Assembly (NCBI GenBank): GCA_018606645.1
Contig: JAGVRI010000002.1
Span: forward strand, 248,001 to 312,000
Source of the DNA: Chloroflexota bacterium
Lineage (GTDB): Bacteria; Chloroflexota; Anaerolineae; JAAYZQ01
DNA: 64,000 bases
Direction of reading: 5' to 3'
The notes beneath the pieces are model-generated. The model was not told the origin of the DNA, did not search any database, and worked only from the letters and a program-made list of their open reading frames with translations. A program made the translations under genes and the position numbers. This document shows positions 1 to 64,000 of the stretch, one piece after another. The stretch's first letter is position 1, and each line of letters begins with the position of its first letter.

Positions 1-149
1 AATTCGCGCAAGCGCTCCTCAACCTGGACCGGGCTTAGCCCGCGCAAGTCGGTCTGGAGCTTGACCAGGACCGCCTCCTCTGGCGTGGCGTGCCAGGGGA
101 TGGGCTGGCCGGGAATCTCGATCAGCTCAATGCGATTAAGGTTTTCCAT
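1..149 (-). CDS. Hypothetical protein, N-terminal part only (runs off window start)
   Basis: Read by eye: MENLNRIELIEIPGQPIPWHATPEEAVLVKLQTDLRGLSPVQVEERLRE..., open to the window edge. Confidence 0.4.
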   Translation of the reverse strand, partial: MENLNRIELIEIPGQPIPWHATPEEAVLVKLQTDLRGLSPVQVEERLRE

Positions 150-405
150 AGACAATCCCATGAGAGAAACAGGTGGTCAGCATAATTGGCCCATATGGAA
201 TGGCAAAGAATCTACCTGTGCCATCAATGGCCTGAATGATACGTTCTTCGCTCCAAACACCTTGTGACCAGCGCATCAAAGAGTCACTGCCACGCAAACG
301 ACGGGGATTGAGCAAAAAGTCGAGCCATTCAACAGCGGTCTGTCCGCGAAGCTCAAGTTCGACGTCTTGGGTGCCAACGGTGAGAAACTTCTCGAAAAGG
401 TGCAT
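136..405 (-). CDS. Hypothetical small protein (MHLFEKFLTVGTQDVELELRGQ...), probable cassette ORF
   Basis: ORF track; starts just beyond the attC-like site at 451-512 on the minus strand. Confidence 0.45.
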   Translation of the reverse strand: MHLFEKFLTVGTQDVELELRGQTAVEWLDFLLNPRRLRGSDSLMRWSQGVWSEERIIQAIDGTGRFFAIPYGPIMLTTCFSHGIVYGKP

Positions 406-450
406 ATTTGGGATGCCTTCCAGAGTTGATCATATCCCACTTGAGAAGGC

Positions 451-512
451 GGCTAACGGCATCCGCTTCAGCCGCAGACGCGAAGCGTGTCGGCTGCAAG
501 TGGGGGTTGGGC
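451..512. other. attC-like recombination site A
   Basis: GGCTAAC(451-457)...GTTGGGC(506-512); inner arms CCGCTT-CAGCCG / CCACTTGCAGCCG (reverse complement of right arm) pair with an extrahelical base. Confidence 0.7.
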
Positions 513-544
513 AGCATTACATTATGCCATTCCTCGGTAATGCT

Positions 545-628
545 GCCCAACGATTTGCGCATAAGCCGCCCGCGAGCGAGGGAGCGAAGCGACCGAGTGA
601 AGCGGGTCGGCTTATGCGCGTGTTAGGC
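545..628. other. attC-like recombination site B
   Basis: GCCCAAC(545-551)...GTTAGGC(622-628); perfect 12-bp arms GCGCATAAGCCG(557-568)/CGGCTTATGCGC(608-619). Confidence 0.7.
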
Positions 629-710
629 CGCATTCCTCTTGCAAACTGAACATTTTTGAGCTGCAGAAGTCTTGCCCACCGAGAGCAATTCGGCAACTTG
701 ACCCGAATAC

Positions 711-3148
711 TTATCTTCTCACCAACGGCAGATAGATAGGGTGAAAGATGAGGGCGCGCCGATAGACTCCCGGGCTCATCAGGTCTGTTTGAGCCGCCTG
801 AGTCATATTGCTATAGGAGCCCGGAGTGACAATTCTGTACCCGCCAGCAGAACCCACGTACATGACTAATCGCTGCTGGCCGTTCACCCCCACATCATGT
901 CCAAATGCCAGGGAATATGCAGGCCCCTGCGAGAGTCCTTCTGCAAGCATGAGGGAATGGCCACCATCCAGACTCTGAAATAGTCCATCCCAGGTAGCGA
1001 TGTAGAAGACCCGTGAGCCAAGCGGTGAAAACACCATCTCCGCCACCGGGCCTCCATATACCGGGTTTCCATATTCATCGGTGAGCATCTCCCACGTCGC
1101 CCCGCCGTCCTGCGAAATGTTGATACCTTGACCATGGCTATGGACATAGATCACATTGCCATAGTCAGGGTGCACGGTCACCAGGCGGATGCCTCCGATG
1201 TTCTCAGGCGTCAAACGTTCCCAGGTTTCACCCCGATCCTGGCTACGGTACAACCCCGCATTGGTTGCCGCATACACCCGCTGAGGGTTGTGCGGATCAA
1301 AGAGAATACGCCAAAGCCGGCCTTCCACTACCTTGACAATTCGCCAACCTGCAGCAGCGTTGTCGCGGATGTAGATAACCCCTGTAGCGTTTTCCAGGTC
1401 TCCTGATGATATAAGCGCTCCAGCCAGAAGCCTGCCCGGTCGTTCCGGGTCGGGGGCGACCATGACACCATTCCCAATGGCGTCGGCAGGAGCACCTTCC
1501 GGACGGGGCAAGTACTCAATCTGGTACGTCGCCCCCCGGTCCGAACTGATGTACAAACAGGGTTCCACACAGATAGCCGGGAAATACACGATGTTAGGGG
1601 TAAAAGGGTCAATCACGATGGGACCTTCCCAGCCGATCCAGGGGGCAGGGATGTCCAGGGATTGCCAATTACGTCCCCCATCAATGGTTTTAATAAAATT
1701 CACACTCATCCCCAGCGGAGAAGCATAGGCCTCGTCGGGATTTTGTGGGTTAACGCCCAGGAAACCCAGCATCAGACCCGCCAAACCTTGATTGGATGCC
1801 CGCCAGGTCTGACCGCCGTCCTCGCTTTTGTATACCCCCCATCTGTAGCCGCATACACCGTCGTCCGCGCCGGGTCGTTTGGCGCGTCGGGGGCAGGGCT
1901 CAGGGCAAAATCCCAAACGTAGGGAATATCCTCCGGCATTGCTGGCAACCAACTCTGGCTGTTGTCGGTGGTAAAGTACCGATAGCGGCCTGCTGCTATC
2001 CAGATGATCCCTGGAATCGTCGGGTGAATGGTGATTGAATTCACCATCGCATCGGGATAAGGGAGATTGCCAATCACTTGAAAGGTAAGACCGCCATCCT
2101 GGCTGGAAAAAGCGTGCCCGTTTGTCGCTATATATATGTTGTGCTCGCCGAGACTGTTCGGGAACGGGTCAACGACGATGTGCCGGATGAAGTTTGATAC
2201 CGTTACCGGATCGGTCCAGGTGATACCGCCATCGGAACTGGCATAGAATTGCCCCTCGCGGCTGCCAAAGTAGATGCGGTCGGGATCGGCAGGGCTGAAA
2301 GCGACGCTGGTAACAGGAAGATCGTTCGGGTAGGGCCTCGTCCATTCCCCTGTCAGATAACTGTATTTGAACAACCCACCGCCATCGGTGCCGGTGTGTG
2401 CCCTGCCGCTCACCCCCAGATAGACGGCATGGGGTTCCAGCGGATTCCATGCAGGGTAAAAGTCATAAACACCCGTCCACGAGTCCACTTCCCCTGGAAC
2501 GAACCGTTGCCAGGTCAGGCCATCGTCGGCTGAGTGCATAAGGCCCTCGTTCGCCCCTAAGTACAAACGAGGCTCGCCGTTATAGTACTCGAAGACCAGT
2601 TCGGTCAGCATGGTGCCGAGATAGGCGGGTTGCCAGTGTTCGGCGGCATCGCTGCTAACGAACAGTCCCGTACCGCCAGCGGATGCATAAACCTTTGTAC
2701 TGTTTTGTGGGTCAATGAACACGGCTTCGGTGAACCCGCCGTAGGGGCCGTTTGTTTCCCAATCGTTGCCTTCCTGATATACCAGAATGGCATTTTCTTT
2801 CGCGCCCGACTGCCCATCCGGATTGATCACGGTCAGGGTATAACTGCCCGGCGACAGCCCCCAGGGTACCAGTGCGGTCAGTGTCTGAGTATCTACGAAC
2901 GTTACCTCCCGCAGAGGAACGGTTCCCAGCGTTAACGTCGGTGTGGGGACGAAATTGTCACCCGTGACGGTAATGTACATGTTGGTTGCATTAGGTAACT
3001 CGTTCGGACTGACTTCCAGAACGGTCGGCGGTGCAGCCGAGTAGGCAGATGAGCGCACAGCCCCCATGCTCAGGGTAGTGACTCCCAACATCACCCCGAG
3101 GATAGAAAGAAAGGTGATCACCTTCTGATGGATAGTAGTGTTTGACAT
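711..3148 (-). CDS. Secreted IPT/TIG + BNR/sortilin-type beta-propeller surface protein, split by one frameshift (ORFs 1772-3286 and 711-1952)
   Basis: Signal-peptide-like start at 3148 (MSNTTIHQKVITFLSILGVMLG...); IPT-like PPTVLEVSPNELPNATN; many S.DGG.TW repeats; both ORFs join at a G6 tract; C-term IFHPIYLPLVRR*. Confidence 0.75.
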
Positions 3149-3169
3149 GGGAAACCTCCTTGCCAAGCG

Positions 3170-3299
3170 GCCTAACGGCTCGCGCTTCAGCGGCGGCGTG
3201 ACGAGCAAGACGCCTTTGCTCACAACCCGCCCCAGCCTGCGCCAACACGCGGACCCGCAGCGGCGGAAGCCGCCGTCCGCCTGCAAGCGCTTGTTGGGC
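3170..3299. other. attC-like recombination site G (long, 130 bp)
   Basis: GCCTAAC(3170-3176)...GTTGGGC(3293-3299); arms GCGCTT-CAGCGG and GCGCTTGCAGGCGG (reverse complement of right arm). Confidence 0.6.
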
Positions 3300-3428
3300 G
3301 CACAAACCCGGCATGCAAAACGCCTTCGCCTTCACGCGCCCATGACCCCTGCGGGCAAAGCAACCTTGCCGCAGCCACACCAGCAGGCAAACGGCGCGTT
3401 TTCACCTGATAAAGTTCCATCCATTCGC

Positions 3429-3636
3429 GCCCAACTATTCAGAATACGGAATCCAGCCTTATTCCCAATTCAGTATCTTAGACGGATTCCACCTGGTTCC
3501 CCGAGGGAGTGGCTTTTACGGAGAACTTCCCCATCATATGCCTGACCAGTCTGAGTCAGAACATGTCCAACGCGACTCTCGATAAATACATGATAGCACA
3601 ACACCCGGATTCTGTCAAAGGAAAGGAAATCAGATG
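3429..3636 (+). repeat. Copy 1 of 205-bp leader repeat (candidate attI / integrase promoter relic)
   Basis: GCCCAACtATTCaGaATACGGAATCCA ... GATTCTGTCAAAGGAAAGGAAATCAGATGAGCC; matches copies at 57308 and 63488. Confidence 0.65.
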
Positions 3637-3819
3637 AGCCCGTAGTCTGCACCACCTCTTGTGCAGCGTGGCGGACGGACCGTCCGCCGCCCGCTGGATG
3701 ACCAGGGAGGTTAGAGACCAGGCCGAGGCACGGCCCGCCGGCCATACCCTTAACAAGCGTTGCCCAATCTGGTGGCGGGCCACCCTGCGGCGAGTCACCG
3801 GTCATCCTGCCGCCACAGG

Positions 3820-5085
3820 TCATGGCAGAGGAAAAATCACCGCATTATTGTCGCGTCTTGTCTCAGGGTAGGCCCCGTTCGCCTCCGGCGGGTTCACGGT
3901 AAAGGTCAGAACTCCTCCCCGGCTCCACAGGTACCCAATGCGGATCGCCGCCACCCCCAGGCCGTTCCCCCGGACGAGGGGGATGACGTCGGTCATCTTG
4001 CGGCCGGCCTGGTTCTCGATGCGGATCGGCACGTTGGCTGCGTCTCGAGTCCCCAGGTTGTGCACCGTCACGACAGCGATCCACGGTTGTGGGGTCTCGA
4101 TGTCATCCGCCGTGATGCTGAAATCATACGCTTCCGGCGGGCTGACGACCGCCGGGGGTGCCTCGGCTGGCAGTTCCACGTTAACGGTGATTAGGTTGTT
4201 GGTAAAATTGTCTTCCGGCAGGCTATCCTCCCATTGCCGGGGATTGACCTGTACCGTGAGGAGCTCACCCCGACGCAGGACGCGGCCTGCCTCGACATAG
4301 ACCTGGGCGGTGCCGCCGCAGGGTGGGATGGCAGGACTGTAGGCCAGACCGGACCACTGTTCCCCGCTGACCACGATGGGCACGTGGTATACTGGCTGGT
4401 TGCCCAGGTTATGCACTCGCACCCACACGCCCCTCTGTTCTGGATTGGGCAGGATATCTGCCGCTCCGACCTCCACATCCAACCGGCCCGGGCAGAGATC
4501 GCTCGGAGAAGCGTCAAAGGGCATTATCTTGATCGGGAGGAGCACGCTGTTATCATCCCGATCCTTTTCTGGCAGTGTGGGCATCCCAGATCGCCACGCT
4601 TCGGGCAGGAGGTTGACTCGCACCCAAAGGCGGTGATCCCCCCCGGCAAAAATCCAGTCCACCGGAACCGCTACCACCTCAGACCCCAAGGCAGGGACGG
4701 TGACGGTCAGCAGTTGGGTAAAGGGGGTGTAGCCAATTTGCTCCGGTTCGCCGGCGATATAGACCATGACCGGGACCCGGGGAGCCGAAATCGCCGCTCG
4801 ATTGTGGATGGTGACAGTCAGGGTAAACGGCACTCCGGCCTGGAGGGGGAGCGGGGTGATCGAGATATCGTCTTCCGTAAGAGCAAGGTCCACTGGCGGG
4901 CTGGAAGGTGTGGGCGAAGGGGTCGGTTCCAAGAAAAGGTCAGCCGGCGTGAACGGTGGTGCTGCATCCCCTGCCCGCTCTCCAGTTCGGCGGTCGACGC
5001 ACCCCTGTACCGTGACGAGCAGCGCCACTGCCAGGCAAAAGAAAAACCGGTTGATCACCTGTTTCGGTCTGGTATCCTCGTTCAT
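3820..5085 (-). CDS. CARDB-domain lipoprotein
   Basis: Lipobox-like ALLVTVQGC; repeated CARDB-type segments (VDLALTEDDISITP, YDFSITADDIETP). Confidence 0.7.
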   Translation of the reverse strand: MNEDTRPKQVINRFFFCLAVALLVTVQGCVDRRTGERAGDAAPPFTPADLFLEPTPSPTPSSPPVDLALTEDDISITPLPLQAGVPFTLTVTIHNRAAISAPRVPVMVYIAGEPEQIGYTPFTQLLTVTVPALGSEVVAVPVDWIFAGGDHRLWVRVNLLPEAWRSGMPTLPEKDRDDNSVLLPIKIMPFDASPSDLCPGRLDVEVGAADILPNPEQRGVWVRVHNLGNQPVYHVPIVVSGEQWSGLAYSPAIPPCGGTAQVYVEAGRVLRRGELLTVQVNPRQWEDSLPEDNFTNNLITVNVELPAEAPPAVVSPPEAYDFSITADDIETPQPWIAVVTVHNLGTRDAANVPIRIENQAGRKMTDVIPLVRGNGLGVAAIRIGYLWSRGGVLTFTVNPPEANGAYPETRRDNNAVIFPLP

Positions 5086-5187
5086 CTTCAGAGCGTGGGC
5101 ATTGTAGCACCGGGCCTGGCCGTTGTCAAACCCTAGAGGTTCAACACGATGAGCCGGGTATCGCCACCAAGATAGCCCAGGTAGTGC

Positions 5188-5216
5188 TTGATCTTTCCGA
5201 TGAAAAGAGGTACAAT
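5188..5216 (+). promoter_or_regulatory. Sigma70-type promoter upstream of the HtrA-family gene
   Basis: TTGATC (5188-5193) - 17 nt - TACAAT (5211-5216). Confidence 0.6.
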
Positions 5217-5272
5217 AGAGTTATGGGACGAATGATTCAGCCTGATCAAAGCCCCTATCCTCGAAAGATTGT

Positions 5273-6454
5273 GTGATAAGGAGGGACAGTTCGTTGCGCA
5301 AGAAAATGCTCTTCGGATGGTTGGTGGGCCTGTTGGCCCTCACCATGTTGGCCTGCAACTTGTCAGAGATCAGCTCGTTCATGACTGCTACTGTTCCTGC
5401 GACGCCGACGCAGGGAGCGACGCCGTCTCCGGCGACGGAGACCCCTTCCCCGTTACCTCCCGCTCAAGCTGTTGCCACGGATGTAGAAGAACAGTTGATC
5501 GTAGAGGTCTATGCCCGGGTCAGTCCGGCGGTGGTCTGCATTACCGCCCGGGAACAGTTTGGCACCTGTATCGGCTCCGGGTTTGTGATCGACCGCGAAG
5601 GCCATGTGGTCACGAACAACCATGTGGCGGAGGCGGCCCCGGACCTTCTGGTGACGCTTGCCGATGAACGGACCGTTCCGGCGGACGTAATCGGCCGCGA
5701 CCCGGGCAGTGACCTGGCGGTGCTCAAAATCTCGGTTCCGGCCGAAGATCTGACCCCCGTCGAGCTGGGCGATTCGTCCACGCTCAGGGTTGGGCAGCGG
5801 GCCATTGCCATCGGAAACCCCTTTGGACTGGAGCGGACGATCACCACCGGTGTGATCAGTTCGGTAGGGCGGACTATCCCGCGAGAGGACAGCGATTTTC
5901 AACTGGCCCAGGTGATCCAGACGGATGCTGCCATCAATCCTGGCAATTCGGGAGGGCCTCTGCTGGACTCGCAAGGGCGGGTGATCGGGGTGAACACGGC
6001 GATTCGCAGTCTCACCGGGGTTAGCTCTGGGGTCGGTTTTGCCATCCCGGTTGACATTGTCAAGCGGGTGGTCCCCGAACTCATTGCCACGGGCCGGTAC
6101 CGTCATGCCTGGCTCGGAGTGCGGGGACGGACCATCACCCCGGAAATGGTCGAAGCGATGGACCTGCCGGTGGAGGTGGGGGCGTTGATCTTTGCCGTGG
6201 AACCAGGAGGACCGGCAGCCAAGGCCGGGCTGCGAGGCGGCGATCGGGAGGTGATGGTCGCCGGCATCCCCATGGTGGCGGGGGGCGATATTATTGTGGC
6301 GATTGGCGGCACGCCGGTAAAGCGGTTTGACGATGTGGTCAATTACCTGGCCATCCACACCAGTGTGGGCGATGTGGTTACCTTGACCGTGGTGCGGGGA
6401 ACGGAACAGATCGAGATAGACGTTACGCTGGAAGAACGTCCGGAGGGTCGCTAA
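5273..6454 (+). CDS. HtrA/DegP-family trypsin-like serine protease with PDZ domain (lipoprotein-like N-terminus)
   Basis: GSGFVIDREGHVVTNNHV, SDLAVLKI, INPGNSGGPLLDSQGRVIGVNTAI, C-terminal PDZ region. Confidence 0.9.
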   Translation: MIRRDSSLRKKMLFGWLVGLLALTMLACNLSEISSFMTATVPATPTQGATPSPATETPSPLPPAQAVATDVEEQLIVEVYARVSPAVVCITAREQFGTCIGSGFVIDREGHVVTNNHVAEAAPDLLVTLADERTVPADVIGRDPGSDLAVLKISVPAEDLTPVELGDSSTLRVGQRAIAIGNPFGLERTITTGVISSVGRTIPREDSDFQLAQVIQTDAAINPGNSGGPLLDSQGRVIGVNTAIRSLTGVSSGVGFAIPVDIVKRVVPELIATGRYRHAWLGVRGRTITPEMVEAMDLPVEVGALIFAVEPGGPAAKAGLRGGDREVMVAGIPMVAGGDIIVAIGGTPVKRFDDVVNYLAIHTSVGDVVTLTVVRGTEQIEIDVTLEERPEGR

Positions 6455-6512
6455 CCAAGTCGAAGAAGGGGTTCATCCAAAGCCAAAACGATAGACTTGA
6501 CAGGGAGGGAAA

Positions 6513-7628
6513 ATGTTTACTGAACGAGACCTGGATGAGCTGGTGAGATTTCGGAGTGAGAATTCTCCGGTACTGAGCCTCTATCTGAATGTGGACCCCA
6601 CCCAGCAGACGACCGATCAATATAAACTGATCTTGCGTTCGATGCTGAAGGAGGTTGCTGGCGAGGTCGATCCGGCCGATGTGGATGCGGTCGAGCGCTA
6701 TTTTGACTTTGAGTATGACTGGCAGGGCCGGGGGGTGGCGGTCTTTTCCTGTCAGCGAGCGGGCTTTTGGCGCAGCTATGCGCTGGCCGTGCCGGTGCAG
6801 AATGAGGTTCGCGTCTCTCAGCGACCGTATATCAAACCCCTCACCGATGTGTTGGACGCCTATGGACGTTACGGGGTGATCCTGGTGGACCGCGAAGGGG
6901 CGCGGATGTTTCTCTTTCACCTGGGAGAACTGGTGGAGGCCACTGGCATGTTGGGGGAAGAGGTCCGTCGCGTGAAACATGGCGGCGCTTCGGGCGTGGC
7001 CGGTATGCGGGGAGGGATGACAGCGCGGGCAGCACGGCGCAGCGAAGCGGTGGTCCAACGCAATCTGAAAGAAGTGGTCGAAGCCGCCGAACAGTTTTGC
7101 AGCAACAATGGCATATACCGCCTGGTACTGGGGGGGACGGAGGCCAACGTCAGTCAGTTCTATGACATGTTGCCTCGTGCCTTACAGTCCAAGGTGATCG
7201 GTTCGTTCACTGTGGACTCGGTAGCGCCGGTCAGCGAGGTCCAGGCGCGGTCCATGGAAGTGATCGAAGAGGTCGCGCAGCGTCGCGAGAATGAACTGGT
7301 GGATCAGGTCATCGCTGGTTGGAAACGGGGAAGCGGGGCTGTCGTGGGGTTGTCCGATACTTTGGCTGCTTTGCAAGAGCACCGCATTTTGACGTTGCTG
7401 GTGGCTGCCGGCCTGGAAGCGCCGGGGTACCGCTGTCAGAATTGCCGGTATCTTATGCTCTCGGAACGGCAGGAGTGCCCCCTGTGTGGAGGTGTAGTGG
7501 AGGTGGTGGAAGACCTGGTGGACACCATCGTTCGCCGGGCATTGGAGCAGGATGTCGAGGTGGAGATCGTCCGGGGCAATCGCCAACTCGAAGAAGCCGG
7601 CTCGATCGGCGCGTTGCTCCGCTACTGA
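6513..7628 (+). CDS. Bacterial archaeo-eukaryotic release-factor-like (baeRF/eRF1-domain) protein with C-terminal zinc ribbon
   Basis: LSLYLNVDP, RYGVILVDREGARMFLFHLGE; C-terminal CQNCRYLMLSERQECPLCGG. Confidence 0.6.
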   Translation: MFTERDLDELVRFRSENSPVLSLYLNVDPTQQTTDQYKLILRSMLKEVAGEVDPADVDAVERYFDFEYDWQGRGVAVFSCQRAGFWRSYALAVPVQNEVRVSQRPYIKPLTDVLDAYGRYGVILVDREGARMFLFHLGELVEATGMLGEEVRRVKHGGASGVAGMRGGMTARAARRSEAVVQRNLKEVVEAAEQFCSNNGIYRLVLGGTEANVSQFYDMLPRALQSKVIGSFTVDSVAPVSEVQARSMEVIEEVAQRRENELVDQVIAGWKRGSGAVVGLSDTLAALQEHRILTLLVAAGLEAPGYRCQNCRYLMLSERQECPLCGGVVEVVEDLVDTIVRRALEQDVEVEIVRGNRQLEEAGSIGALLRY

Positions 7629-7708
7629 TTGGGGGCAAGCGCCGTGGCCTGGGTCTTCCGCGAACCACGATGAGACAACCCGCACATTGACTGGATACCC
7701 GGAAGATT

Positions 7709-7746
7709 CCTGGGGTAGCTGAGGGCCTGGCCCTGGCTACCCCAGG
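7709..7746. terminator. Perfect 11-bp hairpin between convergent genes
   Basis: CCTGGGGTAGC (7709-7719) / GCTACCCCAGG (7736-7746); no strong U-tract. Confidence 0.4.
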
Positions 7747-7774
7747 TTGCTGTCTGCGGTCCATCTATGGAATG

Positions 7775-9076
7775 TTACGGTTGGAGCAGTTCCGAGAGAC
7801 GGCGCTGAATGGTTTCTACGGTTGTCTCTACCCCCTGTTCCTGGGTTAACAGCTTGTGGACCTCGGTATAGATGATGGCCGAGAGTTCGGGATAGAGGGA
7901 GGTCTGGGGTCGGGGCCGAGTGGCCGACAGCGCAGTGTGGAGGGCCTGAAGCGAAGGGTCTGTCTGAAGGAGTGTGGGGTCCGCATACACACTTTCCAAG
8001 GCCGGAGGCTGAGTTTCCTGCAGGGCGAGCTGAGCCTGGGACTCGTAACTCACCAGGAAGGCCATAAAGCGGAATGCTTGCTCCGGATGCTGGCTAAAGG
8101 CCGATAGAGCCAGGCTGCTTCCACCCAGGCAGGACGCCGGCAACGGAACCGTTCCCACTCGACCGGTCACGGGAGAGTCGGGACGGTTGAGGCGGTCCCA
8201 GGCATACGACCAGTTGCGCATCACCACTGCCTCACCGCTCTGAAAGAGTGCGAGGGTGGCGGCTTCCCGATAGGTGGTCACTTCGGCGGGTGAAATGCCC
8301 GAAGCGATCAGTTCGGCCATCTGGCGCAGGGCCGTCCGGGTGACCGGGCTGTCAAAGACAACGTTTCCCTGGTCAATGACCTCTCCCCCGTGGGCCCAGA
8401 TGAATTCAAGAACATTACAGGTCAGGGTCTCGTAGCTGTCCCCCTGCCAGACATAACCCTCAACCTGTTCTCCCTGGGCTCTGAGGTGGCGGATCAGGAG
8501 CGGGAGATCGTCCCAGGTTGAGGGGGGCTGGTAGCCATATTTCTCCAGCAAGTCTCGACGATAGTACCAAAGGCCGCCGTCTATGGTCCAGGGGAGGGCA
8601 AATATCTGACTGTCCAGGGTGTTGGCCTGGATGCTCGCCGGGTAAAAGCGTCTGGTGTCGAGATCGTGCGCCCGGATATACTCATCGAGAGGTCGCAGCC
8701 CGCCAGTGGCGGCAAGACGAGCGAGCCAGGCCGGATTCAGGAGCAGGATGTCGCGACTGGTATCCCCCTGTTGGAGTTCGGCGACGAATGCTTCCGGTCC
8801 TGTGGCGACAGATTTGGGTGGTTTCACCACTTCGACGCGAATGTCCGGGTTCGCGGTTTCAAAGGCGGCGATCTGCTCATCCAGGACACGCAATGTCGGG
8901 TCGTCCAAGGAACCAGACAGAGCAATGGTGACGGGAAGCTCAAATGGGACGGTGACCGTGGGTGGGGCAGCGCTGGGGGATGGGGCTCGCGGGATCGGTT
9001 GGCAAGCGACCAGCGCACACCCGGTGAGCAGGCCCAGCCAGACTAGTGTCCGGAGCAAGACGCTGGATCGGAGCAC
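7775..9076 (-). CDS. Extracellular solute-binding protein family 1 (ABC transporter)
   Basis: Lipobox-like LLTGCALVAC; FALPWTIDGGLWYYRRDLLEKYGYQPPSTWDDL. Confidence 0.85.
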   Translation of the reverse strand: MLRSSVLLRTLVWLGLLTGCALVACQPIPRAPSPSAAPPTVTVPFELPVTIALSGSLDDPTLRVLDEQIAAFETANPDIRVEVVKPPKSVATGPEAFVAELQQGDTSRDILLLNPAWLARLAATGGLRPLDEYIRAHDLDTRRFYPASIQANTLDSQIFALPWTIDGGLWYYRRDLLEKYGYQPPSTWDDLPLLIRHLRAQGEQVEGYVWQGDSYETLTCNVLEFIWAHGGEVIDQGNVVFDSPVTRTALRQMAELIASGISPAEVTTYREAATLALFQSGEAVVMRNWSYAWDRLNRPDSPVTGRVGTVPLPASCLGGSSLALSAFSQHPEQAFRFMAFLVSYESQAQLALQETQPPALESVYADPTLLQTDPSLQALHTALSATRPRPQTSLYPELSAIIYTEVHKLLTQEQGVETTVETIQRRLSELLQP

Positions 9077-9103
9077 GGCAGGGGTTTTCTCGAAAGGCCC
9101 GGA

Positions 9104-10039
9104 TCAACCATAGAGCAGCGGATCGATGATGATGCCGGCAAAGACCAGGGCCAGGTAGAGGCTTGACAGTTTGAACATCAGCCACGCATTGCGCTCTGTG
9201 GGCCGGAGGTAGAGATACAGGTGACCGATCAGGGATACGGCGCCGCCCAAGATGGCTACTCCAAAATAGGGGGGGCCAAAGCCTCCAACCACACCCAACC
9301 CAAGGGACTCGGCCACCATCAGCACCACGCTCATGGCGATCAACCGGACGGCCCGCTTGAGGTTCACCACAACCGGCAGCATGGGCACATTGGCCCGCGC
9401 ATAATCCTCGCGATAGCGGATGGCCAGGTTCCAGATATGGTTGGGGGTCCAGGTGATCACCAACAGGCTGATGAGCACCGCCGTCCAGGTGACGTTTCCT
9501 TGCACAACGGCCCAGCCAAACAGGGCCGGCATCCCGCCGCTGATAGAACCCAGCAAAATGTTGGTGCAGGAGCGGCGTTTGGCCAGCAGGCTGTAGATCA
9601 CCACATTGTCGAACAACCCCACGAGCATCCAGAGCGCTGCCAGAGGATGGAGCCACAAGGAGAGGAGCACTGACAAAATGGCCAGAAACAGCCCCCAGGC
9701 CAGTGCTTTTTCGGGGGGGTGGATCCGCTTGCCGGGCAATGGCCGGGCTTTGGTGCGGTCCATGAGGGCATCAATGTCCCGGTCAATGTAACAGGTCAAC
9801 GTGTTGGCCCCGGCACAGCCGGCGGTAATAGCTACCAAGGCCAGGGCCCAGCCCCCCAGGGACAGGCCGCCGACTCCGCCGGCGGCGACCATAGCTCCCA
9901 CGCAGGTGAACACCAGCAACATGACGGTTGTGGGCTTGGTCACTTCGACATATTTCCAGAGCCGAGCCCGCCAAAGCTGGATCCCCCGCGCCCAGGTAGA
10001 GCGATTCAGTTGGGAAGATTCCTCAACCATGGCTCGCAT
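9104..10039 (-). CDS. ctaB: Protoheme IX farnesyltransferase (heme o synthase)
   Basis: YVEVTKPTTVMLLVFT, CYIDRDIDALMDRTKARPLP, WTPNHIWNLAIRYREDYARANVPMLP; start placed at internal Met. Confidence 0.9.
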   Translation of the reverse strand: MRAMVEESSQLNRSTWARGIQLWRARLWKYVEVTKPTTVMLLVFTCVGAMVAAGGVGGLSLGGWALALVAITAGCAGANTLTCYIDRDIDALMDRTKARPLPGKRIHPPEKALAWGLFLAILSVLLSLWLHPLAALWMLVGLFDNVVIYSLLAKRRSCTNILLGSISGGMPALFGWAVVQGNVTWTAVLISLLVITWTPNHIWNLAIRYREDYARANVPMLPVVVNLKRAVRLIAMSVVLMVAESLGLGVVGGFGPPYFGVAILGGAVSLIGHLYLYLRPTERNAWLMFKLSSLYLALVFAGIIIDPLLYG

Positions 10040-10107
10040 CCTCCTTGAACTTGGGCCATTATAAAGGAAAACAGCGATCGGGTCAACCGGAAAGACTGCC
10101 GGTGTTT

Positions 10108-10137
10108 TTGACAGGCTGGTTGCCATTATGGTAGAAT
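10108..10137 (+). promoter_or_regulatory. Sigma70-type promoter for NarL-type regulator
   Basis: TTGACA (10108-10113) - 18 nt - TAGAAT (10132-10137). Confidence 0.6.
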
Positions 10138-10154
10138 GGCGTGCGAGAGGCCAA

Positions 10155-10817
10155 ATGTCCATGAGCGAATCCGAGATCCGGGTGATCCTGGCCGACGATC
10201 ATACCATCCTGCGGGACGGCCTTTGCGCCCTGCTGGCCGGCCTGGCTGACATCCAGGTAGTCGGCCAGGCAGCCGACGGTCTGGAGGTAGTTCAGTTGGT
10301 CCGGGAGCTCCAGCCCGATGTGGTGGTGATGGATATCGCCATGCCCCATCTCAACGGGCTGGAAGCGACGCGCCGTATCCGCAGCGAATGCCCCCGCTGT
10401 CAGGTGTTGATACTCAGTCAGTATGAAGATGCCGGCTGCGTCCTGGAGGCCCTGGAGGCAGGGGCGTCAGGCTATCTCCTCAAGCGAGCCGCAGGTGCGG
10501 AACTGGCTGACAGCATCCGCGCCATTCGACAAGGGGGGGTGGTTCTTCATCCAGCGGCGGCGCGCGTCGTGGTTGATGCTTATCTGCAGGGTCAAGAAGC
10601 CCGCCAGCGAGACGCCTACGAACAGCTTACCGAGCGGGAGCGAGAAGTGCTGATTCTGGTAGCGGAGGGTTACACCAATCAGCAGATCGCCGACATGCTT
10701 CATGTGAGCCCCAAGACGGTAGACCGTCATCGCACCAGTTTGATGACCAAGCTGGACCTCCATGACCGGACGGAAGTGGTCCGTTTTGCCATCCGTCGGA
10801 AGCTAATCGAACCGTAG
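10155..10817 (+). CDS. NarL/FixJ family response regulator (REC + LuxR HTH)
   Basis: VILADDHTILRDGL; LTEREREVLILVAEGYTNQQIADMLHVSPKTVDRHR. Confidence 0.9.
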   Translation: MSMSESEIRVILADDHTILRDGLCALLAGLADIQVVGQAADGLEVVQLVRELQPDVVVMDIAMPHLNGLEATRRIRSECPRCQVLILSQYEDAGCVLEALEAGASGYLLKRAAGAELADSIRAIRQGGVVLHPAAARVVVDAYLQGQEARQRDAYEQLTEREREVLILVAEGYTNQQIADMLHVSPKTVDRHRTSLMTKLDLHDRTEVVRFAIRRKLIEP

Positions 10818-10875
10818 AAAGCAACGAGGCGGACTCTGGCCTCTGACCTGAGCATTCGTATCCTGGAGAAAGAGA

Positions 10876-11697
10876 ATGGCAAAACGAGATAGCGATATCC
10901 AGATTCTTCAGGCCCTGGCCGCAGCTCGAGACGAACACAAAGAACTGGCCGAGCTTTTGGATTTCTACCGCGATCTGTATGAGGTCCAGTTTGAAGCCAA
11001 AGCCGAGATCGCCGATCCTGAAATACGGGATGAGATGGCAATACGGTGGCGTCTGGAGGGAGGCATTCCTCAGTTGGCGTTCGATCAGATGGGCATCGAA
11101 GCGGAGTATTTTGGCCGGCTGGTGGAGCGAATCAGCCAGGTGTTGCAGCGTCACAATCCGGGTTGGGAGCTAACGCGTGAGGTTCCGCCTGGAGAGTTGG
11201 TGGCAATGGCCCGACAGGTGTTTGAATCCTGGGATACGCTGACTGCCCCCAAACCCGATGCCCAGGTGGGGAGTGAGTTGCGGCTTGAGCACCCCACCGC
11301 CTTGGCGGTGGGCTTCGCGCTGGCTCCCTATTTGCAGCGGGCGGCAGAGGTTCTCCTTCCCCATCTGGACCTGTCTGCCTGGACACGCGGCTACTGTCCG
11401 GTCTGTGGAGGACGACCGAACCTGGCGTTACTGGAACAGGACGGGGCTCGTCGTTTGCTCTGTTCCCGGTGTAATGGTCTGTGGCCCTATTCCCGGGTTG
11501 GCTGTCCTTTCTGTAGCTCCAAAGACGTGCAACAATATTATCCCAGCGAAGACGGTGCGTACCGGCTGTATGTCTGTCCGGCCTGCCATCAGTATCTGAA
11601 AACCGTAGTGTTGGAATTGCGCCCGACCATGATCCCGGTCGTCGAACGTCTGCTGACGGTGGGCATGGACCTGGCCGCTCGACAGCACGAGCTGTAA
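10876..11697 (+). CDS. fdhE: Formate dehydrogenase accessory protein FdhE-like
   Basis: CPVCGGRP...LLCSRCNGLWPYSRVGCPFCSSKD...CPACHQYLKT. Confidence 0.8.
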   Translation: MAKRDSDIQILQALAAARDEHKELAELLDFYRDLYEVQFEAKAEIADPEIRDEMAIRWRLEGGIPQLAFDQMGIEAEYFGRLVERISQVLQRHNPGWELTREVPPGELVAMARQVFESWDTLTAPKPDAQVGSELRLEHPTALAVGFALAPYLQRAAEVLLPHLDLSAWTRGYCPVCGGRPNLALLEQDGARRLLCSRCNGLWPYSRVGCPFCSSKDVQQYYPSEDGAYRLYVCPACHQYLKTVVLELRPTMIPVVERLLTVGMDLAARQHEL

Positions 11698-11755
11698 GAG
11701 CCGCATTCACCATGATAGCTGTGGGCGCAACTTCAGGAAATAGTGTAAGCGCAGG

Positions 11756-11784
11756 TTGACACTGGTTGGTCTCTGTGCTATAAT
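11756..11784 (+). promoter_or_regulatory. Perfect-consensus sigma70 promoter
   Basis: TTGACA (11756-11761) - 17 nt - TATAAT (11779-11784). Confidence 0.85.
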
Positions 11785-11828
11785 CGCTCGTGTGAAAACG
11801 AGAACAATTCCAAAGGAGGAAGTGAGGG

Positions 11829-12206
11829 ATGGCCAAGATCCTCGTGGTCGATGATGACCCTGATTTTGTCAAAGTGACTACCAAGGTCCTGGAGAAGGCG
11901 GGGCACCAGGTCGTATCCGCGGCCAATGGGGCGAAGGCGATGAAGGTCATGCGCCAGGATCGCCCGGATGTTGTTCTTTTAGATATTATGATGTCTTATA
12001 TTCTGGACGGGCTAGATGTAAGCCGGGAGATGGCCCAGGATCCTGAGTTGAAGGATATCCCCGTGATTATGGTAACTTCTTTGACCGGGGTAAAGGGCAG
12101 CGGGGTGTTCCCGACCGATGAGTATGTTCCGGTGGATGAGTGGCTTTCCAAGCCTGTTGATCCGGAGACCCTGCTAGCGCGGGTGAACAAGGCGTTGGGC
12201 AAGTAA
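11829..12206 (+). CDS. CheY-like response regulator receiver protein
   Basis: ILVVDDDPDFVKVTTKVLEKAGHQV...DVVLLDIMM. Confidence 0.9.
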   Translation: MAKILVVDDDPDFVKVTTKVLEKAGHQVVSAANGAKAMKVMRQDRPDVVLLDIMMSYILDGLDVSREMAQDPELKDIPVIMVTSLTGVKGSGVFPTDEYVPVDEWLSKPVDPETLLARVNKALGK

Positions 12207-12235
12207 GGCGTGCGACGGGAAGGACAGGACCAGAG

Positions 12236-12709
12236 ATGGACAAGATCCGCATCGGCGGGATTATGCATAATGCCCATCTCGCGCTGCTCAGTGTGACAGC
12301 CGTGCCGGATCGACCCGGAACGGCAGCGGCGGTTCTCAGTGGTCTGGGCGATCGCGGGGTGAATGTACAGTTCATTGTCCAGAGCATTGATGAGAGGAAT
12401 CGAGATCAGGTGGCGGTGTGCGTGGACCGCGATGATCTGGAGACTGCTCTGGAAATTGTAAATCGAGTCGCGCCGGAGATTGAAGCAGGGAAAGTCATTG
12501 CCCACCCGCAGGCAGCGATTGTGTCCATTTTTGGCCCCGATTTCCGCGAGCGCCCGGGCATTGCCGGCACGATGTTTAAAGCATTGGCCAATCAGGGGAT
12601 CAATATCCTGGCGATCAGCACCTCGATTTCAACCGTTTCCTGTGTGATCAATTCAGAGGATCTGGAAGCGGCGTTGAATGCATTACGTGATACATTCGAG
12701 TTGCCGTGA
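12236..12709 (+). CDS. ACT-domain protein, resembles a stand-alone aspartokinase regulatory region
   Basis: Two ACT-like repeats: VTAVPDRPGTAAAVLSGLGDRGVNVQFI and GPDFRERPGIAGTMFKALANQGINILAISTS. Confidence 0.8.
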   Translation: MDKIRIGGIMHNAHLALLSVTAVPDRPGTAAAVLSGLGDRGVNVQFIVQSIDERNRDQVAVCVDRDDLETALEIVNRVAPEIEAGKVIAHPQAAIVSIFGPDFRERPGIAGTMFKALANQGINILAISTSISTVSCVINSEDLEAALNALRDTFELP

Positions 12710-12727
12710 GATTCTGAATAAAACACG

Positions 12728-12764
12728 ACAGCGCGACATCTAACGGTGTCGCGCTGTTTTTGTT
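12728..12764 (+). terminator. Rho-independent terminator
   Basis: ACAGCGCGACA (12728-12738) / TGTCGCGCTGT (12747-12757) then TTTTGTTT. Confidence 0.9.
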
Positions 12765-12798
12765 TGGGCCCTTTGCGGTTCAACGATCCAAAGCGTCT

Positions 12799-13635
12799 TT
12801 AATATCGCCGCACCAGGGCGCGGTACGCCGGGGGCATGCGGCACTGCATGAGTTGCAGCTCTTCCCGCGTTTTGCGCACGGCATCCAGGTCCAGCGTGGC
12901 GATGGCATAGGCTTCCTGTACCTCTTCCTCGATAAAGGCATACGTTTCGCCGCGCGGGCCGACGATGCGGCTATCCCCGAAAAAGTGGTAGCTGTACTCT
13001 TCGCCGACCCGATTGCTGGCCGCGACAAAGAACGCATTCTCCAAGGCCCGGGCATGCACATACGTCTGCCATTCAACAAGAGCCTGGTTCGGTTCCTGGG
13101 CGGGTGCATGCCCCCAGTTCGCGCACACGCACAGCAACTCCGCACCGTCCAGGGCCAGGCTTCGGGCTGCCTCCGGAAACGCAAGGTCCCAACCGAGCAG
13201 AACGCCGATATGGCCAAACGCGGTCTCGAACACGGGCAGACGGTACCCTGGACGAAACGCCAGCCGTTCTTCGCCGGGCAGATGGATTTTGCGGTACTCG
13301 CCCAGCTTTTCCCCATCCGGCCCGATGACAACGGCAGCGTTGTAGAGGATACTCTCCACCTTCTCCTTGGTTACCATGCCAAAAATGATATGGGTGCTAT
13401 AGTCGGCTGCCCGTTGGGCCAACAGGTTGACCGCATGCCCGGGCACCCGTTCCGCAACCTCGGTAAAGCGCACCCCCAACTCGTAGCCGGTAGTGGCCAG
13501 TTCGGGGAATACAATCAGATCCACTTTTTGCTCGGTGCAGATTTTATCCACGAATTTCCCCATAGAAATCAGGTTCTCTTCGACCTTGCCCAGGACCGGA
13601 TACATCTGCACCACAGCGACGGTTATTTCGGCCAT
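12799..13635 (-). CDS. Carbon-nitrogen hydrolase (nitrilase superfamily)
   Basis: DLIVFPELATTGY, EYRKIHLPGEE, LLCVCANW. Confidence 0.85.
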   Translation of the reverse strand: MAEITVAVVQMYPVLGKVEENLISMGKFVDKICTEQKVDLIVFPELATTGYELGVRFTEVAERVPGHAVNLLAQRAADYSTHIIFGMVTKEKVESILYNAAVVIGPDGEKLGEYRKIHLPGEERLAFRPGYRLPVFETAFGHIGVLLGWDLAFPEAARSLALDGAELLCVCANWGHAPAQEPNQALVEWQTYVHARALENAFFVAASNRVGEEYSYHFFGDSRIVGPRGETYAFIEEEVQEAYAIATLDLDAVRKTREELQLMQCRMPPAYRALVRRY

Positions 13636-13778
13636 GAATCCATTCCTCCAGGTTCAATCCACAGGCTTTCACCATGCACTGAGCAGCACAACTAATGAGC
13701 AAGGCTCAGTATACCGGGAAATGAACTGGCTGTCAACCAGGGGATGAGCGGAGAGGGTTTATCCAATGGCTGGTGGTA

Positions 13779-13818
13779 ACAAAAAAGGCTTCCAAGGCCT
13801 TCGGGTCCTGGAAGCCTT
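13779..13818 (-). terminator. Rho-independent terminator at end of liv block
   Basis: Minus strand AAGGCTTCCA...TGGAAGCCTT then TTTTTT. Confidence 0.8.
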
Positions 13819-13832
13819 GTCCGGGGCAGGGA

Positions 13833-14546
<714 letters not shown>

Positions 14547-14547
14547 C

Positions 14548-15318
14548 TTATGCCACCGCCCTCCTTCCCAGATAGGCTTCGATCACCTTCGGATTGCGCT
14601 GGATCTCGGCCGGCGTGCCTTCGGCGATCTTTTCGCCATAGTCCAACACCGTGACAGTCTCCGAGATGCCCATGACCACCCGCATCTGATGCTCGATGAG
14701 CAAAATGGTGATCTCCAGTTCGTCCCGCAGGCGCTGGATGAAGGCCATCATCTCCCGCGTCTCGGCAGGGTTCATCCCGGCGGTCGGTTCGTCCAGGAGA
14801 AGCAGCTTGGGTTTGCTGGCCAGGGCCCGGGCGACCTCCAGGCGGCGTTGATCGCCATAGGGCAGGTTCTTGGCCATCCAATCGCCCCGACCGGCCAGAC
14901 CGACAAAGGCAAGCAGCCGACGCGCCTCCTCGATGGCTTGCTTTTCTTCCTCCTGAACGCGCTTGGAACGGGCGATGGCCCCGAACAACCCGGCTTTCAG
15001 ATGAGGGTGCTGCCCGACCAGTACGTTTTCGATGACCGTCATGTTGGCGAACAGACGGATGTTCTGATAGGTGCGGGCAATGCCCATGCGCGTGATCCGG
15101 TCCGGAGACATGCCATCCAGCGGCTGGCCCTGGAACAGGATGGTTCCCTCCTCATGCCGGTAAAAGCCGGTGACGCAGTTGAAAAACGTCGTCTTGCCGG
15201 CTCCGTTTGGGCCGATGATGCTATGGATGGACTGCTCTTTGACCTCAAGGTCGAACTGACTGACGGCGGTCAGGCCACCGAAGCGTTTGGTCACCTTCTG
15301 TGCAGTGAGAATGGCCAT
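14548..15318 (-). CDS. livG: Branched-chain amino-acid ABC transporter ATPase LivG
   Basis: GPNGAGKTTFFNCVTGFY, LLLLDEPTAGMNPAET. Confidence 0.92.
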   Translation of the reverse strand: MAILTAQKVTKRFGGLTAVSQFDLEVKEQSIHSIIGPNGAGKTTFFNCVTGFYRHEEGTILFQGQPLDGMSPDRITRMGIARTYQNIRLFANMTVIENVLVGQHPHLKAGLFGAIARSKRVQEEEKQAIEEARRLLAFVGLAGRGDWMAKNLPYGDQRRLEVARALASKPKLLLLDEPTAGMNPAETREMMAFIQRLRDELEITILLIEHQMRVVMGISETVTVLDYGEKIAEGTPAEIQRNPKVIEAYLGRRAVA

Positions 15319-15326
15319 GGTACCTC

Positions 15327-16961
15327 CTATTCACCGGCTCCGCCTTCGGCCTCGTGCAGTTCCAATTTGCGGCGGGCTTCGGGCATCAGCCCTTCGGGGC
15401 GGTTGAGCATCATAAATACCAGAGCCGCTCCATACATCATCAGCCGGTATTCGGAGAACTCGCGCAGCAGTTCTGGCAGACCCACCAGAGCCAATGACCC
15501 GACGATGACGCCGGGAATGCTGCCCATCCCGCCGACGATGATCAGGCACAGGACGTTGATCGAGACCAGCAGGTGAAAACTGTGGGGGTAGATGGAAGTA
15601 AGCTTGCTGGCAAAGATGGCCCCGCTCAGGCCGGAGAAGGCGGCGCCGGTGGCAAAGGCCAGCAGTTTGGTGCGCACCAGGTCAATGCCCATTGCCTGGG
15701 CCACATCTTCATCCTCGCGCACCGCCATCCAGGCCCGCCCCAGCCGCGAATCTTTGACCCGAATGGTGACGAATGCCACGACCAGACAACCGAGTATGAT
15801 CAGATAGTACAACGTCTGAGGGGTTGCCAGCTCGATGGGGCCTACCACTGCCTTGGGGATGCGGGTGATGCCGTTTGACCCACCGATGTAGGGTTTCAGC
15901 CAGTCAGAGAGCGCGACCAGACGGATGATCTCGCCAAAGCCGAGGGTGACGATGGCCAGATAATCGCCCCGCATGCCCAGGACCGGGATGCCGAGGAGAA
16001 TGCCCGAGATGGTGGCGACGAGGACGGAGAAGGGCAGAGCTTCCCAAAAGGTGAGGCGGGCGCCAGCCCACTGGATCTCGGGCGAGGTGAGGACGCCCAT
16101 GGTGTAGGCGCCGAGGGCGAAAAAGGCGACATAGCCCAGGTCCAACAGCCCGGCAAAGCCAACGACAATGTTAAGCCCCAGGCCCATCAGGATGTACAGG
16201 CCGACGTTATCCAGCACCTCGCTGGGGTACTTGCCCAGCAGGGGCAGGAGAAGGACGATCACTGCCGGCAACAGCCAGCGAAGCCAACGGGTAGTCCGCT
16301 GTCCTGTCGGCGTGAGGTTGTTCATCCGTTCCCGGACCGCGCCCTTTTTCAGGTCCCACAGGTAGCTGGCAGCCGCCACGAGGACCAGCAAGATGAGGGC
16401 GCCGAGCAATGACAGGCCTCGAATGGCGAACAATGCACTGGCGAGCACCGACACCACCGGAATGGCGGCTAGGCCCAATACCAAGGGTTTCCGGAATTGG
16501 GACGGGATGAACGAGAGACTGGCCACCAGAAGGCCCAAAACGACCCCGACTACCAGGAGCACGCCGCCTCCCAGCCAGGTCCCCAGCTTGAGGGTGAGCA
16601 GGTCGAACAAGGCGGGCGAAGCGTTGATAAACACGGCACGGAGGTTGATCACTTGGCCAAGGAGTACCAGGGCGGCCAGAACCGCACTGATCAACAAACC
16701 GGCGAGCGCGCCATGGGTCAGCGTTTCCAGCCGGGAGGGCTGTCTCTCACCATCAGCGGCGAGGCGGCGCACGGCTTGCTGAGCTGCCCAGACGTAAATC
16801 AGCAGCAGCAAGGTATGGCCCATGGACAGAACCCCGGTAATGATCGCCCGTTGCGCCGAGGCTTCGATCAGGCCGACCAGCGACAGAAGTAACGCGGCCA
16901 CTCCGCCCAGGAGTCCCGTTCTGACCGTATTCGACCATGGTGTACGCGATTGTGCACGCAT
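15327..16961 (-). CDS. livM: Branched-chain amino-acid ABC transporter permease LivM (N-terminally extended)
   Basis: GLNIVVGFAGLLDLGYVAFFALGAY, MRGDYLAIVTLGFGEIIRL. Confidence 0.9.
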   Translation of the reverse strand: MRAQSRTPWSNTVRTGLLGGVAALLLSLVGLIEASAQRAIITGVLSMGHTLLLLIYVWAAQQAVRRLAADGERQPSRLETLTHGALAGLLISAVLAALVLLGQVINLRAVFINASPALFDLLTLKLGTWLGGGVLLVVGVVLGLLVASLSFIPSQFRKPLVLGLAAIPVVSVLASALFAIRGLSLLGALILLVLVAAASYLWDLKKGAVRERMNNLTPTGQRTTRWLRWLLPAVIVLLLPLLGKYPSEVLDNVGLYILMGLGLNIVVGFAGLLDLGYVAFFALGAYTMGVLTSPEIQWAGARLTFWEALPFSVLVATISGILLGIPVLGMRGDYLAIVTLGFGEIIRLVALSDWLKPYIGGSNGITRIPKAVVGPIELATPQTLYYLIILGCLVVAFVTIRVKDSRLGRAWMAVREDEDVAQAMGIDLVRTKLLAFATGAAFSGLSGAIFASKLTSIYPHSFHLLVSINVLCLIIVGGMGSIPGVIVGSLALVGLPELLREFSEYRLMMYGAALVFMMLNRPEGLMPEARRKLELHEAEGGAGE

Positions 16962-16978
16962 CGCTTCTCTCCTTTGTC

Positions 16979-18046
16979 CTAGGCCTTCTTGGCTGCCAGG
17001 CGCTCACCCAGGATACCGGTGGGTCGGAAGATCAATACCACCACCAGCAGGATGAAGGCCAGCGCGTCCTTGAGTTGGTACGGGGCGGGGATGCCCAGTC
17101 CGTCCAGGACCAGGTTCGGGAACAGAGACTCGGCAATGCCCAGGAACAGCCCACCCAACATGGCGCCCACCACGTTGCCGATACCACCCAGGACGGCGGC
17201 AGTAAACGCCTTGATGCCTGGGAAAAAACCCATGAAAAAGTTCACCTGTCGGAAGAGCAGGGCATAGAGGACCCCTGCCGCACCGGCGAGCGCTCCTCCA
17301 ATGATAAATGTAATGACGATCGCCCGGTCTACGTCGATCCCCATCAAGGCGGCGATATCCTTGTCCTCCGAGACGGCTTGGAGGGACTTGCCGGTCTTGG
17401 TGCGTTGTACGAAAAGGTAGAGTCCGACAAGCATGATGACGGCGGCGACAATCACTACCCCCTGGGTCTTCAACACACCAAATTGGGTACCTGGAATCAG
17501 CCAGTAGCCTTTCAATTGGTCAATCTCCGGGTAGCCTTTGACTCCGGAACCAAACAGACCCCGGAAGGTATATTGGAGGAAGAACGAAGCGCCGATGGCG
17601 GTGATCAACGGCACCAGGCGGGGAGCTCGACGCAAGGGCCGATAAGCAATGCGCTCCAGCAGGACGGCGATCGTGGTGGAGGTGGCCATCGCCGCCAGCA
17701 AGACGATCCCCAGACCGATGACCGGCTGTCGGTCGAGGAAACCGGCCTCGTCCAGAGCGGTAGCCACGTAGTAGCCGATGAACGGGCCGCTCATAAAAAC
17801 CTCGCTGTGGGCAAAGTTGATCATGCGCAGGATGCCGTAGACCATGGTGTAGCCCAAGGCGATCAGGGCATACACGCTACCCTGAGCCACGCCATAGATG
17901 GTGAGGACCAGCCATTGGTCGCTGGGATATCGGCCGGATGCCAAGGTCTGGGCCGAGCCTACCACGACCATGGCCAGGATGCCCAGCCCGATGATCCACA
18001 TGAACACGGTGGTCCCCGATATTTTGCGTCTCAAACGGTATAGCAT
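16979..18046 (-). CDS. livH: Branched-chain amino-acid ABC transporter permease LivH
   Basis: GSVYALIALGYTMVYGILRMINFAHSEVFM. Confidence 0.92.
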   Translation of the reverse strand: MLYRLRRKISGTTVFMWIIGLGILAMVVVGSAQTLASGRYPSDQWLVLTIYGVAQGSVYALIALGYTMVYGILRMINFAHSEVFMSGPFIGYYVATALDEAGFLDRQPVIGLGIVLLAAMATSTTIAVLLERIAYRPLRRAPRLVPLITAIGASFFLQYTFRGLFGSGVKGYPEIDQLKGYWLIPGTQFGVLKTQGVVIVAAVIMLVGLYLFVQRTKTGKSLQAVSEDKDIAALMGIDVDRAIVITFIIGGALAGAAGVLYALLFRQVNFFMGFFPGIKAFTAAVLGGIGNVVGAMLGGLFLGIAESLFPNLVLDGLGIPAPYQLKDALAFILLVVVLIFRPTGILGERLAAKKA

Positions 18047-18163
18047 AGGGAATCTCCCTCATCCTGAATTCATGGGCAGGGGCGAGCACTCGGGCTCGCC
18101 CCTGCATCTCAGGTTTTGTTCAGGCTTTAACCACCCGCCGATAGGTCAATCTACCGCCTCCCA

Positions 18164-19408
18164 TTAGGGCCAGATCTTCTTCGGGTTGCTATCCGGATCG
18201 GCGCCCGGGTTCCAGGAGTCGGGATCGGCGTTCACGCACTGGTAGACGGCGATCTTGGGATCGGCGCAGTCACCATACGGGTTGCAGGTCAGGTTGCCGG
18301 TCAACCCTTTAAAGTCCTTGGTGGCAAAGAGGGCGTCGATCAGCGCCTGGCGGCCGATGTGCAGCGTGCCATCGGGGTCTTTTACCGCGACCTTTTCAAT
18401 GGCGGCAAAGATCATGTTCGCGGCGTCGTAGGCGTGGGCATGGAAGGGAGCCAGCGGCTTTTCGCCATATTTGGCCTCGTGCTTGGCCAGGAATTCCTGA
18501 TAGCCCCCGGCAAAGGCGGAAAAGTCAGGGCTGGACCACAACATGCCCAATGCCGCATCACCCGCCGCCCGCAAAAAGTCGGGGGAGAAGATGCCGTCTG
18601 CCCCAGCCAGTTGCACGTTTTCCATACCGGGCACTTCCTTGGCCTGCTTGGTGATCTGGCCGCCAGCCTTGATAAAGATCGGGTAGTAGAAGAACTCGGG
18701 CTTGGTGGCGGCGACGCGGGTCAGCATCGGTTTCATGTCGGTGTCGTCCGGGCCGACGGCTTCCTGGGCTGTGATTTCGCCGCCCAGTTCCTTGAATCGC
18801 TCGGCAAACACCTGCTGCAGTTGGTCAGCATAGATGCTGCCGTCATGACAGGTGGCGGCTCTCTTGAAGCCCTTCTCCCAGGCGAACTCGGCCATGCGCG
18901 CACCTTGGACTTTATCGTTATGGCAGGAGCGCAGGTAACAGAAATACTCGGCGGGCCGGTTCGGATCGGTCAGGTCCGGCGCGGTGTTGGACGGCGAGAC
19001 CATGGCGATGCCGGCCTTGCAATAGATGGGGATAGCCGGCCGGGCGGCGCTGGAGCAGTTGGTGCCGATGACCGCAAGCAGCTTGGGGTCCGCCGAAAGC
19101 TTCTGGGCAGCGGTCTGACCACCCTCGGCGTTGCACAGGTCATCCTCGCCAAAGAATTCGATCTTGTGGCCCAGCAGTTCGCCTTTCCGGTCCTCAATGG
19201 CGATCTCGACCCCGCGCTTGGTATCGGTGCCCAACGAGGCATCGCCGCCCGAGACCACCATCGAATAGGCAATGCGGATCGGTTCGTTCGGACCAATGTC
19301 CACACAGCCGATCTTGTCGGTGCACTGGAACTTGGCCTTCGGCGCGCAGGCCAACGCCATGGTCGAAACCAACACCAACAACGCGAGCAAGGCAAATGTC
19401 TTTTTCAT
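18164..19408 (-). CDS. Branched-chain amino-acid ABC transporter substrate-binding protein
   Basis: Signal peptide with lipobox; IRIAYSMVVSGGDASLGTDTKRGVEIAIED. Confidence 0.9.
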   Translation of the reverse strand: MKKTFALLALLVLVSTMALACAPKAKFQCTDKIGCVDIGPNEPIRIAYSMVVSGGDASLGTDTKRGVEIAIEDRKGELLGHKIEFFGEDDLCNAEGGQTAAQKLSADPKLLAVIGTNCSSAARPAIPIYCKAGIAMVSPSNTAPDLTDPNRPAEYFCYLRSCHNDKVQGARMAEFAWEKGFKRAATCHDGSIYADQLQQVFAERFKELGGEITAQEAVGPDDTDMKPMLTRVAATKPEFFYYPIFIKAGGQITKQAKEVPGMENVQLAGADGIFSPDFLRAAGDAALGMLWSSPDFSAFAGGYQEFLAKHEAKYGEKPLAPFHAHAYDAANMIFAAIEKVAVKDPDGTLHIGRQALIDALFATKDFKGLTGNLTCNPYGDCADPKIAVYQCVNADPDSWNPGADPDSNPKKIWP

Positions 19409-19564
19409 TTCAGATCCCCTCCTCTATTTCAATTGTGTGCAAGATTTCGATGATCTCCGCCAACCTGTGTCTCTCGCTCCGGTAAATCGATCACCCCCTT
19501 CCGTGGAACGATGATCCCAGGGAACCAACGGGAACACCCCGCCTAGACGAAGGGTTGCGCTGAG

Positions 19565-21313
19565 CTAAGCCGATTGCTGGAGGCGCCTTAACTCCTCTTC
19601 AACCAGGGCGCGGCGCAGAATCTTGCCGACCATGGTCTTGGGCAGTGAGTCCCGGAACTCGACGAATTTGGGCACCTTGTAGGGTGCCAGGTTCTGGCGG
19701 CAGTATTCCAGGATCTCTTCTTCGGTGGCCGTCTCCCCTGGTTTGAGAACGACATAGGCTTTGACCCGCTCTCCCTTTTCGGTCCCCACCGGGATGCCGG
19801 CTACCGCCGCCTCCAGGACCTTGGGGTGTTCATAGAGTACATCCTCGATCTCGCGGGGGTAGATATTGTAACCGCTGGTTCCCAGGATCATGTCCTTCTT
19901 GCGATCTACGATCTGGAAAAAGCCATCGGTGTCCATCCGGGAAATATCACCGGTGTGCAGCCAGATGCCCGGGCCCAGGGCTGGGTGCTCGCGCAGCACG
20001 TTAGCTGTTTCGGTGGGCATGTTCCAGTAACCCTTCATCACCTGCGGCCCTTGGACACACAGCTCACCGATCTCGCCCGGGGGCAGCGGCTGTTCCCCGG
20101 TTTCCAGGTCGACGATAGCGGCCAGGGTGTCGGGGAATGGGATGCCGATCCAGCTTCCCTCCTTCCGTTTGCCATAGATCGGGTTGCAGTGGGTCACCGG
20201 GGTGGCTTCACTCAGCCCATAGCCTTCGACCAGTTTGGCGCCGGTCAGTTTTTCGAACGCGGCCTGCACCTCTGGCGGAAGCCCGGCCGCGCCGCTGATG
20301 CACGCCCGGATCGAAGACACATCGTATTTGCCAATGTCGGGATGGTTGCACACGGCGACGTACATGGCCGGCACGCCAGGGAACAGGGTCGGTTTATGCT
20401 TGTTGATCGATTTGAGAACGTGGTCCAAGATGCGCGGGTTGGGGATCAGGATCAGGGTCGCCCCTAGATAGACGCCGTGGTTCAGGCAGACCGTCATGCC
20501 GTAGCTATGGAAGAGGGGCAGGGCGGTCATCAGCACCTCCTGGCCCTCTTTGGAATCCCACATCCACCAGCGGGTCTGGAGCGCATTGGCGACTAGGTTG
20601 CGATGGGTGAGCTGGGCTCCTTTGGACACGCCGGTGGTGCCTCCGGTGTACATCAGCACCCCGGTGTCCTCCGAGGTGACTTGGACTGGCTGGGGTCTGG
20701 CCGGGGCTTGAGCCAACAGGTCCTGGAACCAATAGGTGTTGGCGTCGCCAGAGATGTCTTGGAAGTGGCCTTCCTTTTTCTCTTTGGCCACCGTGAACAA
20801 GAACTTGAGCAAGCCGGGGAAATACTCTTTGATGTTGGTTACGATCACGTGTTCCACCTGGGTGTCGCTTCGGATCTGCCTCACCAGGGGATAGGTCAGG
20901 CTCAGCGTCACAACCACCTTGGCCCCGGAGTCGCTGAGTTGGTGTTTCAGTTCCCGCGCTACGTACTGGGGGTTGCACGGGACAACAATGCCCCCGATCA
21001 TGAGGGTAGCATAGTAGGCGATCGCAAACTGGGGACAGTTAGGCAGGTGTACAGCCACCCGGTCCCCCTTTTGGACGCCCAGCTTTTGGAGGGCCGCGGC
21101 AAAGCGCAGTGTCAACTCCAAGAGCTGACCATACGACATTTTCGCATCCAGGAGGGCACCTCCCAGAGGCTCCACTACATTCCCAAAGATCAGCGCCGGT
21201 CGCTGAGGGTACTTGGCGGCCGTATCGAGCAGGAACTGGTGCACGGGCACGTTGGGGTAGTCGATCGTGGCTGGTACTCCGGCATCATACTCTTTCAGCC
21301 AGGGTTTCTCCAT
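19565..21313 (-). CDS. Long-chain acyl-CoA synthetase (AMP-binding)
   Basis: LMYTGGTTGVSKGAQLTHRN, EGYGLSEATPVTHCNP, GWLHTGDI-type motif, GKILRRALVEEE. Confidence 0.92.
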   Translation of the reverse strand: MEKPWLKEYDAGVPATIDYPNVPVHQFLLDTAAKYPQRPALIFGNVVEPLGGALLDAKMSYGQLLELTLRFAAALQKLGVQKGDRVAVHLPNCPQFAIAYYATLMIGGIVVPCNPQYVARELKHQLSDSGAKVVVTLSLTYPLVRQIRSDTQVEHVIVTNIKEYFPGLLKFLFTVAKEKKEGHFQDISGDANTYWFQDLLAQAPARPQPVQVTSEDTGVLMYTGGTTGVSKGAQLTHRNLVANALQTRWWMWDSKEGQEVLMTALPLFHSYGMTVCLNHGVYLGATLILIPNPRILDHVLKSINKHKPTLFPGVPAMYVAVCNHPDIGKYDVSSIRACISGAAGLPPEVQAAFEKLTGAKLVEGYGLSEATPVTHCNPIYGKRKEGSWIGIPFPDTLAAIVDLETGEQPLPPGEIGELCVQGPQVMKGYWNMPTETANVLREHPALGPGIWLHTGDISRMDTDGFFQIVDRKKDMILGTSGYNIYPREIEDVLYEHPKVLEAAVAGIPVGTEKGERVKAYVVLKPGETATEEEILEYCRQNLAPYKVPKFVEFRDSLPKTMVGKILRRALVEEELRRLQQSA

Positions 21314-21552
21314 GGTTTCTTCTCCTCCTTTGTGCTTGTTTTGACCCTACCGCGATCGGGACAACGGCAACCAGATCAGTACCGCAAGCAAATCAAGTAT
21401 ACAGGAAAGTGGAAGGTTTGTCAAGAATCACTTTTGGGCTCAGTTGACGTAACACGAAACAACGTTTCATCTTTTTGTGCCGAGCTCGCGATCACTGATC
21501 GGTGTGCCCATGGTCGAGGGCCTCTCTGGCCGCGCGATGCAACGGGAGCCCA

Positions 21553-22800
21553 TCAACCAACAGCCAGACCGAGTTGCTCCATTTGCCGCTCCATCGCCCG
21601 TCCCAGCCGTCTGATGCCCTCCTCAATAATGGCCGGGGTGGAGTAGGAAAAGTTCAGTCTCATGCAACAACGGCCGTCTCGGCCCTCCGGGTAGAAGGCG
21701 TGACCCGGCACGAACGCGACCTTTTCCTCTACAGCCACGTGCAGCAACCTCTCGGCATCCATCTGGGCGGGCATCCGCACCCAGAGGAACAGCCCTCCCT
21801 GGGGACGGGTCCAGGTTACGCCGGCCGGGAAGTACTTTTCCATGGCGGCAAGCATGGCATCCCGGCGCTCGCGATACACTTCACGGATCTTGCGGACGTG
21901 GGCCCGCACCAATCCGCGCTGGCAAATGTCGTACACGATATGCTGGATCAGGGTGCTGGTGTGCAGATCGGCGCCTTGTTTGGCCTGGACCAGACGGGTG
22001 ATGACTCGTTCCGGGGCGACGATCCAACCCAATCGCAGCCCAGGCGCCAACGTCTTGGAGAAGGTGCTCAGGTAGATGGTGTTCTCTTTGTGCATGGCAA
22101 AGATGGGGATGATATCCTCTCCCTCGTAGCGGAGCTGGCCGTATGGATCGTCTTCGATGATAAAGGCGCCATGTTCGGCAGCCAGCTCCACCAGCCGCAA
22201 TCGCCGTTCCAGAGTCAAGGTCGTCCCCGCCGGGTTGTGGAAATTGGGCAGGACGTAGATGAATTTGACGCCTGGATTGGCCTTCAGCGCCCGTTCCAGA
22301 TCGTCCATGCACATCCCATCGTCGTCTTCGGCCACGCAGACATATTGAGGCCGATATACGTTCCAGGCCTGGATGGCGCCCAGGTAGGTGGGCAACCCGA
22401 CCACGATCTTGTCGCCCTCATTAATGAACACGCGGCCCAGAAGGTCCAGCGCCTGTTGGGAGCCATTGGTGAACAGAATATTGTCGCGGACGGCGGGTAG
22501 TTCGTATTTGCGCATCGTCTCGATCAAATAGTCTTTCAGCGGGGGATAGCCTTCGGTGGGCCCGTACTGGAGCGCCTGCTCCGCCTCGTGCTCCAAGACC
22601 CAGCGACACGCTTCCTGGAAATCACGGACGGGAAAGACCTCTGGCGCGGGCAGACCGCCGGCGAAGGAGATGACGTCCGGCTGCATGGTGAATTTGAGCA
22701 ATTCGCGGATGACGGAGCTGGTCATCTGTTCCGTTCGCTTCGCGAGAGCTTGCTCCCAGTTGGTGGTCCACTGACCATCGAATTTGCTTTGGATTGTCAT
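21553..22800 (-). CDS. PLP-dependent aminotransferase, 2-aminoadipate / MocR-type class I fold
   Basis: TNGSQQALDLLGRVFINEGD, FHNPAGTTLTLERR, STFSKTLAPGLRLGWI. Confidence 0.88.
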   Translation of the reverse strand: MTIQSKFDGQWTTNWEQALAKRTEQMTSSVIRELLKFTMQPDVISFAGGLPAPEVFPVRDFQEACRWVLEHEAEQALQYGPTEGYPPLKDYLIETMRKYELPAVRDNILFTNGSQQALDLLGRVFINEGDKIVVGLPTYLGAIQAWNVYRPQYVCVAEDDDGMCMDDLERALKANPGVKFIYVLPNFHNPAGTTLTLERRLRLVELAAEHGAFIIEDDPYGQLRYEGEDIIPIFAMHKENTIYLSTFSKTLAPGLRLGWIVAPERVITRLVQAKQGADLHTSTLIQHIVYDICQRGLVRAHVRKIREVYRERRDAMLAAMEKYFPAGVTWTRPQGGLFLWVRMPAQMDAERLLHVAVEEKVAFVPGHAFYPEGRDGRCCMRLNFSYSTPAIIEEGIRRLGRAMERQMEQLGLAVG

Positions 22801-22890
22801 GGGAAACCCTCCTTGTTTCCTGACAGGCTTGGCCCGATGAGAATGCCGTGATTCGGACGGTGTGAATCCCTGAACTGCAATTCTCTGCTT

Positions 22891-23571
22891 CTAGGGCTCT
22901 GCCCGACCGGGACAAGGGTTGGCAGAATGGGATGGTTGGCAGAGCTGCGCGATGACCTGGGCGATCTCCTCAATGCGGGAGATAGCAAAGTCTACGCTCT
23001 GGTTTTGGTGGTTCTCTTGTCCCACCAAAACCGTGACCATTCCCAGCTTCTTGGCCGGGACCAGATTCCGGACACTATCTTCGACGATCAGACATTCCTC
23101 TGGGCGCATGTCCAACAGGCGACAGAGGCGCTCATAGGCGCTCGGATCGGGTTTGCTCTCGTAGGCCATATCGCGGATGTCCACAATGCGGGAAAAATGC
23201 CGGCGGATGCCCAGATGGTTCAGGACCCGCTCGGCATGCTCCCGCGAAGCGTTGGTGAACACGATCTTGGGCAGGGGGATAGAGGCCAACACCGCATCCA
23301 ACTCCGCGTTGGGGCGCAAATACCGATGCAATGGGATATCGTGAACAAAGCGGAGGTACTCCTCGGGATCGATCTGGTAATTGGCCTGCAGGCCGCGCAT
23401 CGTGGTGCCATAGGTCTGGATGTAATGCTGGCGCAACGATTCCGACTCTTCGGGGGACAGGTTCAGGCGTTGCCGGAGGTAGGCGAGGATCAGTTCCCGA
23501 ATGTGGTCCATGACCCCTGACTGCGCAGGGTAGAGCGTTTCATCCAGGTCAAAGAGGATGGCGCGGATCAT
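22891..23571 (-). CDS. HAD-superfamily hydrolase (pyrimidine 5'-nucleotidase-like)
   Basis: ILFDLDETLYP, VFTNASREHAERVL, ECLIVEDSVRNL. Confidence 0.85.
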   Translation of the reverse strand: MIRAILFDLDETLYPAQSGVMDHIRELILAYLRQRLNLSPEESESLRQHYIQTYGTTMRGLQANYQIDPEEYLRFVHDIPLHRYLRPNAELDAVLASIPLPKIVFTNASREHAERVLNHLGIRRHFSRIVDIRDMAYESKPDPSAYERLCRLLDMRPEECLIVEDSVRNLVPAKKLGMVTVLVGQENHQNQSVDFAISRIEEIAQVIAQLCQPSHSANPCPGRAEP

Positions 23572-24560
23572 GGTCGTTCCCGGCGTTCGGTCAGGACCTC
23601 CCGGAGGAGGGCGGCATCCAGATTACGGCCGGTTAAAATGGCCACCACTTGAGTGTCGGCCACGTTCATTGAGCCATTGAGCAGGGGAGCAACGGCGATG
23701 GCTCCCGATCCCTCGACGATCATCTGTTCTTGCGCACAGAGCCAGCCAACGGCCTGGCGGACCTCGTGCTCGGGTACTAGGACAATTTCGTCGATCAGAT
23801 CGGCTGCGATCTCAAAAGGGATCCGGCCAAATCCTCCGGCTAGCCCTTCGCAGATGGTGGGGCCGGCCAGGTAGGTCTCGTATGGGCGGCCGTCCCGGAG
23901 GGAGAGGTATGCCGATGGCGAGGCTTCGGGTTGGACGCCGATGATGCGCACCTTCGGGTTCAAGGCTTTGACCACCGATGCGACGCCGGCGATGAGCCCG
24001 CCGCCGCCGACCGGCACGAGGAGGAGGTCCACGTCGGGTAGATCCTCCATGATCTCAAGGCCAACGGTTCCCTGTCCGGCGATCACGATGGGATCATCGT
24101 AGGCCGATATGTACAGGGCATTGTGTTCCCGGGCGTAGGCCTGGGCCAGGGCATGCGCCGTATCATAGTCGGGTCCGGCGAGATGGACCCGACAGTCGAA
24201 CGCTTGTAACCGGTTCACCTTGGTCCGAGGGGTGGTCTCTGGGACAAAGATGACCGCCGCGGGCAGGCGCCACACTTGGCAGGCATAGGCGACGCCCAGG
24301 CCGTGGTTTCCTGCCGAAGCGGTGACGAACTGCCGAGTCCGGTCCTCTGGGCGCAGGTGGGCCAGTCGGTTCAGCGCTCCCCTCGCTTTGAAGGACCCGG
24401 TCCGCTGCCAGCATTCCGTTTTGAGATAGACCCGAGCGCCGCAGATGCGCTGGAGGGCGGTCGAGGGCAACAGCGGAGTATGCCAGAGGTAGGGCCGGAT
24501 GGTCTGCCGGGCAGACAGGACCTCAGCCACCGTAAGGGCATTTCCCGCAGTTACGGTCAT
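23568..24560 (-). CDS. Threonine dehydratase-like PLP enzyme
   Basis: ECWQRTGSFKARGALNRL, TASAGNHGLGVAYA, PVGGGGLIAG. Confidence 0.88.
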   Translation of the reverse strand: MTVTAGNALTVAEVLSARQTIRPYLWHTPLLPSTALQRICGARVYLKTECWQRTGSFKARGALNRLAHLRPEDRTRQFVTASAGNHGLGVAYACQVWRLPAAVIFVPETTPRTKVNRLQAFDCRVHLAGPDYDTAHALAQAYAREHNALYISAYDDPIVIAGQGTVGLEIMEDLPDVDLLLVPVGGGGLIAGVASVVKALNPKVRIIGVQPEASPSAYLSLRDGRPYETYLAGPTICEGLAGGFGRIPFEIAADLIDEIVLVPEHEVRQAVGWLCAQEQMIVEGSGAIAVAPLLNGSMNVADTQVVAILTGRNLDAALLREVLTERRERP

Positions 24561-24654
24561 ACTACCATCTTAACACATTTCGCCAGTTTGGGCAAACAGC
24601 CTTTCTGAAGGGAGATGCCCAGGCCAATCTGCGGGTAGCTCCCTTCGAGAATAC

Positions 24655-24758
24655 CTCACCTCACCTCTACCTCCTGGGCGCAGCACCGCTACGCCCCTAC
24701 CACCCCCTTCCCCTCTCGGCCGGCGGAGAGGGGAAGGGGGCCGGGGGACGAGGTGAGG
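24655..24758. repeat. Palindromic intergenic repeat P1
   Basis: CCCCCTTCCCCTCTC (24703-24717) / GAGAGGGGAAGGGGG (24726-24740), flanked by CCTCACC...GAGGTGAGG. Confidence 0.85.
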
Positions 24759-24837
24759 GCTGTCGATGCTGGTCTGCGGGAATTTTTCATCCCTCGTGGC
24801 GCCCGCCCAGGCATAAGAACTCCGAATTCCAAGACGT

Positions 24838-25890
24838 TCACCGTCCCAAGGCGTTCAGCATGGCCGGGATCACCTGTCGGGCATCACCGACCACGGCCAT
24901 GTGGGCGACCTTCATGATCGGGGCGTTTTCATCAGGGTTGATGGCGACGATGCACCGGGCGCTCTGCACCCCAAAATAGTGGTAGATGTCGCCGGAGAGG
25001 CCACAGGCAATGTACAGATCGGGAGCGATAAATTGGCCGCCGACGCCCACGATCCGGTCCTCAGGAATCCACCCTTCATCAAAGGCCCCCCGTGAGCCGA
25101 CCAGCGCCGCGCCCAGTACCTCGGCCAGCCGTTGGACCAGGGCAAAGCCTTCCGCGTCGCCCATACCCCGCCCGGCCGAAACGACGATTTTTGCCCTGGA
25201 CAGAGGAACAGGCGGAAGCTCTACGGACGCTTCCCGCTCCAGCCACGAGAGCCGGCCGGTAACGCCTCCCAGGTCCAGGTCTACGCGCTTGACTTCTCCG
25301 GAGCGGTAGGGGTCCGCGCTGGGGATGCGGAAGTAGCCGGGTTCCAGCGTGGCCATTTGCGGTCGGGCCTGGGGGCAGGCGAAGGTATGATAGACCTCGC
25401 CTCCCAAGGCCGGACAGGTTCCAAGCAGCAGCCGTTCGGACATGTCCAGAGTGAGCTTGAGGCAATGACTGATCAGGCCGGTGTTCAACCGTTGGGCGAG
25501 TCGCGGCGCCAGATCGTTGCCCAACGAAGTGGCCGGCATGAGCAGCATCTCTGGGCGGTGCTGGCCGACCAGGTCGGCCAGGATTTTGACATACACCTCC
25601 GGTTGATATTCGGCCAGACTTGGACTGTCGGCGACCAGGACTCTGTCGGCTCCATAGGCGATGAGCTGCTGGGCCAGCGGTTCAACGCCGTCGCCCAGCA
25701 GACTGGCCCACACATAGACGCCGATCTGATTGGCGATTTCCCGGGCTTGCCCGATGGCCTCCAGTGTGGAAGGCGGTAAGGTCCCATCCGCGGCCTCCGC
25801 CGCCACCCAGAGGTTGCGGTATCCTTCCGTAACCTCTGGGGTGATCTCGCGTTCTTCCTCCAGCAGTTCGCCGAAAAAGCTAAAGTCCAT
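24838..25890 (-). CDS. etfA: Electron transfer flavoprotein alpha subunit
   Basis: IVVSAGRGMGDAEGFALVQRLAEVLGAALVGSRGAFDEGW; YIACGLSGDIYHYFGV. Confidence 0.9.
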   Translation of the reverse strand: MDFSFFGELLEEEREITPEVTEGYRNLWVAAEAADGTLPPSTLEAIGQAREIANQIGVYVWASLLGDGVEPLAQQLIAYGADRVLVADSPSLAEYQPEVYVKILADLVGQHRPEMLLMPATSLGNDLAPRLAQRLNTGLISHCLKLTLDMSERLLLGTCPALGGEVYHTFACPQARPQMATLEPGYFRIPSADPYRSGEVKRVDLDLGGVTGRLSWLEREASVELPPVPLSRAKIVVSAGRGMGDAEGFALVQRLAEVLGAALVGSRGAFDEGWIPEDRIVGVGGQFIAPDLYIACGLSGDIYHYFGVQSARCIVAINPDENAPIMKVAHMAVVGDARQVIPAMLNALGR

Positions 25891-26683
25891 GGCTTCCTCC
25901 TCCCGGGTTGATAAGCTTATGGAGGGTCAAGGCGGTAATGACCTCCTGGGCAACGGTCGTCGGATTGCCCCGGAACCTTTCAGGTTCCAGCGGGGGTGGA
26001 AAGCTTTCTCCCCTGAAGGTGAGCAGAGGGGTCAGGCTGGAGGGTTCCAGGTTCAGGTCCGCGCATCCCCAGACCGGCACATTCCATTCCCGGTAGGCAT
26101 TCATGATCCGGGCCCCATGGGGGTAGCGGGGCGGAAAGGCTTCGGGCGCGACGGTCACCACCGCGGGGAGCTGCACCTGGACGGTGGCATATCCCTTGCC
26201 CCAACGCCGGGTGGTCCGGGCGGCGCCGTTCTCCACCGCCAGGGCATAGACATCGGTGACCTGGGCATAGCCGAGTGCTTCGGCCAGGCGAGGGCCGATC
26301 TGTCCCGCGCCCGTGTCGCCGGATTGCCGCCCGACCAGAATCAGGTCGGCTCCGCCCAGCTTGCGGACGGCGGCGGCCAGAATGAGGGTTGCGACGCTGA
26401 GATCGGCTTCCTCGAACGCCGGATCGCTCAAGAGGTAGGCCGCATCGCACCCCATGGCCAGCGCCTCGCGAAGCGCATCGTCTGTCCGAGCTGGACCGAG
26501 GCTGATGGCGATCGTTTCGGCCTGGTCCCGTTCTTCTTTCAGGCGCAGGGCTGCTTCCAGAGCCGCTTTGCTGCCGGGATCGATGATATATTCCTCACGG
26601 TTGATAAAGATCCGTTCCTTGTCCCGCCGGACTGTGATGCCGGCCGGGTCCAGGATCTGCTTGATCGGTATCACCATCCTCAT
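25880..26683 (-). CDS. etfB: Electron transfer flavoprotein beta subunit
   Basis: IPIKQILDP; DLILVGRQSGDTGAGQIGPRLAEALGYAQVTDV. Confidence 0.9.
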   Translation of the reverse strand: MRMVIPIKQILDPAGITVRRDKERIFINREEYIIDPGSKAALEAALRLKEERDQAETIAISLGPARTDDALREALAMGCDAAYLLSDPAFEEADLSVATLILAAAVRKLGGADLILVGRQSGDTGAGQIGPRLAEALGYAQVTDVYALAVENGAARTTRRWGKGYATVQVQLPAVVTVAPEAFPPRYPHGARIMNAYREWNVPVWGCADLNLEPSSLTPLLTFRGESFPPPLEPERFRGNPTTVAQEVITALTLHKLINPGGGSHGL

Positions 26684-26754
26684 CGGTTTCTTCTCCTTAT
26701 GCAGGTTGCGACACCCCTGATGCGGGGATCTTGTGGCGTTCCCTGGCTTTCGGC

Positions 26755-27921
26755 TCAGGTAGGGATGCGCATGCCATAGGGCCGGAACAGGTTGGCCGCA
26801 ATCACAATGCGCTGGATTTCGTTGGTGCCCTCATAGATCTCGGTGATGCGCTGGTCGCGCCAACCCAGTTCGATCCAGTAATCGCGACTATAGCCCAGCG
26901 CTCCGTGGATCTGCAACGCGCGGTTGATGCAGCGATGGGCCACCTCGGATCCAAAGAGCTTGCAGGCGGAGGCTTCCAGGATATGCGGTTGGCCGGTATC
27001 GATCAGCCAGGCGGTTCGGTAGACGAGGGCGCGCAATGCCTCAATTTCGGCGGCCATGTCGGCGATCATAAAATGCACTGCCTGTTTGGTGGCGATGGGG
27101 ACCCCAAACTGCTCCCGGGCCCGGGCCCACTGGATGGAAGCCTCCAGAGCGGCCTCCGCACCTCCCAGGCAGCCAGCGCCCAGACTGGCCCGGCCGACAT
27201 CCAACGCCTTCATAAAGGTCAGAAAACCGGCTCCGAACTGTCCCAGGACGTTCTCTTTGGGCACGCGCACATCCTGAAGCACGCATTCGGCGGTGGAACT
27301 GCCGCGAATGCCCATCTTGTTTTCCAGGCTGCCGATGCTGAACCCTGGGGTATCGGTCTCGACGATAAAGGCAGTGATGCCGCCGTACGCACCCAGCGAT
27401 GGATCGGTGACGGCCATGATGGTGATGATGTCGGCGATGTCGCCGTTGGTAATAAAGATCTTGGTGCCGTTGAGGACATAGTGATTCCCATCGCGCACGG
27501 CTGTGGTCTTGATGGCGGCTGCGTCCGAGCCGGCCTGGGCCTCGGTCAGGCCAAACGCCCCGATGGCCGTGCCTTGGGCCAGCGGAACCAGGTATTTTTG
27601 CTTCTGTTCTTCCGTGCCGTCCAGATAGATAGCCATGGCTCCAATGCCGGTGTGAGCGCCGATAACGGTAGTGGTGCTGGTGCAGACCCTGCCCAGTTCC
27701 TCCATGAGAATGCAATAGCCGATCTCACCACCCCCCATGCCGCCGTATTTCTGCGGGAAGGGAACCCCCATCAATCCTAACTTGGCTGCCTTTCTGATCG
27801 TCTCATGGGGTACCCGGTGTTCGCGGTCGATCACCTTGGCCAGAGGCTTGACCTCGCTCTCGCAGAACTCTCGCACCATGCGACGGAATAGCTGATACTC
27901 CTTGGGGAAAGAAAAGTCCAT
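26755..27921 (-). CDS. Acyl-CoA dehydrogenase 1
   Basis: GAFGLTEAQAGSDAAAIKTTA, YWIELGWRDQRITEIYEGTNEIQRIVIAANL. Confidence 0.92.
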   Translation of the reverse strand: MDFSFPKEYQLFRRMVREFCESEVKPLAKVIDREHRVPHETIRKAAKLGLMGVPFPQKYGGMGGGEIGYCILMEELGRVCTSTTTVIGAHTGIGAMAIYLDGTEEQKQKYLVPLAQGTAIGAFGLTEAQAGSDAAAIKTTAVRDGNHYVLNGTKIFITNGDIADIITIMAVTDPSLGAYGGITAFIVETDTPGFSIGSLENKMGIRGSSTAECVLQDVRVPKENVLGQFGAGFLTFMKALDVGRASLGAGCLGGAEAALEASIQWARAREQFGVPIATKQAVHFMIADMAAEIEALRALVYRTAWLIDTGQPHILEASACKLFGSEVAHRCINRALQIHGALGYSRDYWIELGWRDQRITEIYEGTNEIQRIVIAANLFRPYGMRIPT

Positions 27922-27935
27922 GGTCTCTCCTCCTT

Positions 27936-29084
27936 CTAGGGTCGGATCTTGAGTCCCTCAGCCTGGTAGACATCCCGGGCGATGAGGAACTGCTGGATCT
28001 GACTGGTACCCTCGATGATTTCCAGGGCCCGGCAATCGCGGTAATAACGCTCGATGGCGTACTCTTTCATGTACCCATATCCGCCGTGGACCTGGAGCAT
28101 CTTGTGGGTGACCTGGTAGGCGGTGCGCGATCCAAACAGCTTGGCAATAGAAGCGTATTGGCCAAAGTTCTGCTGGGAATCGGCCAGCCAGGCGGCATAG
28201 GTGATCAGGCAACGCAACGCTTCGATCTGAGCTTTGGCATCGGCGATATAGTCGTAGATTGCTTGCTTCTGAGCAATGGGGGTACCGAACTGGATATGTT
28301 CGATGGAGAACTTGACCGCCTCTTCCAGGGCCCGTTCGGATCCGCCCAGGGCGATGGCGGCGATCCCGAGTCGGCTCAGGTCGAGGGCTTGCTGGGCGAT
28401 CTTGAGTCCGTGGCCTTCCCGGCCTAGCCGGTTCGCCTGGGGCACGCGGGCCAGATCGAAATAGAGCGTGTTACACGGCACACCTCGCAGGCCCAACGTT
28501 TTCTCCCGATAGCCCACTTTGAGCCCTGGGGTATCGCGCTCCACCAGGAAGGCGGTTATGCCCTCCGGCGCGCGGGCAAAGACCAGGAAGAGCCCGGCCA
28601 GTTCGCCGTTGGACACCCAGATCTTGGTGCCCTTGAGTAGATAGTCCTCCCCATCTGGCATGGCGGTCGTCTGCAGAGCCCCGCCGTCAGAGCCGGCCGC
28701 CGGCTCGGTGAGGGCAAAAGCGCCCAGCATCTGACCGAAGGCCAGCGCTTCGAGATACCGGTCTTTTTGATCATCGGTGCCGTGATCGAGAAGGGGTTTG
28801 ACCACCAGGCTGTTGTGCACGCTCAGGATCAGCGCGGTGGAGAGGTCCGCCCGCGCCAGCTCTTCCAGCATCAGCATATAGGTATAGGTGTCCAGGCCGG
28901 CGCCGTCCATCTCCTCCGGCACCAAAGCGGCCCAAAAGCCCTGGTCGACGGCTTTCTGCAACAGATCCACCGGCGGTTGTTCGGTTTGATCGATCTGCTC
29001 GCCTCTCGGCCGGACCTCGTTGGTACAGAAATCGGCGAACATCTTTTTGAACATCAATTGATCTTCACTGAGTCGGAAATCCAT
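27936..29084 (-). CDS. Acyl-CoA dehydrogenase 2
   Basis: GAFALTEPAAGSDGGALQTTA, YGYMKEYAIERYYRDCRALEIIEGTSQIQQFLIARDV. Confidence 0.92.
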   Translation of the reverse strand: MDFRLSEDQLMFKKMFADFCTNEVRPRGEQIDQTEQPPVDLLQKAVDQGFWAALVPEEMDGAGLDTYTYMLMLEELARADLSTALILSVHNSLVVKPLLDHGTDDQKDRYLEALAFGQMLGAFALTEPAAGSDGGALQTTAMPDGEDYLLKGTKIWVSNGELAGLFLVFARAPEGITAFLVERDTPGLKVGYREKTLGLRGVPCNTLYFDLARVPQANRLGREGHGLKIAQQALDLSRLGIAAIALGGSERALEEAVKFSIEHIQFGTPIAQKQAIYDYIADAKAQIEALRCLITYAAWLADSQQNFGQYASIAKLFGSRTAYQVTHKMLQVHGGYGYMKEYAIERYYRDCRALEIIEGTSQIQQFLIARDVYQAEGLKIRP

Positions 29085-29345
29085 ACGACCTCCTTTCAAG
29101 ACCGCGATTGAAATCGCCCCTGGCGAGCCTTCGGCTGGCCGTCGGCCTGCGCCGACGGAGCGCGTCCCCGCCGGGGGACGCCCGGCCGCCGACGGTACAG
29201 GCGCGGCTGCAGCCGCCCACCCCCTCTTTCATCCCTCGCGGTGCCCCACTGGGCATGGCTACTCCTCTTGGGAAGACAAGGGAAGGGATCAAGTCTTCCC
29301 TTGATCCCCTGCCTGGAGTCCTGCGTTTGCGCCTTGCCTCCCGGA

Positions 29346-30131
29346 TTACCGGTCCTTGAACGAAGGCCGGCGCTTTTCCAGGAAAGCGGCGACCCCTTCC
29401 CGCATGTCCTCGGTTGCGGTCAGTTTGGCAAAGAGGTCTGCTTCGTGCTTAAGACCATCCTCCAGCGACATCTCCAACCCTTCGTGGACCGCCTGCAGGA
29501 TCGAGGCCATAGCCACCGCGCTCCACATCGAGAGCAGCTTCGCCCAACGTTTTGCCTCGCGGACGACGGTGCCCACCGGGACAACCTTGTTCACCAGTCC
29601 GATGCGATAGGCTTCCTGGGCGTTAATGTTGCCGCCGCCCAGGATCAATTCCAAGGCGATCCCTTTGCCGACCAGCCGTGGCAGTCGCTGCGTGCCGCCC
29701 CAGCCGGGCATGATCCCCAGTTTGATTTCCGGCTGGCCGAACTGGACAGCATCCTCGGCAATGCGGAGGTGGCAGGCCATGGCCAGCTCGTTCCCGCCGC
29801 CGAGGCAGGCCCGGCCGTTGATGGCGGCGATCACCGGTTTCCGCGAACTCTCGATCTTGTTGAACAGAATCTGTCCGGCGCGTACGACTTCGTAGGCATC
29901 GTCATAGCCCTGCAAGCGGTTGATCTCATTAATGTCCGCTCCCGCGACAAAGAACTGACCGGCCCCAGTGATGATGATCACCTTGACTTCCGGGTTCTCC
30001 AGAGCTTCGCTAAAGGCGGCATCCAGTTCCAGCACGGTCTGGCGATCAAACGCATTGGCCGGGGGATGATCGATGGTCAAGATCGCAGCCCGGTCCTCAA
30101 TCGAGACTTTGATATTCTGATATTCACCCAT
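29346..30131 (-). CDS. Enoyl-CoA hydratase/isomerase
   Basis: KPVIAAINGRACLGGGNELAMACHLRIAEDAVQFGQPEIKLGIMPGWGGTQRLPRLVG. Confidence 0.92.
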   Translation of the reverse strand: MGEYQNIKVSIEDRAAILTIDHPPANAFDRQTVLELDAAFSEALENPEVKVIIITGAGQFFVAGADINEINRLQGYDDAYEVVRAGQILFNKIESSRKPVIAAINGRACLGGGNELAMACHLRIAEDAVQFGQPEIKLGIMPGWGGTQRLPRLVGKGIALELILGGGNINAQEAYRIGLVNKVVPVGTVVREAKRWAKLLSMWSAVAMASILQAVHEGLEMSLEDGLKHEADLFAKLTATEDMREGVAAFLEKRRPSFKDR

Positions 30132-30201
30132 TATTGGCTCCTTTCTGTTTAGACTATCTATGACCTGTGTCGGTCAAGGGGTCCAAGGGCACTCAGCGCA
30201 G

Positions 30202-31446
30202 CTAGACAGTGTACTCTTTGAATCCCCGTTTGGTCTTCTTGCCGAGTTCGCCGGCCCGTACCTTTTGATAGAGGATATCGACCGGATGGAAGCGCGGCCC
30301 CAATTCTTTTTCCAGAGCTTCCAGCTTTTCCACGACGACGTCCAGCCCCATCTCGTCCATATACTCCAACGGTCCCATCCGGACCAGTTCTCCCCCCTTG
30401 TTGACCTGCATGCCAATGCCGGCGATGCAGGCCATATCAATGTCGTTCACATTGGCGATCCCTTCCTGGACGCACAGGGCTGCCTCGTTGAGGAAGGGCA
30501 TGATCAGGCGGTCCACACTGAAACGGGTGCCGGTTTGGACTTCGCCCGCCTGTTGCATCCGCTGGATGATCGCCTCCAAGGGTTCGGCGTCGGTGGCGGA
30601 ATAGATGTAAAAGCCCGCGCCGGTTTTTTCCCCAAAGCGTTTGGCCTCGACCAGTTTGTAGAACAAACGGGCCGGCTTGACCCGGTCCCCGTAGTGAGAA
30701 TAGAGATACTCTCCCACGTGGGCGCAGACGTCAATGCCCAGCATATCCATCAGGAAGAAGGGGCCCATCGGCCAGCCAAATCCGTTGCGGCCCATCGCCT
30801 CGTCGACTTGCTGGGCGGTGGCTGCCCCTTCTTCGACCGCCAGGACCGCTTCATTGAGATAGGGCATCAGCAGGCGGTTCACCAGGAAACCGGGACACTC
30901 TTTGACCACCACCGGGATCTTGCGCAAATCCTGGGCAAACTGCTGGACGGTGTCGATCGTATCCTGGTCCGTTTGGGCTCCGGGGATGATCTCGACCAGT
31001 TTCATCACATGGGCCGGGTTGAAAAAGTGCATGCCGATCACCTTGTGAGGCCGTTTGGTCGCGGCGCCCATCTCGGTGATCGACAGGGCTGATGTGTTCG
31101 AGGCAAAGATGGTGTCGGGTGGGCAGACCTCGTCGAGTTCCCGAAACACCTGTTGTTTGACCTTCATCACTTCCGGGACTGCTTCGATGACAATGTCCAC
31201 GTCGGTAAAGCTGTCGTAACTCAAGGTATATTCGATGAGCGCCAGCTTTTCCTGCATCTGTCCGTGGGTCATCTTGCCCTTGTCCACCCGGCTTTGGTAG
31301 ATGCCTTCCACATGCTTTCGGGCTGCCTCGAGCTGGCTGGGCGCGATATCCTTGACGACCACGGGCAGGCCAGAAAAGGTCACGACCTGAGCGATGCCGC
31401 CGCCCATGGCTCCGGCACCGACTACCCCTACTTTAAAGATCCACAT
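30202..31446 (-). CDS. 3-hydroxyacyl-CoA dehydrogenase with duplicated C-terminal domain
   Basis: VGVVGAGAMGGGIAQV; two HCDH C-domain copies (PGFLVNRLLMPYLNEAV..., RFSVDRLIMPFLNEAALCV...). Confidence 0.9.
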   Translation of the reverse strand: MWIFKVGVVGAGAMGGGIAQVVTFSGLPVVVKDIAPSQLEAARKHVEGIYQSRVDKGKMTHGQMQEKLALIEYTLSYDSFTDVDIVIEAVPEVMKVKQQVFRELDEVCPPDTIFASNTSALSITEMGAATKRPHKVIGMHFFNPAHVMKLVEIIPGAQTDQDTIDTVQQFAQDLRKIPVVVKECPGFLVNRLLMPYLNEAVLAVEEGAATAQQVDEAMGRNGFGWPMGPFFLMDMLGIDVCAHVGEYLYSHYGDRVKPARLFYKLVEAKRFGEKTGAGFYIYSATDAEPLEAIIQRMQQAGEVQTGTRFSVDRLIMPFLNEAALCVQEGIANVNDIDMACIAGIGMQVNKGGELVRMGPLEYMDEMGLDVVVEKLEALEKELGPRFHPVDILYQKVRAGELGKKTKRGFKEYTV

Positions 31447-31483
31447 GGTTCTTTCCCTCCTTCGTTCTTCAAGCACGGCTTGT

Positions 31484-31557
31484 GCTGAAGCGTGGCTTTA
31501 GCAGTCCAAAGGGTTTGGCTTTGGACCGCTGAAGCGTGGCTTCAGCAGTCCAAAAGT
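31484..31557. repeat. Direct repeat of a hairpin-forming 27-mer
   Basis: GCTGAAGCGTGGCTTTAGCAGTCCAAA (31484-) and GCTGAAGCGTGGCTTCAGCAGTCCAAA (31528-). Confidence 0.8.
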
Positions 31558-31558
31558 G

Positions 31559-31819
31559 TCACCAGGTTGGCAGTGCGATAGCTGCCGCCGGCTGATCCAA
31601 TCGGACGAAATAGACCCATTGATCTGGATACCGGGCAAAGGCGGCGGCATTGGCTTTGCCTAGGGTGGCTCCCACGAAATAGTCGCCGCTTTCCGGCTCG
31701 ATGGCCACGACGCCGGTCTGGCCTTCCAATTCGCCTTTGATCTCTTCCCAGCGCGCTCTGGCCCTGGCCTCGAATGCAACCCGCGCCTCCTTATTTTCCC
31801 ACAGCGTAACGTCCGCCAT
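31559..31819 (-). CDS. Small conserved-looking hypothetical protein
   Basis: 86 aa ORF in the operon between thiolase and HADH genes. Confidence 0.55.
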   Translation of the reverse strand: MADVTLWENKEARVAFEARARARWEEIKGELEGQTGVVAIEPESGDYFVGATLGKANAAAFARYPDQWVYFVRLDQPAAAIALPTW

Positions 31820-31829
31820 CTTTCACCTC

Positions 31830-33038
31830 CTATTTCCGCTCGACCACGATCGCTCCGCCCATCCCACCTCCTACGCAGGCGGTGATCAATCCCAGGGTTG
31901 CGTTGCGATCCGGTTTCATCATTTCATGGAGGAGGGTGACCATGATCCGGGTGCCGGTGCAGCCCACCGGATGCCCGAGAGCGATGGCTCCTCCGTTTAC
32001 ATTGACCTTTTTCCAATCCCATCCCTGATCTGCAAGCTCTATCCCGACCGCCAGGGATTGGGCGGCGAAAGCTTCGTTCAGTTCGATCAATTCAATGTCG
32101 GTCAGCTTGAGCCCGGCCCGATCGAGCGCTTTGGGCACGGCGTAGGCCGGTCCAAGGCCCATGATCTCGGGAGGAACGGCGGCGTAGGCATAGCTGCGGA
32201 TATAGGCCCAGGGCTGGAGTCCGAGCGCCTTCGCTTTTTCGGCGGTCATGACAATGACCGCCGCGGCACCATCGCTGATGGGGCAGGCATTGGCCGGCGT
32301 GACCGTGCCACCCTTCTTGAAGACAGTCGGGTAGAGCCTGGCTTTTTCGACAGTGAGGGTGGGGTTGATGCACTCGTCCTGGACAATGTCCTCATAGGCC
32401 ACCTCTCCCTGCCCTGGCACCTTCTTACTGACCCGCACGGGCACGATCTCGTCCCGGAAACGCCCCATGCGGGTGGCGCGGAAGGCCTTGCGGTGGCTCT
32501 CGACTGCAAACTTGTCCTGTTCTTCCTGGCTGAGATTGTACATCATGGCCAGGTTCTCGGCGGTGTAGCCCATGATCTGGTTGCACACCGGGTCGGTCAG
32601 ACCTTCCCACAGGGTGTCGACAAAGGTGTCGTGGCGCAGCTTGAGACCCCAGCGTGCGCCGCGCACGACATAAGGCGCGGTGCTCATGCTCTCTACACCG
32701 CCGCACAGAAACACCTCTCCATCTCCGGCCTGGATGGCCTGGTAGGCGCAGGTGATTGACTGCATGCCGGATACGCAGTTGCGTTGCACGGTGTACCCCG
32801 GCACGCGCACCGGCACACCGGCCATCAGAGCGGCCACCCGACCGATGTTGGGCGCGTCACTCTGCTGGCCGATACAGCCGAGGATCACATCGTCGAACAG
32901 AAAGGGATCGATTCCTACCCGGCGGATCACCTCCTTGAACACCAGCGCGGCCAGATGCTGCGCCGTGAGCGTGCGGAAGGCTCCCCCGTGGCTGCCGATG
33001 GGCGTTCGTACTCCGCCCACAATCACCACCTCTTTCAT
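31830..33038 (-). CDS. Acetyl-CoA acetyltransferase (thiolase)
   Basis: VQRNCVSGMQSI, NVNGGAIALGHPVGCTGTRI, GLITACVGGGMGGAIVVE. Confidence 0.93.
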   Translation of the reverse strand: MKEVVIVGGVRTPIGSHGGAFRTLTAQHLAALVFKEVIRRVGIDPFLFDDVILGCIGQQSDAPNIGRVAALMAGVPVRVPGYTVQRNCVSGMQSITCAYQAIQAGDGEVFLCGGVESMSTAPYVVRGARWGLKLRHDTFVDTLWEGLTDPVCNQIMGYTAENLAMMYNLSQEEQDKFAVESHRKAFRATRMGRFRDEIVPVRVSKKVPGQGEVAYEDIVQDECINPTLTVEKARLYPTVFKKGGTVTPANACPISDGAAAVIVMTAEKAKALGLQPWAYIRSYAYAAVPPEIMGLGPAYAVPKALDRAGLKLTDIELIELNEAFAAQSLAVGIELADQGWDWKKVNVNGGAIALGHPVGCTGTRIMVTLLHEMMKPDRNATLGLITACVGGGMGGAIVVERK

Positions 33039-33095
33039 GTGCCTCTCTCCTTGTCCATTTACATTCAATCTCAGTTTCTTCTCGCCGTGGGCCGG

Positions 33096-33752
33096 CTACC
33101 CGTCGGCCGGATCGACTGTGCCGGCCCGCAGCCCGCTTAGGACCAGGTCCATGGTGGCCTGAAACATGGTCTGTAGATCGCTTTTCAGCATCTGCTGACG
33201 CAGAGGATGGGCCATCAACACCAGCACGCCGTTCAACGCCGCCCAGACCGAGCCAGCGGCCTGCCATGCATCGTCCACCCGGAATTCGCCCGAGGCCTGA
33301 CCAGCCTCGATGGTCCGCGCAACCAAGGTCAGGCCGCGCAGGCTTTCATCGAGGACCTGTTGAAAGAGCTCGGGCGGGATCGACTCTCCGAAACGACCCC
33401 GGTCAAAGGCCATGATCAGCCGGAAGTAGGAGGGATGGGACTGAAAAAAGTCCAGGTACGCGTTGGCCAGGGCACGCAAAGCCGCCTCGGCCGTGGCGGA
33501 TAGGGTCGCGGCTAGCGCTGCCTCCATGTGAGACAGCAGGAGATCCAGTCCTTCTAAAAGCAAATGAGCAAGGATTTCCTCCTTGCTCGCGAAATAGAGG
33601 TAGATGGTACCCTTGCTGACCTCAGCTCGGGCGGCGACATCGTCCATCGTCGGACGACTGAATCCATGCTCAAAGAACTCCTTGCGGGCTGCATCGAGGA
33701 TCTCACGGCGACGCTGGGCCTTTTCCCTGGCTCGTCGCTCGGCTGTGCTCAA
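33096..33752 (-). CDS. TetR/AcrR family transcriptional regulator
   Basis: RREILDAARKEFFEHGFSRPTMDDVAARAEVSKGTIYLYFASKEEIL. Confidence 0.92.
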   Translation of the reverse strand: MSTAERRAREKAQRRREILDAARKEFFEHGFSRPTMDDVAARAEVSKGTIYLYFASKEEILAHLLLEGLDLLLSHMEAALAATLSATAEAALRALANAYLDFFQSHPSYFRLIMAFDRGRFGESIPPELFQQVLDESLRGLTLVARTIEAGQASGEFRVDDAWQAAGSVWAALNGVLVLMAHPLRQQMLKSDLQTMFQATMDLVLSGLRAGTVDPADG

Positions 33753-33783
33753 ATCCTCTCCTCCTTGGCGATACTGAACGCCC

Positions 33784-33834
33784 GGTCATTTACTGACCTA
33801 TAGTCATTATACAATGGAATGGGCGCGATGTCAA
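33784..33834 (-). promoter_or_regulatory. Perfect sigma70 promoter with overlapping inverted-repeat operator for the TetR gene
   Basis: Minus strand TTGACA (33829-33834) - 17 nt - TATAAT (33806-33811); GGTCAtttacTGACC (33784-33798) and TGACctataGTCA (33794-33806). Confidence 0.8.
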
Positions 33835-34203
33835 GTCCCATCTTGGGCCTCAGGCGCAGGGCGGTTGCCAGGTCGGGCCTGGGGCGAGGCATTCCTGGGA
33901 ACGGCGCAGTGGGCGCAGAACATCCCGCGGTACAGCAACATCCGGTGGCTGGGATGATGTCGGAGGATCTCGGCAAACAAGCCGAGGAAATGAAAGGAAA
34001 TCAGGGCTCGCGCCGACTAACTGGGCTGAAACAGGATCTCCAAGAGCGCCAGCCCTGGAGGTCCTGCCCATGTATCGGAGGATAAACCACAGGGGCCATC
34101 TCCCCCCGGTCCCTTACATCGGATCAGGAGATGACCGGCTGTGAGGCGTAGCGGCACGATCAGCTCAGACTGCCAGGGAGAACACCCCCGGCAGTCTGGC
34201 CGA

Positions 34204-35127
34204 TTACGGATAGGCACGCAAGACCACAGGCAGGTAGGTCCGATGCCGGACATCGAAACGCTTGGCCAGGGACCGTATTCCTGCCCACCGGCGCTGATCA
34301 TGAACGATGCTGTATAGTGGCCGCTCCGCTCAGGCGTCCAGAGGAAACTGAGAGTGGCGCTGGCGCCACCAGCCACAGCGACCATCTCCGCCGGCAGGAA
34401 AGCCGCCAGCCCTCCATCCTGATCGTAGATGGCCACGGCTGGCCCAGGACGGCGGTGGCGCTGGACGCCAGGTTGTGAAATGTGACCGCAAAGGTCCCTT
34501 CCTCGCCTGATATGAGCAGCTCCGGCACCGACACGGCCGAGACCTCGCCCTCCGTGACCAGGACCACTGACCCGGCCTCGGCGACGACCTGACCCGCCTG
34601 CCAGATCAACATCCGCGCCAGGTAGTGGTCCCCATCCAGCGGGCCGGTCCAACCCAGTTTCAGCTCGTGGCTCCCCCCGGCCGGGATATCCAGTGAACCC
34701 GACCCCTTTGAATCCGACGTTCCGACCTTGAGCGTCTTGCAGGACAAGCGCGGCGGTCACCGTCTCGGCGATGTCGCCGGCATTGGCCAGGTGCGCCGTC
34801 ACGCGGACGGTTTCGCCGGGCAGGTACTGCAGTTCGTCCGGCTCAAAGTAGGTGAGGGCAATCGTCTCCGGGGTGTCGTACTCGAGCGCGACGTCCACGC
34901 TGCGGTAGAGGGTCGCATGATCGGTTCGTGGCGTCATAGGTAACAGGGATGACGTGAACCCGCACCAAGTCGGCTGAGTCACTCACATGCGACCGGAGTG
35001 CTTTGACGGCGACCCGGTCGCTTGAAACGGGGGTGGGAAGCCTGATACACCCAGGCAGTGGCTCCGCTTCCCAATAATCGCTCCACCTGGAAGGGTCCGA
35101 AAGCGGTGGCTGTGGACATTGCGTCAC
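34204..35127 (-). pseudogene. Multiply frameshifted secreted-protein remnant
   Basis: Coherent peptide in switching frames: HVIPVTYDATN / DHATLYRSVDVALEYDTPETIALTYFEPDELQYLPGETV / SGSLDIPAGGSHELKLGWTGP / AVAIYDQDGGLAAFLPAEMV / KRFDVRHRTYLPVVLRAYP*. Confidence 0.7.
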
Positions 35128-35393
35128 TCATTTGACTTCTCCTTACGCGGGAGCGAGAGCGATGGCATCCCCCGGAGCGGACGCACGGTTAAGCGAACTG
35201 CTTACACAAGTTTATTGTACCACAGGCTGCCCTTCCTGACAAGCCGGGGCGAGTCGCCATTGGGACTGCTAAAGTCCAGCGCCCAGTGGGAGTGGAGGCT
35301 TCAGCCGGATTGCCTGTTCTGCGTGAATACTCGGCCATTGGGGACGCACGATGCAGTCTCCCGCAGGTTGGAAACTTGCGGGAGGCCATGCTC

Positions 35394-36143
35394 TCATGTC
35401 CCCGCATGGGCGACGATGAACTCATACGCCCGGGCCCACACTGCCTCCCGCTCGCTATCCACCGTCAGGCAGTGACCTGAATTTGACCACCACACGATCT
35501 CCTTCTCCGCCGTCCCCAGCTCGTCATAAAGGATGCCGGCGCTATCGGCCGGGATATGGAGGTCCTTTTCCCCCTGCATCAGCAGCACCGGCACCCGCAC
35601 CTGCGGAAGCTCTCTCCTCACCAACCGCAGCAGTTCCCCCAGGCTGGCCACGCAGCGCACCGGCAGCCGATCGTAGGCCGAGATCCGTTGTTCGGCGCAC
35701 GGATCGGTCAGATCTGAGGGAATGTTGGGCACCACCCAGCGGAAGAAGTACCGCGCCACCGGCAAGAACCGAAACCGCCAGTCGGCGATGTAGGCTGGAG
35801 CGGCCAGGGCAATCACCCCGGACAGGGGATAGTGGGCTGCCAGGTGCAGGACGATGAGTCCGCCCATCGACAGGCCGGCAGCAAAGATTGTAGAGCACCG
35901 CTCCTGCAGTTCCTGGAGCCCCGCCTCGGCCGAGGCCACCCAATCGCGCCATGTAGTCCGGGCCATCTCTTCGGGGGAAGTGCCGTGCCCGGCCAGCCGC
36001 ACCCCTACCACGGTCAGCCCCCGCTCCGCCAGGTATTCCCCCATCGGCCTCATCTCCGGCGGGCTGCCGCTGAAGCCGTGCACCAGCAGACAACCGACCG
36101 GTCCGCCCTCAAATCGAAACGGATTCAGGTCCAGATTTGCCAT
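35394..36143 (-). CDS. Alpha/beta-hydrolase carboxylesterase/lipase
   Basis: GCLLVHGFSGSPPEMRPM, AAGLSMGGLIVLHLA. Confidence 0.88.
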   Translation of the reverse strand: MANLDLNPFRFEGGPVGCLLVHGFSGSPPEMRPMGEYLAERGLTVVGVRLAGHGTSPEEMARTTWRDWVASAEAGLQELQERCSTIFAAGLSMGGLIVLHLAAHYPLSGVIALAAPAYIADWRFRFLPVARYFFRWVVPNIPSDLTDPCAEQRISAYDRLPVRCVASLGELLRLVRRELPQVRVPVLLMQGEKDLHIPADSAGILYDELGTAEKEIVWWSNSGHCLTVDSEREAVWARAYEFIVAHAGT

Positions 36144-36173
36144 GATCGGTCCTCCTTAGACACAGTGACCTTT

Positions 36174-36248
36174 ACCTCACCCCTACCCCTTCACCCCCTT
36201 CCCCTCTCCGCCGGCGGAGAGGGGAAGGGGGCAGGGGGATGAGGTGAG
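36174..36248. repeat. Palindromic intergenic repeat P2
   Basis: CCCCCTTCCCCTCTCCGCCGGCGGAGAGGGGAAGGGGG from 36194, flanked by CCTCACCCC...GAGGTGAGG. Confidence 0.9.
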
Positions 36249-36373
36249 GTTTGCCCGTGCTGGCCCCCAGGCGCGCCTTCAGCCGCTGGCCTCCAGGATA
36301 TCTTCATCCATCACTTCAACGCAAATCTCGTCTCGCCGGCTAACCAGTCCTGCCCTTCGTGAACCGGCTTTGA

Positions 36374-37762
36374 CTACAGTTCACCGAGGCCCAGTCGCGC
36401 CGCCTTTTCCCGGTGCAGCCGTTCCAGCCTCTCCCGCAAGGCGATGACCTGATCCTTACCCAGCGGATAGAAGGAGAAGGCAGCCCAGAAAATGGCGAGG
36501 GCCGCCACCGGCAACAGCCCCATCCCCAGTCGGATGCCCCGCTCGACCGAGGGCGGCTGGACCGTCAACGCTGCCTGGTAGCCGCTCAGGCCCAACACCA
36601 GTGAGCTCGAACCGCCGATCAGCACCATCACCAGCCGTTCGATAAAGGCGTTTACCCCGAAATAGCTCCCCTCCCGCCGTCGGTCGGTGCGTAGCTCGTC
36701 CTCATCAATCACATCGCTCAGCACAATGTCGCGCACCAGGGTGATCCCCGAGTTGGCCGCGCCCACCAGGAGGATCATGACCAGCGTTTGCGGCAAATTG
36801 GTCACGAACAACACCGGCAGCATGAACAGGACAAACAGGCTCACCGCCAGGCCCAGCGTCCATTTCGAGCCCAGCCGCAGGGCGACCCTTCTCCATAAGG
36901 GATAAAACGCCATCGAGGTAACGAACATGCCGACAAAGATCAGGCTCATCTGCTCTTCCTCGACGCCGATGACATACTTGGTGAAAAAGGGCACCATGGC
37001 CGACAACCAGCTCCAGATATAGCAGATCATCAGGTTGGCGCCGACAAAGGCCAGAAAGGAGCGGTTGCGGAATGTCTCTTTGAAGGCGGTCCGCAACGGC
37101 AGCGCTGCCCCGAGCCCGAACTCTTTCCGTTCCCGACTCCCCAGCAAAGCCACGCCAAAGGCCCCACCGCCGACCAGCCCCAGGATCAGGCCCGCTCCCC
37201 TCCATCCACCCAGGTCGCCCAGCCGCGCCGAGAGCGCGCCGACCAGGACCGGCATCACCGCCAACCCCAACGCCGTGCCGATCATCGCCGCCACCTGCCG
37301 GTAGATCGAAACCTCGGTCCGCTCCTCCAGGTCCTCGAACGCCTCCGGAAAGAGGGCCGTATAGGGCACGGTCACCGCCGTGTACGCCAGATCGAACAGG
37401 GCGATGATGACGGCAAAATAGATCAACATGCCCGGGTGGGAAGGATCGGCCAGCGGGCGGCCGCCCAGAGGTGGAGACCAGACCAGGACAAAGAGGAGAA
37501 AGGTGAGCGGCGCGCCCACAGCGATGTACGGGATACGCCGTCCCCACCGGCTTCGGGTGCGGTCCGAGAGCAGGCCGATGAGGGGATCGTTGATAGCGTT
37601 CCACACGCCGTAGGAGATGGCGAAAGCCAGGCCCACCAGCCTGGGTTCGAGCCGCACCTTGTCGGTGTAAAAGAAGATCAGGAACGTCTGGACCGTGTTG
37701 AAAAAGAGAGCCTGTCCCAGGTTGCCCACCCCGTAGGCAACCTTGGCGAACCTGCTGTGCAT
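36374..37762 (-). CDS. MFS / GPH-type sugar:cation symporter
   Basis: AYGVGNLGQALFFNTVQTFLIFFYTD, GVWNAINDPLIGLLSDRTRSRWGRRIPYI. Confidence 0.9.
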   Translation of the reverse strand: MHSRFAKVAYGVGNLGQALFFNTVQTFLIFFYTDKVRLEPRLVGLAFAISYGVWNAINDPLIGLLSDRTRSRWGRRIPYIAVGAPLTFLLFVLVWSPPLGGRPLADPSHPGMLIYFAVIIALFDLAYTAVTVPYTALFPEAFEDLEERTEVSIYRQVAAMIGTALGLAVMPVLVGALSARLGDLGGWRGAGLILGLVGGGAFGVALLGSRERKEFGLGAALPLRTAFKETFRNRSFLAFVGANLMICYIWSWLSAMVPFFTKYVIGVEEEQMSLIFVGMFVTSMAFYPLWRRVALRLGSKWTLGLAVSLFVLFMLPVLFVTNLPQTLVMILLVGAANSGITLVRDIVLSDVIDEDELRTDRRREGSYFGVNAFIERLVMVLIGGSSSLVLGLSGYQAALTVQPPSVERGIRLGMGLLPVAALAIFWAAFSFYPLGKDQVIALRERLERLHREKAARLGLGEL

Positions 37763-37854
37763 TGTCCCTCCTCCTCGTGCGGCCACAGCCTTGGGCCAGC
37801 AGTCTCTCGATGACCATTATATCACACCTGGCCATCAAAACCAACTCCCTCCAT

Positions 37855-37883
37855 TTGACACAACCTTTCCTGTGTGCTAGACT
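37855..37883 (+). promoter_or_regulatory. Sigma70-type promoter for ftsH
   Basis: TTGACA (37855-37860) - 17 nt - TAGACT (37878-37883). Confidence 0.75.
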
Positions 37884-37902
37884 ACCCATGGAGTTGGAAA
37901 AG

Positions 37903-39720
37903 ATGTTGAACACAAGACAGGTCATGCGCTGGTCCATTTATCTGGTGTTGGGTATCCTGGTCGTGGCGTTTCTCTACACCCAGTTTACCCTAAACCCATC
38001 CCAGGCTGAAACAATCTCGCTGCAGACCCTGGCCAATGAGATCAAAGAGGGCAAGGTCGCCAGAATCTCCATTGCTGGCGAGACGCTGAATATCGAGCGC
38101 ACCAGTGGCACGAAAGCCATTTCCCACAAGGAACCGGATGTCAGTCTGGTCAGTACCTTGAACAACCTGGGCGTCAGCCAGGAAATGTTACGGAAAATCA
38201 AAATCCAGGTCGAGGAACCCAAGGGAGTATCGAACTGGCTTGGCATCCTCAGTTGGATCCTGCCCCTGATTTTGATCAGCATCTTTTTCCTGGTGATCTT
38301 TCGTCAGGCCCAGACCAGCGGCAACCAGGCCCTTTCCTTTGGCAAGAGCCGGGCGCGGATGTTCACCGGGGAAAAGCCGACGGTTACTTTTGACGACGTG
38401 GCCGGCGTGGATGAGGCCAAGCAGGAACTGGCCGAAGTGGTCGAGTTCCTCAAAGAACCGCAGAAATTCATCGCCCTGGGCGCTCGCATTCCCAAAGGCG
38501 TGATCCTGATGGGCGCGCCGGGCACTGGCAAGACCCTCCTGGCCAAGGCGGTCTCTGGCGAAGCTGGCGTGCCCTTTTTCTCTATTTCCGGGTCCGAATT
38601 CGTGGAGATGTTCGTCGGCGTCGGAGCTAGCCGGGTTCGTGATCTCTTTGACCAGGCCAAGCGCAACTCGCCCTGTATCGTCTTTGTGGACGAAATCGAC
38701 GCCGTGGGCCGACACCGGGGCGCCGGCCTGGGCGGCTCCCATGATGAGCGGGAGCAGACCCTCAACCAGATCCTGGTAGAGATGGACGGCTTTGACACCG
38801 ACACCAACGTGATCGTCATCGCCGCCACCAACCGGCCCGACATTTTGGACCCGGCGCTGCTGCGGCCCGGCCGTTTCGACCGCCGGGTGGTCCTCGACCG
38901 GCCCGACATGAAGGGGCGGCAAAAGATCCTCGAAGTTCATGTCCGGGGCAAGCCCCTGGGCAAGGACGTAGACCTGGAAGCCCTGGCCCGCCAGACCCCC
39001 GGCTTTGTGGGCGCCGACATCGAGAGTTTGGTGAACGAAGCGGCAATTCTGGCGGCGCGGCGCAATAAAACCACCATCGACATGGCCGAATTCCAGGAAG
39101 CGATCGAGCGGGTGCTGGCCGGCCCGGAGCGAAGAAGCCGGGTGATTACCGAAGAGGAAAAGCGGGTGGTTGCCTACCACGAAGCCGGCCATGCCCTGGC
39201 GGCTGCCCGGACTCCGCAGGCTGATAAGGTGCGCAAGGTGACGATCATTCCCCGTGGCATGGCCGGCGGGTATACCCTGACCTTGCCGGAGGAGGATCGT
39301 TACCTGGCCAGCCGCACCAAATTCGAGGCGGAACTGGTGACCATGCTCGGCGGTCGGGCGGCGGAAGAGATTGTGTTCCAGCGGGTCACCACTGGCGCCA
39401 GCAACGACCTGGAGCGCGCCACCGAACTGGCTCGAAAAATGGTGATGGAATATGGTATGAGCGATGAGCTCGGCCCGATGACCTTCGGCGAGCGAGAAGA
39501 GCTGATCTTCCTGGGCCGTAGCATCGCCGAGCACCGCAACTACAGCGAGGCCGTGGCCCGCAAGATCGATGCCCAGGTGCGAGAGATCGTGACCCGGGCC
39601 TACGAACGTGCGGTCGAAATCATGCGCCTCCACCGTCAGACCTTGGACCAACTGGCCCAGCAGTTGATCCAGAAAGAAACGCTGGACGAAGCGGAGGTGG
39701 AGGCCCTGCTCGCCGCCTAG
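37903..39720 (+). CDS. ftsH: ATP-dependent zinc metalloprotease FtsH
   Basis: [21 protein letters not shown]-like [32 protein letters not shown] at 37890 with 9-nt spacing to ATG 37903 (alternative ATG at 37888). Confidence 0.95.
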
Positions 39721-39803
39721 CCCAGGCAACGCGGTCCGAGTCGGCAGATGCGCTTGCGTCGTGGGAGCATCTGAGGTATCAAGCCAGAGAGGAGAAAGAT
39801 CCC

Positions 39804-40445
39804 GTGACTCAGGAACAACGTCCAAAGAGTGGTTATTACTATCCGAACCTGATCGTTCGCATCTATCTCGAAGCGATCGAAGATGTAATGGGTCCCAATG
39901 GCCTCAAAGCGCTCCTGAACATCGCCAACATGCAACACCTGATCGATAACTTTCCTCCTGGCAACCTGGCCAAGGAATTCGATTTTGCCGACTTTGCCCA
40001 CCTGAACGAGGCGATGGAGATGATGTACGGCCCACGGGGTGGGCGGGCCCTGGCCCTGCGCGCCGGACGAAAGGCGTTCGATCAGGGACTCAAGAACTTT
40101 GGCCCGATGGTGGGCATTGCCGACAAGGCCTTCCATCTGCTGCCCCTGAAGTACCGACTCAAGATCGGACTGGGAGCCATGGCCAAGGCCTTTGCCTCGA
40201 CCAGCGATCAGATCTGCTACGTCCAGGAAAAAGAAGACCACTTTCTCTACGTCATCGAACGGTGTCCCGTCTGCTGGGGACGACAGGCGGATAATCCCAT
40301 CTGCCACGCGGCGATGGGCATCATCCTCGAGGGCCTGAACTGGGGTACCAATGGCATGAAGTTCAAGGTCGCCGAGGTCTCTTGTATTGCCACGGGGGAC
40401 CCCGCCTGCACCTTCTCTATCTCCAAAGAACCGATCGAACCCTAG
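39804..40445 (+). CDS. V4R (4-vinyl reductase-like) domain protein
   Basis: C-terminal CPVCWGRQADNPICHAAMGIILEGLNW...FKVAEVSCIATGDPACTFSI. Confidence 0.65.
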   Translation: MTQEQRPKSGYYYPNLIVRIYLEAIEDVMGPNGLKALLNIANMQHLIDNFPPGNLAKEFDFADFAHLNEAMEMMYGPRGGRALALRAGRKAFDQGLKNFGPMVGIADKAFHLLPLKYRLKIGLGAMAKAFASTSDQICYVQEKEDHFLYVIERCPVCWGRQADNPICHAAMGIILEGLNWGTNGMKFKVAEVSCIATGDPACTFSISKEPIEP

Positions 40446-40625
40446 TCCGGGCTCGCTCGTGGCTTGTCCGGTGCGGACAGCGCCCCAGGCACCGGATGGC
40501 AGGCTGAGTGGGAATTGCCATGCCCGAACAGGCGCCACGAAGCCCAACCTCCCGCAGGTTGGGAACCCGTGGGAGGTCATGCCAGCCGAAGGCTCTTCAG
40601 GGGCGATTCAATCGCGGACGAACCT

Positions 40626-40706
40626 CGCCCCGTCACTCCCTTCCTCTGTCCGCTGGCGGAGAGGGGCGTGGGGGCGCAGCAACGCTGCGTCTAGGGGGTA
40701 GAGGTG
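40626..40706. repeat. Divergent palindromic intergenic repeat P3
   Basis: CCCTTCCTCTGTCCGCTGGCGGAGAGGGGCGTGGGGGCGCAGCAACGCTGCGTCTAGGGGGTAGAGGTGAGG. Confidence 0.65.
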
Positions 40707-40741
40707 AGGCAAAGGGTTTTTTTCCAGGCAGGTAACTGGGA

Positions 40742-41467
40742 ATGGGCGAGAGGGAGCGCCCCTGGCGCATCCTGCTGGTAGACGACGAAGAAGCCATCAC
40801 CTCTCATCTGGCGCCATTTCTGGAACGGTCCGGATTCTCTGTCATGATAGCCGCCGACGGCGAAGCAGCCTTGCGCTGGGTCGAGGACGTCGCCCCTGAT
40901 CTCATTGTCCTCGATGTACTGATGCCCCGTCTGAATGGACGGGAAACGCTGCGTCGCCTTCGTCAGGCCGGGGACTGGACACCGGTGATCCTGCTGACGC
41001 AGGTCGGCACGCCTGCCGAACGGGCCATGGCCCTGGAGGAAGGGGCCGACGATTACTTGAACAAGCCCTTCGAGCCCTATGAGTTGGTGGCCCGCATCCG
41101 GGCCGTGCTACGGCGGGTGCAGCGGGGTGGGCAATCCCTGGCCGGGGCGCGGAGGTTGCGTTCCGGCCCACTGGAACTGGACCGGCAGGCCCGGCGGATC
41201 ACCCTGGGCGGATTCGAGGTCCCTCTCACTACCAGGGCGCTGGCCCTGCTGGAATACCTGATGCTCCATCCTGATGAAGTGTTGAGCCGGGAGCGGTTGT
41301 TGGACGCCGTGTGGGGCTGGGACTATCCGGCCGCTACCCGGGCGGTGGATACCCGCATCGCTGAACTGCGCCGCGCGCTGAACGACGATGTGGAAAACCC
41401 CCAGTTCATCGAAACGGTGATCGGGGAAGGATATCGTTTCATCGGACAGGTGGAGGTGAGCAAGTGA
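40742..41467 (+). CDS. OmpR/PhoB family response regulator
   Basis: ILLVDDEEAITSHLAP, DLIVLDVLMPRLNG; winged-helix C-term AVDTRIAELRRAL...GEGYRFIG. Confidence 0.92.
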   Translation: MGERERPWRILLVDDEEAITSHLAPFLERSGFSVMIAADGEAALRWVEDVAPDLIVLDVLMPRLNGRETLRRLRQAGDWTPVILLTQVGTPAERAMALEEGADDYLNKPFEPYELVARIRAVLRRVQRGGQSLAGARRLRSGPLELDRQARRITLGGFEVPLTTRALALLEYLMLHPDEVLSRERLLDAVWGWDYPAATRAVDTRIAELRRALNDDVENPQFIETVIGEGYRFIGQVEVSK

Positions 41468-42360
41468 GGAGATACGGCCTTTCGCTTCTTCCTCTAGCTC
41501 TGGGACTTGTCCTGGCCGTCCTGTGGCAGATCGGCCTCTGGCCTAACCCCATCCTCTACCTGCGGATCGACGTGGGCACCTTACTTCTGCTTCTGGGATT
41601 GGCGGGAAGCGTGGCCTGGGGCGGAGTCCTGGTACGGGAAAGCGTGATGAACCGCCGCTGGGAGCAAGCGGTAGCGCGCTTCCGTCAAGAGCAGGCCGAG
41701 TCTCACCGCCGCTTCATCCGTCGCCTGGATCACGAAATCAAGAACCCGCTCACCGCTATCCGTGCTGGACTGGCCAACCTGACCGACCACAGTGATGCCT
41801 CGATCCTCGCCGGCGTACGCACCCAGTTAGATCGTCTGGCTCGCCTCAGCGCGGACCTGCGTAAACTCGCAGACCTGGAGACACAGCCGGTGGAAGAGGA
41901 GCCCGTGGACCTGGGTCTGTTACTGACCGAGTTGGTACAGATGGCCCAGGAGCGATCAGAGGCAGCCGTGCGTCACCTGCGGCTGACCCTGCCCCGGGCT
42001 CCCTGGCCTCTGCCGCCAGTGGTCGGGGACCGAGACCTCCTGTTCCTGGCCCTGCACAATCTGGTGGATAACGCACTCAAGTTCTCTCGCCCCCGCGATA
42101 CCATCGAAATCCGCGCCTTCGAGGACGGTTCGACCGTGGTCATCGAAGTGGCTGACACCGGTCCGGGCATCAGTGAGGAGGAGCTCCCTCATCTGGGGGA
42201 AGAACTGTACCGGGGCAGCACGGCCAGAGAGGTGGAGGGCAGCGGGTTGGGCCTGGCTTTGGTCCAGGCCATTGTCGCCCGTCATCGGGGGACACTGGTC
42301 ATTCGGAGCCGCCTTGAACAGGGAACCGTGGTCAACCTGCGCCTTCCGGTGGCCCGCTGA
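41464..42360 (+). CDS. Sensor histidine kinase
   Basis: RRLDHEIKNPLTAIRAGL; DTGPGISEEELPHLGEELYRG; GSGLGLALVQAIV. Confidence 0.92.
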   Translation: MRRYGLSLLPLALGLVLAVLWQIGLWPNPILYLRIDVGTLLLLLGLAGSVAWGGVLVRESVMNRRWEQAVARFRQEQAESHRRFIRRLDHEIKNPLTAIRAGLANLTDHSDASILAGVRTQLDRLARLSADLRKLADLETQPVEEEPVDLGLLLTELVQMAQERSEAAVRHLRLTLPRAPWPLPPVVGDRDLLFLALHNLVDNALKFSRPRDTIEIRAFEDGSTVVIEVADTGPGISEEELPHLGEELYRGSTAREVEGSGLGLALVQAIVARHRGTLVIRSRLEQGTVVNLRLPVAR

Positions 42361-42470
42361 TGTGTCAGGATTGTTGCACAGCATTTCCAGTTCGACACCC
42401 CGTTGGCATACCGGTGTAACAAGGAGGTGGTAGGATAAAAGCAGCAAGCTACGATTCCTGGAGGTGCCAA

Positions 42471-44927
42471 ATGAGGAAACAGATAGTCCTTCTGCTGCTT
42501 CTCACCATCCTCACCGCCTGTCAGAGTACCCTGGAAGGGGGGATCGAGCAAACAGCCACGCCAGATCATGCCGTGACAGCGACCGTGGCGGCCCTGGAAA
42601 CCGAGAATGCGCGACTGGCCACCCAGGTGGCAACGCTGGCTACCTCGACACCGACCCCTGACCTGGGTAAAGTCGCGTATGTTCAGGGGGGTGACATCTG
42701 GGTCCGGGCTTTGCCTGACGGAGAACCCCAGCGGCTTACCTCCGATGGGCGCAACCGCGAGCCACGCTGGTCCCCGTCAGGTCAGTGGCTGGCTTTCCGA
42801 AAGGGAGAGTATCAGGTCTGGCTCATGCGCGGCGACGGCCATGATGCTCACCCTCTCAACGAGGGTACCACAGTGGGGGCGTTCGCCTGGGCACCGGGGG
42901 AGGATCGACTGGCCTACGTGTGGGGGGAGGAGGAGTTGCAGGCGATCGACGCCGAAGGCACGGACCCGGCCGTGCTGGTGCCTCAAAACCCGTCCGAGCG
43001 AATCGGCCCGATTGCCTGGAGCCCAGATGGTGCCTGGATCGCCTACGAATGGCGCCGGCAGGAACCCAAACAACCTCTGGTCTCTCAGGGCCTGAAGAAG
43101 GTCTCGGCAGATGGAGGAGCACCGATCGAACTCTATGTCAGCGGCGCACCAGAAAAGGGAGAAGCTCTTTTGGCCGGGTGGAGCGGAGACGGGCGTTTCC
43201 TCCTCTTCTGGCAGGGCGACATGCTGTCTGCCTCGATCCTCGCCGATGGTGTGCCCCTGTACGCTCTGCCGGCCGAGGGCGGCACGCCATTGCGGCTGGA
43301 TGACGCGGTCCTGTCCTACCCCGACTTTGTTGCTTCGCAGCCGGCCGGCGGGAGGCAGGTAGCAGTCATTGCTGGAGCCTATCGCGCTGCCTGGATGCGC
43401 AAAGCCTTGCGAGTTATCACTCCTGCTAGCGGACAGGGCGAAGCCCTCACACCGCCAGACCAGGCAGTTTCCTCTCCTGCCTGGTCACCCGATGGGCAGC
43501 GCATTGCCTACGTAGCCATGCCCGATCAAGGGGATCTGGTCGGCGGAGAGCCGGCTCACCAGGCTTTGATGCAACGCCGTTTGTGGATAGCGAATGTCGG
43601 TGGCGAGGCTCAGGCTCTACAGCTCACCGATGACCCGGCGTACCGTGACGAGCGTCCCTTCTGGTCAGCCGATGGAAGTCACATCCTCTTTGCACGCCTG
43701 AATGCCGAAAACCAGGCTTCGCTCTGGATCATCCCCGCCACTGGCGGCGATCCGCAGCAAGTGGCAGAAGAGTTGACACCAGCCCCGGAGTGGTTTGGCT
43801 ATTATGGCCACATTGACTGGGACGGCCTCTTTGACTGGTGGCGCGGACATGCGGTGCATGAGCTGCGGCCTGAAGCCACCGCTTCGCCTATAACCTCATC
43901 CAGAACTGGCCTACTTTATATCAGAGAGGACACGGTTTGCTTGCTCGGTGAAAGCGGTGAGCAGCCGATTGGCCCGCTGCCCGCGGAGGCTGGGTACCTG
44001 GCCCTCGGCCCTCGCCACCTGGCCTATATTGTGGATAACCAAATCCAGACCCTCAGCCTGTCCGATAGGACCACGCGCACCCTTCTCGAGTTCCCTGACC
44101 GCGCCGGCCAGGACTTTTGCCTGCGCTGGTCGAATGATGGTTCGACTCTGGCCTATGCCGTCGCCTGGAACGAAGCAAACGGCTCGCGCACGGTGGAACT
44201 GGGGATCACCGATGGGTACCGGCAACAGGTATTGGACACCATAGAGGCTCGGCCCGCCGGGCCGACGCCAACGCCGCCGTCTATGCCTCCCATTCCACCC
44301 GAACCGGGCTTTGCCAACCTGCACATCCTGGGTCTCGACCGCGGAGACGGTCGCTTGCTGGTGATGCCCGTGGGCGGGCAGGAACGTTTGGGCTGGCTGG
44401 GTACCTACGACTTGCGCCAGGATCAGTCCCTGCAAAAGCAACTTTGGCCGACAGCCGTCGTCCCGCCCCTGATTCCGGTTCTCTCACCAGACCTGAACCT
44501 CCTGGCCGCTGCTCAGCCAGGCACGTTGCAAATCTATCGGGCGGACGAGATCGGCGCCGATTGGCGATACGTGGAGTTGCCGGAGGAGACGCACGCTACG
44601 TGGCTCTCCTGGTCACCCGACAGTCAGCGCCTCGCCTATTTGCTGAATGAAGGTGCGTCTCCTGGCCTGGACGTCAGTCCCACCCTTGGCCTTTGGCTTT
44701 GGGAAGCCGAGAGCGGAGAACCTCGCCTCTTGGCGCCGGTGAACAGTCCGGAGGCAGCCCTGCATGGTTGGACAGCCGACGGCAAGGCGGTAATCCTGCA
44801 GGCCCTGGACGGGATCAGTTTCCAGGTCACCGTCAGTCTGGTCGATGTGGCCACGGGCCAGGCGACGCCGCTCCCCGTGCCCGGGGCCAGCCGCGTGCTG
44901 GGCTGGATGGGCAGTCTTGCCCCATGA
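42471..44927 (+). CDS. TolB/WD40-like beta-propeller lipoprotein
   Basis: Lipobox LLTILTACQS; repeated PD40 motifs (REPRWSPSGQWLAF, SSPAWSPDGQRIAYVA). Confidence 0.85.
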   Translation: MRKQIVLLLLLTILTACQSTLEGGIEQTATPDHAVTATVAALETENARLATQVATLATSTPTPDLGKVAYVQGGDIWVRALPDGEPQRLTSDGRNREPRWSPSGQWLAFRKGEYQVWLMRGDGHDAHPLNEGTTVGAFAWAPGEDRLAYVWGEEELQAIDAEGTDPAVLVPQNPSERIGPIAWSPDGAWIAYEWRRQEPKQPLVSQGLKKVSADGGAPIELYVSGAPEKGEALLAGWSGDGRFLLFWQGDMLSASILADGVPLYALPAEGGTPLRLDDAVLSYPDFVASQPAGGRQVAVIAGAYRAAWMRKALRVITPASGQGEALTPPDQAVSSPAWSPDGQRIAYVAMPDQGDLVGGEPAHQALMQRRLWIANVGGEAQALQLTDDPAYRDERPFWSADGSHILFARLNAENQASLWIIPATGGDPQQVAEELTPAPEWFGYYGHIDWDGLFDWWRGHAVHELRPEATASPITSSRTGLLYIREDTVCLLGESGEQPIGPLPAEAGYLALGPRHLAYIVDNQIQTLSLSDRTTRTLLEFPDRAGQDFCLRWSNDGSTLAYAVAWNEANGSRTVELGITDGYRQQVLDTIEARPAGPTPTPPSMPPIPPEPGFANLHILGLDRGDGRLLVMPVGGQERLGWLGTYDLRQDQSLQKQLWPTAVVPPLIPVLSPDLNLLAAAQPGTLQIYRADEIGADWRYVELPEETHATWLSWSPDSQRLAYLLNEGASPGLDVSPTLGLWLWEAESGEPRLLAPVNSPEAALHGWTADGKAVILQALDGISFQVTVSLVDVATGQATPLPVPGASRVLGWMGSLAP

Positions 44928-45094
44928 GGGCGCAGCTTAACCCAAACGCCGGGCTTGTCCAACAACCTTGCCGCAACGGAGCGGCGTAGATCGATGCCGA
45001 TGGGCGCAGCACTGCTGCGCCCATCAACTCCCCCCACCCGTCATCCCCACGCAATCCCAGGTGGAACGAATTCCGGCTCCCTTGCGTCTTATGA

Positions 45095-45262
45095 AAAAGA
45101 AGCAAGCCATGTCCCGTGGGGCACCACGATGGATAAAGATATCTGGAGGCCGGCGGCTGAAGCTAGCCCGTGGGGCCGGCGCGGGCAAATCTCACCTGAT
45201 CCTGCTGGCCCCCTTCCCCTCTCCGCGTGTGGGGAGGGGAAGGGGGATGGAGTGGGGTCAAG
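45095..45262 (-). repeat. Composite intergenic repeat (hairpin P4 plus module B), inverted orientation
   Basis: CCATGTCCCGTGGGGCACCACGATGGATAAAGATATCTGGAGGCCGGCGGCTGAAGC ... CCCCCTTCCCCTCTCCGCGTGTGGGGAGGGGAAGGGGG. Confidence 0.75.
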
Positions 45263-45289
45263 GATAACCAATTGTAAGGAGGAGAGAGC

Positions 45290-48200
45290 ATGTCACGCCC
45301 AAGAACCTGGATCGCCCTGGCCCTCGTCACCCTGATCGTCCTGATTACCTGTGGCCTGGTCAGCAGCATCTGGGTTGCCTTCCGTCTACCTCAGCAGATG
45401 GGGACGCAAGAGACCTTGGTTCTGGGGTCCAGCCTCCTCATCCCCGGCGCCCCAGGCGCATTGCATGTCCGGGTCCAACGCCACGATACCGCCGCCCCGA
45501 TCGCCGGCGCCAGGGTCCAGGTCTCGTTACAGCCTGAGGATGGCGAAAAGGCACAGATTCTCTACACCGGCACCACCGCCGCCGACGGGCACGTAGCCGC
45601 CCAGTTCACCGTCCCCGAGGTGGCCAATCCCAGCCAGCGCCTGATCGTCGAAACCTGGTCTGATTGGGGGCACGATAGCCTGGAACAAACGGTCACGATC
45701 CGGCGCACGTACAAGATCCTGATCACCACGGACAAACCGATCTACCAGCCCGGCCAGTCGATCCTGATCCGCGCCCTGGCCCTGGGTGCGTTTGACCGCC
45801 GTCCGGCGGCCAACGCCCCGGTAGAGGTCACGGTGGCGGATGCCAAAGGCAACAAAGTCTTTCGCCAGACGGCGACGACCTCCGCATATGGCATCGCCTC
45901 CTGGACTTTTCCCCTGGCCGATCAAGTGAACGAAGGCAACTACAAGATCACCGCCACCCTGGCCGACACGACCTCGGAAAAGACGGTGGCCGTTCGATCC
46001 TATGTCCTGCCCAAATTCAAGGTCAGCGCTGTGACCGATGATACGTTCTACCGGCCGGGTCAGCGGGTGACCGGACGGGTCGAGGCCGCTTATTTCTTTG
46101 GCAAGCCGGTGGACGGCGGCCAGGTGCAGCTCACCGGCTGGGTGTACGACGTCGAACGGCGGCAGGTGATGGACCTGCAGGGAACGACCGACGCTCACGG
46201 CCAATTCGCCTTCGAGTTCAACCTGCCCGAGTACCTGGTCGGCGCCGCCGAGGCCGGCGTCGCCGATTTCATCCTGGAAGTGGCGGTCACCGACGGAGCG
46301 GCCCACACCGAGCAGGTCAGCCTCCGCATCCCGGTGGCTCAGCAAGGCATCGTCATCGAGGCCGTTCCGGAAAGCGGAGAACTCAAGCCCGGTCTGGAAA
46401 ACATCCTCTATCTGCTGACCGCCTATCCGGACGGCACGCCAGCCGAATGCGACCTGACGGTGAACATCAATAACCAGCCGTACTCGGCCCACACCGGGCC
46501 GTATGGCCTGGGCGAACTCCGACTGACCCCCGACAGCCCCTACGCCGAAGTGCACCTGACGGCCCGCGACCGCCTGGGCCACACCGGTGAGGCAGATCTG
46601 TTCATCGAGGGCCAATATTGGGGGTTCCAAGTCCTGCTCCGCCCCGAGCGGGCCACCTACCGCGTCGGCGAGACGATGAATCTGGAAGTGTTGAGCACCG
46701 AATCCAGCGGCTCGGTCTTTCTGGATATCACCCGCGAGGGACAGACCCTCTCCACCCGCGCCCTGGAGATCCAGAACGGGCGCGCCTCGGCGGCGGTGGA
46801 CCTGACCCCCGACCTGTACGGGACGCTGACCCTCCATGCCTACCGGCCTGTGCTCTCTGGCGAGATCGTCCGCGATACCCGTCTGGTCGTGGTGGACGCG
46901 CCAGTGGACCTAGCGCTCCGCACCCAACTAGACCGGGAGGTGTACCGCCCGGGAGAAACGGCGAAGCTGCAGATCGATGTCGTGGGGCCAGACGGCCAGG
47001 GGGTCCAGTCCGCGTTGGGGTTGGCCATCGTGGACGAATCGGTGTTTGCCCTCCAGGAGCAGGACCCCGGCTTTGCCCGGCTTTATTTCCTGTTGGAGAA
47101 GGAGCTGCTGGAGCCCAAGTTTGACCTTCATGGGCTCTCCTTCCCCGAACTGCTGGCGAGCGCCGAAGACACACAACTCCGCCAGGCCAGGGATGTCGCC
47201 GCCAAAGCCTCGCTGGCCAGCGTCCCCGAATCGCCCTTTGGCCTCCGCGCCAACTCCCGGGAACTCAAGTACCGGATGGCCCAGGAGCGTCAGAGCCGTC
47301 TATTGAATGGACTGGTGCAGGTCACATACCCCGTCTTGTTGCTGATCCCGGTCATCGCCTTGGTCGCCCTGGGCTACAGCCTGTGGCGAGAGCGGGTGCT
47401 GGGCCGATCGCTGGCTGTCGGGTTCGGCCTGCCCCTTCTACTGCTGGGCTGGTTCGCTCTCGTCCTGTTTCTAATCCCCCTGCCGAACGCCCCGTGGGCG
47501 CAGACCCCCGGGGACAAGCTGTCATACCTGCTCGACTCGGCTGGCCCAGTCCTTCTCTGTGTCGGCGGACCGTTGATCCTGGGCGGATTGGTCGGCAGCG
47601 TGGGCCTGGTCGTGCGTGCGATCCGGAAGCGGGAACGACCGCTGGGCCTCGCCCTGCTGATGCTGGCCTGGTACGCCATCCTGCTGCCGCTGTTCACCTT
47701 CGTCCTGTTCCAGAGTGGACAGGGTGAACCGAGGCCGGCGGCGGCCATCGCTTTTGTGGTCACCTACTTGCTGTTGTCTTTTGCCTTTGCCATTCGCGCT
47801 GCCGGCTTTGCTTTTCAGCGTCAGGGGTGGGCCATGGTCGCTGCGGCCTGCACCGCCCTCCTGGCTCTCTTTGTGGTGATCGGTCCTGTTCTGGCCGTTA
47901 CGGCAGGAGCGCTGCCATTTGCTGCCGGGGCACCCGCTCCCATTGGTTTGGGTGAGGAACGGGACGAGTTTGACCTGGCGATGCCTGCCATGGAACTGCC
48001 CAAAGCAGCCGTGCCCACCCAGGTCCCCGCCCAGCCGTCGGCCGAAGGCCAGGCCCCAGCTCAGGAAGCACCGCTCCTGCGCCAGTTCTTCCCGGAGACC
48101 ATGTATTGGAACCCGGAGGCGGTCACCGATCCCGGCGGCCACTGGCAGACCGATCTCCCACTGGCCCATACCATCACCACCTGGCGGCTGACCGCCTTGG

Positions 48201-50218
48201 CCAGCGCGCAAGACGGTCGTCTGGGCGCGACCACCGAACCGATCCGCGTCTTTCAGGACTTTTTTGTAGATATTGACCTCCCCCTGGCCCTCACCCAGGG
48301 CGATGAGGTGTCCATGCCCGTGGCGGTGTACAACTACCTGGACACCAGCCAGCGAGTCCAGTTATCGCTGGAAGCGCAGGACTGGTTCAAGCTCCTGGGC
48401 GAACCAACCCAGATCGTGGAAGTGGCGCCGGGCGATGTGACCGTGGTCTATTTCCCCATCCGGGTGATCGCCACTCAGGGCCGCTTCCGACCGGTGGTGA
48501 CCGCCATCGGCGAGAAGATGAGCGACGCGACGACCCTGCGCCACGACGTCCAGATCGTGCCCAACGGCAAACGATTCGATCACACCTTTTCCGATCGCCT
48601 GGAGCATGACCTGGAGCAGACGGTCACCATCCCCAAAGAGGCCATCCCTGGCACATCGCAGATCTATGTCAAAATCTACCCTGGTATCCTGAGCCAGGTG
48701 GTGGAGGGCCTGGATGCCCTGTTGCGCATGCCCTTCGGCTGTTTCGAGCAGACGAGCTCTACCACCTACCCTAACGTCCTGGTGCTGGACTATCTGAAGA
48801 CAACTCAGCAATCCAGCCCTGAAGTGCAAATGAAAGCCGAGCAGTATATCAATCTGGGGTACCAGCGGCTCACCACCTTTGAGGTGCCGGGCGGCGGGTT
48901 CTCCCTCTTTGGGCAGGCGCCAGCGGACCGGATGCTGACCGCCTACGGGCTGATGGAATTCACCGACATGGCTCGCGTCCACCCCGTGGATGAGGCCATG
49001 CTGACCCGCGCCGCCCAATGGCTCCTCTCCCAGCAACAGAGCGATGGCAGTTGGGAGAACGACCGGGGGTTGGTCCACGAATCGTCCTGGAGCAACCTGG
49101 GCAACGAGCGACTTCCGGTGACCGCCTACATCGTCTGGGCCTTGAGCGAAGCCGGGTACGGCGATGAATCCGGCGCCCAGAAGGGGTTGGACTATGTCCG
49201 CGAATTCTGGCAAGAGGCGGAAGATCCGTACGTACTGGCCCTGGTGGCGAACGCTCTGGCCGCTGCGGACCCTGAGGGCGGCGCCACCGAAGCCGCTCTG
49301 GACCGCCTGGCCGAACAGGCGATCCGCGAAGGAAATGGGGTCTACTGGAAGAGCAACATCGCCACCTTTATGGGCGCTACCGGTCAGACCGGCTCGATCG
49401 AGACCACCGCTCTGGCCGCCTATGCCTTTCTCCGGGCGGAACGGCACCCCGATCTGGCCAACCAGGCCCTCACCTATTTGATCCAGCAGAAGGATAGCTA
49501 CGGCACCTGGCATTCGACCCAGGCTACCATCCTCACCCTCAAGGCGCTGTTGCTCTCCGTTCGGAAGGGCGAAGAAGGCGCCCAGGCCACAGTCCGGGTC
49601 TGGCTGAACGGCGAAGAGGCCGATCCAATATCGATCGGACCGGAGAACGCCGATGTTGTCCACCTGGTGACCTTCAGCGAACCGCCGGTGCCCGGTGAGA
49701 ACAAACTCCGGATCACGCTCCAGGGCAAAGGCAATCTGATGTTCCAGATCAACAGCCGTTACTACCTGCCCTGGGACCGTGTCCCGGATCTGGTGTCCGA
49801 AAAGCCGCTGATGGACATTTCGGTCAACTATGACCGGACCCAACTGGCCGTCAACGACACCATCCAGGTCTCGGTCCATGTCGCCCTGGCCGAGGGGACG
49901 GCCCGACAGGCCATTATTGACCTGGGTATCCCGCCTGGCTTTGAGGTGCTCCAGGAAGACCTGGCTGACCTGGTCGCCCGCTACAGCGATCTGCCATCCG
50001 ATTATCCGGGGACCAGGTTCTCGCGCTTTGACCTGACCGGGCGGCAGATCATCGTCTATCTGGAGGGGCTGAAGGCCGGTCAGCCGTTCGATTTCGGCTA
50101 CCGCATCCGCGCCCGCTACCCGATCAAGGCCCAGACGCCCCCCAGCAGCGCCTACGATTATTACAGTCCAGAGGTGCAGGCCTTCTCCGCGCCCACCTCC
50201 CTCGAAGTCGTACCCTAG
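45290..50218 (+). CDS. Alpha-2-macroglobulin family protein with central multi-pass membrane segment
   Basis: MG-type domains (TDKPIYQPGQSILIRALAL), thioester motif GCFEQ (48737-48751), TED-like (LTAYGLMEFTDMA); about six hydrophobic helices at about 47298-47950. Confidence 0.9.
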   Translation: MSRPRTWIALALVTLIVLITCGLVSSIWVAFRLPQQMGTQETLVLGSSLLIPGAPGALHVRVQRHDTAAPIAGARVQVSLQPEDGEKAQILYTGTTAADGHVAAQFTVPEVANPSQRLIVETWSDWGHDSLEQTVTIRRTYKILITTDKPIYQPGQSILIRALALGAFDRRPAANAPVEVTVADAKGNKVFRQTATTSAYGIASWTFPLADQVNEGNYKITATLADTTSEKTVAVRSYVLPKFKVSAVTDDTFYRPGQRVTGRVEAAYFFGKPVDGGQVQLTGWVYDVERRQVMDLQGTTDAHGQFAFEFNLPEYLVGAAEAGVADFILEVAVTDGAAHTEQVSLRIPVAQQGIVIEAVPESGELKPGLENILYLLTAYPDGTPAECDLTVNINNQPYSAHTGPYGLGELRLTPDSPYAEVHLTARDRLGHTGEADLFIEGQYWGFQVLLRPERATYRVGETMNLEVLSTESSGSVFLDITREGQTLSTRALEIQNGRASAAVDLTPDLYGTLTLHAYRPVLSGEIVRDTRLVVVDAPVDLALRTQLDREVYRPGETAKLQIDVVGPDGQGVQSALGLAIVDESVFALQEQDPGFARLYFLLEKELLEPKFDLHGLSFPELLASAEDTQLRQARDVAAKASLASVPESPFGLRANSRELKYRMAQERQSRLLNGLVQVTYPVLLLIPVIALVALGYSLWRERVLGRSLAVGFGLPLLLLGWFALVLFLIPLPNAPWAQTPGDKLSYLLDSAGPVLLCVGGPLILGGLVGSVGLVVRAIRKRERPLGLALLMLAWYAILLPLFTFVLFQSGQGEPRPAAAIAFVVTYLLLSFAFAIRAAGFAFQRQGWAMVAAACTALLALFVVIGPVLAVTAGALPFAAGAPAPIGLGEERDEFDLAMPAMELPKAAVPTQVPAQPSAEGQAPAQEAPLLRQFFPETMYWNPEAVTDPGGHWQTDLPLAHTITTWRLTALASAQDGRLGATTEPIRVFQDFFVDIDLPLALTQGDEVSMPVAVYNYLDTSQRVQLSLEAQDWFKLLGEPTQIVEVAPGDVTVVYFPIRVIATQGRFRPVVTAIGEKMSDATTLRHDVQIVPNGKRFDHTFSDRLEHDLEQTVTIPKEAIPGTSQIYVKIYPGILSQVVEGLDALLRMPFGCFEQTSSTTYPNVLVLDYLKTTQQSSPEVQMKAEQYINLGYQRLTTFEVPGGGFSLFGQAPADRMLTAYGLMEFTDMARVHPVDEAMLTRAAQWLLSQQQSDGSWENDRGLVHESSWSNLGNERLPVTAYIVWALSEAGYGDESGAQKGLDYVREFWQEAEDPYVLALVANALAAADPEGGATEAALDRLAEQAIREGNGVYWKSNIATFMGATGQTGSIETTALAAYAFLRAERHPDLANQALTYLIQQKDSYGTWHSTQATILTLKALLLSVRKGEEGAQATVRVWLNGEEADPISIGPENADVVHLVTFSEPPVPGENKLRITLQGKGNLMFQINSRYYLPWDRVPDLVSEKPLMDISVNYDRTQLAVNDTIQVSVHVALAEGTARQAIIDLGIPPGFEVLQEDLADLVARYSDLPSDYPGTRFSRFDLTGRQIIVYLEGLKAGQPFDFGYRIRARYPIKAQTPPSSAYDYYSPEVQAFSAPTSLEVVP

Positions 50219-50232
50219 CGGTCATTCGGCAG

Positions 50233-50263
50233 CCCTCCCGCAGGTTCACCCCCTGCGGGAGGG
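50233..50263. terminator. Perfect 12-bp hairpin after A2M gene
   Basis: CCCTCCCGCAGG (50233-50244) / CCTGCGGGAGGG (50252-50263); same family as hairpins near 35355 and 40548. Confidence 0.5.
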
Positions 50264-50415
50264 CCGGTGCGAACATACCAAGAGCCTCAAACTGCCGCCC
50301 ATGGGACCGTTGTACTCGCCATTGATATCGTAAGGGGACGAGGCACTTCGCGTGACCACCTGTCGGTGGAATCGCCGCGAATGGGGCAGAAGCACCTGGG
50401 TTTATTACGTTGCTC

Positions 50416-50870
50416 CGTCGAAAATAGACCGCTCCCCGCACACGGGAGTCGAGGCTTTAGCCGGTGAACCGCCTGAAGGCTCCACTCCCCCACCCGCAGT
50501 CGCGCCCTCAGCCGCCGGCTCCTGGGCATTCTCATCCCTCGTGGCGCCCCTCACTGGGCATGACTCCTCCTCCATCGAAAATAGACCGCTCCCTGCACAC
50601 GGGAGTCGAGGCTTTAGCCGGGCCACCGCCTGAAGGCTCCACTCCCCCACCCGCAGTCGCGCCCTCCGCCGCCGGCTCCTGGGCATTTTCATCCCCCGTG
50701 GCGCCCTGCCGTGCATGGCAACCCCGTCGAAAATAGGTCGCTCCCCGCACACGGGAGTCGAGGCTTTAGCCGGTGAACCGCCTGAAGGCTCCACTCCCCC
50801 ACCGGGGTCGAGGCCTCAGCCGCCAGTCCCCCCGTATTTTCATCCATCGTGGCGCCCCGTCCGGGCTGGG
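50416..50870. repeat. Tandem array of three ~155-bp intergenic repeat units
   Basis: Units start CGTCGAAAATAG at 50416, CATCGAAAATAG at 50573, CGTCGAAAATAG at 50725; shared CACACGGGAGTCGAGGCTTTAGCCGG...CCGCCTGAAGGCTCCACTCCCCCACC. Confidence 0.92.
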
Positions 50871-51067
50871 CGCGACCTGGCTCGTGCCACCCACCCTTGC
50901 GGTGCGACCGAGGTTCGGAGATAATGGCAGATAAGGGCTGGCGATTCATCAAAATCTTCCTTACGACCTCTTACCCAGCCTGTCCAAGTATGCCGCCCAA
51001 CGGTGGCGGCTGAGCCGACGCCGCCTGCGGCGGCAAGGCTCAGCCGCATGTTGAGCAGCCCTTCTGG

Positions 51068-54000
51068 CTATGGCCGCCAATTCCTGAAAACGAGTGGTAT
51101 GTAGATATAGCAACGTGGTTTTTCGGACACAGTGATAACAAACTCCTGTTCAGCAAATGTCCCCTCTCCATCGGTAACACGAAGTACAACGAGATGCTGA
51201 CCCACATCATCGTCGTCCGGCGTGCCGGCGAGGGTCGCCGTGCCGTCGCCGTGGTCCACGAGCGTGAGCCAGGTGGGGAGCGTCGGTGCGGTGATGGTGA
51301 GGCTGTCGCCGTGGATGAGGTCGGGGTCATCGGTGGCGACAGCGTAGGTGTAGGGCGCGTCCTGCATGGCGGTGAGCACCGGCGCGCTGGCAAAGTACGG
51401 CGCGTCGTTAACGTTGGCCACGGTGATGGTGAAGGACTGCGTATCGCTCAGCCCGCTGCGGTCGACCACGCGCAGCACCACGGGGTGCTGGCCCACGTCG
51501 GCGTTGGAGGGCGTGCCGGCGAGGGTCGCCGTGCCGTCGCCGTGGTCCACGAGCGTGAGCCAGGTGGGGAGCGTCGGTGCGGTGATGGTTAGCGCGTCGC
51601 CGTGGATGAGGTCGGGGTCTTCGGCAGCGATGGCGTAGGTGTAGGGTGTGCCTTGCGTGGCGGTGAGCACCGGCGCGCTGGCAAAGTAAGGTGCGTCGTT
51701 TTTGCTGGCACAGCCCCCCGACCCGGCCACGACCCCCGCGCTGCCCGCTTCGCTCCAGATGCCGCCCTCGTTGCGCGCCTTGACGCTGACATAGTAGGTC
51801 TGTCCGGGCAGCAGCGAGAGGTTAGTGCGGGTGATGGCGGTCAGGGTGGTGAACGTCCAGTTGATCACCTCCGCGCCGCCGGGAGCGACGCCGATGGCGT
51901 ATTGGTAGCGGTCAATGGCGCTTTCGGGGTCGTTGGCTGACCAGTAGGCCGAGAGGGTATCCGGCGTGGCGGCAGCGCAGGCCGTGACCGAGGGCGCGGG
52001 CGGCGCAGTGACGTCGTTGATATAGCCGGCATAGTCCACGGTGAAGGTCGTGGCCGAGTTGGGCGCGATCTCCATCCCGCCGGCGGGGATGGGTGTGCCG
52101 CTGCCACTGGATTCCGGCATCCGCGCTCCGGAGACGGTTAGGGTGTACGTGCCACGAGGGATGAGTGTGCTAAAGTCATATAGAGCGCGATACACGGTAG
52201 GCGCGAGCCATGAGCCGTTGTAAAAGTCCGTGTATCTTACCTGATTCGGGCCAATAAACGCTATCTGCGGCGCGACCTTCGTGTCCATCTCCCGGCTGAA
52301 CAGCACATCAAACGCCACGGTCTGGATGCCGACCGGGCTTTCCGGCGTCAGCGTGACCGCGCGCACGTAGGCCGGGGCGAGGGCCGAGGGCTGTGTCAGC
52401 ACCGGGCTATAGAGCACCGTGCCCAACGTATAGTCGTCGCTAAAGTCCCAGATACGCCCGCGGATGGCTGCGGCGCTCGTCGTCCCCCACCAATTGCCGC
52501 GGGCGTCCACCGTCGGCAGCACCGTCTTGGGCACCAGGTCCTCGACGTCGTATGCGCCGGTGTTGAACTCAAAATTGTTGTCCGTGAGCGCCGCCGGCGC
52601 CCCCGCCGTGATCTTGACCGCGCTACCGCCGATGTTGGTGAAGGTGTTGTGCTGCGCCGTCGCGGAGCCGGCGATCTCCAGCCCCACGCCGGCCGTGTTG
52701 GCGATGAGGTTATGTTCCACCACGCCGCCGCCGACCCGGATGCCGCTGGCGTTCCCTACCAGCCGGTTTTCGGCCACGACGGACGGGTTGCCGGAGACAG
52801 CCCAGCCGGGGGCGTTCTCCACGTTGTTACCGCGCACTGTGCTGCCGATGCCCACGCTGATGCCGCCGCCGTGGACATCATTGCCACGCACGGTGCTGCC
52901 GCTGCCGGCGCTGATGCCGCCGTCGCGGACGGTGTTACCCAACACTGAGCCGCTGCCCAGGCTGATACCACCTTGGACGGTGTTACTCAAGACTGAGCCG
53001 CTACCCAGATTGATACCGCCGTTCGTGACGGTGTTGTGCTGCACCGTACCTCCGCCCAGGGCGATTGCGCCCGCGGCGGTGCTGTCGGCGACAGTACCGA
53101 TCCCGTTGATGGTGATGCCGCCGTGGGCGGTGGTATCCTGGATGATGCTGCCGCTGCCTGCTGTGATGCTCCCGGCAATGGTACTTGCCAGCACCTGTGA
53201 TCTGTTGGGCAAACTCAGGCCGCCGCCGCGGATGGCGGTACGATGGACGTAAGCGCTGAACCATTCATAAGAGTGGTAAATGCGCAGGCCGGATAAGCCA
53301 TCCGCCACATACGCGTATCCGCCGGAGACGGCCACGCCTAAGGCCAGATCGGGCGTGTCGTAGAAGCCGACCTCGGCGGGATGGGCCGGGTCGGAGACGT
53401 CAATCACGCGCAGGCCGGCCTCCCCATCCGCCACATAGGCGTACCCGCCAGAGATGGCCACGCTGTACGCCTGACCGGGCGTGTTGTAGAAGCCGACCTC
53501 GGCGGGATGGGCCGGGTCGGAGACGTCAATCACGCGCAGGCCGGATAAGCCATCCGCCACATACGCGTATCCGCTGGACACGGCCACGCCCCAGGCATAG
53601 CCGGGCGTGTAGTAGTAGCCGACCTCGGCGGGATGGGCCGGGTCGGAGATGTCAATCACGCGCAGGCCGGCCTGCCTAACCGCCACATACGCGTACCCGC
53701 CAGAGACGGCCACGCCCTGGGCCTGATTGGGCGTGTCGTAGAAGCCGACCTCGGCGGGGTGGGCTGGGTCGGAGACGTCAATGATGCGCAGGCCGGCACC
53801 CCTATCCGCCACATACGCGTATCCGCCAGAGATGGCCACGTCGAAGGCGTCACCGGGCGTGTCGTAGAAGCCGACCTCGGCGGGATGGGCCGGGTCGGAG
53901 ACGTCAATCACGCGCAGGCCGGATAAGCCATCCGCCACATACGCGTATCCGCCAGAGATGGCCACGTCGAAGTCGTCACCGGGCGTGTCGTAGAAGCCGA

Positions 54001-56341
54001 CCTCGGCGGGATGGGCCGGGTCGGAGACGTCAATGATGTGCAGGCCAAAGTCTTCATCCGCCACGTACGCGTATTCGCCCGACACAGCCACGCCTCTGGC
54101 TGGACCACCGGGCGTGTAGGAGAAGCCGACCTCGACGGGAGCGGAGACAGCCGCGCCGCCTGTCATGTCGCTATCTTGGAGCCACAAAGGGCTAAACTCG
54201 ATGGCGCAGTTCATTCCGCCGCCGGTCAGCGTGACGTGGTCCAGGAACGGCGTGGCGTTGGCGCAGCCGATGCCCTGCGCCGCACCCTCGATGCGCACGT
54301 GGCGCAAGAGGTTGCCGCCCTGGTACGTCCCGCTCACCGTCGCCTGCGCGTCCACGCTCGGATCGTCAAAGAAGATGCGCCCCCAGCTCCCGCCCGCGTG
54401 CGACATGAAGCGGATCGGCTGCGTCGCTGTCCCGTCGGCGATCAGCGTGCCGCCCACGTTGAGGTTGTAGTTGCCGTTGAAGCGCACCACCGTCCCGGCC
54501 TGGATGGTCAGCGTGTAGCCCGGCGCGATGCCGACGTTGCAGTCCAGGATGTAGGTCTTGTCATTCGTCCAGGTCATATCCTCGGCGATGGTGCCGCAAA
54601 CGTGCTCGTCGCTGCTGCGGGTGGTGACGGTGAGCGGGATGGTCGTGGTGTACGCGCCGCCGTTGGCGGCAACGAGGAGGGTGAAGGGGATGGGGTGGTT
54701 GTAGCCTGCGCCGCTGGCGACGGTGAACGAATAGTCCGGGCTGCTGACGCCGCTCGCGCCGGCGGGGATGTCGCCGTAGGAGGCAGTGTCGTTCGTCAGC
54801 GTCACGTAGGGGTCGGCGGTGGAAAGCACGCCGGTTACGCCGGTCGCGTCGGCCCAGGCGTTGCGCAGGGTCACTGCGAGGGTCGCCGCCGCGCCGGGCG
54901 TCGGGCGGCCGAGCGGGTCGCCGTTCACGCTCATCGCGGAAAGCGTCAGGACGGGGTGGGGTTCTTGCATCGCGGCGGCGGCGTTGATCCGCCCCGCGCC
55001 GAGTTTTCCTGCATAGGCCGGGTTGAGCGCGTCAATGGCGTCCGCCGTCTGGAGCAGTTGGTTGCGCACCAGCGCCGGCGTCCAGCCCGGCCAGCGGCTG
55101 CGCACCAGCGCCGCCAACCCGGAGACGAACGCGGTGGAGAGGGACGTGCCGTCGGCGGGGCCCCAGTCGCCGCCCAGGAAGGTGGTCGTGATGGTTGCGC
55201 CAGGCGCGCTCAGGTCCACCCACGCGCCATAGTTGCTGAAACTGACCTTATGGTCGGCGTCGTCCGTCGCGGCCACGGCCAGGACGTTTTCGTAGGCGGC
55301 CGGATAAAAGGGCGTGGCGACGTTGTCGTTGCCCGCGCCGCCCACCACCACCGCGCCCTTGCCGACGGCATAGTCCACCGCGTCGCGCAGCAGGTTGGAG
55401 TAGGCGTAGCCCCCCAGGCTGAGATTGATGACGTGTGCGCCCTTGTTCGTGGCATAGATCACGCCCAGCGCGATGTCGGAGTAGTTGGCGACACCCGAAT
55501 CAGCCATTACCTTCACCGGCATGAGGCGGCAGTTCCAGCACACGCCGGCGATACCCACGCCGTCGTTCGCCACTGCTGCCGCGACGCCCGCGACCTGCGT
55601 GCCGTGGCCGTTGCCGTCGGCGACGTTGTTCGAGCCATGGACAAAGTTCCAGCCGCGCACGTCGTCCACGTAGCCGTTGTTGTCGTCGTCGAGGCTGTTG
55701 GCGGCGATCTCGCCGGGGTTGACCCACAGGCGGTTCACCAGGTCGGGGTGGGTCAGGTCGAGGCCCGAGTCCACCGCTGCGATGATGACGGTCTGCGTCC
55801 CTGTCACCACATCCCAGGCGGCGGGGGCTTGAATCTTGGTCAGGCCCCACTGTTGGGGGAAGAGCGGGTCGTTGGGAACGGCGATTGCATGGGCGATGTA
55901 ATCTGGCTCGGCGTATTCGACGGCCGGGTCGGCGGCAAGGGCGGCGATCAGCGCGGTGGACTCAGTGCCGGGGGCCAGGTCGAGGCGGTAGATGCGTTCC
56001 AGACCGACACCCGAAGGGCCTGCGGAATCTTTCAGGTCTGTCATCAGTAGGGGGCGTGCCGTCTGCACCTCCGGCGCGGTCAGCAGGCGGTCGAGCGTCG
56101 CCTCTCCGGTGCACAGTGCGCCGCTCGCGCTGCGGACGGGTTGCACGCCCTGGCGGAATTTGACGATGATACGGTCGGGGACGGCGGGGTAGGAGGGCCC
56201 TTGGAGACCTGTCGGGTTTCCAAAACCTGGCAGGTCTAGGTTTGTCTCAGCAGCGTGGGAGGGCCGCGCGGCGGCCGGCCGGTATGCCAGGCTGCTGATG
56301 GCCACCAGGAGAACCAACAGAACGGTGAACCGTTTTCTCAT
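51068..56341 (-). CDS. Secreted subtilisin-like (S8) protease with LVIVD repeats, beta-helix region and cadherin-like repeats
   Basis: [49 protein letters not shown]; seven LVIVD-type 42-aa units; C-term [14 protein letters not shown]. Confidence 0.92.
53275..54150 (-). repeat. Intragenic tandem 126-bp repeats encoding LVIVD units
   Basis: [39 protein letters not shown] repeated seven times. Confidence 0.92.
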
Positions 56342-56606
56342 CGCACACCTCCATCAGGGTCCAAAATAATTGCTCAGTTCAGGCTTTTTTGCCGGAGCAC
56401 GCTGAGAGCGCAAAGAGATTGGAGAAACCGCCCCAAGAACGCCGACTGGCTCAATCACTGCTCCATCCTCTGCGTCTAGTCCCGCTGTCAAGTGTTGACG
56501 GGAGGTACAACGGTCGGTAGCAGCCCTTGAACCGTCCCAATCACAAACGATTATAACTCCCGGATATTATCACCTCCTTACTGTCGTGCGCAGTACCGCC
56601 CCATTC

Positions 56607-56635
56607 GGTCAGACGCAAGCGGAGCGAAGCGTCTG

Positions 56636-56638
<3 letters not shown>
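56607..56638. repeat. Perfect 10-bp inverted repeat abutting attC-like site C
   Basis: GGTCAGACGC (56607-56616) / GCGTCTGACC (56629-56638). Confidence 0.8.
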
Positions 56639-56707
<69 letters not shown>

Positions 56708-56736
56708 CGCCTACCACTTTTTGAAAGCACGTTCTA

Positions 56737-56949
56737 TCATGCGCTAACTGTTTCAAAAGCCACTTGCAGCCGCATCGGTTGAGGAAGCACAAAGTTCAAT
56801 CGTTCAAAGCCCATCACACGCCCTGTCTTGTCTTTGATCAGAACCACTTCATCCCCTGTTTCTTCGCAGATGTACTCATCTTGAGGGTTACCGAACCAAA
56901 CCGTGAGAGTGTTTCCCGCTTGGTCATAGTACACTCTTATTTGGGCCAT
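56737..56949 (-). CDS. DUF2283-like small protein (possible antitoxin partner)
   Basis: IRVYYDQAGNTLTVWFGNPQDEYICEETGDEVVLIKDKTGRVMGFERLNF. Confidence 0.75.
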   Translation of the reverse strand: MAQIRVYYDQAGNTLTVWFGNPQDEYICEETGDEVVLIKDKTGRVMGFERLNFVLPQPMRLQVAFETVSA

Positions 56950-57218
56950 ATTCGTCTTCCTTCCTTTACCGCGTCCGTTGGATAGGTCGTAATCAGGTAG
57001 CCGTCACCATCAAGCCGTCTTGCTACTGCACAAACCCAACGTGCAATCTGTTCAGGTTTGTAGAACAGATATACGTTTGGGTCGCTTTTGCTTTGCCGAA
57101 CTTCATCTGGATTTTGCAACGTTTCCTTCACATCGCCTTCGCGTCCTGCCATAACTGGATGTTTCACCGTGACAATCAACTCCCAGTAGGAACGCGTGAC
57201 GCGCACACGAAAACCCAA
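56937..57218 (-). CDS. Small protein overlapping the DUF2283 gene; toxin-antitoxin-like pair candidate
   Basis: TTG start; MKHPVMAGREGDVKETLQNPDEVRQSKSDPNVYLFYKP-type sequence (VTVKHPVMAGREGDVKETLQNPDEVRQSK); 13-nt overlap with downstream ORF. Confidence 0.6.
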   Translation of the reverse strand: MGFRVRVTRSYWELIVTVKHPVMAGREGDVKETLQNPDEVRQSKSDPNVYLFYKPEQIARWVCAVARRLDGDGYLITTYPTDAVKEGRRIWPK

Positions 57219-57307
57219 CGGCGTCAGAACTTCAGCAAATCGCTAGGGGGTATTTCTTCAGTCATAGTCATCCCACGTTGATAGATACCCTTCTCGCGTG
57301 ACGGGCG

Positions 57308-57515
57308 CCCCAACAACTCAGTATGCGGAATCCACTTTTACTTCGGCGTCAGGAATTTCGAGGGATTCGGCTTGGCTCGCTTTAAGTCGCTTTTGCGCAG
57401 AACCTCCGTCGAACATCTCTGGTCCGGCGACTCCACTACGTGTCCGACACGAATCTCAACAATTCAATGATAGAGCAAAACCTGGGTTCTGTCAAATGAA
57501 AGGAAATCAGCCATG
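57308..57515 (+). repeat. Copy 2 of 205-bp leader repeat (candidate attI / integrase promoter relic)
   Basis: CCCCAACaACTCaGTATGCGGAATCCAC ... GTTCTGTCAAATGAAAGGAAATCAGCCATGAGCCC. Confidence 0.7.
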
Positions 57516-57678
57516 AGCCCATCCCCAAAAACTGCTCGACTAACTGCGCGATGCCCTGCGGGTGAAAGATCAGTTCTACCGCACCGGGTGGGCCTATATC
57601 AAGCGGATCACACGCTTCATCCTCTTCCACGGCAAACGCCAACCCGCTGAAATGGGCCGGCCCAAGGTCGTGACCTAG
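57513..57678 (+). pseudogene. Integron-integrase-like (tyrosine recombinase, N-terminal) remnant
   Basis: ATGAGC then +1 frame HPQKLLD*LRDALRVKDQFYRTGWAYIKRITRFILFHGKRQPAEMGRPKV; internal TAA and frame jump after ATGAGC. Confidence 0.7.
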
Positions 57679-57790
57679 CAGGGAACCCAGGTGGGACAAC
57701 CGCCGTCTTTTAGTTGCAGTCCACGGGAGAAATGCCGGCGTCGCTCGGTCAGCGACCCTGGGTCGAGCCAGAAGCTCGGGGAGGAACCGG

Positions 57791-59899
57791 ATGGATGTGC
57801 TCAGAAGGCTGGCGTTCGTGATTGTGCTGGCGCTGTCGGCCTGCGCCCCAAAGACCCAACTGGGGGAGCAGCCGACGACCGGTGCCGCGCCGGGGGCCAC
57901 ACCCTCGCCACCCGATTGGCTCGAGTCCTCAGCACGCCCTGGCGAGGCGGCCGCTTCGCCGGTGGCGCCGGCCAGACCCACTGCCCCCACTGCCTTGGCG
58001 TCGCGCCCCGTTGCCGAGTCGTGGCCGGCGCCCTTGCGCACGCTCCACCTGAAGGTCCCGGCCGGCAACAGCTACGAGCCCAAGGCCATGGCGGTCCATC
58101 CTGGGCGGAATCGCCTCTATGTCCGAACCCACAACCTGGCGGAAGATCGTCACGGCCTGGTTACGGTGATCGATCTGTCCAGCCGGCAGGTGGTGACGGC
58201 GGTGGCCACGGCTCCCGATAGCGCCAGCGACGGAGGCATGGCCGTTGACGCCGTTCGCGATCGCGTATATGCCGTCAACGCCGGCATGGCGACGGCGAGC
58301 GTGCTGGATGCCCGGACCCTGGGCGTCATCGGGACGCTGCCCGACGTCCTCCTGCTGGCGCTGGACGAGGCCGATGGGCGCGTGTATGTGGCCGGGAGGG
58401 CAAGCCTGCGCGTGCTCGACGCCGAGCGGTTCGAGACGTTGGCGCAGGTCGCGCTGCCGGGCGGCGCCTTGTGGCTGGCGCTGGGCCTGAACGCCGCTGC
58501 TGGCCGTCTCTACCTGGCCGGCCGGCTCTCGCCAGAGGGCAACCGGCTCCTGGTGTACGACACTGCCGACCTGACGCCAGTCGCTTCCACCGCCCTGCCC
58601 GGTGGGACCGAGAGTCTGGTCGTGGATAGGACCGAGGGGCGCGTCTATATCGCGCTCAACGGCGGAAGCAACAGCCTGCTGTCGGTGCTGGATGCCGACG
58701 GTCGGGTGCTGGAGGAACGCGACCAGGGGCCATGGGTGGGGAGAACGGGTCTGGAGGTGGATGACAAAGGCCGGCGGCTTTTCCTGGCTCACGAGTCGTA
58801 TTCCGATCATGCGGTGACTGTACTCAACCCCGCCACCTGGCAGACGATCGCCACCATTTCGCTGCCTTTCTCCCCCTACTCGCTGACCTGGGATGCCTCC
58901 GGCCAGCGCCTGCTCATCAGCCACCCGCGTCAACACGCGATCAGTGTGGTGGATGTGGACGCCGAGCGGGTGGAGGCCATGGCCGCGACGGCCGTTGAGT
59001 TGGTGGACCTGGAGGTGGATGCGGCGCGGGGTCACGTGTATATCGGCGACCGGGCCGGGCGGCTGCGGGTTTTCGACTCGGACACCGATGCCGAACTCGC
59101 TACCTTGCTGGCCCCGGGCACCATCTCGGTTGACAGTCCCCACGGGCGGCTGTACGTGGGCGGCGGCGAGCGTGATATCCCGGTGCGCGTGTTCGACGCG
59201 GAGCGACTCGAGCCGGTGGGCATGATTGCGATGCTGGGCGCCCAACCGGTGGCGGATCCCCACTCGGGCGGCCTATACCTGGTACGCGACGGTGTGTACA
59301 TGGCCAGCCTGGAGACGATGACCGTGACCGGCATTATCTCGGACACGCTGCCGCCCCCCGGACACTGGAACCCGAGTCCAGCCGCGGTGGACGCCCTGGT
59401 GGATCCGGGCACGGGACGCCTGTTCGTGGTGATGAATACCGGCAGCACCAGCACCAGCAATGGCAATTACCTGAATGTCTACGAACCAATCACCCACCGC
59501 AGGGTCTACAGCGACAAGGAGCTCAGCGTGGGCTATCTGGATCTGGACCCGGTGCATGGCCGGGCCTATGTGTCCCGGATCTCGATGCTCAGCCGCTCGA
59601 TCAGTCTACTGGAGAACGGCCGGACCGAGACCGCGCGGCTAGATGGCTGGTACGGGCCGCTCCGGGTCGATCCGGAGCTGGGTTGCCTGTATGTGGACGT
59701 TGACCCGACGATGGACCGGCAGCCGGGCCAATTGCTTGTGCTCGACGCCGGGAGTCTGGAGGTCCTTGGCTCGGTGCCGCTGCCGGCCGGCCTCAGGCTG
59801 TATGCGCTCGATCCCCAGCGCCACTTCCTGTATCTGGCCAGCTATGAGGGCGAAGTGCAGATTTGGTCGGCTACGGGTGGGAAATTGGCGTCGCCGTAG
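57791..59899 (+). CDS. YncE/YVTN-type beta-propeller lipoprotein
   Basis: Lipobox LALSACAPK; GLVTVIDLSSRQVVTAVATAP, DRVYAVNAGMATASVLDARTLGVIGTLP. Confidence 0.85.
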   Translation: MDVLRRLAFVIVLALSACAPKTQLGEQPTTGAAPGATPSPPDWLESSARPGEAAASPVAPARPTAPTALASRPVAESWPAPLRTLHLKVPAGNSYEPKAMAVHPGRNRLYVRTHNLAEDRHGLVTVIDLSSRQVVTAVATAPDSASDGGMAVDAVRDRVYAVNAGMATASVLDARTLGVIGTLPDVLLLALDEADGRVYVAGRASLRVLDAERFETLAQVALPGGALWLALGLNAAAGRLYLAGRLSPEGNRLLVYDTADLTPVASTALPGGTESLVVDRTEGRVYIALNGGSNSLLSVLDADGRVLEERDQGPWVGRTGLEVDDKGRRLFLAHESYSDHAVTVLNPATWQTIATISLPFSPYSLTWDASGQRLLISHPRQHAISVVDVDAERVEAMAATAVELVDLEVDAARGHVYIGDRAGRLRVFDSDTDAELATLLAPGTISVDSPHGRLYVGGGERDIPVRVFDAERLEPVGMIAMLGAQPVADPHSGGLYLVRDGVYMASLETMTVTGIISDTLPPPGHWNPSPAAVDALVDPGTGRLFVVMNTGSTSTSNGNYLNVYEPITHRRVYSDKELSVGYLDLDPVHGRAYVSRISMLSRSISLLENGRTETARLDGWYGPLRVDPELGCLYVDVDPTMDRQPGQLLVLDAGSLEVLGSVPLPAGLRLYALDPQRHFLYLASYEGEVQIWSATGGKLASP

Positions 59900-59919
59900 G
59901 GCGAGAATGCGCCCGGGAT

Positions 59920-60060
59920 TCATCGTGCTTTCAGAACGACCGGCAGGTAGACCCGCCGCGATACCCGTTGGGCTGCCGAGAACTGGGAGGTATTGCCGTT
60001 GCTCAGCCGCACGCAGCGCGAGCGGAGCATGCGGTGCAGCCGATAGGACGAAGTGCTCCT
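59920..60060 (-). pseudogene. Orphan C-terminal tail of a lost secreted protein
   Basis: Minus-strand read: SYRLHRMLRSRCVRLSNGNTSQFSAAQRVSRRVYLPVVLKAR* ; truncated next to palindromic repeat P5. Confidence 0.5.
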
Positions 60061-60071
60061 TCGAGAATATC

Positions 60072-60150
60072 TTACCTCCCCCTACCCCCTTCGCCCCCTT
60101 CCCCTCTCCGCCGGCGGAGAGGGGAAGGGGGTCGGGGGATGAGGAGAGGT
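60072..60150. repeat. Palindromic intergenic repeat P5
   Basis: CCCCCTTCCCCTCTCCGCCGGCGGAGAGGGGAAGGGGG (60094-60131); shares upstream CCTTCGAGAATA with P1. Confidence 0.9.
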
Positions 60151-60197
60151 TTGTCCTACCGCCAGCCCCCGGCGCGGCTTCAGCCGCCGGTTCCTGG

Positions 60198-60923
60198 TTA
60201 CCAAATGCCGGGAACAAGGCGGTAGCGCACCTTCTGTACGTAGTCCTGGTAGCCAGGTAGCTCGGCTTGAAGCATGCGGTCCTCGAAAGATGTCCGAATG
60301 ATGATAAGAACAATCGCCGCGACGCCGGGGATGAGCGCCCACAGCGAGCCCAATAGGATGGGGGCGCTCATGCACTGGAGAATAACTCCCAGGTACCCCG
60401 GATGCCGTACCAACCGATACGGTCCGCTGCTACATACCGTCTGACCGCGATCGCTCTGAATGCGTACTGCTGTTGAAAAGTACGCATTTGCGATCATGGC
60501 CCATGAGGTGAGTTCCAGTCCAACGGCAAGCACTATGGCACCGGCAACATGCCACCCGACACCGGGATCTTGGGTCCAACCGAAACGCACATCCAGACCG
60601 GCCACCAGCGGGAGGGCGAAGTACATGGCCACGGCGTAGAAGCTGCTTACGACCTTGTCCCAGGTCTTTGTCATCCTGATTTCGCCGCGCTCGGCGATGG
60701 TCTCGGGGCTGGTACGGAGCATGATCGGGGCGTTGATGAGGACGCTCACGAGAGAGATCCCCAGGTAGACCCACGCCCAAGTCCAGTTGAGCCGGCCAGC
60801 GGCCAGGAAAAGGATAGCCGCAATCAAGACCAAAAAGATGGCGACGGTTCCAGCTCGCTTGAGGATGCCTGCCACAAGGGTTCGATGATTCTCGGTAGGT
60901 GGAACTTCAGATTTTGTGTACAT
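60198..60923 (-). CDS. Isoprenylcysteine carboxyl methyltransferase (ICMT)-like membrane protein 2
   Basis: RIQSDRGQTVCSSGPYRLVRHPGYLGVILQ; C-term PGYQDYVQKVRYRLVPGIW. Confidence 0.85.
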   Translation of the reverse strand: MYTKSEVPPTENHRTLVAGILKRAGTVAIFLVLIAAILFLAAGRLNWTWAWVYLGISLVSVLINAPIMLRTSPETIAERGEIRMTKTWDKVVSSFYAVAMYFALPLVAGLDVRFGWTQDPGVGWHVAGAIVLAVGLELTSWAMIANAYFSTAVRIQSDRGQTVCSSGPYRLVRHPGYLGVILQCMSAPILLGSLWALIPGVAAIVLIIIRTSFEDRMLQAELPGYQDYVQKVRYRLVPGIW

Positions 60924-61144
60924 ACGACCGCCTCATTCTCTCATCGTCTGTTGCCGAATGCCCTGCCGATATGCTGCGGGCGACGACGACCGTCAGTTCA
61001 TCGGCCTGTTATACGGCAGTTGAGCGCAGCATATCCCTCAACTTGGGAAACTCGGTTCTGACATGATTATCCATTGCCTGCGCAAACTTTGAGGAGAGGT
61101 GCAGCCGCAAGAGAGGATCAAAGACGCGGCCAATACCCTCGTAG

Positions 61145-62173
61145 TCAACCATGCTCCACACCGCTTCCCCCGGCGACGACGGCTAGGGCAAAGCCGCCCA
61201 AGGCGCGTTTCCGTGCTGTCTCTTTGCCGAGTGTGCGCTGCTCGAGGAGGGTCAGGCCGCAAGACCGTAGGAATTCGGCCAGGCGCTCGCTTGACGGCGG
61301 AGTGCTGTCAATTCCAAACTTGAGCGGTTCACCGCCCGCCTGGAGCATCGCTCTCACGAGCCGCAGATGCAACGATGGCGATTCGAGTACCTCGGTGGTG
61401 AAATAGTCGAAGGCGATGACGCTACCTGGAGCCGTTCCAGCAATCGTGCGCAACGTGTCCTCCACAGCCGCCCGATCCAGATAAGGAGTCACGCCCTCCC
61501 ACAGGAACAGGGTCGGTTGATCGGGGTCGAAACCCGCCTCCACGAGCCGGTAAAACCAGTCTTCTTTCTCAAAATCCGCGGCTACGAATGTCACCCCCAT
61601 CGGGTCAACGCCGGCTCTTTTCAGCACCTCCTGCTTGACCGCCAATGTCTTCGGGGTATCCACTTCGAAGGATCGCACCGGCCTGTGTTTAGGCAATCGC
61701 AATGCGCGGGTGTCAAACCCCGCGCCGAGGATGACGAACTGGGCGACGTTGGGCAGGTAGCGATCAACCGCCGCATCATACAGTGTCTGACGGGCAGAGA
61801 CCTGGTTGTTCAGAGTAATCTCACCTTCAAAAGGGTACTGGAAGGCCGGCGGCACGTAGCCGCTCAGACGATAGGCGAGCAACAGCGGGCCAAATAGGAG
61901 CCACACCGCCAGCGGCGAGATGCCCGGCAGTGCCATGAGCATTCGATGGGCGGGCTCATCGCGTCGGATACCGATTCGGTGTTGGAACCAACGCGCCGAC
62001 AGTGGCCCTTGCGCGGTCCCTGACACGCCCGATCTGCGTCCAGCATACAGCTTGCCGACCCACAGCAGGTAGCCGGCCAGTATCGCCGGAAACAAGAGGA
62101 CACAAACCATGTAGAAGATGACCACGGCGATGGGATCACGCCGCGAGACCACCTTTGGATCGGATTTGGTCAT
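61145..62173 (-). CDS. SAM-dependent methyltransferase, leucine carboxyl methyltransferase-like, with N-terminal TM region
   Basis: QFVILGAGFDTRALRLPKHRPVRSFEVDTP, PTLFLWEGVTPYLDRAAVEDTL. Confidence 0.85.
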   Translation of the reverse strand: MTKSDPKVVSRRDPIAVVIFYMVCVLLFPAILAGYLLWVGKLYAGRRSGVSGTAQGPLSARWFQHRIGIRRDEPAHRMLMALPGISPLAVWLLFGPLLLAYRLSGYVPPAFQYPFEGEITLNNQVSARQTLYDAAVDRYLPNVAQFVILGAGFDTRALRLPKHRPVRSFEVDTPKTLAVKQEVLKRAGVDPMGVTFVAADFEKEDWFYRLVEAGFDPDQPTLFLWEGVTPYLDRAAVEDTLRTIAGTAPGSVIAFDYFTTEVLESPSLHLRLVRAMLQAGGEPLKFGIDSTPPSSERLAEFLRSCGLTLLEQRTLGKETARKRALGGFALAVVAGGSGVEHG

Positions 62174-62194
62174 GGTTCACCCCTACCATGGGCC

Positions 62195-62401
62195 GGCTAA
62201 CGGCTAGGTTTAGCCACGCCCACCCGCCCCCACGGGCAAGATGCACTTGAGTTGCCCGGACATGCCGCGCATCCCCCATTCGTTGGAAGCGCAAAGATGG
62301 TTGTCGGGTAGAACTCGCCCTGGCCGGCGCGCCCGCCTTTGCTGCCCATGCCTCGCTCTTGCGGTTTCGGGTAAACCGGTTGCACCAAGCGCAGGTTGGG
62401 C
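62195..62401. other. Possible degenerate/long attC-like site E
   Basis: GGCTAAC (62195-62201)...GTTGGGC (62395-62401); inner arm pairing weak. Confidence 0.3.
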
Positions 62402-62672
62402 GGCCCTCTTCCTCGCTTCCGAACAACCCGTATCCGAAATATTCGTCAAGATTCTTGGGAACGACACCACCCCTTTGTACTTTCTTTACGGATTTCCTAT
62501 TGGTGCCTATATCTCTGTCCCTATTCTATATGACATCGCTCCACAAGGGCTTCTGTAGCCTCGATACCTCCGATGTGTTTCGTAAGACCCACCTCAGCCG
62601 AAGTCAAAGAAGGTCAGCCGATTATCCATTTTGACTACCTCTTGAGGGTGATTGCTCCGCTCTGGTGTTGCG

Positions 62673-62745
62673 ACCTAACGGCCCGCGCATCAGCCACAGG
62701 CCGCGAAGCGGCCGAAGGCCTATCGGCTGGATGCGCGTGTTGGGC
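62673..62745. other. attC-like recombination site D
   Basis: ACCTAAC (62673-62679)...GTTGGGC (62739-62745); arms CGCGCAT-CAGCC / CGCGCATCCAGCC with extrahelical base. Confidence 0.75.
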
Positions 62746-62766
62746 TTGCCAGTAGTGAATGACGAA

Positions 62767-63462
62767 TTACCATACGCCCGGCACTAGACGGAAACGAACC
62801 TTCTCAGCATATTCCTTGTAGCCAGGCAACTCGGCAAGCAGCGTCTTGTCCTCCAGTGCGGTGCGGATCACAATGCCGATGCAGAGAAGAATGATTGGCG
62901 GAAAAGCTAACAAAGAGTCAAGCAACAACGGGATGCCACACATCGCGATTGCACCAGTGATGTAGGCGGGATGGCGGACGATGGCATAGGGCCCCGTGGC
63001 CACTACCGTTTGGCCGCGGTCTTTCTGGATGCGCACGTGCGAAGAGAAAAACGCGTTGACGGCCATTGCCCACGTGCCAACCGAATAGCCGAAAACCAGA
63101 AGAGCCAGGCCAAGCCAATGTACCCAGTCAGGCATAGAGGTGGACCAGCCCAATCGTTTGTCCAGACCGGCGATCAACACAGCCAGAAACGGCAGCCAAA
63201 GTGCGATGAGAGGCACGATCCATCTGTCCCAGCTCTTGGTATCCTGCATCGCACTGGCGGTAGCCCTTTCCCGGGCAAAGCCGGGGTGCAGACGGATGGC
63301 AATGATGCGGCTGACAAGTGTGTACAGTATCATCGAGCTTGTATAGAGCCAGCCCAGGTCCCACCCCCAATCACCCGAAGCCAAGAAGGGTGACAAGAGA
63401 AGCAGGATGAGGGACAGGAAGTTGACAACGATGGAGATCCTTATATGTTTCTGATCAGACAT
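62767..63462 (-). CDS. Isoprenylcysteine carboxyl methyltransferase (ICMT)-like membrane protein 1
   Basis: RIQKDRGQTVVATGPYAIVRHPAYITGAIA; C-term PGYKEYAEKVRFRLVPGVW. Confidence 0.85.
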   Translation of the reverse strand: MSDQKHIRISIVVNFLSLILLLLSPFLASGDWGWDLGWLYTSSMILYTLVSRIIAIRLHPGFARERATASAMQDTKSWDRWIVPLIALWLPFLAVLIAGLDKRLGWSTSMPDWVHWLGLALLVFGYSVGTWAMAVNAFFSSHVRIQKDRGQTVVATGPYAIVRHPAYITGAIAMCGIPLLLDSLLAFPPIILLCIGIVIRTALEDKTLLAELPGYKEYAEKVRFRLVPGVW

Positions 63463-63487
63463 AGTTCAACTCTGCAGTGAATGGCAA

Positions 63488-63692
63488 GCCCAACCATTCG
63501 GTATACGGAATCCACCTTTACTGCCAAGACAGCCTCTTGGATAGATTCTAACTAGAACCCCGAATCGCCAGTATCACGGAGAATCTCCATAACAGGCCTC
63601 ACTGGGGCAACTCAAGGTGTCTGGCATGAATCTCCACAATTACATTATAGATCAAAACCCGAGATCTGTCAAATGATAGGAAATCAGCCATG
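63488..63692 (+). repeat. Copy 3 of 205-bp leader repeat (candidate attI / integrase promoter relic)
   Basis: GCCCAACcATTCgGTATACGGAATCCACC ... GATCTGTCAAATGATAGGAAATCAGCCATGAGC. Confidence 0.7.
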
Positions 63693-63700
63693 AGCAATGA

Positions 63701-64000
<300 letters not shown>

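Follow-up and report, generated by a model that had tools for sequence, protein, structure and literature searches.

The window analysed here is a stretch of 64,000 nucleotides from a contig of a Chloroflexota bacterium. At its beginning, between a P-type ATPase gene and the genes for a putative lipoprotein (3820-5085) and an HtrA-like protease (5273-6454), an array of cassette-like units is located, in which a gene for a predicted secreted BNR/IPT protein is enclosed by attC sites. The array is preceded by a leader with remnants of an integrase gene (intI), and two further copies of this leader lie towards the end of the window. The features are as follows.

3646..3706, plus strand: remnant of the intI 3′ end (QRGG..VR.PLD), joined to the intI start by an internal deletion
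3634..3641, plus strand: first intI codons (ATGAGCCC), truncated
3491..3633, plus strand: remainder of the intI leader; Pint region containing a dyad that has decayed
3590..3618, minus strand: Pc, predicted cassette promoter TTGACA-17-TATCAT, directed into the array
3429..3490, minus strand: attI, with the core GTTGGGC (3435-3429) and two conserved half-repeats (ATTCAG.ATACGGAATCC and ATTCAGTATCTTAGACGGATTC)
3176..3434, minus strand: cassette 1, 259 bp, closed by attC G
3170..3299, minus strand: attC G, 130 nt
551..3175, minus strand: cassette 2, the BNR/IPT unit, 2,625 bp, with bounds set by the attC G and attC B core sites
711..3148, minus strand: frameshifted gene for a predicted secreted IPT/TIG and BNR (sortilin-like) repeat protein, with the RBS AAGGAGG and the C-terminal tail IYLPLVRR
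1835..1840, minus strand: run of six G (on the minus strand) at which the reading frame is lost
545..628, minus strand: attC B, 84 nt
457..550, minus strand: cassette 3, 94 bp, hardly more than attC A
451..512, minus strand: attC A, 62 nt
136..405, minus strand: ORF of a truncated cassette 4, extending into the beginning of the adjacent P-type ATPase gene (start codon 149, minus strand)
57308..57669, plus strand: leader copy 2 (C2_305k), attI and intI codons 1-46, then broken
56636..56707, minus strand: attC of the array of leader copy 2
63488..63760, plus strand: leader copy 3 (C2_311k), attI and the intI start fused to C-terminal codons, beside a gyrB-like start
62673..62745, minus strand: attC of the array of leader copy 3

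The feature order and coordinates proposed for the array in an earlier note were borne out, every feature listed there being found at its position. The note had placed attC G beside the BNR gene; the site itself stands, but it ends the separate 259-bp cassette 1, for which no convincing gene was found, between attI and the BNR cassette. The footprint 622-3293 had to be replaced by 3175..551 on the minus strand, as predicted for excision from G/TT cuts at the core sites. The GC content of the cassette is 0.56 compared to 0.61 for the window. For the ORF at 136..405, Pfam and NCBIfam searches gave no match. A perfect 15-bp inverted repeat (GTTGGGCAGCATTAC/GTAATGCTGCCCAAC) at 506-551 links the attC A core site to that of attC B over the 94-bp cassette.

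Due to the fact that a scan by regular expression and folding produced about 10 chance hits per 64 kb and was therefore too unspecific, a covariance model was needed for the analysis of the attC sites. This model (R1) was trained on 11 candidate attC sites, all located outside the unit described here and all from the same genome, including the attC sites of the arrays of leader copies 2 and 3, and was used to search the window with 60 kb flanks (124 kb) as well as the whole genome. attC A was matched with 56.4 bits (E 5e-11 in 124 kb, 1.6e-9 genome-wide), attC B with 54.3 bits (E 1.5e-10 and 5e-9, respectively) and attC G with 43.6 bits (E 6e-8 in 124 kb), in each case on the minus strand; with models not trained on attC G, this site reached 43.6 and 43.1 bits. 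The earlier note had suggested such a model as a check, with zero hits counting against it. All three sites were matched by an independent model in array orientation, which supports its claim of a cassette bounded by attC sites. Rfam at the gathering threshold gave zero matches anywhere in the window.

The attC sites end in RYYYAAC and GTTRRRY, and their orientation is fixed because a short spacer follows R″ and a longer one precedes R′. The R″/L″/L′/R′ structure is carried by attC B at the 3′ end of the cassette in array orientation. When folding as single-stranded DNA was compared with that of shuffled sequences, attC B folded far better (z −3.9) and attC A modestly better, while attC G was no better than the shuffles by folding energy alone; for this site the evidence comes from the covariance model and the position. 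In the whole genome (4.3 Mb), R1 gave 22 attC matches at E<=0.1, 20 of which lie beside one of the nine attI leaders detected by DNA similarity, on the side and strand expected. The remaining two lie near a contig end (C9:1.4 kb) and at C7:6.9 kb, where an attI-like remnant was found later. Such genomes commonly contain GC-rich inverted repeats, and together with the chance hits of the unspecific scan this could suggest that the sites are ordinary dispersed repeats of the REP or MITE kind, unrelated to recombination. However, the model matches are few, they cluster beside attI leaders in one orientation, and core sites, asymmetric spacers and intI remnants were all found; because of this clustering and orientation the dispersed-repeat reading is refuted for practical purposes. 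Moreover, attC sites of the same family adjoin intact intI genes in four relatives (L030, L036, L037 and L040).

The sequence starting at 3429 had been described as a leader repeat. It is indeed a repeat, but it extends to about 3640 and, judged from its sequence, is attI together with the Pc and Pint promoter region upstream of intI and the first intI codons, which the earlier note had not recognised. attI at 3429..3490 scored 67.8 bits with a sequence-only model (R3) that had this site in its training set. In L034 (G013), which belongs to another family of the class, the same attI sequence adjoins an intact intI on the side facing the array. There, the core and two half-repeats are followed by Pint with a dyad between its −35 and −10 regions, a reverse TTGACA-17-TATAAT and an ATG, and the gene downstream of this layout is intact and full-length with a 314-position IntI match. 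In better-preserved leader copies of the present genome the Pint dyad reads TACGGAG-AAC-CTCCGTA. The dyad (TACGGAGAACCTCCGTA or TACGGAAATTTTCCGTA) is located between the −35 and −10 regions of the intI promoter, for example in L017 near 9640 and at L034:90-115. A LexA box as the origin of the dyad was rejected, since the lexA gene of this genome has GAACATATGTTC upstream, a dyad of another type.

Among 12 leaders, the mean pairwise identity was 0.97 for the Pc −35 region, 0.86 for the Pc −10 region, 0.77 for the attI core and first repeat, and 0.57-0.61 elsewhere, including Pint. The most conserved part of the leaders is therefore Pc, in particular its −35 region. This pattern is consistent with the keeping of cassette expression after integrase loss; it could instead predate the integrase losses.

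Next to the leader, the intI start ATGAGCCC is directly followed by sequence that matches the last IntI codons, and intI was thus lost by an internal deletion. The segment 3646..3706 scored 49 against IntI C-termini, a value reached by 0 of 1000 shuffles (maximum 39), and its DNA can be aligned to the same intI remnant in C2_311k and C5_133k. The same type of junction between intI start and end is found at these two loci, with a different 5′ endpoint at all three places. Longer intI starts, which match IntI, are present in the leader copies C2_305k, C5 and C16; that of C16 comprises IntI codons 1-112 with stops and is the best intI piece in the assembly. Two intI remnants (C16:17178 and C3:160k) share their endpoint, which lies at a TAGGGGCGAAGC... 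sequence resembling a repeat elsewhere in the genome, and insertion of a small repeat element is a possible cause.

Counted over the whole genome, there are at least 25 attC sites, almost all of them oriented as expected beside an attI, and about 12 attI leaders. With the sequence-only attI model, 11 attI sites were found here and one or two in each of 13 others among 200 genomes of the class, a comparison that is biased, since attI sites are specific to their integrase and most of the model's training sites came from this genome; the attI-like remnant on C7 brings the number to 12. Integrons are common in the group, since attC-like sites are present in 90 of the 200 genomes and an IntI match above the curated cut-off was obtained in 18 of 60 relatives. 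Leaders apparently standing alone occur in other families as well: L049 (G013:C461) and L048 (G002:C222) each contain an attI leader next to which no intI was seen, L049 together with two weak attC matches on the expected strand. On C9 (90732-99607; L045:733-9609), an attI leader is followed by large ORFs (1264 and 942 aa) and one weak attC, for which a model trained without that site gave 24.9 bits. Judged by eye, these ORFs look like type III restriction-modification genes, and the 8.8-kb stretch may tentatively be regarded as one multi-gene cassette.

No intact intI was found in the assembly, which is about 91% complete, and at all leaders examined the gene is deleted or broken. If the part of the genome missing from the assembly encodes an intact IntI, this could still recombine the attI and attC sites of every platform in trans, and the array would be mobile to this day. 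Intact cores in attI and in most attC sites, and the intact intI carried by many genomes of the class, would fit such activity; nevertheless, given that the best remaining piece covers residues 1-112 with stops, that the gene is deleted or broken at every examined leader and that several attC sites have decayed cores (L043:11175 and L017:12308), present mobility is considered unlikely.

The coordinates 3148-711 given for the BNR gene were correct, but it is not a single open frame: two ORFs, 3148..1772 and 1952..711, overlap in different frames. The gene is probably broken by a frameshift at 1835-1840, or else a sequencing or assembly error is located there. Such decay does not disqualify the cassette, for which an intact CDS is not strictly defining. 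The predicted protein comprises a signal-peptide-like N-terminus, an IPT/TIG domain, which is also matched by the NCBIfam ‘choice-of-anchor Z’ repeat, BNR/sortilin-type repeats and the tail IYLPLVRR. C-terminal tails of the [Y/F/W]LPL type were counted in 6 of 413 ORFs, compared to 0.6 expected from shuffled tails. They occur in secreted or surface-type proteins (window:711, L017:12262, window:51068, L018:16321 and L081), two of which are cassette-encoded, and look like a C-terminal sorting or anchoring tail.

In chromosomal integrons the median CDS is 362 bp long (PMC5371416); the 2.4-kb gene is therefore large, and the earlier remark to this effect was fair. A first cassette of 2.4 kb, encoding a protein of 739 aa, is present in another array of the same genome. 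The best relatives of the BNR protein share 33-37% identity and are found in two genomes of the class, with weaker ones in others, and no attC was detected within the 1.5 kb searched around the relatives. Neither an empty site nor a second copy of the BNR cassette was seen in other genomes; of the genomes compared, only one other of the same family matches the flank, and its contig stops inside the flanking HtrA gene.

The gene could also be a native chromosomal gene that was enclosed by separate attC cassettes inserted at secondary sites on either side. Proteins of this kind are frequent in the class (matches in 29 of 150 genomes, this one included), and the C-terminal tail is common to other secreted proteins of this genome. 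However, the gene starts 27 nt past the core site and stops 82 nt before attC B, which is normal cassette spacing, and it has the orientation of its attC within a contiguous array beginning at attI. Enclosure of a native gene is accordingly regarded as very improbable.

The unit at 551..3175 is almost certainly a real gene cassette belonging to a sedentary chromosomal integron that has decayed. According to the proposed course of events, IntI from the adjacent intI would have captured circular cassettes at attI by recombination of the folded bottom strand of attC with attI. The BNR cassette would have entered by this route, and the small attC G cassette would later have displaced it one place downstream. 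The internal deletion would then have removed nearly all of the intI coding region and frozen the array. Pc in the leader still faces the array and could transcribe the remaining cassettes, with the BNR gene frameshifted in this assembly.

Integrons are usually described as occurring once or twice per genome, with one integrase. Of the components of a complete integron, the array has an attI beside an intI remnant and a predicted Pc directed into it, and an intact intI was not found. It resembles the sedentary chromosomal integron of the Xanthomonas type with inactivated intI (PMC12444791; survey PMC2426708), which likewise consists of attI, Pc, a cassette array and an intI pseudogene and is apparently frozen; in Xanthomonas, intI inactivation leaves stable arrays (PMC12444791). 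In contrast to that single locus, intI is gone or broken here at about a dozen separate platforms, and the cassettes reach 2.6 kb. With three attC sites at 451-3299 and no intact integrase nearby, the array also corresponds to a CALIN as defined in IntegronFinder (at least two attC without an adjacent integrase gene; PMC9024848), but attI, Pc and traces of both intI ends survive, so that the origin of the array is still visible. Reports on integrons around sul4 (PMC5732528, PMC12772301) link integron components with what is probably the same phylum, Chloroflexi being named in the text; their subject is a resistance gene, in contrast to the surface-protein cargo of the decayed array described here. 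Pseudogenes account for about a third of intI genes, and more than one intI is present in about a fifth of integron-bearing bacteria (PMC2426708) and more than one IntI in 22% of IntI-encoding genomes (PMC9024848). The cassette itself adds a new member to a known kind. The genome is an unusual variant, in that Pc and attI have been retained at a dozen platforms lacking an integrase.

About twelve attI-Pc platforms in a genome with no intact integrase suggest that integrons were gained repeatedly and that their integrases were then lost, likewise more than once. The large surface-protein cassette widens the size and type of cargo to be expected in this group. Possibly, though we hold it only tentatively, the leaders were kept under selection after the loss of every integrase, as fixed expression platforms for the captured cassettes. 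The genome offers a test of selection on the cassette promoter once mobility has been lost; if such selection were real, integrons would here have been turned into dispersed promoters with accessory genes.
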